From Bacillota bacterium (lineage in GTDB: Bacteria; Bacillota; Sulfobacillia; JAJYWN01; JAJZPE01): DNA of 42,715 nt. The translations under genes and the position numbers were made by a program. Below, piece after piece: positions 1 through 42,715 of the stretch. The stretch's first letter is position 1. Each line of letters begins with the position of its first letter. The notes beneath the pieces are model-generated. The model had not been told where the DNA came from, made no database searches, and worked only from the letters and a program-made list of their open reading frames with translations. The stretch covers positions 1 through 42,715 of the forward strand of contig JAJYMC010000007.1 in NCBI GenBank assembly GCA_021787335.1, given 5' to 3'.

Positions 1-2
1 GC

Positions 3-623
3 AGCGGTCGCGTCCCCGTCCTACACCATAAGGCGGCCATCGAGGCCCTCAAGGCGACCGGCCGGGTCAACTTCCACGTCGGCCTGGTCGACGAGGACGA
101 GGCCAAGGCCCTGGCCGCCTACGCCGACGCGGTCTCCTTCGACTTCGTCGGCGACGACGAGACCATCCACGAGACCTTTGGCCTCGACAAGACGGTCTCG
201 GATTACCTCGAATCCTATCGTGCCCTGCGCCGTCACACCAAGGTCCTGCCGCACATCTGCATCGGGTTGCGCGGCGGGCTGATGAGCGGGGAGGAGCGGG
301 CGCTGCAGATACTGCGCCGGGAAGGCGCCGACGCGCTGGTTTTCATCGTCTTCATCCCGACCAAGGGGACGCGTTACGCCGACCGGACCCCGCCGCCGGT
401 CGAGGCGGTCATCGACACCCTCACCCGGGCCCGCCTGGACTTCCCAACGACGCCCATCTTCCTCGGCTGCATGCGTCCGGCCGGCCGCTACCGGGTCGAG
501 CTTGACCAGGCCGCCGTCCGCTGCGGGGTCCAGAAGATCGTCATCCCCGCCCGCCCGGCCGTCCAGCTGGCCAGGGACCTCGGGCTCGAGGTCTCGCGCG
601 GAGAGGAGTGCTGCGTACTTTGA
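3..623 (+). CDS. Radical SAM protein, LipS1/LipS2-like (5' end outside window)
   Basis: Open from the window edge to TGA at 621-623, so about 206 C-terminal residues are visible and the radical-SAM cysteine motif lies upstream of the window. The visible part reads like the second half of a biotin-synthase-type TIM barrel. It has a conserved glycine-rich strand (LPHICIGLRGGL) and a C-terminal LGCMRPAGRYRVELD segment, and it ends with a Cys-Cys pair three residues from the C-terminus. It overlaps the next radical-SAM gene by 16 nt, which is followed by a LipM-like transferase and lipoamide dehydrogenase. From that context I infer one subunit of the two-component lipoyl synthase (LipS1/LipS2) known from archaea and some bacteria. 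Which subunit it is cannot be decided here. A generic radical-SAM protein remains possible. Confidence 0.68.
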   Translation, partial: SGRVPVLHHKAAIEALKATGRVNFHVGLVDEDEAKALAAYADAVSFDFVGDDETIHETFGLDKTVSDYLESYRALRRHTKVLPHICIGLRGGLMSGEERALQILRREGADALVFIVFIPTKGTRYADRTPPPVEAVIDTLTRARLDFPTTPIFLGCMRPAGRYRVELDQAAVRCGVQKIVIPARPAVQLARDLGLEVSRGEECCVL

Positions 624-1681
624 AGCCCGAATCGGAGCACGCCGCGCAGCCCGCCGCGCAGACCTCTCCCGCCAAGGGCACGCCGGCGGAAAGGGCCCCG
701 CGCCTGCGCGTCTCGGTCGGCACGGGGACGGCCATCGGCCTCAACCAGGTCCGCGCCGACTGCCTGCCGACCACGGCCTACCTGATGGTCGGCGAGCGCT
801 GCGACCGCAACTGCGGCTTCTGCCCGCAGGCCCGCGAGAGCGGGGCCCGGGCCGACCTGCTGTCCCGGGTCACCTGGCCGGCGGCCGGTGACCCGGAGAC
901 CGTCATCGCCGCCGTCGCCGGCTCGCACGAAGCCGCGACCAGCGGCGGGGAAGGGGTCAAGCGGGTCTGCTTCCAGGTCATCCACGACCGCGCCAGCCTT
1001 GGCGAGACCCTCGAGGCCGTGCGCTCCACGCGCCGCCGTTCGTCCGTGCCCATTTGCGTCTCGGTCTTCCTCAACGACCAGGCCGTCGTGGCCCAGCTCT
1101 TCGAGGCCGGCGCCGACCATGTGACGATGCCCATCGACGTCGTCGGGGAGGAGCTGTATCACCGGGTCAAGGGCGGCGGCTTCTCAGGCGCCCTCAAGCG
1201 CGTCGAGGAGGCCGCGGCCCGCTGGCCGGGCAAGATTGGCACGCATCTCATCGTCGGCCTCGGCGAGACCGAGGAAGACATGGTTCGGCTCATCGCCCGA
1301 CTGGTCGGGCAGGGTGTGACCATCGGCCTCTTCGCCTTCACCCCGGTCCGCGGGACCGAGCTGGCCGCTCAGGCCCCGCCGGACCTGGCCTCGTACCGCC
1401 GCATCCAGGCCGCCAACTGGCTTTTCGGTGAGGGGCTCATCGGCCCCGACGACCTCGTCTTCGCCGATGGCCGCTTGGTGGGCTTCCGCCGGCCGTCCGC
1501 CGTCGTCCGCTCCTGGCTGGCCGCCGGCGAGGCCTTCCGCACCGCCGGATGCCCCGATTGCAACCGTCCATACTACAACGAAAGGCCGGGCGGCGTGATC
1601 TACAACTATCCGCGCCCGCTGACCGCCGATGAGGCGGCGGCGGCCGTCGACGTCGTCCTGGCCGGCGCCCCGGGAGTGTGA
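608..1681 (+). CDS. Radical SAM protein, LipS1/LipS2-type lipoyl synthase subunit
   Basis: This gene encodes 357 aa from a GTG start inside the end of the previous gene. The radical-SAM [4Fe-4S] motif CDRNCGFC (CX3CX2C) lies at residues 65-72. A second CxxC pair sits near the C-terminus (about 315 and 318) in GCPDCNRPYYNERPGG, followed by YNYPRP. An additional cysteine-bearing C-terminal motif suits a sulfur-inserting enzyme with an auxiliary cluster. The neighbours (second radical-SAM protein, LipM-like octanoyltransferase, Lpd) point to insertion of two sulfurs into octanoyl-lysine, giving protein-bound lipoate. The stop overlaps the next start (GTGA), so translation is probably coupled. 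The family call is a firm radical SAM. The LipS assignment is inferred from context and from the C-terminal motif. Confidence 0.75.
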   Translation: MLRTLKPESEHAAQPAAQTSPAKGTPAERAPRLRVSVGTGTAIGLNQVRADCLPTTAYLMVGERCDRNCGFCPQARESGARADLLSRVTWPAAGDPETVIAAVAGSHEAATSGGEGVKRVCFQVIHDRASLGETLEAVRSTRRRSSVPICVSVFLNDQAVVAQLFEAGADHVTMPIDVVGEELYHRVKGGGFSGALKRVEEAAARWPGKIGTHLIVGLGETEEDMVRLIARLVGQGVTIGLFAFTPVRGTELAAQAPPDLASYRRIQAANWLFGEGLIGPDDLVFADGRLVGFRRPSAVVRSWLAAGEAFRTAGCPDCNRPYYNERPGGVIYNYPRPLTADEAAAAVDVVLAGAPGV

Positions 1682-2556
1682 GCCCCGTGCCCCCTGTTGA
1701 CACCGCGCCGTCGGTGACCACCTGGCGGCTCATCCGGAGTGGTCCGGCCGACGCGGCCCGGAACATGGCCGTCGACGAGGCCATCATGACCGCCCACGGC
1801 CATGGCCTGGTGCCGCCGACCCTGCGCTTCTACACCTGGCAGCCGGCGGCCGTCTCGGTGGGCTACTTTCAGAGCCTCGAGCGCGAGATCGACGTCGAGG
1901 CCTGCCGCCGCGCCGGCATCGGCATCGTCCGCCGCCCGACCGGTGGGCGGGCCGTCCTCCACGACGATGAGCTGACCTATAGCATCACCATCGCCGAGTC
2001 CATCCTGCCGGGCAGCGTCCTCGAGACCTACCGCTACCTGAGCGGCGGCCTCCTGGCCGGCTTCGAGATCATCGGCCTGCGGGCCGACCTGACCAACCCG
2101 CCATCGCGCGGAGGTGAGCCGGCGGCTGACGTCGCCGCCGCCGCCCCGCATGCCTCTTCGGCCGCCTGCTTCGACGCCCCCTCGTGGTACGAGCTGACCT
2201 CGGCCGGCAAGAAGATCGTCGGGAGCGCCCAGACCCGCAAGAACGGCGTCATCCTGCAGCACGGGGCGATCATCCTCCACCTCGACCTCGACAAGCTCAT
2301 CGGCACCTTCCGCTTCCCGTCGGACCGCGTCCGCGACCGAGTCCGCGAGACCCTGGTGGCCAAGGCCGGTGGGGTCGATGAGGCCGCCGGCCGGCGCATC
2401 GCCCCGGACGAACTGGCCGAGGCCATGGCCTCCGGCTTCACCAAGGAACTCGGCCTCGTCCTCGTCCCGGGCGACCTCACCCCGGAGGAGCGGCGCCTGG
2501 CCGACGAGCTGGAGCGGACCAAGTACTCCCAGACCTCCTGGAACTGGCGGAAATAG
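1678..2556 (+). CDS. lipM: Octanoyltransferase LipM-like (BPL/LplA-LipB fold)
   Basis: This 292-aa protein transfers an octanoyl (or lipoyl) group to lipoyl domains. The lipoate-ligase fold shows as RRPTGGRAVLH (residues 85-95) and an SAGKKIVGSAQTRKNGV block with the conserved lysine near 178-179. An ACFDAPSWYELT segment places a cysteine at about 164, where LipM octanoyltransferases carry their catalytic Cys. This favours LipM over an ATP-dependent LplA. The product would be the substrate for the radical-SAM pair just upstream. GTG start, 4-nt overlap with the upstream stop. In Bacillus subtilis the lipM gene also lies near the yqhT-efp-spoIIIA region, which supports the call. About 20 extra residues (roughly 140-163, Ala/Pro rich) precede the Cys and look like a lineage-specific loop. 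Confidence 0.82.
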   Translation: MSPVPPVDTAPSVTTWRLIRSGPADAARNMAVDEAIMTAHGHGLVPPTLRFYTWQPAAVSVGYFQSLEREIDVEACRRAGIGIVRRPTGGRAVLHDDELTYSITIAESILPGSVLETYRYLSGGLLAGFEIIGLRADLTNPPSRGGEPAADVAAAAPHASSAACFDAPSWYELTSAGKKIVGSAQTRKNGVILQHGAIILHLDLDKLIGTFRFPSDRVRDRVRETLVAKAGGVDEAAGRRIAPDELAEAMASGFTKELGLVLVPGDLTPEERRLADELERTKYSQTSWNWRK

Positions 2557-2602
2557 GCCACCGGCAGCGGAAATAGACCTCCATCCGAAAGGGGAAGACA
2601 TC

Positions 2603-4015
2603 ATGTTCGACATCATCGTTATCGGCGGCGGCCCCGGCGGCTATGTGGCCGCCATCAAAGGCGCCCAGCTCGGGGCCAAGGTGGCCCTCGTCGAGGACCG
2701 CCGGGTCGGCGGCTGCTGCCTGAACCGCGGCTGCATCCCCACCAAGGCCCTGGTCCGCACGGCCGAAATCTACCTCGACATGAAGCACGGGCCGGCCTTC
2801 GGCCTGACCCCCGGCGAGATCAAGGTCGACTGGGGCACGGTCATCGCCCGCAAGGACAAGGTCGTCCACCAGCTGACCAGCGGGGTCGAGCTGCTCCTGA
2901 AGTCCAACGGCGTGGCCCTCTACGACGGCCGGGGCAGCATCCCCAAGCCAGGCGTGGTCGAGGTGGCCCTCAAGGACGGCGGCAAGGAAGTCCTCGAGAC
3001 CAAGAACATCATCATCGCCACCGGCTCCCTCGAGCAGTCCCCGCCCATCCCCGAGGAGCAGGTCCGGGCCCACACGGTGACCAGCGAGGACGCCCTTGAC
3101 TTCGATCACGTCCCGGAAAGCCTCCTGATCATCGGCGGGGGCGTCCTCGGCATCGAGTTCGCCTGCGTCTACAACGCCTTCGGGAGCAAGGTCACGGCCG
3201 TGAAGCGCGGCCCCGGCATCCTCCCGCCCATCGACGAGGAACTGCAGACCCGGATGATCCCGGTCCTGAAAAGGGCCGGCATCACCGTCAACCACGGCAT
3301 CTACGTCAAGGAGATAACCGAGACGGCCGACGGCAAGAAGCGGCTCGTGGCCGAGAAGGACGGCGCCCCGACCGAGTTCGTGGCCGAGAGGGTCCTCCTG
3401 GCCCTCGGGCGCGTGCCGAACTACGGCGGCATCGACCTCGACGCCCTCGGGGTCCAGTACGAGAAGCGGGGGATCAAGACCGACGCCCAGATGCGGACCA
3501 ACGTGCCCGGCATCTACGCCATCGGCGATGTCGTCGGCCGGTACTGGCTGGCCCCGGTGGCCTCGGCCGAAGGCGTCGTGGCCGTCGAGAACATCACCGG
3601 CCACCCCGCCCAGATCGACTACAGCATCATCCCGAGCTGCGTCTTCTCCATCCCTGAGGTGGCCTCGGTCGGCCTGAAGGAGAAGGAGGCCCGCGACAAG
3701 GGCTTCGAGGTCAAGGTCTCCAAGTTCCCCTTCACCGCCAACGGCCGGGCGCTGGCCATGGGCGAGGCCGAGGGCATCGTCAAGGTGGTCGCCCAGGCTG
3801 GCGACGGCAAGCTCCTCGGCGTCCACATCCTCGGGCCGCGGGCCACGGACCTCATCCATGAGGCGTCCATCGCCCTGAAGCTCGGGGCCAAGGCCGCGGA
3901 CATCGCCGACATCCTGGTCCACGCCCACCCGACCCTCTCCGAGGCCTTCATGGAGGCCTGCGAGGGCATCACCGGGGAGCCCATCCACATCGCCCCCAGG
4001 CGGCGGGCGCAATAG
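2603..4015 (+). CDS. lpdA: Dihydrolipoyl dehydrogenase (E3)
   Basis: This 470-aa flavoprotein reoxidises dihydrolipoyl groups of 2-oxoacid dehydrogenase or glycine-cleavage complexes with NAD+. The N-terminal FAD dinucleotide motif is GGGPGG (residues 8-13). The redox-active disulfide is C39/C44 in GGCCLNRGCIPTK. A central NAD-binding motif, IIGGGVLGIEF, follows, and then AIGDVVG for FAD. The C-terminal His-Glu pair is H442/E447 in HAHPTLSEAF. The ATG at 2603 is preceded by a good Shine-Dalgarno (ggggaag). The frame stays open upstream into lipM, but nothing conserved is encoded there. Together with the upstream genes it forms a complete lipoyl-cofactor assembly and use unit. Confidence 0.95.
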   Translation: MFDIIVIGGGPGGYVAAIKGAQLGAKVALVEDRRVGGCCLNRGCIPTKALVRTAEIYLDMKHGPAFGLTPGEIKVDWGTVIARKDKVVHQLTSGVELLLKSNGVALYDGRGSIPKPGVVEVALKDGGKEVLETKNIIIATGSLEQSPPIPEEQVRAHTVTSEDALDFDHVPESLLIIGGGVLGIEFACVYNAFGSKVTAVKRGPGILPPIDEELQTRMIPVLKRAGITVNHGIYVKEITETADGKKRLVAEKDGAPTEFVAERVLLALGRVPNYGGIDLDALGVQYEKRGIKTDAQMRTNVPGIYAIGDVVGRYWLAPVASAEGVVAVENITGHPAQIDYSIIPSCVFSIPEVASVGLKEKEARDKGFEVKVSKFPFTANGRALAMGEAEGIVKVVAQAGDGKLLGVHILGPRATDLIHEASIALKLGAKAADIADILVHAHPTLSEAFMEACEGITGEPIHIAPRRRAQ

Positions 4016-4032
4016 GCCCGCAGAGCGCGGAA

Positions 4033-4061
4033 ACGAGGCCCCCAAGCGGGGCCTCGTGTTT
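4033..4061 (+). terminator. Rho-independent terminator of the lipoate operon
   Basis: A perfect 10-bp stem (acgaggcccc / ggggcctcgt, arms 4033-4042 and 4048-4057) with a 5-nt loop is followed by a short T-tract. It lies 17 nt after the lpdA stop. Confidence 0.8.
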
Positions 4062-4115
4062 GCAAATAAACCGAAATATGGTAAGATTAGCAGGTGGAAA
4101 TGGGGAGGGACAGGC

Positions 4116-5192
4116 ATGCCCGGACGTCTGGCTAAGCTCCGCAAGCTGATGGAGTCCCAGGCAACGAAGCTCGACGCCCTGCTCATCGAGTCCAAGGAGA
4201 ACCGCTACTACATGAGCGGCTTCTCGGGCTCGGCGGGGTTCCTCGTCATCGGCCAGGACTACGCCTACCTGATCACCGACTTCCGCTACACCGAGCAGGC
4301 CACCACCCAGGCCCCTGAGTTCAAGGTGGTCCAGCACGGCACGCCCTTCGTCACCACCCTCATCGACGTGCTGGCCAAGGCCAAGGTCAAGCGGCTGGGC
4401 TTCGAGAAGGCCCACCTGACCTACGGCCGCTATGAGGACCTCCGGGCCAAGCTGGCCCCGGTCGAGCTGGTTCCGACCGAGAACCTGGTCGAGGACCTCC
4501 GGGCGATCAAGGACGCGGGCGAGGTCAAACTCATCAAGGAAGCCTCGCGCATCGCCGACAAAGCCTTCGAGGTCCTCCTGGGTCGGCTCAAGACCCGGAT
4601 GACCGAGAACGACGTGGTCGCCGAGCTGGAGTACCAGATGCGCAAGCTGGGCGCGGCCGGCGCGTCCTTCGATATCATCGCCGCTTCCGGGCAGCGGTCT
4701 TCGCTCCCGCACGCCGAGCCGACCGATCGGTCCATCGACTTCGGCGACTTCCTGACCATCGACTTCGGCGCGGAGTACCAGGGCTACCGCTCGGACTGCA
4801 CGCGGACCGTGGTCTTCGGCCGGGTCAACAAGAAGCAACGTGAGATCTACGACATCGTCCTGCGGGCCCAGGAGGCGGCCATCGCCGCCGCCAAGCCGGG
4901 CAAGCTCGGCAAGGAGCTCGACGCCGTGGCCCGCAAGGTCATCGCCGACGCGGGTTACGGGGCCAACTTCGGTCACGGCCTCGGGCACGGGGTCGGCCTG
5001 GCCGTCCACGAGGCCCCCAACGTCGGCCTGGCGGGCGACGTGCCCCTGAAGGCCGGTCACGTAATCACCATCGAGCCAGGTATCTACCTTGCCGGCTGGG
5101 GCGGCGTGCGGATCGAAGACATGGGCGTGCTGACGGCCAAGGGCTTTGACGACTTCACAACGGCTCCCAAGCAACTCATCACGCTGGAGTAG
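4116..5192 (+). CDS. M24 family metallopeptidase (Xaa-Pro aminopeptidase, YqhT-like)
   Basis: This 358-aa cytosolic dimetal peptidase removes N-terminal residues preceding proline from peptides. The N-terminal creatinase-like domain (about 1-130) is followed by the pita-bread catalytic domain. Its five metal ligands are visible: Asp in TIDFGAEYQG, Asp in YRSDCTRTV, His in GHGLGHGVGL, Glu in TIEPGIY and Glu in VRIEDMGV. The ATG at 4116 is chosen because gggaggga lies just upstream; the frame is open 60 nt further upstream but into the terminator region. It sits directly before efp, as yqhT does in Bacillus. Confidence 0.92.
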   Translation: MPGRLAKLRKLMESQATKLDALLIESKENRYYMSGFSGSAGFLVIGQDYAYLITDFRYTEQATTQAPEFKVVQHGTPFVTTLIDVLAKAKVKRLGFEKAHLTYGRYEDLRAKLAPVELVPTENLVEDLRAIKDAGEVKLIKEASRIADKAFEVLLGRLKTRMTENDVVAELEYQMRKLGAAGASFDIIAASGQRSSLPHAEPTDRSIDFGDFLTIDFGAEYQGYRSDCTRTVVFGRVNKKQREIYDIVLRAQEAAIAAAKPGKLGKELDAVARKVIADAGYGANFGHGLGHGVGLAVHEAPNVGLAGDVPLKAGHVITIEPGIYLAGWGGVRIEDMGVLTAKGFDDFTTAPKQLITLE

Positions 5193-5267
5193 ACGCGCCC
5201 GGGAGTGAACCGAGCGGGCGCGGACAGAATAAACATTGGCCCACGGGCGTAGGGGGAGGCTCATAGG

Positions 5268-5825
5268 TTGATTTCTACGAACGACTTCAAGACGGGTCTG
5301 ACAGTCGAGATTGACGGTCAAGTCTGGACAGTGGTGGAGTTCCAGCACGTGAAACCGGGGAAGGGCGCCGCTTTCGTCCGGGCGAAGCTGAAGAACCTGA
5401 AGTCGGGGTCCGTCGTCGAGCGGACCTTCAACGCCGGTGAGAAGCTCCCTCGGGCCCACCTGGAACGGCGCGAGATGCAGTACCTGTATCAGGCGGATGA
5501 GATGTACACCTTCATGGACACCGAGAACTATGAGCAGATAACCGTGGCCAAGGACCAGATCGGCGACGGGGTCAAGTTCCTCAAGGAGAACCTGCTCGTC
5601 AATATCCTCTTCTACCAGGGCCAGACCTTCGGCGTCGACCTCCCGAACTCGGTCGTGCTGAAGGTGGTCGAGACCGAACCCGGCGTCCGCGGCGACACCG
5701 CCACCGCCGGCACCAAGCCGGCCAAGCTCGAGACCGGCGCCGTCGTCAAGGTACCCCTGTTCATCAACATCGGCGACGTCCTCAAGGTCGACACGCGGAC
5801 CGGGGACTACATCGAGCGGGCGTAA
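5268..5825 (+). CDS. efp: Translation elongation factor P
   Basis: This 185-aa protein rescues ribosomes stalled at polyproline stretches. It shows the N-terminal KOW-like domain with the [10 protein letters not shown] loop (the site that is modified at a Lys or Arg in many bacteria). It also has the conserved FQHVKPG and two OB domains ending in [17 protein letters not shown]. It uses a TTG start behind agggggagg. EF-P is the usual gene between the M24 peptidase and spoIIIA in Firmicutes. Here an insert of about 15 kb separates efp from the CD1247/spoIIIA block. Confidence 0.97.
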
Positions 5826-5847
5826 TAGGAAAGAGCCAGAAATCAGT

Positions 5848-5877
5848 GAAGCCCCAGGGCGCGAGCCTTGGGGCTTC
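5848..5877 (+). terminator. Terminator after efp
   Basis: Arms 5848-5860 and 5865-5877 pair (gaagccccagggc / gccttggggcttc, one G-T wobble) around a gcga loop and are followed by tgtctatctttgg. It separates efp from the convergent ABC permease gene. Confidence 0.78.
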
Positions 5878-5974
5878 TGTCTATCTTTGGTGCGGGAAGG
5901 GAGAAATGGTCGCTTACCACCTCGCCCGATGGTCCTCGGCCCAACCGACGGCCTTGTCGACGGCGATGGGCCCG

Positions 5975-8314
5975 TCACTCGGCCCGTAGGGCTTCGGCCG
6001 TCGGCAGTCGCCCGGCCCAGACCGCCGCCGGAACGGCCGCCGCCACGGCCAAGACGACCCAGCCGGCGACCAGGGCCACCGAGACCAGTGGCGACATGCT
6101 CACGTCGATGTGTCCGGTGCCGAACTGCGTGGTCATCAACCCGGCGATCCGTGATGTCATCAGGCGCCCCAGGGGGAACCCGATGACTGTCCCCAGGCCG
6201 CCGAGCCAGGCCGCCCCGGCGACGCCGGCGATGAGCGCTTGGAGAGGCGTCATCCCGGCGGCCTTCCGGATCCCGGTCTCCCGGGTCTGCTCGCGGGCCG
6301 TCAGCAGGGTGGCGTTGAGGACGCCCAGGGCGGCGATGACCGCCATCAGGGCGGCCAGGCCTCTGGCCATATGGCCGACGTCAGTCAGGCTCTTGAAGTA
6401 GACGTCCTTGTTCAGGACGCTTGCGGTGACCCGATAGCCGGTGGCCGCGAGGATTGCTCGCTGCCCTTCCGCAGCCGCGACTCCGCTTCTCAGCCTGACC
6501 ACGTAGCTCTTGGGCTGGGCGTCGGGGATGATCTGGCGCAGCGACTCCAAGCTCATGAAGCCGGTCTGACCGAGGCTCATGGTGTACCGATAGACGGCCG
6601 TCACGGTGAGCCGGCCGGGCCGGCCGCCAATCTCGACGCTGACCGGGTCCCCGACCTTCACCCCGGACCGCCGCATGGCCCCGGGGGCCAGCATGATCTC
6701 ACCCGGCCCCGTGGGGAGCCGGCCTTCCAGCAATGTGAAGGGGAAGTCGGTCCACCCGTCTCCGGCCGCCGTCAGTTCGAATCCGAAGTCCGTCCCGGCG
6801 AAGGTCGACGGGATTCGGACGGCGGGGTAGAAGGCCTCGACGGCCGGGGTACCGGAGAGAGACGACCGGACTTCATCCGGCGACATGTCTCGCTGACCGA
6901 CCATGACGTCCCAGTTCAGGCCATGGAGGTCGGGCCGCCGGGCGATGTCGTCGGCCAGTCCGGAGAAGCCGATGGCCGAGGTCAGCGAGGCCAATCCCAC
7001 CACCAGGCTGACGACCGTCAGGACCTGCCTTCCCGACCGGAGCGTGGCGTCCTTGACCCCGAGGACCACGGGCTGCGGGGCGCGTAGCCACCGGGCCAGG
7101 CGGACCGGCAGGGAGGGGCGAGAGGCCGCCTGGGAGGAGCCATCGGTGAGCAGTCCCGCGGGGCGCGAGCGGGCGGCCCGCCAGGCCGGCAACAGGGAGA
7201 AGATCAGGGCGACAGCGGCCGTGACGGCGATGACGCTGAAGGCGAGCGGCCAATCGAAGCGGGTGACCTCGGGTGCGCCCATGGTCGCCGCGAGGGGGCC
7301 CAACTGCCGCTGGGCCAGCACGGCGCCGACGGCCGTCCCGGCGAGCCCGCCGGCCAGTCCCAGGAGCAGGCTCTGGCCCCCGAAGACGAGCAGGGTCTGC
7401 CGGCCGCTGAAGCCGATGGCCTTGAGGACCCCAATCTCCCGCCACTGGGCCAGGACCGCCCCGCCGATGATGTTGCCGATGATGAGGGCCGAGGCCAGCA
7501 CGGCCATGATCCCGAAGACGAGGGTGAACATCATCCCGGTGGCGTTGATCGAGACGAAGCCGTTACGCATGAAGATCCAGTCCATCGCGAAGGCGATCGG
7601 CGAGGCCCCCGTGCCCGCTGGGGACAGTTCCTTGGCCCTGGCCACGAAACTGTCGGTGCCGTCCGGGTCGGCCAGGCGCACGCCCAGGAGCGACTCGGTG
7701 TGGCCGGACCCGTCGAAGAGGGAGCCGAACGTCTCCGGCAGGACGTACATGGAGACCGGATCGAACCACGGGAACTGGTACTCGAACGGGTTCGCCTGCA
7801 GACCGACGACGGTGATCGTCCGCAGGCCGTCGCGCCCGGCCACCTTGACGGTGTCGTCGGGCTTCACCTTGTAGAAGCGGGCCAGCGAGGCTTCCATGAG
7901 GCCGGCATCGGTGTCCGACGCGGTCAGGTCGCGGCCCGCGGTGATGACGTACCGGCCGACCGCGGTATCCCCAGGCCGGCGTCCGACCAGGCGGACCGTT
8001 GGGGTGGTCGTCGCCCCCTCGACGAACAGCTCGGTGGTCGCGGACGACCACACCGGCGAACTTTCGACCACGCCGGGAAGGCGCGTTATCTTGGCGGCTG
8101 TCTCTTCACCGAGTGTCCCGCCTTTGAGGTAGAAGAAGACGTGGGGGCCGTTGGTCCGCGCGAGCAGCCGGTCGTAGGGGCTGGTCGAGGCTTTCAGGCT
8201 GACCAGCCCCAGATACAGCAGGGCGGCCGAAGCGGCCACGGTGGCCAGGATGAGGACCGACTGCCAGGGACGTGACCAGAGATCGGCCAAGGCTTTACGC
8301 AACACTGCGCGCAT
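5975..8314 (-). CDS. ABC transporter permease, FtsX/MacB type with two FtsX domains
   Basis: This 779-aa membrane protein has one TM segment near the N-terminus, an extracytoplasmic MacB-like domain and a first FtsX core at roughly residues 265-385 (including EIGVLKAIGFSGRQ). A second extracytoplasmic part follows, then a second FtsX core at the C-terminus (ETGIRKAAGMTPLQALI). The two ExGxxKAxG coupling helices contact the ATPase. It starts 6 nt after the ATPase stop, so they form one operon under PadR control. Permeases of this type drive mechanotransmission or peptide/antibiotic extrusion rather than bulk import. The substrate is unknown. There is no Bce-type sensor kinase in the window. 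Confidence 0.9.
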   Translation of the reverse strand: MRAVLRKALADLWSRPWQSVLILATVAASAALLYLGLVSLKASTSPYDRLLARTNGPHVFFYLKGGTLGEETAAKITRLPGVVESSPVWSSATTELFVEGATTTPTVRLVGRRPGDTAVGRYVITAGRDLTASDTDAGLMEASLARFYKVKPDDTVKVAGRDGLRTITVVGLQANPFEYQFPWFDPVSMYVLPETFGSLFDGSGHTESLLGVRLADPDGTDSFVARAKELSPAGTGASPIAFAMDWIFMRNGFVSINATGMMFTLVFGIMAVLASALIIGNIIGGAVLAQWREIGVLKAIGFSGRQTLLVFGGQSLLLGLAGGLAGTAVGAVLAQRQLGPLAATMGAPEVTRFDWPLAFSVIAVTAAVALIFSLLPAWRAARSRPAGLLTDGSSQAASRPSLPVRLARWLRAPQPVVLGVKDATLRSGRQVLTVVSLVVGLASLTSAIGFSGLADDIARRPDLHGLNWDVMVGQRDMSPDEVRSSLSGTPAVEAFYPAVRIPSTFAGTDFGFELTAAGDGWTDFPFTLLEGRLPTGPGEIMLAPGAMRRSGVKVGDPVSVEIGGRPGRLTVTAVYRYTMSLGQTGFMSLESLRQIIPDAQPKSYVVRLRSGVAAAEGQRAILAATGYRVTASVLNKDVYFKSLTDVGHMARGLAALMAVIAALGVLNATLLTAREQTRETGIRKAAGMTPLQALIAGVAGAAWLGGLGTVIGFPLGRLMTSRIAGLMTTQFGTGHIDVSMSPLVSVALVAGWVVLAVAAAVPAAVWAGRLPTAEALRAE

Positions 8315-8320
8315 CTTGGC

Positions 8321-9070
8321 TCACCCCCTCGTCCCGAGGAGCCTGGCGGCCAGGCGTCCCATTCGAGCCTCGGCCGGCCGCGACTCCTCGACCAGCCGCC
8401 CGTCCTGCATGACCAGGATACGACCGGCATACGCGGCCACCTTGGGGTCGTGGGTGACCATGACGATGGTCTGCCCCTTATCCCGATGGAGCTCCTGGAA
8501 GAGCCGTAGGACGCCCTGCCCGTTCTCTTGGTCGAGGGCCCCGGTCGGCTCGTCGGCCAACAGGACGGTGGGGCCGTTGATCAGCGCGCGGGCGATGGCC
8601 ACCCGCTGCCGCTCGCCGCCGCTCAGCTTGCCAGGCATCTTCCCGGCGAGTTCGGACAGGCCAAGGACACTCATCAACTCCCGGGCCCGCACCCGGACGG
8701 CGGCCGTGCTCCCCCGGCCCAGCAGGCCCGGTAGTTCGATGTTGGCGACGACATCGAGGTTCTGAATGAGGTTGAAGAACTGAAAGACGATGCCGACGTG
8801 CTTTCGGCGAAAGAGGGCCAACCGTGTCTCGGAGAGGCCATCGATCCGCTGTCCGGCCACCCAGACCTCGCCGGCGTCTGGCCGGTCGATTCCGCCGAGC
8901 ATGTTCAGCAGCGTGGACTTACCGCACCCGGAAGGCCCCATGAGGGCGACGAATTCCCCCGTGGCGACCTCGAGGGAGACGTCCTGAACAGCCGGCCTGG
9001 GGTTACCCTCCCCACGATAGACCCGGGTCAGACCCGTGGCTCGAATGGTGGAGCCCATCGCGCTTGGCAT
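8321..9070 (-). CDS. ABC transporter ATP-binding protein (LolD/MacB class)
   Basis: This 249-aa ATPase energises the adjacent FtsX-type permease. The Walker A is GPSGCGKST, the Q-loop region follows, and the signature is LSGGERQRVAIARAL. The Walker B is VLLADEPTGALD and the switch His is in VMVTHDPKV. The start at 9070 is chosen because aaagggaggtaccagtg places an ideal ribosome-binding site there; longer in-frame starts lie inside padR. The first 68 nt overlap the 3' end of padR in another frame, so regulator, ATPase and permease appear to be made from one transcript. Confidence 0.93.
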   Translation of the reverse strand: MPSAMGSTIRATGLTRVYRGEGNPRPAVQDVSLEVATGEFVALMGPSGCGKSTLLNMLGGIDRPDAGEVWVAGQRIDGLSETRLALFRRKHVGIVFQFFNLIQNLDVVANIELPGLLGRGSTAAVRVRARELMSVLGLSELAGKMPGKLSGGERQRVAIARALINGPTVLLADEPTGALDQENGQGVLRLFQELHRDKGQTIVMVTHDPKVAAYAGRILVMQDGRLVEESRPAEARMGRLAARLLGTRG

Positions 9071-9611
9071 CACTGGTACCTCCCTTTTTATCGCCCCGGC
9101 GGGCGAAGCGCTTCTCCCATAGTTCCAGCCAGGCGAGGTCGGCCTCCAGATGAAGGACGGCTCCTTCAACCAGCAGGCGGAGATCGACCTCCTGTTCGCC
9201 CTGGAACCTCTCGCGAAGGGCCGTCAGCTCCTGCATATCGCGCAGAGCGGCGGCGCGCTGGGCACGGACGATCGCGGCGACATCGCCCCGGCCGGTCCGC
9301 TGGGCCAGGCTGAGTTTGACGAAGAACTCGTCGCGGAGGTCCACCCGCTCCACCGGTTCGGCGAACCACTGCCGCAGGCTGTCGAGGCCGGCGGGGGTGA
9401 GGTGATAGACCTTCGTCTCTGGGCGCTGTTGGTCACGGACCACCAGCGCCCCCTCGATCAGCCCGGCCTTCTCCATCTTGGCGATGGCCGTGTAGACCTG
9501 GCCCACGTTGACCGGCGAGGCCCGACCGAACAGCTTGTCGAGGCCGACCTTCAGGTCGTAGCCGTGCATCGGCTTGCCCGCTAGGAGCCCCAGGAGCGCC
9601 TCTTTGATCAT
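9003..9611 (-). CDS. PadR family transcriptional regulator
   Basis: This is a 202-aa protein. The N-terminal winged helix has the PadR hallmarks: IKEALLGLLAGKPMHGYDLK, then VGQVYTAIAKMEKAGLI and a wing ending KVYHLTPAG. A C-terminal alpha-helical Vir-like domain for dimerisation follows. Start 9611 is preceded by ttttggaggctg. PadR proteins commonly repress an adjacent ABC exporter and release on binding a drug or cell-envelope ligand. The overlapping ABC genes fit this. The C-terminal tail after about residue 180 is charged and unstructured. Confidence 0.9.
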   Translation of the reverse strand: MIKEALLGLLAGKPMHGYDLKVGLDKLFGRASPVNVGQVYTAIAKMEKAGLIEGALVVRDQQRPETKVYHLTPAGLDSLRQWFAEPVERVDLRDEFFVKLSLAQRTGRGDVAAIVRAQRAAALRDMQELTALRERFQGEQEVDLRLLVEGAVLHLEADLAWLELWEKRFARRGDKKGGTSDAKRDGLHHSSHGSDPGLSWGG

Positions 9612-9665
9612 GATGGCAGCCTCCAAAATCGCAGGCAAATGCCAAGCTTAGGGATACTTACAATG

Positions 9666-9675
9666 TAACTAGTTA
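9666..9675. promoter_or_regulatory. Palindrome upstream of padR, candidate operator
   Basis: A perfect 10-bp palindrome, taactagtta, lies in an unusually AT-rich patch (9650-9685), 55 nt upstream of the padR start. Its position fits an autoregulatory operator of the PadR-ABC operon. No strong -35/-10 pair could be fixed by eye. The inference rests on position and symmetry only. Confidence 0.4.
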
Positions 9676-9917
9676 TGATTCTATCCGGGACCCGGCCACC
9701 CGTCAAGGGGGGCGGCCGGAGTCAAATCCGGCGAAACCCCAGGGGGCAGACAAAGTCCCGGGCGCGCCTTTCGGCGGGCCGGGGCCTCTTTTGGGAAGGG
9801 CTATTCCCGAATGGTGGCCTGTGGCGGGAACGCCAAGAAGGCGGGACAGGAATCATCTCCCACGGTCAGCACCACACTAGATGTCGAAGCCGAACCGATG
9901 ATTCGGGGGTGGCGACA
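9676..9917. other. Intergenic region between padR and the GNAT gene
   Basis: About 240 nt with several GC-rich hairpin possibilities (for example around 9751-9790, followed by cctctttt) and a ccgga/tccgg stem near 9716-9731. I could not match it to any riboswitch consensus. The + strand frame is open through it, but the translation is low-complexity and not protein-like. Confidence 0.4.
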
Positions 9918-10478
9918 GTGGGCACCGACTTCCTTGAGGAGATCCGCAACCTGCCCCGGAGGGTGGTCGATAACCTCGAGGGCGGGGTCGGCAACCTGAA
10001 GGTCTATCTGGTCCAGGATTTCAACCTGAGTCTCCTGACCAGGATGGTCAATTTCGGACTGAACATCTTCGGGGAACTGGGCATGGACGAATGGGGACTG
10101 GTTCCCCAGATTCGCCACGGGAACGTCTTTATCCTCAAGGAGGAGGACAAGCGGCGGCTCATCGGCCTGGCCATCCTGATGCGCGACTGGGAGGATCTCG
10201 ACAAGGCCTACCTCTTCGATTTCGCCATCGCGGAGGACTTCCGGGGACAAGGGCTGGGCTATCACTTCCTGCTGACGATCTGCCGGAACCTGAGGGAGCA
10301 GGGCTTCAAGCGGCTCAGCCTGACCGTCGACGTGAACAACTCGGCCGCCATCCATCTCTACCGGGACAAGCTGGGCTTTGAGGTCAGAAGGCGGAGGGAG
10401 AACGAGTACGGCAAGGGTCACGACCGCTATCTGATGACCGCCGATCTGGACCAGGTGCCTGGGGTGGTCAGGCATTAG
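9918..10478 (+). CDS. GNAT family N-acetyltransferase
   Basis: This 186-aa enzyme transfers an acetyl group from acetyl-CoA to an amine. The acetyl-CoA motif A is clear, EDFRGQGLGYHFLLTICRNL (R/Q-x-x-G-x-G). It is followed by SLTVDVNNSAAIHLYRDKLGF, the usual motif B, and an ENEYGKGHDRYLM tail typical of RimI-like and diaminobutyrate-type acetyltransferases. The GTG at 9918 is preferred over GTG 9909 because cgggggtggc is spaced correctly for it. The substrate is unknown. It stands alone and converges with the MFS gene. Confidence 0.82.
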   Translation: MGTDFLEEIRNLPRRVVDNLEGGVGNLKVYLVQDFNLSLLTRMVNFGLNIFGELGMDEWGLVPQIRHGNVFILKEEDKRRLIGLAILMRDWEDLDKAYLFDFAIAEDFRGQGLGYHFLLTICRNLREQGFKRLSLTVDVNNSAAIHLYRDKLGFEVRRRRENEYGKGHDRYLMTADLDQVPGVVRH

Positions 10479-10492
10479 GGCGACACTCAGGG

Positions 10493-11794
10493 TCAGCGCT
10501 GCATCCGCGCCGCTTCGCGGCCACTGGGCGCGGCCCGGACCGGCAGCGCCCACCGGGCGGCGATGACCAGGATGGCCAGTTCCATGGCGGCGGTGGCGTA
10601 GAACAAGAGCGAGTGAGACAACCCATAAGTGAATCCCGCGATGGCGCCGCCGATGGCCATCCCGACACTGAAGCCGCTCGTGGCCAGCCCGGTGTAGCTC
10701 GCCCGCAGGCGGGGCGACGCGGCCTCGACCATGGTCGCCTCCCAGGCCGGAACGGCCAGGTTGATGACCCCGGAGGTCAGCGTCCGCAGCGCGAAGAAAA
10801 CGGCCATGACGCCGGTCAGGGACTGCACAACCCAGAGGGCTGCGCTCAGGAGCTGCGTGACCAGAATGACGACGCGCCGGCCGACCCGGTCGGCCAGGAA
10901 GCCGCCGGCCAGCGTGACCGCAGCCGTGGCGGCGAACCCGAGCGCGGCGTTGAGGGCGATGGCCGTGTAATCGGCCCCGAACCGGTCCTGTAGATATAGG
11001 GCGATGAGCGGGTGGGCGAGACCCATCTCGACGCCGGCGATGAGCCACATGGCCATGATCGCCCAGGCGGCCGCCGACCCGCGCCTGGTCAGGAAATTCC
11101 AAAGCTCGGAGATGCGGGGGCGATCACCATTCCGAGCCCCAGCCTCGCTCGCCTCCGCCGGGTGGGTTGGCGCTGGGTGGCTCTCCCGCAGCCTCAGCGA
11201 GGCCCAGATGGCCAGGGCGAAGAAGGGGAAGGACAGTGCGACCGCTGATGCCCGGCCATAGCGGTCGGCGACCACCCCGCCGATGATGGGGGCGATCAAC
11301 CCGGCCGCCGGCGCAGCCGAGTAGAGTAACCCGTAGAACGATCCACGATTGCCTTTGTGGGAAGCGTCGGCGGTCATGGCCGACCAGGCCGCGCGGCTGA
11401 GGTTGCCGAGCCCCCAGAGGACGGCCACCATGACGAGCCGGAGCCAGCTGTGGGCGATGATGAACAGGACCATGCCCACCGCGTTGGCCGCCGTGGCGGC
11501 CACGACTACCCGCCTTCGTCCGAACCGGTCAGCGAGGAAGCCGCCGGTCAGCCCCGCGACGAAGCCGGTCGCGTCCGTCAGGCTGAAGAAGAGCCCGATG
11601 CGGACGATGTCCAGGCCCGCATCCCTGAGGAAAGCCGGGACGAGTCCGGACGTCATGTGGAAAGCGAAGTTGGTGAGGAAGCTTCGGATGAAGAGCGCCC
11701 TCAGGTTCCACGGAACACGGGCCCAAACCTCAACCCCTCGCCGGAAAACCGCGGCGAGGCGGCTCGAGGACACGATGGTCGGTCTCTCTGACAT
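10493..11794 (-). CDS. Major facilitator superfamily transporter (probable drug efflux)
   Basis: This 433-aa protein has twelve predicted membrane helices. The MFS motif A occurs twice, GGFLADRFGRRRV between helices 2 and 3 and GGFLADRVGRRVV in the second half, showing the two-bundle repeat. The ATG is at 11794. The nearly 190-nt leader contains a 19-codon ORF with a strong ribosome-binding site and then a terminator hairpin 36 nt before this start. That arrangement is typical of antibiotic-inducible resistance genes, so I infer a drug exporter induced by ribosome-targeting compounds. The substrate is not readable from sequence. Confidence 0.88.
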   Translation of the reverse strand: MSERPTIVSSSRLAAVFRRGVEVWARVPWNLRALFIRSFLTNFAFHMTSGLVPAFLRDAGLDIVRIGLFFSLTDATGFVAGLTGGFLADRFGRRRVVVAATAANAVGMVLFIIAHSWLRLVMVAVLWGLGNLSRAAWSAMTADASHKGNRGSFYGLLYSAAPAAGLIAPIIGGVVADRYGRASAVALSFPFFALAIWASLRLRESHPAPTHPAEASEAGARNGDRPRISELWNFLTRRGSAAAWAIMAMWLIAGVEMGLAHPLIALYLQDRFGADYTAIALNAALGFAATAAVTLAGGFLADRVGRRVVILVTQLLSAALWVVQSLTGVMAVFFALRTLTSGVINLAVPAWEATMVEAASPRLRASYTGLATSGFSVGMAIGGAIAGFTYGLSHSLLFYATAAMELAILVIAARWALPVRAAPSGREAARMQR

Positions 11795-11829
11795 AAGTCA
11801 AACCCCTCGATGGGGAGCGGGCACAGAAA

Positions 11830-11853
11830 GGCCCGGGCGGGAACGCCCGGGCC
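11830..11853 (-). terminator. Intrinsic terminator in the MFS 5' leader (attenuator)
   Basis: A perfect 10-bp G+C stem (ggcccgggcg / cgcccgggcc) with a 4-nt loop is followed on the - strand by tttctgtg. It lies between the small leader ORF and the MFS start, so it would stop transcription before the gene unless disrupted. The upstream segment gccgggtggcc (- strand) could pair with its first arm as an antiterminator. That pairing is an inference. Confidence 0.72.
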
Positions 11854-11895
11854 ACTTAGCGCACAAACAAAGCTGGCCACCCGGCACCCCTTGGA

Positions 11896-11955
11896 CTACC
11901 GCGTATGAGGTTGGCTCTGCGCGCCTTGGGCAAGGCACCGGTTGGTCAGGATCAT
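11896..11955 (-). CDS. Leader peptide of the MFS gene (19 aa)
   Basis: A 20-codon ORF reads MILTNRCLAQGAQSQPHTR and ends in TAG. Its start is preceded by ccgaggaggtttcgtcac, one of the strongest ribosome-binding sites in the window. Its codons contain a small gcctt/aaggc hairpin (11923-11936). The stop lies 43 nt before the terminator hairpin. I infer a regulatory peptide: stalled or slowed ribosomes would change folding and release transcription of the exporter. The peptide sequence matches no arrest peptide I recognise. Confidence 0.62.
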   Translation of the reverse strand: MILTNRCLAQGAQSQPHTR

Positions 11956-12047
11956 GTGACGAAACCTCCTCGGAACTGGAAATCACCAAGCTCATTGTAA
12001 CCACCGGAGGCCCGCCGGTCAAGCAAGGCAGGCAGAGCAGGCCTTTC

Positions 12048-12983
12048 CTATGCCGCGATCTCTCGACCGAGGCCGCTGATAAGGCTTGCCGACACCCCGA
12101 TGGCGAAGAGGATACCCGCGGCAGGCAGAGCGAAGGTGAGGGCCGTCAGGTGTTCGATGAGCTCCAAGAGCCAGATGGTGATGACGAGGCCCCTGGTCTT
12201 TGGAGCCGCCGCCATCCCGGGCATGGGCTTGTGTTGCTGTTGTTTGACGGCGTAGGGCTTGAGCCACCGGATGATCAGCGCGCTCAGCAGGAGGAAGAAA
12301 ACGATCAGCACCAGCAGGAACAGGTCGGAGAACGGCCACTCGATGCCGAGCCCCTCGCCGCCCCAGAAGGTTCCGAAAGAAACGAGCATGATCCCGGTGA
12401 TGAACTTGAGCGTGTTCTCGGGAATCCGGGTGAGCGGCGCGCGGATCGCCAGGCCAAGGCCCACGACAACGAGAAACGCCAGCAGGGCCCCCAGCGTCGC
12501 CGCCCAGAGTCCCGAAGCTTCGCCGGTCGCGGCGGTGGCGCCGAAGGTGATGACGATGAAGGCCACTTCCAGCCCTTCGAGCAGCACGCTCTTGAAGGAA
12601 GTGACGAACCCTAACCCGCTGAACTGGCCGGGGTCGATCTCGCCGCGGGCTTTGAGCTCCCGCATCCGATCTTCGTAGATCGCCGCCTCGTCGTGCATCG
12701 CCTTGAGGCCGCTGTATCGGAGCAGGGATTTCTTGAGCCACTGCAGGCCGAACAGGGCGAGCACGAGGCCAATGACAAGGCGCAGGACCGCGATGGGGAT
12801 GAAGAGGACCAGCGTTGAGCCGAAGACGGCGACCAGGGCCGCCAGGGCCAGCATGGCGGCGCCGGCCCCCAATAGGCTGCTTTTCCAGTTGATGGTGACG
12901 CCGACGACCAAGACGATCGTCAGGGCTTCGTCGAACTCAACCGTCGAAGCGAGAAAAGACGGCAATACGGAGGACCAGGCCAT
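12048..12983 (-). CDS. Multi-span membrane protein (COG4280-like), function unknown
   Basis: This 311-aa protein has about seven hydrophobic segments. An acidic intramembrane motif occurs twice, FLASTVEFDEALTIVLVVG near the N-terminus and KSVLLEGLEVAFIVITFG in the middle, suggesting an internal duplication. The paired Glu residues resemble those of cation permeases such as Ftr1 or GDT1 families, but the exact motifs differ. A charged cytoplasmic loop (LKAMHDEAAIYEDRMRELKA) separates the halves. Start 12983 has gcgaggagattgatc. It resembles proteins annotated only as uncharacterised membrane proteins. A metal or small-cation transporter is plausible but unproven. Confidence 0.7.
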   Translation of the reverse strand: MAWSSVLPSFLASTVEFDEALTIVLVVGVTINWKSSLLGAGAAMLALAALVAVFGSTLVLFIPIAVLRLVIGLVLALFGLQWLKKSLLRYSGLKAMHDEAAIYEDRMRELKARGEIDPGQFSGLGFVTSFKSVLLEGLEVAFIVITFGATAATGEASGLWAATLGALLAFLVVVGLGLAIRAPLTRIPENTLKFITGIMLVSFGTFWGGEGLGIEWPFSDLFLLVLIVFFLLLSALIIRWLKPYAVKQQQHKPMPGMAAAPKTRGLVITIWLLELIEHLTALTFALPAAGILFAIGVSASLISGLGREIAA

Positions 12984-13054
12984 GATCAATCTCCTCGCCG
13001 CTTGACATAAGATGCTATCTCTCGGAACGATTATACAGCCGGCGAAGAGTGGGC

Positions 13055-13870
13055 TCAAGTGCCTGCGTCGAGCACGTTCTCTGGGGCCAGGGACCAGGAT
13101 TCACGCAGCAGTCCGCCGAAGCCGGCCAGCACCGCTTCGGCGGCGTCGACTGCCGCCGACATCAGTGCCTGCGGCTCGCCGCCGCCGGGCCCTCCGTCGC
13201 AGTGGGCCGTGGCCAGCCGCTCCAGCGAAGCCGCCGTGGCAGGGTCCGCCAAGCGCACCGTTTGGATGGCGTACTTTGTCTTCTCCGGCCAGTGACGCCG
13301 CGCCACCCAGAACGCCTCGAGCAACTGACCAACCAACTCGGCGCGGAGAAGCCCAACGGCTCCCACGTCGGGTTGCAGCAGCGACACAGCGTCCAGCAAG
13401 TCGTCCAGCGCCTCGGTGACGCGGAAGCGGGCCCGCCTGATAGTCGTAGCGTCGGCCGGGTCCGGCCCGCGGGCCACGTCGGTGGCGGCCTCGGCGCGCA
13501 ACTCGGCGACCAGACCGTCCGGGTCCCACAGGACCACGCTTTCCGCCATCATCCGCTGGACCGACCCGACCCGCCTTTCACCGAAGGCCTTCCGGAACCA
13601 CGCCGGGGGGCCTTCCATCGTCTGGACCTCGGTCCCGTCGACCCATTCGGCCGCCCGCCGGAATACCCGGCCCGACGTCACCACGAGCAGATCCACGTCG
13701 CTCCTGGGCCCGGCGCAGCCTCTGGCCCACGAGCCAGCCAGGGCGACGCCGCGAACATCGGGGCGGGCCCCGAGTCTCCCCAGGACACCGACCACTGTGT
13801 CGGTCGCCTTGTTGGGCATCCCTTTGGGCAGACCATGCGCTCGAAAATCGCCGGCCTTCAGACCTACCAC
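13055..13870 (-). CDS. Nucleotidyltransferase-domain protein
   Basis: This is a protein of about 271 aa. The N-terminal part has the pol-beta/MNT nucleotidyltransferase signature GSWARGCAGPRSDVDLLVV (GS, then DxD metal ligands, residues about 46-62). The helical C-terminal half resembles the substrate-binding helices of aminoglycoside or HEPN-associated transferases. The start is uncertain: GTG 13870 is the longest and ATG 13819 is shorter and keeps the whole domain. It stands alone without a HEPN partner, so a toxin-antitoxin role is not supported. The substrate is unknown. Confidence 0.72.
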   Translation of the reverse strand: MVGLKAGDFRAHGLPKGMPNKATDTVVGVLGRLGARPDVRGVALAGSWARGCAGPRSDVDLLVVTSGRVFRRAAEWVDGTEVQTMEGPPAWFRKAFGERRVGSVQRMMAESVVLWDPDGLVAELRAEAATDVARGPDPADATTIRRARFRVTEALDDLLDAVSLLQPDVGAVGLLRAELVGQLLEAFWVARRHWPEKTKYAIQTVRLADPATAASLERLATAHCDGGPGGGEPQALMSAAVDAAEAVLAGFGGLLRESWSLAPENVLDAGT

Positions 13871-13935
13871 CCCCGCCCGGAAAGGCTGGGATAGCCCTTC
13901 GTCGGTCCGGAGATTTTTCCTTCCAGAAAGGGAAA

Positions 13936-13955
13936 GGCCCCGCCTGGGCGGGGCC
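13936..13955 (-). terminator. Terminator of the alpha/beta hydrolase gene
   Basis: A 9-bp stem ggccccgcc/ggcggggcc with a 2-nt loop is followed on the - strand by tttccctttct. It lies about 40 nt after the hydrolase stop. Confidence 0.7.
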
Positions 13956-13997
13956 GGTGCATCTTCAGCCGGGGCAAGTCAGCGGCATGGCGGCGGG

Positions 13998-15422
13998 TCA
14001 GGGCCCGCGCTTGTCGAAGGTCACTTCGGGGAATTGTGCGGGCGGCCCATCAAGCAGCGGGGCCGGCTGGCCCTTCAGGTACCGGTCGAAGAACGCCAGG
14101 GAATAGGCATTGACGATGTCGTGGCCCCGGTTGGCATCGATTGGCCCGGTCATGCCCAGCCGGGAACTGAGCGGAGTGAAGAACGGCAGATCGGAGAAGT
14201 TCGCGTGGAACATGCCGGCTACCAGCACTAGGTAGGCGTCCCTCGGCTTGCTCTCGAACACCGCCCGCGGGGTGGTCACAGTCTCGTCGATGTCTTCCTG
14301 GGTCCAGTGCTCGAGCTTCATGTACTTCGCGTCTCGGCTGATCCACATGGCCGGCTGTTTCAGGCCCGACTGGACCACATCGGCGGGCATGAAGACATCC
14401 ATCATCAGGGAGGCCCGGATCCGCGGATCCAGCTTCGAGGCTTCGGCGGTGATGGCGCCGCCCAGCGAGACCCCGAACATGCCGGTTCGCTGAAGGTCTA
14501 GCTGCCCGGTCAGGATGCCGTTCGGGTCGGCCTGGTTCAGGTCGGCGAGCTGATCCAGCGCGAAGCTGACGTCCTGCGCCAGGAAGGGGATGGCAACGTC
14601 ATAGAACTTGGGGTGCCCGGGATGCGCAGGGTCGAACATGCGGGGGTCGAAGGCCACCAGGCGCCCATCGGGGAAGACCACCCCGCTCGAGGCATACGGG
14701 TGGTCGATGGTCGCCACGATGTAGCCGTGCGACACCAACTCCTCAACCTGGAAGGTGTTGTGTCCCCGGAAGCCAGAGCGTCCGTGCGAGAAGATGAGCA
14801 CGGGGTAGGGGCCGCCATCCGCCACGGGCGCGGACGGGACCCCGTTGGTGGTGACGTACTTCACGTGCCCGAAGATGAACCTCGGCAGATGCAGGAGATC
14901 CGCCACCGACCAAAGGACGCGGGCATCCTGCACGTAGGGAGCACGCCGTGCCGACGGGTTTCCCTCGGCCGGATACCAGACCTGCACCATCAGTTCACGA
15001 TGGTCATTCGGATCGGCGGTGAAGATCTCCGGACGACTGACATCCACCCAGTGATAGGTCATCGTGCCGATCGCGTAAGGCCCGCTCGGGCGCGGGAAGC
15101 GGATCACGGGGAAGACGATCGGCAGGGCGATGGAGACCACCAGCCCGAGTGCGCCCAGCCCGATGGCCAGGCCGATGGCAAGCCGATGGGTCAAGCCCTG
15201 ACCGGCTGTCCCGCCCGCCGGTGCGATCTTCTGCCACAGCCAGACCAGGAAGAACAGCCCGGTCAACACGTACGCTGGGACCATCTGCCAGCGCGGGCCC
15301 TCCACCGCCGCCTGGGCGACGGCGATCAGCACTACGGCAGGCGCCAAATAGCGCACCCAGCGCATTGCGCTGGGCACCGGAACCACTAAGACGAGGAATG
15401 TCAGCAGATCAGCCAATGACAA
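13998..15422 (-). CDS. Membrane-anchored alpha/beta hydrolase (PAF-acetylhydrolase-like)
   Basis: This 474-aa protein begins with about three hydrophobic segments (residues 1-130), then a long hydrolase domain. The oxyanion/His-Gly region is VLIFSHGRSGFRG. The nucleophile elbow is GVSLGG, and a downstream His (GMFHANFSDLP) can complete the triad. The spacing and the HGRSGF motif resemble platelet-activating-factor acetylhydrolase and dienelactone hydrolase-like esterases. The TTG at 15422 is kept because it preserves the first membrane segment, though no good ribosome-binding site precedes it; ATG 15365 is the alternative. The substrate is unknown. Confidence 0.75.
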   Translation of the reverse strand: MSLADLLTFLVLVVPVPSAMRWVRYLAPAVVLIAVAQAAVEGPRWQMVPAYVLTGLFFLVWLWQKIAPAGGTAGQGLTHRLAIGLAIGLGALGLVVSIALPIVFPVIRFPRPSGPYAIGTMTYHWVDVSRPEIFTADPNDHRELMVQVWYPAEGNPSARRAPYVQDARVLWSVADLLHLPRFIFGHVKYVTTNGVPSAPVADGGPYPVLIFSHGRSGFRGHNTFQVEELVSHGYIVATIDHPYASSGVVFPDGRLVAFDPRMFDPAHPGHPKFYDVAIPFLAQDVSFALDQLADLNQADPNGILTGQLDLQRTGMFGVSLGGAITAEASKLDPRIRASLMMDVFMPADVVQSGLKQPAMWISRDAKYMKLEHWTQEDIDETVTTPRAVFESKPRDAYLVLVAGMFHANFSDLPFFTPLSSRLGMTGPIDANRGHDIVNAYSLAFFDRYLKGQPAPLLDGPPAQFPEVTFDKRGP

Positions 15423-15528
15423 CAGGGTTTCGAAAGGTCTCGTCTTCCTGCCTCCCCGTGCGATGGTGTAGCGGAAACGCCCTCCCCTTAATAACTCGGG
15501 AGAGCTCTGAAAAGTTTCCCGCCGCGCC

Positions 15529-16767
15529 TCAGCCTGCTTCCTTCGCCACCTGCAGCCCGCCGGTGAAGAACTTGTCGTGAATGGCCCGGACGGCCAGGTC
15601 GGCCTGGTCCCGCGCGATGAGGCAGGAGACCTTTATCTCCGACGAGCTTATCATCTGGATGTTGATGCCGTTCTCGGCCAGGGCCTGGAACATGGCCGTG
15701 GCCACGCCGGCCTTCTCCTTCAGCCCGATGCCGACGATGGAGACCTTGGCCACGTCGCGGTCGCAGTCGACCCCGCGGGCCCCGATGTCCACGATGGTCT
15801 GGCCGAGGATGGCCATGGCCCGCTCGACGTCCACATCGGAGACGGTGAAGGACATGTCGTTGACGTGGTCCCGACGCATGCTCTGGATGATCATGTCGAC
15901 GTTGACGCCCGCCCCGGCCAGGTCCGCGAGGATCCGGTAGGCCATGCCCGGGCGGTCCGGGACCTCGATGATGGCCAGCCGGGCGATGTTCTTGTCGCTG
16001 GTCACCCCACTCACCTGAAGGACATCTTCCATCTTGTCGGCCTCCTCGACCAACGTCCCGGGGACGTCGGCGAAACTCGAAAGGACCTCCAGCCGGACCC
16101 CGTACTGCTTGGCCAGCTCCACCGAGCGTGGGTGGAGGACCTGGGCACCCAAACTGGCCAGTTCGAGCATCTCCTCGTGGGAGATCCGGTCGAGCTTATA
16201 GGCGCCCTTGACGACGCGCGGGTCGGCGGTGTAGACCCCATCCACGTCGGTGTATATCTCGCAGCGGACCGCGCCGAGGGCGGCGGCCAGGGCCACGGCG
16301 GTCGTGTCCGACCCGCCCCGGCCGAGGGTGGTGATGTCGCCGTTGCGGTCGATACCCTGAAAACCGGCGACGATGACGATCTTGCCGGCCTTCAGTTCAC
16401 GGGCCAGCCGGCGCGACTTGACCTCGACGATGCGGGCCTTCTTGTGGATGTCGTCGGTGACGATGCCGACCTGCGCCGCCGTCAGCGAGACGACCGGGCG
16501 CCCGGCTGCTTCGATGGCCATGGCCAGGAGGGAGATGGAGATCTGCTCGCCGACGGCCAGAAGCATGTCGAACTCGCGGTCGGAGGGCGAGGGGTTGACG
16601 CGGCGGGCCAGTTCGATGAGGTGGTCGGTCGTATCGCCCTGGGCGGAGACGACGACCACCATCTGATGCCCTTCATCGGCCGCCCGGATGACCCGGCGGG
16701 CGACGTTGCGGAGACGTCCCTCGTCGGCCACCGAGGTGCCGCCGTATTTCTGGACGAGCAGGCTCAA
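15529..16767 (-). CDS. lysC: Aspartokinase
   Basis: This 412-aa enzyme phosphorylates aspartate, the first step to lysine, threonine and methionine. The N-terminal kinase domain starts with LLVQKYGGTSVADEGR and contains GRGGSDTTAVALA and IYTDVDGVYTADPR. Two C-terminal ACT domains (about 265-330 and 340-405) provide feedback control, with the second holding VSIVGIGLKEKAGVATAMF. The start is a TTG forming a TTGA overlap with the hom stop, with gggga upstream, so it is translationally coupled to hom. The open frame continues antisense-like upstream but encodes nothing conserved. Confidence 0.95.
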   Translation of the reverse strand: MSLLVQKYGGTSVADEGRLRNVARRVIRAADEGHQMVVVVSAQGDTTDHLIELARRVNPSPSDREFDMLLAVGEQISISLLAMAIEAAGRPVVSLTAAQVGIVTDDIHKKARIVEVKSRRLARELKAGKIVIVAGFQGIDRNGDITTLGRGGSDTTAVALAAALGAVRCEIYTDVDGVYTADPRVVKGAYKLDRISHEEMLELASLGAQVLHPRSVELAKQYGVRLEVLSSFADVPGTLVEEADKMEDVLQVSGVTSDKNIARLAIIEVPDRPGMAYRILADLAGAGVNVDMIIQSMRRDHVNDMSFTVSDVDVERAMAILGQTIVDIGARGVDCDRDVAKVSIVGIGLKEKAGVATAMFQALAENGINIQMISSSEIKVSCLIARDQADLAVRAIHDKFFTGGLQVAKEAG

Positions 16768-18056
16768 CGCGATGTCCCCATTTCGCCGTCCTCCATGCGG
16801 AAGACGTTCAGGGCCACGCTGCCGCCGATATCCGCGGCGCCGTCGGCGATGGCCGCCCGCACGGCGCCCTCGTCGGCGGGGCGGGTGACAAGGACGAACT
16901 CGTAGCCGGAGGTGTCGGCGCTCTTGCGGGTGACCGAGGCCAGGGCCACGCTTCGGGCCGCGAAAGCGGCGGTGAGCCGCTCCAGCGCCCCGTGGCCGTC
17001 CGGCAATCGGACGCGAGCGTAGAACGGGGCGGGGCGGCCGTCTCCGGCCACCACCGGTCGGCTGGTGAAGCAGGTGCACTGGGACTTGTCCGGCCGGTTC
17101 CGCAGCCGGACGATCTCCATGATGTCGCCCACGACGGCGCTGGCCGTGGCCCCGCGCCCGGCGCCGGGTCCGCTGAAGACCACCCGGCCGACCGGCTGGC
17201 CCCTGACCAGCACGGCGTTGTCGGGTCCGTTGACCGCCGCCAGCGGGTGGTCCTTGGGGAGCATGACCGGGGCGACGACGACCCGCACCGCGCCGTTCTC
17301 GCGCCGGGCCGTGGCCACCAACTTGATGACCCGACCGAGTTCGGTCGCGTAGCGAGTGTCGGCGGCGCGGACCGAGCGAATGCCGGCCGTGCTCACCTGG
17401 GCCGGGGTGACCCGCGTGTTGAAGGCGATGGAGGCCAGGATGGCCAGCTTGCGCGCGGCGTCCAGGCCGTCGACGTCGGCCGACGGGTCGGCCTCGGCAT
17501 AGCCCCTGGCCTGGGCCTCGCCGAGGACCTCGGCGAAGTCCTGCCCTCTGACTGTCATCTCGGTCAGGATGAAGTTGGTCGTCCCGTTGATGACCGCGCT
17601 GACCTCATCGATCTCGTTGGCGGCCAGGCAGTGCTTGAGCGGGGCGATGATCGGGATGCCGCCCCCGACGCTGCCCTCGAAGAGCAGGTGGCAGCGGTGG
17701 ATCATGGCCGCCTCGAACAGCTCTTGCCCGTGGGCCGAGACGACCTCCTTGTTGGCCGTGACCACATGCTTGCCTCGACGCAGGGCCTTTTTGAGCAAGG
17801 ACAGGGCCGGCTCCTCGCCGCCCATGGCCTCGACGACGATGCTGATGCTCTTGTCGCCCAGGATCTCCTCGGGGTCGGTGGTCAGGCGGGGCGTCGCCCC
17901 GTTCAGGGCGCGCGCCTTGGCCGGGTCGCGAACCAGCGCCGCGGCCACCTCGATGCCTTCGCCCGCCCGGCGGGCGATATCTTCCTGGTGCTGGGCGAGG
18001 AGTTCGGCGACGCCGCCGCCGACCGTGCCCAGCCCCATCAGAGCTACCCTGACCAT
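16764..18056 (-). CDS. hom: Homoserine dehydrogenase
   Basis: This 430-aa enzyme reduces aspartate semialdehyde to homoserine with NAD(P)H. The N-terminal Rossmann motif is LMGLGTVGGGV. The catalytic domain contains EGSVGGGIPII and DPSADVDGLDAARKLAIL, with the conserved Asp and Lys. A C-terminal ACT domain (about 355-425, YARVRLPDGHGALERLT) is expected to bind threonine. It lies 12 nt after the ACT-regulator gene and overlaps lysC by 4 nt. The ACT-hom-lysC order makes a compact threonine/methionine branch operon. No thrB or thrC is visible. Confidence 0.95.
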   Translation of the reverse strand: MVRVALMGLGTVGGGVAELLAQHQEDIARRAGEGIEVAAALVRDPAKARALNGATPRLTTDPEEILGDKSISIVVEAMGGEEPALSLLKKALRRGKHVVTANKEVVSAHGQELFEAAMIHRCHLLFEGSVGGGIPIIAPLKHCLAANEIDEVSAVINGTTNFILTEMTVRGQDFAEVLGEAQARGYAEADPSADVDGLDAARKLAILASIAFNTRVTPAQVSTAGIRSVRAADTRYATELGRVIKLVATARRENGAVRVVVAPVMLPKDHPLAAVNGPDNAVLVRGQPVGRVVFSGPGAGRGATASAVVGDIMEIVRLRNRPDKSQCTCFTSRPVVAGDGRPAPFYARVRLPDGHGALERLTAAFAARSVALASVTRKSADTSGYEFVLVTRPADEGAVRAAIADGAADIGGSVALNVFRMEDGEMGTSR

Positions 18057-18068
18057 GCCGCTCTACCC

Positions 18069-18518
18069 CTATTCCTGGGCCAGAATCCGAACCTGCTGCA
18101 CGCCGCGGCCCGCCGCGAGCCTGTCGACCAGCGCCTCCATGCCCGCCCGCATCTTGACGGTGCGGACGGAGACGGAGACATTCGCCGTCCCGTCGGCCGG
18201 GAGGTCCTGGTTGATGGTCAGGACGTTGCCGCCCGCCCGGGCGATGAGTTCGAGGACGCCGGACAGCACGCCGGGCTTGTCCACGAGGACCAGACCGATG
18301 GTCACCGTCTTGCCGCGGCTCTTCTCATGGAACGGGAAGATGCTGTCCCGATACTTATAGAAGACGCTCCGGCTCATGCCGACCCGCCGGACGGCCTCGT
18401 TGACGGTGGCCGCCTTCTGCTGTTGCAGCAGCTCCTTGGCCTCGACCGTTTTCCGCAGGCTGTCCGTGAGGGCGCCGGCCTTGATGACGTATAGGTTGGC
18501 GTTGGAATCCCTGTCCAT
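18069..18518 (-). CDS. ACT domain protein, UPF0735/PheB family
   Basis: This 149-aa protein has an N-terminal helix-turn-helix-like segment (NEAVRRVGMSRSVFYKYRDS, about 38-57) that resembles DNA-binding domains. It is followed by an ACT domain (TIGLVLVDKPGVLSGVLELI). Proteins of this family often precede hom in Firmicutes and are thought to sense an amino acid. Start 18518 follows ggaggaaggccc. An inverted repeat overlaps the promoter just upstream, so autoregulation is possible. The annotation chorismate-mutase-like PheB is historical and not supported by active-site residues here. Confidence 0.88.
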   Translation of the reverse strand: MDRDSNANLYVIKAGALTDSLRKTVEAKELLQQQKAATVNEAVRRVGMSRSVFYKYRDSIFPFHEKSRGKTVTIGLVLVDKPGVLSGVLELIARAGGNVLTINQDLPADGTANVSVSVRTVKMRAGMEALVDRLAAGRGVQQVRILAQE

Positions 18519-18549
18519 GGGCCTTCCTCCACACGGAATGGACGTTTGT

Positions 18550-18575
18550 CCGTATATGACAGACATTATATACGG
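18550..18575. repeat. Inverted repeat overlapping the ACT-hom-lysC promoter
   Basis: Arms ccgtatat (18550-18557) and atatacgg (18568-18575) are exact reverse complements separated by 10 nt. On the - strand the second element overlaps the -10 hexamer, and the other arm lies at about the transcription start. It is therefore placed as an operator for a dimeric regulator; the HTH-ACT protein encoded next is a candidate. Confidence 0.6.
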
Positions 18576-18593
18576 AAGCAGGGCAATCCGCAA
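18565..18593 (-). promoter_or_regulatory. Sigma-A-type promoter of the ACT-hom-lysC operon
   Basis: On the - strand, TTGCGG (18593-18588) and a consensus TATAAT (18570-18565) are separated by exactly 17 nt. Transcription would begin near 18558, leaving a leader of about 40 nt before the ACT gene. That is too short for a riboswitch or T-box. Confidence 0.7.
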
Positions 18594-19078
18594 GGGCAGC
18601 GGTGAAAATGACAACCCGGCTGCCTTGGCGGGCTGGGCCGGAGGCTGTGCGGTCGCCTGGACATCATCCCCTTCTGACGACCTCGCGTTTCGACGACGAC
18701 GTCGTCGTGACATCTGCCTACGCTCAAGGGTATCAGATCTGGTGGGCGACCGCGGCGGGGCAGGGGGATGGCCTCAGCCAGTGGCCGTGTGCGCCCAGTT
18801 GACCGGTCGAGTATTCGACGTGCCATTGACGAGGGCCATCCCCTTGTTGTTGGGAGGACCCTCCTTGATTGTGGGGTCCACTTATGTGTCTGCGTGAGAA
18901 CACAATCGTTACCAAAGTTGGCAACGCATTGCCCTCGTGCAGGAAGATTCGCTCGATAGGCCAAGGCCGGTGGAAGTCCGCGTACCTGCGGTTAGAAGAG
19001 AACGCAAACCTTTGTCGAAATACCCATTGAGGTATCTCGTCGCTGTCTGAATCCGACTCTAGAAAGAAGGAAGATAAA
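18594..19078. other. Non-coding stretch between the hom operon and the lipoprotein gene
   Basis: About 485 nt with no credible gene. It holds an imperfect hairpin (18591-18600 with 18619-18627) and the 16-nt palindrome listed separately. It also marks a shift to less GC-rich sequence that continues to about 21.4 kb. No clear promoter for the + strand gene could be fixed. Confidence 0.5.
18693..18708. repeat. Perfect 16-nt palindrome
   Basis: The sequence acgacgacgtcgtcgt is fully self-complementary. It lies about 110 nt upstream of the ACT-hom-lysC promoter, in non-coding DNA. It could be a protein-binding site or a chance product of the triplet repeat cga/tcg. Confidence 0.4.
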
Positions 19079-20380
19079 GTGACCCGCTCATCCTCTAGGC
19101 GACACAAGAGCTGGCTAGGGCCACTATCCGCAAAGGTCATCGCTCGTGCAGCTTTTGTCCCTGTAGTTATTGCCTTAAGCGTGCTCCATGGGTGTAGCAC
19201 TCGAGCCGGCACGGGCATGACCTGGCTCGCCGGAAAGGACTTCTCTCTGAAATCGCAGGCTCCGCTCATCGGCATCGATGGTCACAAGCGGGTATTGTAC
19301 ATCGCGGTGGGCGACCAAAGCGCGATGCTTATAGGCGCTGACTATCGAAGCGGTAAAATCCTCTGGACTCGAGACATGGGCGCGGAGTTGAAGGCGGCAA
19401 GACCTACTACGTCTGGGGTTGGGTACATTTCGGATCTGATACCTGCGTTCGATTCCGGTGTGCTGGCGGTGGATTCCGGTTCCCAGCTGATTATGAGCTT
19501 CGACAGTCGTGGACGCTTGAGAGCCGTTCGGGATTATAGCGTTGCTGCGCCGGCAGTGAGTTCCACCTCTGCGGCTCTTCACTATGCCGGCCCGAATGTG
19601 GGCCAGGTCATTGCCTTTGACGACGAGGGAATCGTTCGGTGGAAACAGGCAAGTGAGCCGAGGCTCGGCATTCCAAGAATTGCGGCCCTCGGCACCACGG
19701 TCCTGGCAAGTTGGCAGTCCGGGGATACCATAGACGCTTATGACCGCACAGACGGGGACCATAAGTGGACTCTGGGCTTCCCCGGGATGACAGAAATCAT
19801 GATCAGCAGAATGAATAATTCGTCCGCACTGGTCACTTATGAGCATGACGTAAAGGCCCGGTCTGTTAACGACATGGCCACGCCTGAATGGTTCTGGCGA
19901 GTCTTCGACGTAAGCGCAGTCGACGACCGTGGGTCCATTCTATGGAAGGTTCAACTGCCACAAAGGCACAGCGAGATACTTTCAGCGGTGGACGAGGTAA
20001 GCCGAAGGATCATTGTCGTCGGAACGCGCCCTGGCCCGATTGGCTCAGTCGAACCCATCTACCACTTCTACTTCATCTCTTTTGATGGCAAGGTGCTCTC
20101 CGAAGGAGACATCCCCATTGGCCCGAGTTCGCTCTCTTCGATTGCCACGGACAAGACGCAGTTCACCTTCGGTAGCCAACAGGGAACCTTGACATCAATC
20201 AGGGAGGACGGCAGCGTAGCCTGGAGCCTCGACTTCTCCGAGGAGCTCGGCACCAAGGTGGAGAGTGTACGGGTGCACGAGGTGGTGGACGGAGAAGCTA
20301 TTGTTGTTGTCAATAACGGGCCCGGATTCTGTGTCGGACGCGTTAACCTGCAGAGAGCTACAAGCAGTTCCGAAAAATAA
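19079..20380 (+). CDS. Predicted lipoprotein with PQQ-like beta-propeller repeats
   Basis: This is a 433-aa protein from a GTG start behind agaaggaagataaa. The N-terminus is basic, then hydrophobic (about 20-38), and ends in SVLHGC, a plausible lipobox with Cys near residue 39. The rest has repeated short beta segments of the PQQ/Trp-docking kind: GADYRSGKILWTRDMG, FDDEGIVRWKQAS, YDRTDGDHKWTLGF, VDDRGSILWKVQLP and IREDGSVAWSLDF. That implies a propeller exposed outside the cell. No cofactor-binding residues are evident, so an enzymatic PQQ role is not implied. Codon use is less GC-rich than in neighbouring genes, suggesting acquired DNA. Confidence 0.72.
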   Translation: MTRSSSRRHKSWLGPLSAKVIARAAFVPVVIALSVLHGCSTRAGTGMTWLAGKDFSLKSQAPLIGIDGHKRVLYIAVGDQSAMLIGADYRSGKILWTRDMGAELKAARPTTSGVGYISDLIPAFDSGVLAVDSGSQLIMSFDSRGRLRAVRDYSVAAPAVSSTSAALHYAGPNVGQVIAFDDEGIVRWKQASEPRLGIPRIAALGTTVLASWQSGDTIDAYDRTDGDHKWTLGFPGMTEIMISRMNNSSALVTYEHDVKARSVNDMATPEWFWRVFDVSAVDDRGSILWKVQLPQRHSEILSAVDEVSRRIIVVGTRPGPIGSVEPIYHFYFISFDGKVLSEGDIPIGPSSLSSIATDKTQFTFGSQQGTLTSIREDGSVAWSLDFSEELGTKVESVRVHEVVDGEAIVVVNNGPGFCVGRVNLQRATSSSEK

Positions 20381-20471
20381 CAAATCTTCATTTCTCCTCT
20401 CAGATTCGACAAAATCTGACTCCTAACTCTGGTAAGATTTAGGTAGTCTGAATCACGGGGGAGGTTGGCAT

Positions 20472-21277
20472 ATGCACCGGAGAATCCTGACGGTCACGTT
20501 GGTCCTGGTGTTCCTTCTCCGATGTCCGCAGTGGTTTCGGCTGCACCTTCTACCTACTACTGTCAGAACGCAGCTGATGGTTGGGTAACTACCGGGTACG
20601 AGTGGTATAGGAACTGGACTAGTGTCCCCGATGTAGTAAATGCATACAGCAACATAGGTCCCAGCGGCTGCGCTATAACGTCGGCGGCCATGGTCCTATA
20701 TCCACTCTATAACTACTACGATCGGTTCCCAGATCCCAGATACGGGAATAGCGATGCTGCTCATGCCGCAGATCCATATAGCATGTACAAGGTGAACGGA
20801 AACAGCGTGTGGGCTGACTGGACCCACATGGCTGCGGCGTATGGGAAGGGCGCCTACCAGGCTGCTAATGTGCCGTCCATGACTGATGACGAGAAGGCGA
20901 ATACACTTAAGAGCGAACTTAACCAAGGTCGGTATCCGATCGTTCACGTCCCCGCCGGACACTACTTCGTCATCGTCAGTTACAGTCCACTTCCCGGCGG
21001 CGTTGCCCCAGCGGCGGAAACCACGACGCCAGATGTTAAATGGGAACCGGCGACACCCGTAACTCCTGCGGACATTTCCCCGATGGACACCTCCGTAAAA
21101 TCCAAGGACAAGGGCAGCATAAGTCCACAGATTATACCCAGTGGATACGACGGTGCTTTCATCATCTATGATCCGTACATAACCTCCAGCGGCTTAGGTG
21201 GCCCCAACAGAAGGTTCTACGATAACATCAAGGGAGCGTCTTTCAGCTCTATTGACCAGATCATCGTCATACGGTAG
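20472..21277 (+). pseudogene. Secreted C39-like papain-fold protein, frameshifted in the signal peptide
   Basis: The ideal start is ATG 20472, behind gggggaggttggcat. It encodes a classical signal peptide, MHRRILTVTLVLVFLL, but that frame ends at TAA 20586. The mature protein continues in a neighbouring frame from about 20520 (MSAVVSAAPSTYYC) to 21277. Adding one base in 20510-20522 would join them and place an A-x-A cleavage site correctly. The mature part carries a C39-like cysteine-peptidase core: the GPSGCAITSAAMVL nucleophile, the GHYFVIVSY histidine and a later YDPYI. The only in-frame start without the shift, TTG 20465, has no spacing from the ribosome-binding site. Either a real mutation or a sequence error. 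Confidence 0.7.
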
Positions 21278-21341
21278 CGGTCATTACTAAGGCCCTCCTC
21301 TTTTAGGGGAAACCGCTTAACGCCACGACATCCCTGCAATT

Positions 21342-21370
21342 AACCCCGTGGGTTCACCCACGGGGTTTTC
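21342..21370 (+). terminator. Terminator after the C39-like gene
   Basis: A perfect 11-bp stem, aaccccgtggg/cccacggggtt (21342-21352, 21357-21367), with loop ttca, runs into ttttc. It closes the less GC-rich island. Confidence 0.85.
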
Positions 21371-21561
21371 TATGTCAGTTCCCGCGCGCCGCGCCTGGCG
21401 CCGGGTATAGGCAGTATCGTGACGACGAACCCGAGGGCGGCTGCATCCCACATGAACCCCACATCGTCGCGCCGGTTTATTTTGTCTGGCCGTCAGGGAT
21501 ACTAGCTTTGCCGCCGCCGCGAGGACGGACTTTGACCAGCTAGCGAGGAGGTTGTGGCCTG

Positions 21562-22014
21562 ATGGACGAGATCAAGAAACGCGTTTCTTATCTGGAGGGT
21601 CTGGCCGAGGGACTTCAGGTCGCCGAGAACAGCACGGAAGGCAAGGTGCTCCAGGGTGTCATCGACGTCCTACAGGCCATGGTCGAAGAGGTCGAGACGA
21701 TAAAGGACGAACAGGAGAGCTTCGGGGAGTACCTCGAGGTCGTCGATGAGGATCTGTCCAACCTGGAGGACGACTATTACTTCGAAGCCGGCGAGGACGA
21801 GTTCATCGAGGCGGTCTGTCCCAACTGCGGGGAGACGGTCCTCTTCGAGCAGGCCCTGGCCGAGGAGGACGACATGGACGTCGAGATAACCTGCCCGAAC
21901 TGCGGTCAGCTCGTCTACTCCAATGACCAGGGTCAGCTGGACATCACCTCAGGCGATGACGAGCTGGTCGACGACGACACTGAGGAGTGGGCGGAGCTGG
22001 AGCCGCAGGAATAG
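21562..22014 (+). CDS. CD1247 N-terminal-domain protein with two zinc-ribbon knuckles
   Basis: This is an acidic protein of 150 aa. The N-terminal half (1-75) is helical and probably coiled coil (RVSYLEGLAEGLQVAENS, then VIDVLQAMVEEVETIKDEQ). The C-terminal half has two CPNCG knuckles (about residues 90-93 and 112-115) able to bind one zinc. Proteins of this kind regularly precede spoIIIAA in Clostridia, but their function is not established. The ATG follows gcgaggaggttgtggcctg. A long hairpin separates it from spoIIIAA. Confidence 0.82.
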   Translation: MDEIKKRVSYLEGLAEGLQVAENSTEGKVLQGVIDVLQAMVEEVETIKDEQESFGEYLEVVDEDLSNLEDDYYFEAGEDEFIEAVCPNCGETVLFEQALAEEDDMDVEITCPNCGQLVYSNDQGQLDITSGDDELVDDDTEEWAELEPQE

Positions 22015-22070
22015 CGGCCGGTCGGCCGGACGACTGCCCGAACTTCGAATCCAATAGGTCTTGAAGACAG

Positions 22071-22100
22071 GGAAGGCCCGCCAGGGATGGCGGGCCTTCC
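22071..22100 (+). terminator. Long hairpin between the CD1247 gene and spoIIIAA
   Basis: A perfect 13-bp stem, ggaaggcccgcca/tggcgggccttcc, has a 4-nt loop. It is followed by agctta, so the T-tract is poor. It probably terminates the upstream transcript and insulates the sporulation operon. Confidence 0.65.
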
Positions 22101-22109
22101 AGCTTATAG

Positions 22110-22138
22110 GCATAAACCTCCGACGCAGAGCATATCTT
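22110..22138 (+). promoter_or_regulatory. Candidate sigma-E promoter for spoIIIA
   Basis: GCATAAA (22110-22116) and GCATATCTT (22130-22138) match the sigma-E pattern of an ATA-containing -35 and a CATAnnnT-type -10, with 16 nt between ATA and CATA. Transcription would start about 25-30 nt before the spoIIIAA start. The spoIIIA operon is sigma-E dependent in B. subtilis. The match is good but not perfect. Confidence 0.5.
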
Positions 22139-22172
22139 CGCCACAGACTCAGTGGGACAGGGGGAGAGACCG

Positions 22173-23171
22173 GTGGCCGTGGGCATCGCCCTTTCCAGCG
22201 ACCCGACGATGACCCGGCAAGTGCTCCCGTTGCTGGCCGATCAGCTCCGTTCGGCCCTGTCCTCGCTGCCCGCGGAGGTCCTCGGCGAGGTCGAGGAGAT
22301 CCGGGTGCGCCTGGGGCGGCCCCTCCACGTCGTGACCACGGCCGGCGAGGTCTTCCTCCCGGACGCGGTGGTCTCGGCGAGCCTCTTCCGGGCGACCCTG
22401 GAGCTGGTCACCGGCAGTTCACTCTATGCCCTCGAAGAGGAACTCAGAAACGGCTACATCACGCTGCCCGGCGGGCACCGGGTCGGCCTCGCCGGCCGGG
22501 CCGTCCTCGATGACGGGCGGGTGCGGACGCTCAAACACCTGAGCGGCCTGAACATCCGCGTCTCGCGGGAGTTCCCGGGGGCCGCGGCCGGCATCATCGA
22601 AGCCATCTGGCCGCGCGGCGCCGCCCGGCCATACAGTACGCTCATCGTCTCGCCGCCGCGGGGCGGCAAGACCACGGTCCTCCGCGACCTGGCCCGCCGG
22701 CTGAGCCACGGCGAGCCCGGGCGTCCGGGGCTGAAGGTCGTCATCGTCGACGAACGGTCCGAGATCGCCGGATGCTTCGAGGGCGTGCCGCAGAAGGACG
22801 TCGGCCCTCGCACCGACGTCCTCGATGCCTGCCCCAAGGCTGCCGGGATGATGATGGCCCTGCGGTCGCTGGGTCCCGAGGTCCTGGTGGCCGACGAGGT
22901 CGGCCGGCCCGAGGACGCGGTGGCCGTCAACGAGGCGCTGAACGCGGGCGTGACGGTCATCTCGTCGGTCCACGGGTCGAGCCTCGAGGAGATCGCCCGT
23001 CGCCCGGCCGTCCGCGACATCGTCGCGGGCGGGGCCTTCGGCCGCTACGTCTTCCTGACCAGGTGCCCGTCGCCGGGGACGGTCGCCGCCGTGCTGGACG
23101 CAACCGGCCGGCTGCTGCCAGGCTGGACGCCATCGCCAGACTGGACGCCATCGCCCGAGGCCGCCTCATGA
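22173..23171 (+). CDS. spoIIIAA: Stage III sporulation ATPase SpoIIIAA
   Basis: This 332-aa cytosolic ATPase of the mother cell belongs to the secretion-ATPase family and powers the SpoIIIA-SpoIIQ channel. Walker A is PPRGGKTTVLRDLA and the Walker B region is VLVADEVGRPEDA. An N-terminal segment, EEIRVRLGRPL, and LNIRVSREFPG are family hallmarks. GTG 22173 is chosen for the gggggagag site; GTG 22152 is a longer alternative. The C-terminus carries an 18-nt-period direct repeat (ctggacgccatcgcc at 23123 and 23141) giving WTPSP twice. The stop overlaps spoIIIAB (ATGA). Confidence 0.95.
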   Translation: MAVGIALSSDPTMTRQVLPLLADQLRSALSSLPAEVLGEVEEIRVRLGRPLHVVTTAGEVFLPDAVVSASLFRATLELVTGSSLYALEEELRNGYITLPGGHRVGLAGRAVLDDGRVRTLKHLSGLNIRVSREFPGAAAGIIEAIWPRGAARPYSTLIVSPPRGGKTTVLRDLARRLSHGEPGRPGLKVVIVDERSEIAGCFEGVPQKDVGPRTDVLDACPKAAGMMMALRSLGPEVLVADEVGRPEDAVAVNEALNAGVTVISSVHGSSLEEIARRPAVRDIVAGGAFGRYVFLTRCPSPGTVAAVLDATGRLLPGWTPSPDWTPSPEAAS

Positions 23172-23692
23172 TCGCCCTGAAGATCGCCGGGGGTCTCCTG
23201 GTCATCGCCGCCTCGTCGGCCCTGGGCCTCCTCCTGGCCGCCAACTTCGAACGACGGCCGCGGGAACTGAACGAACTCATCACCGCCCTGGGGCTCTTGG
23301 AGACGGAGATGACCTATGCCGCGACGCCCCTGGCTGAGGCCTTCGCGAGCATCGCCGCCCGGGCCGGCCATCCGGCGCGGGACCTCCTGACCGAAACGAG
23401 GCGCCGCCTGACCAGCGGGGAGGGGGCCACCGCCAGCGCCTGTTGGGCCGAGGCCGTCGCCGCGGTGTGGGAGCGAAGCGCCCTCGGACCAGGCGACCGC
23501 GACACCCTCCTCGACTTCGGGGCCTCGTTGGGCGCCTCGGACCGCGAGGACCAGGTCAAGCACATCCGCCTGGCCGTCGAGCGCCTGCGCTTGGGGGAGA
23601 CGGAGGCCCGCGCGGACGCGGCCCGCCTGGGGCGGCTGTGGAAGAACCTCGGCTTCCTCGGTGGCGTGATGGTGGTCATCGTCTTGATCTGA
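23168..23692 (+). CDS. spoIIIAB: Stage III sporulation protein SpoIIIAB
   Basis: This is a 174-aa protein. It has an N-terminal membrane helix (IAGGLLVIAASSALGLLLA), an all-helical cytosolic domain resembling type II secretion GspF (ELNELITALGLLETEMTYA, then TLLDFGASLGASDREDQ), and a C-terminal hydrophobic segment, LGFLGGVMVVIVLI. It probably connects the ATPase to the membrane channel. ATG overlaps the spoIIIAA stop. Confidence 0.94.
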   Translation: MIALKIAGGLLVIAASSALGLLLAANFERRPRELNELITALGLLETEMTYAATPLAEAFASIAARAGHPARDLLTETRRRLTSGEGATASACWAEAVAAVWERSALGPGDRDTLLDFGASLGASDREDQVKHIRLAVERLRLGETEARADAARLGRLWKNLGFLGGVMVVIVLI

Positions 23693-23752
23693 CCTCGTCA
23701 GGGCCGCCCGCGCGCCTCGGGCCGCGGGCCAGCCGGGAAGGGAAGTGCCGCC

Positions 23753-23947
23753 GTGAACATCGACCTCATCTTCAAGATCGCCGGCATCGGGATCATCGTC
23801 GCCGTCCTCTACAACGTCCTCGAGCAGGCGGGGAAGAAGGAGGCGGGCTTCGCCGTGACCCTCGTCGGGGTCATCGTCATCTTCCTCATGGTCATCCAGC
23901 TGGTTGCCGACTTCTTCAATGCCGTGAGGACGATGTTCCAGCTATGA
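23753..23947 (+). CDS. spoIIIAC: Stage III sporulation protein SpoIIIAC
   Basis: This 64-aa membrane protein has two hydrophobic helices around a charged loop (EQAGKKEAG). It opens with NIDLIFKIAGIGIIVAVL, matching SpoIIIAC in size and pattern. GTG start after gggaagggaagtgccgcc. It is related in sequence to the N-terminal part of SpoIIIAD and is part of the mother-cell membrane platform. Confidence 0.93.
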   Translation: MNIDLIFKIAGIGIIVAVLYNVLEQAGKKEAGFAVTLVGVIVIFLMVIQLVADFFNAVRTMFQL

Positions 23948-23965
23948 CGCCGGGGGTGGGCTTCT

Positions 23966-24352
23966 TTGGAGATCTTTCAGATCGTGGCCATCGCCATCGT
24001 CGGGGTCCTCGTCATCGCCGCGGTGCGACAGTTCCGGGCCGACGTGGCCCTACCCCTGACCATGGTCGTCGCCCTCACGATCTTCGCCCTCTTGCTGGAC
24101 CGGCTGGGGCTGGTCTTCGCGACTCTGCGCGACCTGGCCTCGCGGGCCGACCTGAACTTCCTGTACCTGGACACCGTGCTGAAGATAATCGGCATCGCCT
24201 ACGTGGCCGAATTCGGGGCGCAGGTCTGCCGCGACGCCCAGGAGTCGGCCGTGGCGGCCAAGGTGGAACTGGCGGGGAAGGTCCTGATCATGGTCCTGGC
24301 CGTGCCCATCGTCGTCGCCATCCTCGAGGTCATCTTGCAGCTCTTGCCCTGA
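23966..24352 (+). CDS. spoIIIAD: Stage III sporulation protein SpoIIIAD
   Basis: This is a 128-aa protein with about four hydrophobic segments. LKIIGIAYVAEFGAQVCRDA is the family hallmark. TTG start; no other start fits the length. The stop TGA at 24350 overlaps the most plausible start region of spoIIIAE. Confidence 0.93.
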   Translation: MEIFQIVAIAIVGVLVIAAVRQFRADVALPLTMVVALTIFALLLDRLGLVFATLRDLASRADLNFLYLDTVLKIIGIAYVAEFGAQVCRDAQESAVAAKVELAGKVLIMVLAVPIVVAILEVILQLLP

Positions 24353-25566
24353 CCCTCCTGGCGGCCGCGGTGGTCGTGGGGGTGCTGTCGGTGCCGGCCG
24401 CCCCGGCCTACTGCGCGGGGGCGGAGGAGGGTACGGCGCCCGACGCCGGCCAGGGCGTCCTGCCGGGCGCCGACGAGCTGACCGACCCCGGCGCCGACCT
24501 CGAGTCGGTCGACATCTCGGGCATCCAGCAGCTCCTGGACGAGGTCAACCAGCAACTCGGCGACTACGCCCCGCCCCTGAAGTTCGAGGACTTCATCGGC
24601 TTTATGCGGACACGCGGGGTGGGCTACAGCTTCACCCGCCTCGGCCAGGGGCTCCTGGACTACCTCTTCCACGAGGTCGTCGCCAACTCGCGGCTCCTCG
24701 GTCGCCTCGTGGTCCTGGCCGTGCTGGCGGCGCTCCTCCAGAACCTCCAGAGCGCTTTCGAACGTGAAAGCGTCGGCCGGCTCGCCTGCTTCGTCGTCTA
24801 TCTGGTCCTGGTGGTCCTGGCCCTGGGCGGCTTCGGGGTCGCCGTGACCGCCGCCAGCGACGTCATCAAGGACCTGACCACCTTCATGTGGGCCCTCTTG
24901 CCGGTCCTCATCGCCCTCCTGGCCGGGACCGGGTCGGTCACCCTGGCCGGACTCTTCCACCCGACGATGATCGCCACCATCAACGTGGTCAGCTTGGCCG
25001 CCCGGGAGGTCGTCTTCCCGCTCATCTTCTTCGCCGCGGTCATCGAGATCGTCGGCTCCCTCTCCGACAGCTTCAAGATCTCGAACCTGTCCGGCTTCCT
25101 GCGCCAGGTCTCCCTGACCATCCTCGGGGCGATGTTCAGCCTCTTCCTCGGGGTGACCATCATCCAGGGCGCGGCCGGCTCGGTGGCCGACGGCATCACC
25201 CTCCGGACGGCCAAGTTCATGGCGGCCAGCTTCGTCCCGGTCATCGGGAAGATGTTCGGCGACGCCGCCGAGCTGGTCATCGGCAGCTCAGTCGCCCTCA
25301 AGAGCGCGATCGGGCTGCTCGGGTCGACGGCCATCCTGGTCATCGCCGCCTTCCCGCTGGTCAAGGTGGTGGCCGTGATCATCGCCTACCGGCTCGCGGC
25401 GGTCATCGTCCAGCCGGTCGGCGCCGGCCGCGTCGTCGACTGTCTCAACGGCATCGCCAACGCCCTCAACCTGGTCTTCCTGGCGGTGGCCACGGTCGCC
25501 CTGATGTTCTTCGTCGGCACGACGATGATCATCCTGGCCGGGAACGCCGCCGTGATGATGAGGTGA
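24349..25566 (+). CDS. spoIIIAE: Stage III sporulation protein SpoIIIAE (start uncertain)
   Basis: This is a large polytopic channel protein of about 405 aa. It begins with a hydrophobic segment ending PAAPAYCAG, which looks like a signal peptide. A soluble part (ISGIQQLLDEVNQQL) follows, and then at least six membrane segments in the C-terminal two-thirds, with GSLSDSFKISNLSGFLRQ between them. No ATG, GTG or TTG lies where the signal peptide should start. I place the start at CTG 24349 (CTGA overlap with the spoIIIAD stop). GTG 24370 would shorten the hydrophobic stretch. The end overlaps spoIIIAF (GTGA). Confidence 0.88.
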   Translation: MTLLAAAVVVGVLSVPAAPAYCAGAEEGTAPDAGQGVLPGADELTDPGADLESVDISGIQQLLDEVNQQLGDYAPPLKFEDFIGFMRTRGVGYSFTRLGQGLLDYLFHEVVANSRLLGRLVVLAVLAALLQNLQSAFERESVGRLACFVVYLVLVVLALGGFGVAVTAASDVIKDLTTFMWALLPVLIALLAGTGSVTLAGLFHPTMIATINVVSLAAREVVFPLIFFAAVIEIVGSLSDSFKISNLSGFLRQVSLTILGAMFSLFLGVTIIQGAAGSVADGITLRTAKFMAASFVPVIGKMFGDAAELVIGSSVALKSAIGLLGSTAILVIAAFPLVKVVAVIIAYRLAAVIVQPVGAGRVVDCLNGIANALNLVFLAVATVALMFFVGTTMIILAGNAAVMMR

Positions 25567-25571
25567 ACAAA

Positions 25572-26258
25572 TTGGAACTCCTAGCCTCGGTCAAGGAATG
25601 GGTCCGCAACATCGCCGTCATTATCGTCGTCGCCGGGTTCCTGGAACTCATCCTGCCGCAGAGCGACCTGCAGCGCTTCGCCCGCCTGGTGGTCGGGTTC
25701 TTCATCCTCCTGGCCATCATCCAGCCGCTGGTCGGGGCGTTCCGCCAGCAGGTCACCTTCAACACGGCCTTCCTGGAGGCGGCCGCGGCCGGCACCCCGG
25801 ACACGGCGACCGTCCTGGCCAAGGGGCGGGAGCTGGAGGTCAACCACACGCGGGTGGCCCTGGCCGAGTACCGGACGGCCCTGGAGCGACAGGTCATGGC
25901 CATGAGCGCCTGGCTCGGGGCCGAGGTCCGGTCGGTCTCGGTCGACCTCGTCGACGACCAGACGTCGCGGCAGTTCGGGGCCATCCGGTCGATGCGCGTG
26001 ACGGTGGGGAGCCGCGCGGCGCCGGAGGCGACGTCGACCGTCATCCCGGTGGCCCCGGTACGCATCGAATTCGGCTCGTCGTCGGGCGGCTCGACCACCG
26101 GCGGCGCGGGCGCGGGGGATGCGGGCGGCGCGGGCGCCGACGCCATCAGCGCCCGCTCGGCGGTCGTGGACGAGCGGCTCTGCGCGACCATCGCCCGGAC
26201 CCTGGCCGGATATTACGGGCTCGCGCCCGAGGCGGTCACCGTGACCGCCGGACAATAA
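25572..26258 (+). CDS. spoIIIAF: Stage III sporulation protein SpoIIIAF
   Basis: This is a 228-aa protein with two N-terminal membrane helices (NIAVIIVVAGFLELILP and LVVGFFILLAIIQPLVGAF). A helical and ring-building-motif-like C-terminal domain follows, exposed in the intermembrane space. A Gly/Ser/Ala linker (about 165-190) precedes the last 40 residues and is longer than usual. TTG 25572 is preferred because aggtga is correctly spaced; GTG 25563 overlaps the spoIIIAE stop and is an alternative. Confidence 0.9.
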   Translation: MELLASVKEWVRNIAVIIVVAGFLELILPQSDLQRFARLVVGFFILLAIIQPLVGAFRQQVTFNTAFLEAAAAGTPDTATVLAKGRELEVNHTRVALAEYRTALERQVMAMSAWLGAEVRSVSVDLVDDQTSRQFGAIRSMRVTVGSRAAPEATSTVIPVAPVRIEFGSSSGGSTTGGAGAGDAGGAGADAISARSAVVDERLCATIARTLAGYYGLAPEAVTVTAGQ

Positions 26259-26272
26259 AGGGGGGTGCGGCT

Positions 26273-26890
26273 TTGCTGAATTACCTGGGCAAGCTCCTTG
26301 GCCTCAAGCCGGGGCAACTGAAGCTCTCGTCCCGCCTCGTCCTGCTGCTCTTGCTCGGTCTGGCCCTGATCGTCGCCGGCAGCCTCTTCAACCGGCCGAA
26401 GTCCTCGACGAGCCAGCCGGCGGCCTCGGACACCCCGCAGGCGGTGACCGTGGCCGGGTCGGCCGACGACCCCAAGGGCTACGCCGAATACGAGAAGTAC
26501 TTGAACGCCGAGTTGGAACGGGTCCTGTCGCTGATCGACGGGGCCGGGAGGGTGACCGTCAGCGTCACCCTCGAGTCTGGGCCGCGTTACGACTATGCCC
26601 AGAACGAGAACACCACCGAGCGCAACACCGAGGAGAAGGACAAGAGCGGCGGCTCGCGGGTGATCACCGAGATCGTCCGCAGCCTGCAGATGGTTCTGAC
26701 CCGCCAGGGGACAGGGCCGGAGAAGCCGGTCCTGCGACAGATCGAGCGGCCGGTCGTCCGCGGCGTGCTGGTGGTGGCCCCGGGCGCCGCCGATTCGCGG
26801 ATTCGCGCCCGCCTGACCGAAGCCGTCCAGACCTTCCTGAACATACCCGCCTACCGGGTGAAGGTGGTTCCGAAATCGAACGGGGGGTGA
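26273..26890 (+). CDS. spoIIIAG: Stage III sporulation protein SpoIIIAG
   Basis: This is a 205-aa protein with one N-terminal membrane anchor (SRLVLLLLLGLALIVAGSLF). The ring-building-motif domain contains YEKYLNAELERVLSLIDGAGRVTVSVTLESG and QIERPVVRGVLVVAPGA. In B. subtilis SpoIIIAG forms a large multimeric ring in the space between mother cell and forespore. TTG start behind ggggggtgcgg. Confidence 0.93.
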   Translation: MLNYLGKLLGLKPGQLKLSSRLVLLLLLGLALIVAGSLFNRPKSSTSQPAASDTPQAVTVAGSADDPKGYAEYEKYLNAELERVLSLIDGAGRVTVSVTLESGPRYDYAQNENTTERNTEEKDKSGGSRVITEIVRSLQMVLTRQGTGPEKPVLRQIERPVVRGVLVVAPGAADSRIRARLTEAVQTFLNIPAYRVKVVPKSNGG

Positions 26891-26896
26891 ACCTTG

Positions 26897-27463
26897 ATGA
26901 TCTTTGAACGGCGCGGCTTGGTGCGCTTCCTGGTCTTCCTGCTCCTGGTCGCCCTGAGCGTCGGGTACGTCGCCCTCAAGCAGGGCTCTTTGAAACGGAA
27001 CCTGACCCCGGACCGGGACCAGAAGGTCAGTGGGCCCGTCGCCGGCAAGACCAGCACAGCCACGGGCACGACCGCGACGACCGGCTCGACCGGCGGTACG
27101 ACCCAGGCGACGCAGGATTTCTTCGTCGATTACCGGCTCGACCGCGATCGCGTCCGCAGCCAGCAGATCGAGCAACTGCGCGAGCTGGTGAACAACCCGA
27201 AGGCCGACGACCAGACCAGGCGCGAGGCCGGCCAGCGCTGGCTCCAAATGACCGACGAGATGGGCCGTGAGGTCGAACTCGAGGGGCTCATCCGATCCAA
27301 GGGCTTCGAGGACGCGGTGGTCCTCCTGCGCGACGGCGCGGCGGTGGTCATCGTCAAGGCCAAGGAGCTGACCCAGGTCGAGGTGGCCCGCATCGCCGAC
27401 ATGACGGCCAAGGTGGCCGGCGTGAAGCCCGAGAACATCAACATCGTCCCGAAGCCGAAATGA
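26897..27463 (+). CDS. spoIIIAH: Stage III sporulation protein SpoIIIAH
   Basis: This is a 188-aa protein with an N-terminal membrane helix (FLVFLLLVALSVGYVAL), a Thr/Gly/Ser-rich linker (about 45-75) and a C-terminal ring-building domain of YscJ/FliF type. That domain contains DYRLDRDRVRSQQIEQLREL and ends VKPENINIVPK. It is expected to bind forespore SpoIIQ across the septal space. The ATG at 26897 follows cggggggtgaacc; a TTG immediately before is an alternative. Confidence 0.94.
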   Translation: MIFERRGLVRFLVFLLLVALSVGYVALKQGSLKRNLTPDRDQKVSGPVAGKTSTATGTTATTGSTGGTTQATQDFFVDYRLDRDRVRSQQIEQLRELVNNPKADDQTRREAGQRWLQMTDEMGREVELEGLIRSKGFEDAVVLLRDGAAVVIVKAKELTQVEVARIADMTAKVAGVKPENINIVPKPK

Positions 27464-27528
27464 CCGTGGCCCCGGACCGAGATCGCCCGGACCCCGGCGC
27501 ACCACGCCATTCCGCTCCCGCAAGGCGC

Positions 27529-27562
27529 AAAAAAAGGGCCGGCAGCTTGAGGCTGCCGGCCC
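27529..27562 (-). terminator. Terminator of the 3D-domain gene
   Basis: An 11-bp stem, gggccggcagc/gctgccggccc, with a 5-nt loop is followed on the - strand by seven T residues (27535-27529). It may also end spoIIIA transcription from the other side, where the T-tract is absent. Confidence 0.85.
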
Positions 27563-27619
27563 ACGTCGTCAGGCCCGACCTTGGTCGATCTTGCCCGACC
27601 TTGGTTCTTTGGCCCTTGG

Positions 27620-28324
27620 TCAGTTGAGGATGTAGACCTGGACGTCCTGGATCCCGAAGTTCATGGTCTGCCAGGTGGAGGTGTCCATGAAGATGTCGAT
27701 CCGGTTGCCCTTGATGGCCGAGCCGGTGTCGGTGGCGATGCCGACGAACCCACCGGCCGGGAGGTTGGGGTTGTGGTATCCGGTGACGAAGACCTTGGAG
27801 CCGAGCGGGATGATCCGCGGGTCCACGGCGATCATGCCGGGACGGAGGGGGAGGCCCTTCCAGGCCGCCACCGCGCCCCAGTCGCCGTTCGACTGCCAGG
27901 AGGCGTCGTAAGCGGTGGCCCGCACGTCGATCTCGCCGCGGAAGCTCATCGGTCCGTCAGGCGTCTGGACGACGTCGCCGCCCCGCGATACCTGAGCGGC
28001 GCTTGCCGCCCGGGCATCCGGCCGGCCGAGGGCCACGTCGAGGGCGTGCTGCGTCTGAGGACCGACGATGCCGTCGACGGTGATACCCTGGTCGCCCTGG
28101 AACGCCATGACCCTCTTCTCGGTGATGGGTCCGAAGATCCCATCGGCTTGCAGGTTGTAACCAAGGGTCTTGAGGTCTGCCTGGACCTTCTGGACGTCGC
28201 TGCCGGTGTCGCCCCTCATCAGGAGCTGGGACAGACCGGCGGCGTGGGTCTTGAGCGGGCTGACGAAGAGAAACGCCAGCATCAAGAGGCCGCTCAGGAC
28301 GATCAACGTCTTGCGGTCTTTCAT
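27620..28324 (-). CDS. Secreted peptidoglycan-binding 3D-domain protein
   Basis: This is a 234-aa protein with a signal peptide (about 1-28, ending KTHAAG). A PG_binding_1 domain follows (about 32-95, LMRGDTGSDVQKVQADLKTLGY, then DGIVGPQTQHAL). The C-terminal 3D domain (about 130-234) includes ATAYDASW, ATDTGSAIKGNRIDIFMDT and the three conserved Asp residues. Such proteins act on cell wall, by analogy with lytic transglycosylase MltA-type double-psi barrels. The ATG follows aaaggaaagggg. Its placement next to spoIIIAH suggests, but does not prove, a sporulation or germination role. Confidence 0.88.
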   Translation of the reverse strand: MKDRKTLIVLSGLLMLAFLFVSPLKTHAAGLSQLLMRGDTGSDVQKVQADLKTLGYNLQADGIFGPITEKRVMAFQGDQGITVDGIVGPQTQHALDVALGRPDARAASAAQVSRGGDVVQTPDGPMSFRGEIDVRATAYDASWQSNGDWGAVAAWKGLPLRPGMIAVDPRIIPLGSKVFVTGYHNPNLPAGGFVGIATDTGSAIKGNRIDIFMDTSTWQTMNFGIQDVQVYILN

Positions 28325-28633
28325 GTGATCGACCCCTTTCCTTTTGCTGGCCGCCGAGGTTAGTTGACGGGTTCGGACTGGGGAAGTAACAGCCCGCGCG
28401 CGTCGCCGCGCCCCCGAAAAGGGCCGGCGCCGGCGCGATTCACCCCTGCCGCCTCTCTGGACGGCTTGTTTTTCCCCCGGTCCGCGACAGACAAACGCCG
28501 CGGATTAGGCACCTGAATAGGTTAACACATGAACAATCAATGGTCAACGGCACAAACTGGCTGTGCAGGAATTCATACTGGTGGGGAGAACATATAACCA
28601 CTGGTTTCGAAGCAGGGGGTCATATCAGAGTCG
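28325..28633. other. Divergent intergenic region between the 3D-domain gene and accC
   Basis: 309 nt. The accC-proximal 130 nt are clearly AT-richer and should hold its promoter (for example TATAAC near 28597), but no hexamer pair with good spacing was found. The 3D-gene side shows only its ribosome-binding site. No gene, and in particular no biotin carboxyl carrier gene, is present. Confidence 0.5.
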
Positions 28634-30016
28634 ATGTTCAAGAAGGTCCTGATCGCCAATCGCGGCGAGATCGCCGTCCGCATCATTCGTGCCTGTCGTG
28701 AACTGGGCATCAAATCAGTCGCCATCTACCCCGAAGAAGACCGCGATTCGATGCATGTCAAATACGCCGATGAGGCCTATTCTCTGGGTGCCGGGAACCC
28801 GGCCAAGGCCTACCTGGAGATTCCCGGGATCATCGACGCCGCCGCCAAGTCTGGCGCCGACGCCATCCACCCCGGATACGGCTTCCTGTCCGAGAACCCA
28901 TTCTTCGCGGCCGTCTGCGAGGCCTGGCGGATATCCTTCATCGGGCCGACCGCCCAGGCGATGCAGAAGATCGGCGAGAAAGTCCCGGCCCGGGACCGGA
29001 TGATCAGGCTGGGTGTGCCGGTCGTGCCGGGGACCGACCGGATCATCGAGTCGACCGACGAGGCCCGCCAGGTCGCCGAGCGCATCGGTTATCCGGTCCT
29101 GGTCAAGGCCACGGCCGGCGGCGGCGGGCGCGGCATCCGCGTCGTCAGGACCCCGGACGAACTGCCGACGGCCCTCCAGAAGGCGGCCGACGAGGCCGGG
29201 TCGCTCTTCGGTAACACCGGTGTCTACATCGAGAAGTATCTCGCGTCCCCGCGGCACGTCGAGTTCCAGGTCCTCGCCGACCACCACGGGCACGTCATCC
29301 ACCTGGGCGAGCGCGACTCGTCCATCCAGCGGCGGCGGCAGAAGATCCTCGAGGAGAGCCCGTCGCCGGGGATGACCCCGGCCCTGCGCCAGGAGATGGG
29401 CGAGGCGGCCGTGCGGGTCGCCGCGTCGGTCGGCTACACCAACGCCGGCACGGTCGAGTTCCTCCTCGATAGCGACGGCCACTACTATTTCCTCGAAATG
29501 AACGCGCGGATCCAGGTCGAGCACCCGGTGACCGAAGCGGTGACGGGCATCGACATCGTCCGCGAGCAGTTCCGGCTGGGCGCCGGCGAACCCCTGGGCT
29601 ATCAGCAGGGTGACGTCGAGCTGACCGGCTGGGCCATCGAGTGCCGGGTCAACGCCGAGGACCCCGACAACGACTTCCGCCCGTCCCCGGGCCGGATCAC
29701 CGATTACCGCGAGCCGAGCGGCCCCGGCATCCGCGTCGACGGCTACGCCGGGCGCGGCTACGAGGTCCCGGCCTACTACGACTCGCTCCTGGCCAAGATC
29801 ATCGCCTGGGACCGCGACCGACCGCGGGCCATCGCCCGGATGCGGCGGGCCCTCGACGAGTGCGTCATCGGCGGCATCAAGACGACCATCCCGCTGCACA
29901 AGCGGATCCTCGACAGCGCCGACTTCCGCGCGGGCCGGACCAACACCGGCTTCCTGGAGAACGGGGGCTTCGTGGGGGGCCCGTCACCCCTCACCGTCCA
30001 GGTCAGCGGGCGCTAG
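28634..30016 (+). CDS. accC: Biotin carboxylase (acetyl-CoA carboxylase subunit or related carboxylase)
   Basis: This 460-aa ATP-grasp enzyme carboxylates biotin on a carrier protein. It opens with [20 protein letters not shown]. The glycine-rich ATP loop is [14 protein letters not shown], and [20 protein letters not shown] holds catalytic residues. The C-terminal biotin-carboxylase domain follows. The length is that of free-standing AccC, not of pyruvate carboxylase. Many Firmicutes have accB between spoIIIAH and accC; here that slot is filled by the divergent 3D-domain gene, so the carrier partner must be elsewhere. The accC ribosome-binding site is weak. Confidence 0.93.
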
Positions 30017-30096
30017 GGCGGCCCGCGAGAAAAGTGATATTTTGGCAGCTTCGGTATAAACATAATGGCAGACATACGAGCTAGGAGGTGGACCGC

Positions 30097-30498
30097 TTGG
30101 ACCGGCCCGATTCCATCGTCAAGTACGAAGGCGGCGATGACGGCTCCAACGTCCGCATCGCCGATGACGTGGTCGGGATCATCGCCGGCATCGCGGCGAT
30201 CGAGGTCGAAGGCGTGGCCGGGATGAGCGGCGGCATCGTCGGCGGCATCACGGAGATGCTCGGCAAGAGGAACCTGTCCAAGGGAGTCAAGGTGGAGGTC
30301 GGCGAGAAGGAAGCGGCCGTCGACCTTTACATCGTCATCGAGTATGGCGTGCGCATCCCGGACGTCGCCCAGCGGGTCCAGGAGAACGTCAAGAAGGCCG
30401 TCGAGAGCATGACCGGGCTTGACGTGGTCGAATGCAACGTGCACATTCACGGCGTGGCTTTCCACACCGACAAGGAGAACACGGAGAGGGTCCGTTGA
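30097..30498 (+). CDS. Asp23/Gls24 family envelope stress protein
   Basis: This is a 133-aa cytosolic protein with the family pattern: VRIADDVVGIIAGIAAIEVEGVAGM, a central beta segment VKVEVGEKEAAVDLYIVIEYG, and the C-terminal DVVECNVHIHGVAF. Asp23-like proteins are attached to the membrane by AmaP, encoded next. TTG 30097 is chosen because aggaggtggaccgc is well spaced for it; the frame extends back 9 nt to GTG 30088. Confidence 0.92.
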   Translation: MDRPDSIVKYEGGDDGSNVRIADDVVGIIAGIAAIEVEGVAGMSGGIVGGITEMLGKRNLSKGVKVEVGEKEAAVDLYIVIEYGVRIPDVAQRVQENVKKAVESMTGLDVVECNVHIHGVAFHTDKENTERVR

Positions 30499-30582
30499 GA
30501 ATGACGACCGCGGGGCCCGGTTCCGCGGCTCTTCTGGGTTCCGGCTCGGACAAGCCGTGGGGAGAGGGGGAATCCTGACAGC

Positions 30583-31125
30583 ATGGGTATCTTCGATCGC
30601 ATCATCCTGACCATCTTCACTTTCGGGATGGCTTTCCTGTCGCTCATCTTCGTGATGATGTCCGCCGGTGGGTGGACCGAGCCGCTGGCCCTCGTTCAGC
30701 GGGCCCTGGCCGACCCCAACGGGCGCTGGACCATCGGCGTCCTCGCCAGCCTGTTCTTCATCGTCGCCGTCCGTTTCATCTACTACGGTTTCTCGCGGCA
30801 GAACCCGATGGAGACCGTCGTCCATGAGACCGCCCTGGGCGAGGTGCGCATCTCCCTGAGGGCCATCGAGAACCTGGTCAAGAAGGTCACCCGCCAGGTC
30901 AAGGGGGTCCGCGACGTCCGGGCCTGGGTCTACGCCCTGCAGGGCGGGGTCGGCGTCCGGCTGCGGACCTGGGTCAGCCCGGAGTCGAACATCCCTGAGG
31001 TCTCCGAGCAGATCCAGCGCACCGTCCGCAGCTACGTCAAGAACGTGGTCGGCGTCGAGGCCAACGAGGTCCGGCTGTTCGTGGAGAACATCACCAACGA
31101 AGTCCGGAAAGGTCGAGTGGAATGA
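30583..31125 (+). CDS. amaP: Alkaline shock membrane anchor protein AmaP
   Basis: This is a 180-aa protein with two N-terminal membrane helices (IILTIFTFGMAFLSLIFVMM and WTIGVLASLFFIVAVRFIYY). A cytosolic Asp23-like C-terminal domain follows (VHETALGEVRISLRAIENLV, GVGVRLRTWVSPESNIPEV). It probably anchors the Asp23 protein encoded upstream. ATG follows ggggagagggggaatcc. The stop overlaps the DUF2273 start. Confidence 0.92.
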   Translation: MGIFDRIILTIFTFGMAFLSLIFVMMSAGGWTEPLALVQRALADPNGRWTIGVLASLFFIVAVRFIYYGFSRQNPMETVVHETALGEVRISLRAIENLVKKVTRQVKGVRDVRAWVYALQGGVGVRLRTWVSPESNIPEVSEQIQRTVRSYVKNVVGVEANEVRLFVENITNEVRKGRVE

Positions 31126-31388
31126 GCAGGGAAGGCGGCAAGAACGACGGGACCGTCTGGGAGCGCCTGTTCAAGGAGCTCTTCGAGAACCACCGGGGGA
31201 AGACCCTCGGCTCGTTCATCGGCCTCGCCATCAGCCTGTCCATCTACAAACTCGGCTTCCTGTGGACCATCTTCATCACCATCTGCGTCTTCGTCGGCTA
31301 TCAGGTCGGCCGGCGGATGGATGAGGAGAAGGAAGGTCTCATGGACATTCTTGAGCGCCTGTTGCCCCCCGGCGACCGCGAGCGGTGA
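31122..31388 (+). CDS. DUF2273 small membrane protein
   Basis: This is an 88-aa protein with an ATGA overlap with amaP. The charged N-terminus is followed by one or two membrane helices (GKTLGSFIGLAISLSIYKLG, FLWTIFITICVFVGYQVGRR) and a charged tail. It regularly accompanies asp23 and amaP in Gram-positive bacteria, presumably as part of the same envelope structure. Confidence 0.9.
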   Translation: MSREGGKNDGTVWERLFKELFENHRGKTLGSFIGLAISLSIYKLGFLWTIFITICVFVGYQVGRRMDEEKEGLMDILERLLPPGDRER

Positions 31389-31447
31389 CCGAGCCGGTCG
31401 TGGAGCAGACTAAGCCTAGGCAAGGCTAGGCGTGGGCAAGGCAATCA

Positions 31448-31480
31448 GCCCCGGCGGCTTCTGGCCGTGCGGGGCCTTTT
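31448..31480 (+). terminator. Terminator of the accC-asp23-amaP unit
   Basis: Outer arms gccccg/cggggc (31448-31453, 31470-31475) enclose an inner cggc/ggccg hairpin and are followed by ctttt. It lies just outside the TnpB element. Confidence 0.7.
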
Positions 31481-31700
31481 GCGAGGAGGAATCGTTTGAC
31501 ATCCTCCCCAGACTAAAGTCCGAGGGTTCCCCGACAGGGGACTTACGAGGTTCAGAGGTAACTCTGCCCCATCAGGCGGGCTTCATCGCTCCTCTGTTGC
31601 CGCCTGCCGAATCGACGGCTGAGCGGGAATCTTCCGGTTCGGGCCGTGTCAAGCGGCCCCTGACCACAGACGTTTAGCCCGCGGTCATCGACTTCGCAGC
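31476..31700 (-). ncRNA. Predicted omega-RNA (reRNA) of the TnpB element
   Basis: In TnpB elements the guide RNA is read from the 3' end of tnpB through the right end of the element into flanking DNA. Here this runs on the - strand from about 31700 to about 31476. It includes a structured GC-rich region and the right-end hairpin (31503-31526, TTTA loop, followed by GGATGTCAA). The guide would be the next bases, acgattcctcctcgcaaaag (31495-31476). The 5' boundary is not readable. Confidence 0.55.
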
Positions 31701-32856
31701 GATATTCCGGGATGCTACATAGTCGGCGTTGGCGGTATACCCGCACTTTTGGCAGTTGAAGGTTGCTTGAGCGGGGCGGTTCCCGGCATGGGCGTGTCCG
31801 CACTGCGGGCAGGTGCGGGAGGTACGGCGGGGGTCAACCTCTACCACTTCGATGCCCAACCGAGCGGCCTTGTGGGTAATCAGGGTCATCAACTCCCGGA
31901 ACGTCCAGGAGTTCATCATCCGATTCACCTTGCGGGTTGTCTTTGTCCGCTCCCGGATGCCAAGGAGCCTTTCCACGTGCAGGATTGTGCCGCCGTTCTC
32001 GGCTACCGTGTCCACGATTTCCCGGCTCAGCTTGTGGTTCAGGTCATGCATCCACCGCCGCTCCTTGCCCTTTGATCGCTTGATTTCCTGCAGGAGTTTA
32101 GCCTTGCCAAGTTCACGGCGGCGCTCTGCAAAGTATTCCCGGCGGTTGCGGGCAGGACGGCCATTCCAGAAGCGGACGATGCTGGGACCAGACAGGACGG
32201 CATGGTTGACGATGCCAAGGTCAAGGCCGAACACCACTTCGCCGTCACGTTTCGGAACGTCCGCTTCGTAGATGGTGAGATAGAGGTACCAGGAGCCATC
32301 ACGCTCCATCAGCTCGCTGGCCCCATGCTTGAAAGAACCCGAAGCTACAGCAGAAAGGAGGGGTGCGGCGTGCTGGTCTGGGACGATAGGGAGCCAGAGG
32401 TAGGCCCGGTGCTCTGCTGTAGACAGTCGAAGGAGGAACTTCCCATTGCTCCCCACGATGGCAAGACTGCGTTGTCCGACGCCAAGCGGGGTGTGCCCAT
32501 TGAACCTGGGTGGATTCGCCTTCTTGCCTTTCGCCTTGCGGGCAAGATAGGAACGCTGGGCCTCAATCGCCTTGTCACGCGCCCGCTGAATCATCACCAC
32601 CGGGAGGTTGAATCTCACTTTCGCCTCCCCATACAGCTCCCGGTGCAACAACGTGGCGTTCGTGGTCTCAAGGCGTTGGCACCCCTCGAGGTGGAATGCG
32701 GCGCATGCCGCGTAAGCCGCCTGCAACTCCCGGAGTGTTTGCTCCTTCCCCTTGTTGGGGGGTCGGAGTTGCACCTTCACAACTCTTACGCTCACAACCA
32801 AAGTGTAGCACACGAACACGTGTTTGGGAAGGGAGAGAAGGCGCTTCCTCCCCGGA
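31496..32856 (-). mobile_element. Solo TnpB element, IS200/IS605 type
   Basis: The element carries tnpB only, without tnpA. The right end is the typical hairpin plus GGATGTCAA (- strand, ending at 31496). The left end is an imperfect hairpin at 32831-32852 preceded by TTGAT (- strand, 32861-32857), the same pentanucleotide used as target or TAM by ISDra2-like elements. There is no target duplication, as expected. It lies between DUF2273 and nusB and is oriented against both. It would need a TnpA in trans to move. Confidence 0.75.
31674..32795 (-). CDS. tnpB: RNA-guided endonuclease TnpB
   Basis: This is a protein of about 373 aa. RuvC-type residues are intact: Asp in FGLDLGIVNHAV, Glu in GGTILHVERLLGIRER and Asp in GYTANADYVASRNIA. 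The zinc finger has CPQCGHAHAG and CQKCG. The N-terminal part has the wedge-like VRVVKVQLRPP and a helical domain with QRARDKAIEAQRSYLARKAK. The length is close to the usual 370-410 residues, so it looks functional. The start is uncertain: GTG 32795 and TTG 32801 are plausible, and the frame is open to 32861. Confidence 0.9.
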   Translation of the reverse strand: MSVRVVKVQLRPPNKGKEQTLRELQAAYAACAAFHLEGCQRLETTNATLLHRELYGEAKVRFNLPVVMIQRARDKAIEAQRSYLARKAKGKKANPPRFNGHTPLGVGQRSLAIVGSNGKFLLRLSTAEHRAYLWLPIVPDQHAAPLLSAVASGSFKHGASELMERDGSWYLYLTIYEADVPKRDGEVVFGLDLGIVNHAVLSGPSIVRFWNGRPARNRREYFAERRRELGKAKLLQEIKRSKGKERRWMHDLNHKLSREIVDTVAENGGTILHVERLLGIRERTKTTRKVNRMMNSWTFRELMTLITHKAARLGIEVVEVDPRRTSRTCPQCGHAHAGNRPAQATFNCQKCGYTANADYVASRNIAAKSMTAG

Positions 32857-32861
32857 ATCAA
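32831..32861 (-). repeat. Left-end hairpin and TTGAT of the TnpB element
   Basis: The + strand reads gggag-a-gaag-gcg-cttc-ctccc (32831-32852), a 9-bp stem with one bulged base, as in imperfect palindromic ends of this family. ATCAA at 32857-32861 is TTGAT on the element's strand. A 10-nt palindrome, aacacgtgtt (32815-32824), lies just inside. Confidence 0.6.
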
Positions 32862-32887
32862 TTCCAGGGTTTCCGCGCCGATGTTCT

Positions 32888-33331
32888 ATGAGCCGGCGGG
32901 CCACCCGTGAACTGGCCCTGAAAGTGCTCTTCCAGGTCGACGTCGGGCGGGCCGATCCCAAGCGGGCCCTCAGGTACACGGCCGCCCAGCAACGGGTCGG
33001 CGTGGATGAGGCCGAGGCGGCCCGCGAGCTCTCGGAGGACGACATCATCTTCGCGGGTGAGCTGGTCGACGGGGCCCTGGAGCACATGTCGACCATCGAC
33101 CAAACCATCAGCGATCACGCCAAGGAGTGGCGAATCGAGCGGATGGCCAACATCGACCGCAACGTGCTGCGGCTGGCCCTCTACGAGATGACCTACCGCG
33201 ACGACATTCCGGTCTCTGTCTCCATCAACGAAGCGGTGGAACTGGCCAAGAAATTCGGCACCGAGGAGTCCGGCAAGTTCGTCAACGGCATCCTCGGAAA
33301 CGCCGCGAGGCTGTTGAAGCGAGATGAGTGA
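32888..33331 (+). CDS. nusB: Transcription antitermination factor NusB
   Basis: This 147-aa RNA-binding protein acts with NusE in rRNA antitermination. Hallmarks are SRRATRELALKVLFQVDVG at the start, WRIERMANIDRNVLRLALYE in the middle, and SVSINEAVELAKKFGTEESGKFVNGILGNA. The ATG at 32888 has no clear ribosome-binding site, and the TnpB element ends only about 30 nt upstream, so its expression signals may have been changed by the insertion. The next gene starts 6 nt after its stop. Confidence 0.94.
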   Translation: MSRRATRELALKVLFQVDVGRADPKRALRYTAAQQRVGVDEAEAARELSEDDIIFAGELVDGALEHMSTIDQTISDHAKEWRIERMANIDRNVLRLALYEMTYRDDIPVSVSINEAVELAKKFGTEESGKFVNGILGNAARLLKRDE

Positions 33332-33337
33332 GCCGCC

Positions 33338-34441
33338 ATGAGTGAGCCGACGGGACGTGTCCGGGCCATCCTCGGCCTGGATACGAGCTACTATACGACC
33401 TCCGCGGCCCTGGTCGACACGACCGGGGCGCGGCTCGCCGACGCCAGGCGCCCCGTGGCCGTACCGGCCGGGGCGCGCGGGCTGGCCCAGTCGGAGGCGG
33501 TCTTTCGACACCTGCTGTCCCTGCCGGAAGTCCTCGAGCAGGCCCTGGCGGCGGCGTCCGAGGCCGCCGGCGGTCTCCCGGTGCGGGTGGCCGCCGTGGC
33601 CGCCACCGTCGCCCCGCGCCCGGAGATGGGGTCGTACATGCCCGTCTTCAAGGTGGCCGAGGGCTTCGGCCGCTCCCTGGCGGCGACCCTGGGCGTGCCG
33701 ATGGTCCCCGTGACCCACCAGGAAGGGCACCTCCGGGCCGGCCTGGAGACTTCCGAGGCCGGTCGGGTCCTGGCGGCCGGGAAACGGCTCCTGGCCCTGC
33801 ACCTGTCCGGGGGCACCAGCGAGTTGCTGCTCCTGGAGCCCCTGATGGGAGCCAGGCGCGGCCGGAAACGGCCGCTCTTCGAGGTCATCCTCCTCGGCGG
33901 GAGCATCGACCTCCACGCCGGGCAGTTCCTCGACCACCTGGGCGTGCACATGGGCCTGCCGTTCCCGGCCGGACCGCACCTCGAGCAACTGGCCGAGCGG
34001 GGCGCGGGGGAGAACGGCGGGAAAGAGAACCGCCCGGGCGAGGTCCGCGCGGCGGAGAACGGCCGCGAGCCGGTCACCCTGCCCGTGTCCGGCGGCCGGC
34101 GCGACGAGCGCTACTTCTTCAGCCTCTCCGGGCCGCTGTCGGCGGCCTACCGGGCCCTGGCGGCCGGCGCCGCACCGGCCGACGTGGCCGCGGCGGCCCA
34201 GCGGACGCTGGCCAAGGCCCTCGAGAAGATGGTCCGGCCGGCCATCGAGGCCACCGGGATCCGCGACGTCCTAGTCGCCGGGGGCGTGGCCTCCAACCGC
34301 TACCTGCGCGGACGGCTGGCCGAGCGACTGGGCCACCGGGCGGTCGGCGGCCGGCTCTACTTCCCTGAACCCGCCCTTTGCGTCGACAATGCCGTCGGGG
34401 TGGCCTGGCAGGCCGCCGCCGTCGCCCGGCCGGGCCGCTGA
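33338..34441 (+). CDS. TsaD/Kae1-like (peptidase M22 family) paralogue
   Basis: This is a 367-aa protein of the ASKHA fold. It has the N-terminal phosphate loop GLDTSYYTTSAALVD, the metal-binding HxxxH in VTHQEGHLRAG, LHLSGGTSELLLL, GGVASNRYLRG and CVDNAVGVAWQAA with the third metal ligand Asp. These are TsaD hallmarks (tRNA threonylcarbamoyladenosine synthesis). The extra insert at about residues 220-250 (Glu/Asn/Gly rich) and the location after nusB match a second TsaD-like paralogue seen in some Clostridia rather than the canonical tsaD. No tsaB or tsaE is adjacent. Confidence 0.8.
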   Translation: MSEPTGRVRAILGLDTSYYTTSAALVDTTGARLADARRPVAVPAGARGLAQSEAVFRHLLSLPEVLEQALAAASEAAGGLPVRVAAVAATVAPRPEMGSYMPVFKVAEGFGRSLAATLGVPMVPVTHQEGHLRAGLETSEAGRVLAAGKRLLALHLSGGTSELLLLEPLMGARRGRKRPLFEVILLGGSIDLHAGQFLDHLGVHMGLPFPAGPHLEQLAERGAGENGGKENRPGEVRAAENGREPVTLPVSGGRRDERYFFSLSGPLSAAYRALAAGAAPADVAAAAQRTLAKALEKMVRPAIEATGIRDVLVAGGVASNRYLRGRLAERLGHRAVGGRLYFPEPALCVDNAVGVAWQAAAVARPGR

Positions 34442-34466
34442 CCTGGGCCGACGACTCCAGGGCCGC

Positions 34467-34506
34467 AAGGCCGCGGACAGCCGCAAAAGCCGCCGTGCGG
34501 CCTTTT
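34467..34506 (+). terminator. Terminator after the TsaD-like gene
   Basis: Arms aaggccgc (34467-34474) and gcggcctt (34497-34504) pair around a structured 22-nt loop and run into tttt. Confidence 0.65.
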
Positions 34507-34677
34507 CACGACGTGAAAACCCAGCGCAAGTGGCAAATTCGAGGGTTCTTTTCAGGCCCCTAAATATGTTAAGATAGAAAAAGTGGGTCCTGGAAAAAAG
34601 GATGCACGAAGTTGTACCAAGAATCACTATTGGGTTTCGGCCATTCCACACCACAAGGCACAAGGAGAGACCGGAGA

Positions 34678-35511
34678 ATGTTCAAGATCGTCAAGAAACG
34701 TGTCCTGACACCGGTGACCAAGCTCTATGAGGTCGAGGCGCCTCTGGTGGCCCGAAAGGCCCAGCCCGGGCAGTTCGTGGTCATCAGGGTCAGCGAGACT
34801 GGCGAGCGCATCCCGCTCACCGTCGCCGCGGTCGACCCCAAGGCGGGCACGGTCACCATCGTCGTCCAGGAGGTCGGCAAGACCAGCAGCATGCTCGGCC
34901 GGCTGGAGGCGGGCCAGTCCATCATGGACTTCGCCGGACCGCTCGGCAAGCCCGCGCCGCTGCTCGATTCAGGCCACGTCGTGGTCATCGGCGGCGGCTT
35001 CGGCGTCGCCCCCATCCTGCCCATCGCCAAGGCCCTCAAGGCGCGCGGCGTCAGGGTCACCGGCATCGTCGGCGCCCGCACCAAGGACCTTCTCATCCTC
35101 CTGGACGAGCTCCGCGAGTCCTGCACCGAGGTCCTCACCTGCACCGACGACGGTAGCTCGGGCAAGCAGGGCCTCGTCACCGATGTCCTGAAGGACCTCA
35201 TCGGCCAGGGCGTCCACATCGACCAGGTCATCGCCATCGGCCCGATGGTCATGATGCGGGCGGTCTCCGCGGCGACCCTGCCGTTCAACCTGAAGACCCT
35301 CGTCAGCCTGGACCCGATCATGGTCGATGGCACCGGGATGTGCGGCGCCTGCCGTTGCACCGTCGAGGGCAAGACTAAGTTCGCCTGCGTCGACGGCCCC
35401 ATCTTCGACGCCCACAAGGTCGACTTCGACGAGGCCGTCCGGCGGGGCAAGATGTACGCCGCCGAGCAGCGCCTGGCGTTCGACCGTTACAAGGCGGAGG
35501 TGGCCAAGTAA
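34678..35511 (+). CDS. Ferredoxin-NADP reductase-like subunit, NfnA/SudB family
   Basis: This is a 277-aa FAD/NAD-binding oxidoreductase. The FAD-binding barrel (ERIPLTVAAVDPKAGTVTIV) is followed by the nucleotide domain starting GGGFGVAPILPIAKAL. The C-terminus binds a [2Fe-2S] cluster with MCGACRC and a later Cys (KFACVDGP). It overlaps the next gene by one base (TAATG). Together they resemble NfnAB (electron-bifurcating NADH-dependent ferredoxin:NADP oxidoreductase) or sulfide dehydrogenase SudAB. ATG 34678 follows aaggagagaccggag. Confidence 0.88.
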   Translation: MFKIVKKRVLTPVTKLYEVEAPLVARKAQPGQFVVIRVSETGERIPLTVAAVDPKAGTVTIVVQEVGKTSSMLGRLEAGQSIMDFAGPLGKPAPLLDSGHVVVIGGGFGVAPILPIAKALKARGVRVTGIVGARTKDLLILLDELRESCTEVLTCTDDGSSGKQGLVTDVLKDLIGQGVHIDQVIAIGPMVMMRAVSAATLPFNLKTLVSLDPIMVDGTGMCGACRCTVEGKTKFACVDGPIFDAHKVDFDEAVRRGKMYAAEQRLAFDRYKAEVAK

Positions 35512-36905
35512 TGCCGATCAAACCGCGAACCCCCATGCCGACCCAGGAGGCCGAAGCTCGGAAGCGTAACTTCAACGAGGTCGCCCTGGGTTACACCGAA
35601 GAACAGGCCATGGCCGAGGCCGCGCGTTGCCTGCAGTGCAAGGACGCGCCGTGCCAGAAGGGATGCCCCGTCGGCGTCCAGATCAAGGACTTCATCAAGG
35701 CGGCCAAGACCGGAGACTGGGCGACCGCCTATGACAAGATCAAGGAGACCAACTCCCTGCCGGCCGTCTGCGGCCGCGTCTGCCCGCAGGAGGAGCAGTG
35801 CGAGAAGGTCTGCCTGCTCGGCAAGAAGGGCCAGCCCTCGGCGATCGGGCGGCTCGAGCGCTTCACCGCCGACATGGCCATGAAGCGCGGGGTCGAGGTG
35901 AAGCAGCCGGATGACGGCGCTCCCGGCCGCGGCCACAAGGTGGCCATCGTCGGGTCCGGCCCGTCCGGCCTCACCGCCGCCGGCGACCTGGCCAAGCTCG
36001 GCTACGCCGTGACCGTTTACGAAGCCCTTCACGCGGCCGGCGGGGTGCTCATCTACGGCATCCCCGAGTTCCGCCTCCCGAAGTCCATCGTCGCCGAGGA
36101 GGTCGACCTCCTCAAGAAGATCGGCGTGAAGTTCGAGACCGACGTCATCATCGGCAAGACGGTTACCGTCGACGAGCTGTTCGGCATGGACTATGAGGCC
36201 ATGTTCCTGGGCACCGGCGCCGGGCTCCCGAAGTTCATGGGCATCCCGGGCGAGAACCTCAACGGCATCTACTCGGCCAACGAGTACCTGACCAGGACCA
36301 ACCTCATGAAGGCCTACAGGTTCCCCGAATACGACACGCCGCTCAAGTCGGGCAAGAAGGTCGCCGTGGTCGGCGCGGGCAACGTGGCCATGGACTCCGT
36401 CCGCTCGGCCCTGCGCCATGGGGCCGACGAGGCCTTCGTCGTCTATCGCCGGACCGAGAAGGAAATGACCGCCCGGGCCGAGGAGTTCGAGCACGCCGTC
36501 GAGGAAGGGGTCAAGTTCAACTTCCTGACCAACCCGATGAAGTTCATCGGTGACGAGAACGGCTGGGTCAAGGGGATGGAAGTGCAGAAGATGGAGCTCG
36601 GCGAGCCGGACGCCAGCGGCCGTGCCCGCCCGGTCCCCGTCCCCAACTCGAACTACGTCATCGACTGCGACACCGTCGTCATCGCCCTCGGCACCAGCCC
36701 GAACCCGCTCGTCTCCAGCACCACGCCGGGGCTGAAGACGAAGGAGTGGGGCGGCCTGATCGTCGAAGAAGAGACCGGCAAGACGACCAAGGACGGCGTC
36801 TACGCGGGCGGCGACGCGGTCACCGGCTCGGCCACCGTCATCCTGGCCATGGGCGCGGGCAAGAAGGCGGCCAAGGCCATCCACGAGTACATCCAGAGCA
36901 AGTGA
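35511..36905 (+). CDS. NfnB/SudA/GltD-type flavoprotein (NADPH-dependent)
   Basis: This is a 464-aa protein. The N-terminal domain has the two [4Fe-4S] ligand sets typical of glutamate-synthase small subunits (CLQCKDAPCQKGCP and CGRVCPQEEQCEKVC). FAD- and NADPH-binding domains follow (IVGSGPSGLTAAGDLAKLG, VAVVGAGNVAMDSVRSALR, and GGDAVTGSATVI near the end). It is annotated in databases as homotetrameric glutamate synthase GltA, but the partner encoded immediately upstream makes an NfnAB/SudAB complex more likely. Confidence 0.92.
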   Translation: MPIKPRTPMPTQEAEARKRNFNEVALGYTEEQAMAEAARCLQCKDAPCQKGCPVGVQIKDFIKAAKTGDWATAYDKIKETNSLPAVCGRVCPQEEQCEKVCLLGKKGQPSAIGRLERFTADMAMKRGVEVKQPDDGAPGRGHKVAIVGSGPSGLTAAGDLAKLGYAVTVYEALHAAGGVLIYGIPEFRLPKSIVAEEVDLLKKIGVKFETDVIIGKTVTVDELFGMDYEAMFLGTGAGLPKFMGIPGENLNGIYSANEYLTRTNLMKAYRFPEYDTPLKSGKKVAVVGAGNVAMDSVRSALRHGADEAFVVYRRTEKEMTARAEEFEHAVEEGVKFNFLTNPMKFIGDENGWVKGMEVQKMELGEPDASGRARPVPVPNSNYVIDCDTVVIALGTSPNPLVSSTTPGLKTKEWGGLIVEEETGKTTKDGVYAGGDAVTGSATVILAMGAGKKAAKAIHEYIQSK

Positions 36906-37606
36906 GCCGCGAAGTAAGAACCCGCCGGGGTCACCATGCCCCGGCGGGTTTTATCGTCCTCATCGCGGCCGCGCTGTTGCTGGCCGCTCTGGCCTTCGCC
37001 TTCCTCACCAGGACCGACCCGGTCGAGGTCGAGAAGCCGGCTTTCCCGCACGACCAGGACGGCGACGGGGTGACCGACCTCGACGACATCGTCGCCGGGG
37101 CCCGCGCCTACGTCGAGACCAGGCCGCGCTATGCCGACGGCTACTACGCCGGGGGCTATCCGCCCGAGGGCGAGGGCGTCTGCACCGACGTCATCTGGAA
37201 GGCCCTCAAGGGCGCCGGCTACGACCTCAAGGCCGCGCTGGACGCGGACATCATCGCCCACCCCGGGGACTACCCGCGCGTCGGCGGCCGCCCCGACCCC
37301 AACATTGACTTCCGCCGGGTCCAGAACCTGGCCGTGTTCTTCAGGAAGTACGGCCAATCCCTGACTGAAGAGGTCAAACCCGGCGACCCGGCGAACCTCC
37401 GGGAATGGCAGGGCGGGGACATCGTCATCTTCGGCCGCAACCTCGACCACATCGGCATCGTCTCCGACCGGCGGCGCAGGGACGGTGTGCCGCTCCTGAT
37501 TCACAACGCCGGGGCGTGGGGCACCGAGGACGATTCGCTGACCCGCTGGCCGACGGGCATCCGCTATCATATCCGCTTTCCCAGGCTTCCCGAATCGACG
37601 GGTTGA
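36902..37606 (+). CDS. DUF1287 protein, membrane-anchored, NlpC/P60-like fold
   Basis: This protein of 234 aa starts at GTG 36902, inside the previous stop (GTGA). An N-terminal membrane helix (AGFIVLIAAALLLAALAFAFL) precedes a calcium-type Asp-rich loop, DQDGDGVTDLDD. The DUF1287 domain has Cys in GEGVCTDVIWKALKGAGYDL, His in GRNLDHIGIVSD and His in LLIHNAGAWG, consistent with a papain/NlpC-like triad. A strong terminator hairpin lies within codons 6-17. The alternative start TTG 36977 avoids this but lacks a ribosome-binding site and the positive N-terminus. Confidence 0.78.
   Translation: MSREVRTRRGHHAPAGFIVLIAAALLLAALAFAFLTRTDPVEVEKPAFPHDQDGDGVTDLDDIVAGARAYVETRPRYADGYYAGGYPPEGEGVCTDVIWKALKGAGYDLKAALDADIIAHPGDYPRVGGRPDPNIDFRRVQNLAVFFRKYGQSLTEEVKPGDPANLREWQGGDIVIFGRNLDHIGIVSDRRRRDGVPLLIHNAGAWGTEDDSLTRWPTGIRYHIRFPRLPESTG
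36919..36953 (+). terminator. Strong terminator overlapping the DUF1287 5' coding region
   Basis: A perfect 12-bp stem, aacccgccgggg/ccccggcgggtt, has an 8-nt loop and is followed by tttta. It lies 14 nt after the stop of the NfnB-like gene, exactly where its terminator is expected, yet inside the first codons of the downstream ORF. Confidence 0.82.
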
Positions 37607-37680
37607 TGCCGCGCGGCGACCCTCCTGGGGGATACTTGAACTGGCGACGGCCGTGAGCCGCCGTATGGGAGGGAGCCGTT

Positions 37681-38268
37681 TTGGACTGGAATGTCTTTTC
37701 GCTCATCAACGGTTTGGCCGGGCGCTGGCCGCTGCTCGACGCGTTCGGCCGCGAGTTCGCCAAGTATGGGATCCTGCTGTTGGTGGTGCCGGCGCTGGCG
37801 ACCTGGTTCTGGCCGCCACGAGACTGGCGTCCGGACGGTCGCGGACCGGCCGCTTGGTCGAATGTCCGCGCCGCGGCTCGGGCGGACGTCGCCAGAGCCG
37901 TCGTGACCGCCCTCCTGGCGATGGGCCTGAATCAGATCATCGGGCTCGTCTGGGCGCGGCCGCGTCCGTTCGTGAACCACCAGGTGCATCTGCTGATCGA
38001 GCCGGTCCATGACCCGTCGTTCCCCAGCGACCACTCGACCGTCGCCTGGTCGGTGGCGGGCAGCCTCCGGCACCTGCCGCGGTGGGCCCGCTGGTTCGGC
38101 GTGGTCGTCGCGGTCCTCCTGATGCTGGCCCGCGTCTTCGCGGGGGTGCACTACCCGCTGGACGTCCTCGGCGGGGCGGTCGTCGGGCTTTTCGTCAGCG
38201 CCATCGTCAGATGGGCGTGGCGCTTCGTCCCGCCGCGCTTCGACCTATGGCTGACCAGGCTGCCTTGA
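37681..38268 (+). CDS. PAP2 family phosphatase (undecaprenyl-diphosphatase-like)
   Basis: This 195-aa membrane protein probably dephosphorylates a lipid pyrophosphate such as undecaprenyl-PP. The three phosphatase motifs are GLVWARPRPFV, PSFPSDHST and ARVFAGVHYPLDV, with about five hydrophobic segments around them. TTG start behind atgggagggagccgtt. Its last 24 nt overlap the 3' end of the convergent FG-GAP gene. Confidence 0.9.
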   Translation: MDWNVFSLINGLAGRWPLLDAFGREFAKYGILLLVVPALATWFWPPRDWRPDGRGPAAWSNVRAAARADVARAVVTALLAMGLNQIIGLVWARPRPFVNHQVHLLIEPVHDPSFPSDHSTVAWSVAGSLRHLPRWARWFGVVVAVLLMLARVFAGVHYPLDVLGGAVVGLFVSAIVRWAWRFVPPRFDLWLTRLP

Positions 38269-40113
38269 GTTGAGCGGCTCAGCACGCTCCTGCCGGGGGC
38301 GCCTACAGGCGGGAAGGGCATTTTCGAATCGGTTTCGGACGGCGTCCAGGTAGTTTCGCGGAACGCTTGCGAAGGTTGGAGGCGTACCCGTGAGAACCGG
38401 CACCAACATGGTCGCATTTCTTGTGGCGATGATTGTGGCTTGCAAGGGCACCCAACAACGAAGCACGATATTCGGCGAAGTCTGGGCGAACACATAGGCC
38501 GTCCCCGCGGAGCGGCGCCCGGCCGGAGTTGTTGAAGGGGCGCCGACGACCAGACCATGGGTCCCCACGCCGTCAACGTTCGATAGGTCGGCCAGGGACC
38601 AACCGAACTCATCGCCGGCCCTCTCACCATCCAGTTGTTGCAGCACCATGCCGGTCCGGCCCGACCTGATGAAGACACTGCCTGCCCAGGTACGGCCGCC
38701 GGGGCTGGCCGAAGGGGCACCGGCGGCGAAGTCGGGAACGCCGTCGCCGTCGACGTCCACCGTCCCCAGAACGGACAGGCCCATCTCGCTGCCGGGCGCG
38801 GTGCCGTCAACCCTCAGAAGCGAGGTACCGGTGCGCCCGGAAAAGATGAAGACGCTGCCGGCGTCGGTCCTTCCTCCCGGGGACGCTGATGGGGCCCCGA
38901 CGACCAAGTCGGTGGTCCCGTCCCCGTCGATGTCCTGGATTGCGGACAGGGAGTAGCCGAGCTCGTCTCCCTGCTCCGGGCCATCCGACCGGTAGAGCAG
39001 GTCGCCGGTCGCCCCAGAGAAGGCCAGGACGCTGCCCGCGTCCGCCCTGCCGCCGGGCGCGGCCGAAGGCGCTCCCGCCACGATGTCGGGGACCCCATCC
39101 CCATCAAGATCCATTCCTCCCAAGACGGAGAAGCCCAACGCATCGCCGGCCGACGGGCCATCAAACTGGAACAAGGACGAACCATCAGCGCCGCTGAAGA
39201 CGAAGACACTCCCGGCAAACGGCCTGCCCCCGGGAGCCGCCGACGGAGCGCCCACGATGACATCAGGCGTACCATCGCCGTCGACGTCACCGGCCGCCGA
39301 CACCGCCCAACCCAGCTGATCGCCAGGGCTTGCCCCGTCGAACCGGTGGATGACCGAGCCGTCTTGGCCGGAGATGACATATGCGCTCCCAGCCAGGAAT
39401 CGTCCGGCCGGCGCCGCCGACGGGGCGCCCACGATATAGTCCGGCACGCCGTCTCCGTTGACGTCACCGACCAGCGCCAACGAGAAGGCAAGCTCCTCTT
39501 CGGTGGCGCTCCCATCCACCCGCTGAAGCACCGAGCCGTCTCGTGCCGAAGCCAGGAACAGGCTGCCGGCGTCAATGATCCCCCCGGGCGTGGTTGACGG
39601 CGCTCCGGCGAGGAACCCCTCGAGGCCGCCCGGGCCCGGTGGCCCGGAGCCGACGGCGTAACCAAGCTGGTCCCCGGCTCGTTCCCCGTCAAGGCGGCTC
39701 AACAGGGAGAAGCGGGTCGGCCGCGTGCGTGGGTGGGCAAAGCAGAGGAAACACACGATCCGTCCGACCGCGACTTCGACTCGTACATCTACTCCCGCCA
39801 GGCTATCGAGGTCGAGGAGAACGGACAGAGGGAAAGCGAGACGGTCTTCCACGAACACCATGCCCGATGGACATTGGATGCTGAATCGGAAACGCGCGCT
39901 GATCTCCGAGGAGACGCTGTAAAGGCCCTCGGCGACCGGGGCGATGAACGGCCCGGTGATGGACAGGGTGCCCGGAACGATGCCGAGGGGCATCGGCACG
40001 CACTGGAAGGTCGTACCGTCCGGCACGGTGAGCTGAAAACACCCACGTAGTGGGGCGATACACTGGTTTACGATTTGGCGCAGTTCGACGCAGGCGACCC
40101 TGGTCAGGTCCAT
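38245..40113 (-). CDS. FG-GAP repeat protein, integrin-alpha-like seven-bladed propeller
   Basis: This is a protein of about 622 aa. The N-terminal 135 residues are Cys-containing and of unknown kind (VACVELRQIVNQCIAPLRGC). Seven consecutive repeats of about 59 residues follow, each running LGxSV, then DxDGDGxPD (calcium loop), VGAPSAxPGGR and AGSVxVFSG. The first and seventh repeats have lost the Asp-rich loop. No signal peptide is visible. Start ATG 40113 is chosen for the aggtgg site; ATG 40143 is possible, and a start at 40200 would lie inside a terminator. It shares 24 nt with the convergent PAP2 gene. Confidence 0.82.
   Translation of the reverse strand: MDLTRVACVELRQIVNQCIAPLRGCFQLTVPDGTTFQCVPMPLGIVPGTLSITGPFIAPVAEGLYSVSSEISARFRFSIQCPSGMVFVEDRLAFPLSVLLDLDSLAGVDVRVEVAVGRIVCFLCFAHPRTRPTRFSLLSRLDGERAGDQLGYAVGSGPPGPGGLEGFLAGAPSTTPGGIIDAGSLFLASARDGSVLQRVDGSATEEELAFSLALVGDVNGDGVPDYIVGAPSAAPAGRFLAGSAYVISGQDGSVIHRFDGASPGDQLGWAVSAAGDVDGDGTPDVIVGAPSAAPGGRPFAGSVFVFSGADGSSLFQFDGPSAGDALGFSVLGGMDLDGDGVPDIVAGAPSAAPGGRADAGSVLAFSGATGDLLYRSDGPEQGDELGYSLSAIQDIDGDGTTDLVVGAPSASPGGRTDAGSVFIFSGRTGTSLLRVDGTAPGSEMGLSVLGTVDVDGDGVPDFAAGAPSASPGGRTWAGSVFIRSGRTGMVLQQLDGERAGDEFGWSLADLSNVDGVGTHGLVVGAPSTTPAGRRSAGTAYVFAQTSPNIVLRCWVPLQATIIATRNATMLVPVLTGTPPTFASVPRNYLDAVRNRFENALPACRRPRQERAEPLNSRQPGQP
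38467..39708 (-). repeat. Seven FG-GAP repeats of about 177 nt
   Basis: In-frame repeat units with high similarity at protein level, for example GDVDGDGTPDVIVGAPSAAP and VDVDGDGVPDFAAGAPSASP. Boundaries are approximate (residues 135-548 counted from the 40113 start). Confidence 0.75.
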
Positions 40114-40191
40114 AGGCACCACCTGCTTGCCTTTGCCAGACATTGGCTTTTTTGGTTTGGAGCGTTTGACTGTTACCAGTCTATGAAATTG

Positions 40192-40218
40192 AAGGACCAC
40201 CGGCCTACGGTGGTCCTT
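40192..40218 (-). terminator. Terminator of the gas-vesicle operon
   Basis: An 11-bp perfect stem, aaggaccaccg/cggtggtcctt, with a 5-nt loop is followed on the - strand by caatttcat. It lies about 60 nt after the last gvp stop. Confidence 0.75.
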
Positions 40219-40278
40219 CGCCGCATGTCTGGAGAGGAGCGGATCCCCCGGCTTCGACGGACAGATGACGGCGGCCGC

Positions 40279-41067
40279 TCACCCGTCTTCGCGGAGATCA
40301 ACCTGACTGAAGTTGTAGGAAGGCCAGGGCCCGGAAGGGCACAGCCTCATCCCTGAACCGGCCAGGTCATCCTGGATGGCCTTGGCTTCGGTCAGGAACT
40401 CGTCTCGGCGGTCCTTCTTCACCAGGTACGCCGCGTTCAATAAGGTCCGCTCCCCGGGGTTCGACCCGGCCATCGCCTCGTTCATACAGCTGTCCACGGC
40501 CTTACCCGCAAGCCGCCGGTGCACGCCCTCGGCCGTCTCGGCCAGGAGGCACTGACACCGTTCTCGCAGGGATTGCTCCAATCTTTTTCCCAAGAGGTAG
40601 GCCTGGCCCCTGGACTTGGCGGCCATCTCCCTTTGACCGGCCTCCACTTCCCGGGCGAGACGGGCCCGGAAGAAGGCCTCCGGTCGAGCGTGGAGCTTGA
40701 CTCCCCATTCCTCCGTGCCCCGCAGGTGGGCCAGCGCCGACTTGAAGTCCTCGTATCGCTCCGACAGAAGCCCCCTTATCCTCTCTTCGGAGTGGAATAT
40801 GGTGGCGAACCGCATGGGCAGGACCGGACATCGCTCCATGGCCCAGTCGACCACCCGGCTGTGGATGATCACCTTGGCCTCCACCCATTCGAGGGATTGC
40901 AGCTTCTCTTCGATGACTTCCTGCCCGAACTCCGCCAAGCCCACGGGGCTGACCACGGCGGCCAGATCCCCATGGGTCAGTGAGTAAACCTCGCGCACCT
41001 CGTCGACGCCCTTCGGGGCCGCCCCCAGGGGCTCCCCTTCGGCCACGCAGTACAGGTAGATTCCCAT
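40279..41067 (-). CDS. Gas vesicle protein GvpL/GvpF family (distal copy)
   Basis: This 262-aa protein has the GvpL/F hallmarks: GIYLYCVAEGE at the start, HSRVVDWAMERCPVLPMRFATIF in the middle and PSGPWPSYNF at the end. GvpF/L are accessory proteins needed for shell assembly. ATG 41067 follows gaggggctcaaggtg. It is the last gene before the operon terminator. Confidence 0.93.
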   Translation of the reverse strand: MGIYLYCVAEGEPLGAAPKGVDEVREVYSLTHGDLAAVVSPVGLAEFGQEVIEEKLQSLEWVEAKVIIHSRVVDWAMERCPVLPMRFATIFHSEERIRGLLSERYEDFKSALAHLRGTEEWGVKLHARPEAFFRARLAREVEAGQREMAAKSRGQAYLLGKRLEQSLRERCQCLLAETAEGVHRRLAGKAVDSCMNEAMAGSNPGERTLLNAAYLVKKDRRDEFLTEAKAIQDDLAGSGMRLCPSGPWPSYNFSQVDLREDG

Positions 41068-41086
41068 CACCTTGAGCCCCTCGCTG

Positions 41087-41380
41087 TCAGGCCATGACCT
41101 TTTGCTCCAGCCGTTCCACCCGGGTCAGGAGATCCTGGTTCTGTGTCTCCAGGGCCTTGGCTTTCGTGGAAAGCTCGGGATCGCTCTGCCACCAGTTGAT
41201 GCCCATCTCCATGGCCTTGTCCACGGAGGCTATGAGCAGCCGGACCTTGATGGTCAGCAGTTCCACGCTGACCAGGCTGATCTTGATGTCTCCGGCTATC
41301 ACCACCCCTTTGTCGAGGACCCTTTCGAGGATTTCGGCCAGGGTGCTCGACTGGCTCGCGTGCAGCATGCTGGATCCCAC
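41087..41380 (-). CDS. Gas vesicle shell-type protein, GvpA/J family
   Basis: This is a 97-aa protein from GTG 41380 behind aaaggaggatgatcg. The GvpA-like core is TLAEILERVLDKGVVIAGDI, then KISLVSVELLTIKVRLLIAS. The C-terminal extension includes GINWWQSDPEL and a short coiled-coil tail. The GD in place of the AW of classical GvpA favours a GvpJ-type minor component over the major shell protein. Confidence 0.88.
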   Translation of the reverse strand: MGSSMLHASQSSTLAEILERVLDKGVVIAGDIKISLVSVELLTIKVRLLIASVDKAMEMGINWWQSDPELSTKAKALETQNQDLLTRVERLEQKVMA

Positions 41381-41398
41381 CGATCATCCTCCTTTGCC

Positions 41399-41740
41399 CT
41401 ACATGAGATGCCCGAGCGGCCCCAGGTTAAGGTTGAGCTCCTCGCCCTCGAGGCCGAAAGCCTTCTTCAGCTCCTCCATCTTCAGTTCAAGGTTGAGGAA
41501 CGCCAGCCCGAGCCGTTCGGCCTCCTCGTCGGTCAGGGATCCTCCTTCGATGCGCCTGATGGCCTGGCGCTCAAGCAGACGCCGGACCAGTTCGATCAGG
41601 GTCAGGACCAGCTTGGCCAACCCGCTTTGGACTCCATCGGGGTCGACTTCGATCCGGTCGGGCACGGACGCTCTTGCTTCCCTCAGCCCTTCGCTCCACT
41701 GGCCGCTGAACTCCTCATCAAACCGCACCTTGCCGTCCAT
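41399..41740 (-). CDS. gvpK: Gas vesicle protein GvpK
   Basis: This is a 113-aa protein. It contains PDRIEVDPDGVQSGLAKLVL, LIELVRRLLERQAIRRIEGG and LTDEEAERLGLAFLNLE, the characteristic GvpK core. ATG behind gaagaggtgagacc. It lies between gvpF/L and gvpJ, as in known gvp clusters (S-K-J order in Bacillus megaterium). Confidence 0.93.
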   Translation of the reverse strand: MDGKVRFDEEFSGQWSEGLREARASVPDRIEVDPDGVQSGLAKLVLTLIELVRRLLERQAIRRIEGGSLTDEEAERLGLAFLNLELKMEELKKAFGLEGEELNLNLGPLGHLM

Positions 41741-41744
41741 GGTC

Positions 41745-42464
41745 TCACCTCTTCACATCGCTGACGAAGCTGTAAGGCGGCCAGGGCCCGCTGATGAGGA
41801 AGATCACTTCGGGGGTTTGCGCTCTGATCTTCTCCGCAAGGCCCCTGAACAGCGGAGCATGGTCTCTTTCGACCAGATAAGCCCCGCTGAACACGATTCT
41901 CGGCGCCGGATGGACGGAGAAACTGGTGTCCACGGCGACTTCTGATAAGGGCCGGTGGATTTCACGGGCCAGGTCCTCCGCTTCCTGAAAACGTAGCCGC
42001 TCCCTTTGAACCTCCTGGATTCTTCTGGCCAAGTAACGCCGGCCGGGCGACAGGGCCTCGCAAGCGTCACCCGAAGCCTCATCCCGTGGTCCGCCGGACT
42101 CGCCCGGCGAGGGACCCGAGCGCCACAGGGCCTTGACCCCGAGTTCGACCATTCCCCGCAGCCTCGATAGATCAGACCGGAACTGGTCGTAGCGCTCCTC
42201 CAGGAGCGCGAAGACCGCTTCATCATCGGAGAACACCGTGGAGAACCTGACCGGCAAGACGGTGTGAAGCTCCATCACCGTCTCAAGGACTTCCTCGTGA
42301 GCTTTCAGATTGTCGAGTTCGGGCCTGTACCGGGGCTCATCGGCGGGACCGACCACCGCCCCGACCTCGCGGTGATGGACCACCGTCACCGGGCCGTCTC
42401 CCAGGCCGCGCCGGTCGATGGAGATTCCTTTTGGGGCGTCGGTGATGCCGTACAGGTATTTCAC
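41745..42464 (-). CDS. Gas vesicle protein GvpF/GvpL family (proximal copy)
   Basis: This is a 239-aa protein from GTG 42464, directly abutting the stop of the preceding gene. It shows KYLYGITDAPKG, a central VMELHTVLPVRFSTVFSDDE and the C-terminal SGPWPPYSFVSDVK signature. It is clearly related to the distal copy but divergent from it. Confidence 0.93.
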   Translation of the reverse strand: MKYLYGITDAPKGISIDRRGLGDGPVTVVHHREVGAVVGPADEPRYRPELDNLKAHEEVLETVMELHTVLPVRFSTVFSDDEAVFALLEERYDQFRSDLSRLRGMVELGVKALWRSGPSPGESGGPRDEASGDACEALSPGRRYLARRIQEVQRERLRFQEAEDLAREIHRPLSEVAVDTSFSVHPAPRIVFSGAYLVERDHAPLFRGLAEKIRAQTPEVIFLISGPWPPYSFVSDVKR

Positions 42465-42674
42465 CTACACCCCCTGCCTTCCAGGAGCCGAGCGGATCCT
42501 GTTCTTCTCCATGGTCTCCACGGAAGAGAGAATCAGGCGTAGCCCGAGGAAGATGAGGTCGATCCCGGCTACGGAGATGGTCAGGTCCCCGGAGACGACC
42601 ACTCCCTTATCAAGCAGCCGGTCGAGCAGTTCCAGGACGGTGACCTCCTCAGCCGAGCGGACAACATCACTCAT
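42465..42674 (-). CDS. Gas vesicle protein, GvpA/J/S family (GvpS-like)
   Basis: This 69-aa protein has the small gas-vesicle core VTVLELLDRLLDKGVVVSGD, then LTISVAGIDLIFLGLRLILS. The SVAGIDL variant is typical of GvpS/GvpJ proteins rather than the major GvpA. Confidence 0.88.
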   Translation of the reverse strand: MSDVVRSAEEVTVLELLDRLLDKGVVVSGDLTISVAGIDLIFLGLRLILSSVETMEKNRIRSAPGRQGV

Positions 42675-42714
42675 CGCTTTCGCCTTCCGGATCTTCCTCC
42701 GCTTCGCCTGATTC
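42667..42714 (-). CDS. 3' end of an upstream gene (probably another gvp gene)
   Basis: Fifteen codons of an acidic C-terminus (ESGEAEEDPEGESDE) end in TGA at 42669-42667 and overlap the start of the GvpS-like gene. The acidic tail and overlapping arrangement suggest another gas-vesicle accessory protein. Too little is visible to identify it, and another frame also ends nearby. Confidence 0.35.
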   Translation of the reverse strand, partial: ESGEAEEDPEGESDE

Positions 42715-42715
42715 T

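Follow-up and report, generated by a model that had tools for sequence, protein, structure and literature searches.

Attenuation is known to act on pumps of the major facilitator superfamily (MFS) and of the ABC type, mefA being one example (PMC5418344, PMC10314930), and further exporter leaders are described in PMC5418344. In Bacillus subtilis, the vmlR leader is built of an anti-antiterminator holding an upstream open reading frame (uORF), an antiterminator, a terminator and a hairpin that sequesters the Shine-Dalgarno (SD) sequence (PMC9226507). For the leader peptides MefAL and ErmDL, an Arg/Lys-X-Arg/Lys motif of macrolide arrest has been described (PMC10314930). In this study, we report a leader of comparable anatomy upstream of an MFS gene in an uncultivated Bacillota genome. 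The upstream promoter, the lack of any promoter-like site from terminator to gene, and the retention of the terminator in an ortholog make it likely that the leader is an attenuator. That it is specifically a ribosome-mediated transcription attenuator is the reading we prefer, with our confidence evenly divided.

The window (the whole stretch of DNA analysed, 42,715 nucleotides) carries the MFS gene on the minus strand, its start at 11794 being separated by 253 nt from a predicted permease gene of the OFeT_1 family (PF16955) that ends at 12048. All the leader elements lie on the minus strand, in the order promoter, SD, uORF, hairpin, and the SD and ATG of the MFS gene (Table 1). The MFS start (MSERP) is also present in the ortholog, and the protein matched MFS families of a general kind, whereas none of the specific drug families passed its cutoff. 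Further upstream, at 13058-13870 (minus strand), a gene encodes a protein with a nucleotidyltransferase domain that resembles the ANT(4')-I and HalB models only weakly; it precedes the MFS gene in synteny here and in the genome of the ortholog.

Table 1. Elements of the leader and the MFS gene, with positions in the window
Feature	Positions	Strand	Remarks
Sigma-70-type promoter, TTGACC-N17-TACAAT	11994..12022	-	10/12 matches
SD of the uORF, AGGAGGT, in CCGAGGAGGTTTCGT	11964..11970	-	
Leader ORF (uORF) MILTNRCLAQGAQSQPHTR, 19 codons	11896..11955	-	ATG 11955, stop TAG 11898-11896
Predicted anti-antiterminator P1, 5' strand, inside uORF codons 11-14	11916..11925	-	predicted fold only
Conserved block CAAGGGGTGCCGGGTGG	11877..11893	-	kept in the ortholog beside the terminator
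Predicted antiterminator, GGCCAGCUU (11878-11870) with AAGUGGCC (11857-11850)	11850..11878	-	predicted; overlaps P1 and the terminator base
Predicted P1, 3' strand, partner of 11925-11916	11858..11867	-	predicted fold only
Intrinsic terminator hairpin GGCCCGGGCG-TTCC-CGCCCGGGCC, tail TTTCTGTG	11830..11853	-	10 G-C pairs
Hairpin CCCC-AUCGA-GGGG over the MFS SD	11803..11815	-	not in the original prediction
MFS transporter, 433 aa	10493..11794	-	PF07690, E 7.9e-42

The promoter, which the original prediction did not include, would place the transcription start at about 11987; a search over 3 kb gave two promoter-like sites, where 0.2 would be expected. The 19-codon ORF had been credited with an excellent ribosome-binding site, and this was borne out: its SD pairs with the anti-SD at -12.8 kcal/mol, ranking 15 of 3006 among the ATG, GTG and TTG positions of the window, whereas the SD of the MFS start is weaker (-7.8). 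When 12047-11854 (minus strand) was shuffled 5000 times by dinucleotides, an ATG uORF with an equally good SD arose in 4 shuffles, such a uORF with any start codon in 38, an equally good promoter in 1, and promoter and such a uORF jointly, in this 194-nt stretch, in none; because the thresholds were chosen after inspection of the sequence, these counts are indicative. One hairpin scan of the window found this to be the only short ORF with an SD before a terminator-like hairpin. Judged by its sequence, the leader has the promoter and the putatively translated short ORF that characterise ribosome-mediated attenuators.

The peptide MILTNRCLAQGAQSQPHTR contains neither the Arg/Lys-X-Arg/Lys (+x+) macrolide-arrest motif (PMC10314930) nor a single-residue run as in amino-acid biosynthesis leaders of the trp and his type; Gln occurs three times, never adjacent. 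When 153 further genomes of the class were searched for the nucleotide pattern of the uORF, none matched. Stalling in the presence of chloramphenicol or linezolid is favoured after Ala, Ser or Thr; Ala9 and Ala12 of the peptide fall in the relevant stretch, to which we attach little weight.

The terminator had been described as a perfect GC hairpin 43 nt beyond the ORF, with the transporter start 36 nt further on. The perfect stem and the order of the elements were confirmed, but the gaps are 42 nt (uORF stop to hairpin) and 35 nt (hairpin to MFS ATG), and the U tract (TTTCTGTG) is short and weak. From the uORF stop to the MFS ATG, no pair of -35 and -10 elements reaches 7/12 matches; an intrinsic terminator stands between the short ORF and the gene, with no internal promoter-like site. 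Since there is no promoter-like site in the 35 nt from terminator to ATG, the MFS gene can be transcribed only by read-through of the terminator, barring some different type of promoter concealed before it. This holds independently of the role of the uORF, and as the gene needs read-through, attenuation is the best reading. No similar terminators were seen upstream of other MFS genes of the same genome, a comparison that was not counted because its choice of frames was unreliable.

Other regulatory elements were noted elsewhere in the window. A c-di-AMP riboswitch (ydaO/yuaA leader, RF00379, 51.6 bits) lies at 28521-28334 (minus strand), followed on the same strand by a 234-aa ORF (28324-27620). 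Just past this ORF is a strong terminator (27562-27536, minus strand; 11 bp, seven T), and some 30 nt beyond it a 430-aa ORF probably starts (27505). The terminator may simply close the preceding gene, or this may be another case of read-through. The hairpin at 4033-4057 has T-rich tails on both strands, with possible long ORFs downstream on each side (4116, plus; 3988, minus), and resembles a two-way terminator.

In the mechanism that we propose, RNA polymerase would start at about 11987 and stop by default at the hairpin 11853-11830, and ribosomes would load strongly on the 19-codon uORF. With translation to the stop codon, or with none, codons 11-14 would pair with 11867-11858 (P1) and the terminator would form. 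A ribosome stalled at about codons 8-12 would block P1, so that the GGCCAGCUU/AAGUGGCC antiterminator could form and allow read-through into the MFS gene, whose translation may additionally be restrained by the second small hairpin over its SD. As inducer we propose a translation inhibitor, or some other stress on translation, that the pump would export or relieve. We infer the stalling as well as the three-way switch and its inducing signal, and induction of the MFS gene by a translation inhibitor, as originally predicted, is at present unsupported speculation by analogy with known leaders.

Folding of the leader with and without a ribosome was among the checks that the original prediction had suggested. 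The upper six terminator pairs are compatible with the antiterminator helix, and the fair comparison is therefore between the antiterminator plus short stem (-20.2) and the whole terminator stem (-24.7). In the drawn fold, the advantage of the terminator over the antiterminator was about 8 kcal/mol without a ribosome, 11-13 kcal/mol with a ribosome on codons 2-6, and smallest, 3.7-4.1 kcal/mol, with the ribosomal P-site on codons 8-12. With the antiterminated state defined generically, the effect of the ribosome was only 2.5 kcal/mol, a swing matched in 159/400 shuffles (minimum 75/400, range 23/400); as the same procedure gave no signal on the E. coli trp leader (trpL), a proven attenuator that served as positive control, these counts speak neither for nor against a switch. 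The drawn antiterminator was equalled by 291/2000 upstream shuffles in the window, and its counterpart in the ortholog, which can be drawn as GGGCCUU/GAGGCCC, by 682/2000; single switch helices are common in such G+C-rich sequence. By inspection, the antiterminator pair beside GGCC is U-A in the ortholog and A-U in the window, a difference that offers a hint from one comparison only. A vmlR-like pairing between the conserved block and the region of the MFS SD did not exceed shuffles (210 and 143 of 1000).

An ortholog above about 50% identity was found in one genome only, a same-genus MAG (G001; JAJZPE01, 'Bacillota bacterium isolate SKS1.bin113'); two apparent paralogs in this genome were rejected as one gene across two contigs, which overlap by 312 bp at 99.4%. 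There the locus has neither the permease gene nor the promoter nor the start of the uORF. Similarity of the leaders starts at about 11893, with weaker resemblance just before, and covers the block CARGGGGTGCCGGGT(G)GGCC, the terminator, in which the only differences are G-C to G-U and leave the pairing intact, and the CCCC/GGGG hairpin over the SD, which has a longer loop in the MAG. The terminator lies there about 97 nt past the nucleotidyltransferase stop, and the last 300 nt upstream contain no uORF with a good SD and no promoter-like site, so that it would act, if at all, through read-through of upstream transcripts. The retained stretch is 72% identical against 74% for the coding sequence and hence shows no extra conservation overall. 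On this comparison of two genomes, the segment may have been either gained in the window or lost in the MAG. In the same comparison, window stretches 11893-13055, 13769-15533 and 5821-10490 have no nucleotide match; they hold an OFeT-like gene, a PAF-acetylhydrolase-like gene and a GNAT/PadR/ABC-transporter region, as if small gene cassettes had come and gone around a conserved MFS gene.

Conservation of the leader ORF, which would support an attenuator of this kind without strictly defining it, was thus not seen in the one ortholog, and this makes the peptide less credible as the regulator. The alignment of orthologous leaders proposed in the original prediction retained the hairpin but not the small ORF in the single testable case, one of the results that it had named as refuting it. 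Its attenuator stands by anatomy, while control by the peptide is weakened by the absence of the uORF from the sole ortholog; we regard such control as plausible, at about even odds.

A less likely alternative is a constitutive partial terminator, which would end upstream transcripts and pass a fixed fraction on to the MFS gene, the uORF having come with an inserted segment and having no regulatory role. The MAG, with its terminator but neither a well-served uORF nor a promoter-like site, speaks for this alternative, and so does switch folding that does no better than shuffles (by a procedure equally silent on trpL). Against it are the dedicated promoter and the strong SD of the window, both very unlikely by chance and placed as in a leader.

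The leader may instead be an attenuator under non-peptide control, in which a protein, an amino-acid or tRNA signal or a small molecule acts on the block CAAGGGGTGCCGGGTGG. The ortholog, in keeping block and terminator but not the uORF, fits this second alternative, which is distinctly unlikely. With gathering and relaxed Rfam thresholds, no leader family was matched at gathering score and the weak matches look like chance; overall conservation of the retained stretch equals that of coding sequence, and the block was found in such a context in just two genomes of the class. Matches to the block GGGGTGCCGGGTGG elsewhere were set aside, as most looked on inspection like stretches of coding sequence. 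When the leader DNA was compared with 61 genomes, the same-genus locus was the only convincing match, and the leaders of 15 distant homologs in the class (about 26-35% identity) showed no similar arrangement of SD, uORF and terminator. No MFS ortholog was found at E 1e-40 in 398 sampled genomes of the phylum or in viral contigs, and in a genome with an order-level homolog of the preceding gene (G003), a different gene follows, without such a leader. That the uORF is a functional small protein or gene relic unlinked to the terminator is very improbable, its strong SD and start notwithstanding, given 19 residues with a hydrophilic C-terminal half and no match in the class to the uORF start by DNA pattern.

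Taking ribosome-mediated attenuation as the preferred reading, a further and rather unlikely step would be to see in the uORF product a new arrest sequence, around Cys-Leu-Ala-Gln-Gly-Ala, at which stalling responds to a drug or to stress and so controls the exporter; the peptide and the neighbouring gene would then have come or gone together as a cassette, the terminator part staying in place. Should the reading prove right, the locus would contribute an inducible exporter and an arrest peptide of unknown type from a lineage represented here by metagenome-assembled genomes only, and would suggest that an attenuator can gain or lose its sensor part independently of its terminator. At present there is a single locus, whose layout is plausible and familiar.

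Among the systems described, cmlA likewise has a leader attenuator for a chloramphenicol export gene, but its leader acts on translation and not on a terminator (PMC5418344). In bmrCD, as Reilman 2014 is related in PMC9226507 and PMC5418344, read-through into a drug exporter is likewise governed by the translation of a short ORF ahead of it; this ORF is the gene bmrB, and the exporter belongs to the ABC type. The closest system by target is mefA/msrD (MefAL, MsrDL; PMC10314930), in which a leader peptide and an intrinsic terminator precede an MFS pump (mefA), although MefAL (MTASMRLR) carries the arrest motif, the present peptide does not, and the two are unrelated. The vmlR uORF encodes the tripeptide MIN before an ABC-F gene, as against 19 codons and an MFS pump here, and stalling, pausing and induction belong to vmlR, the present leader being known from its sequence alone. 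By layout, vmlR is nevertheless the closest known system, as the leader drawn here has the same four parts.
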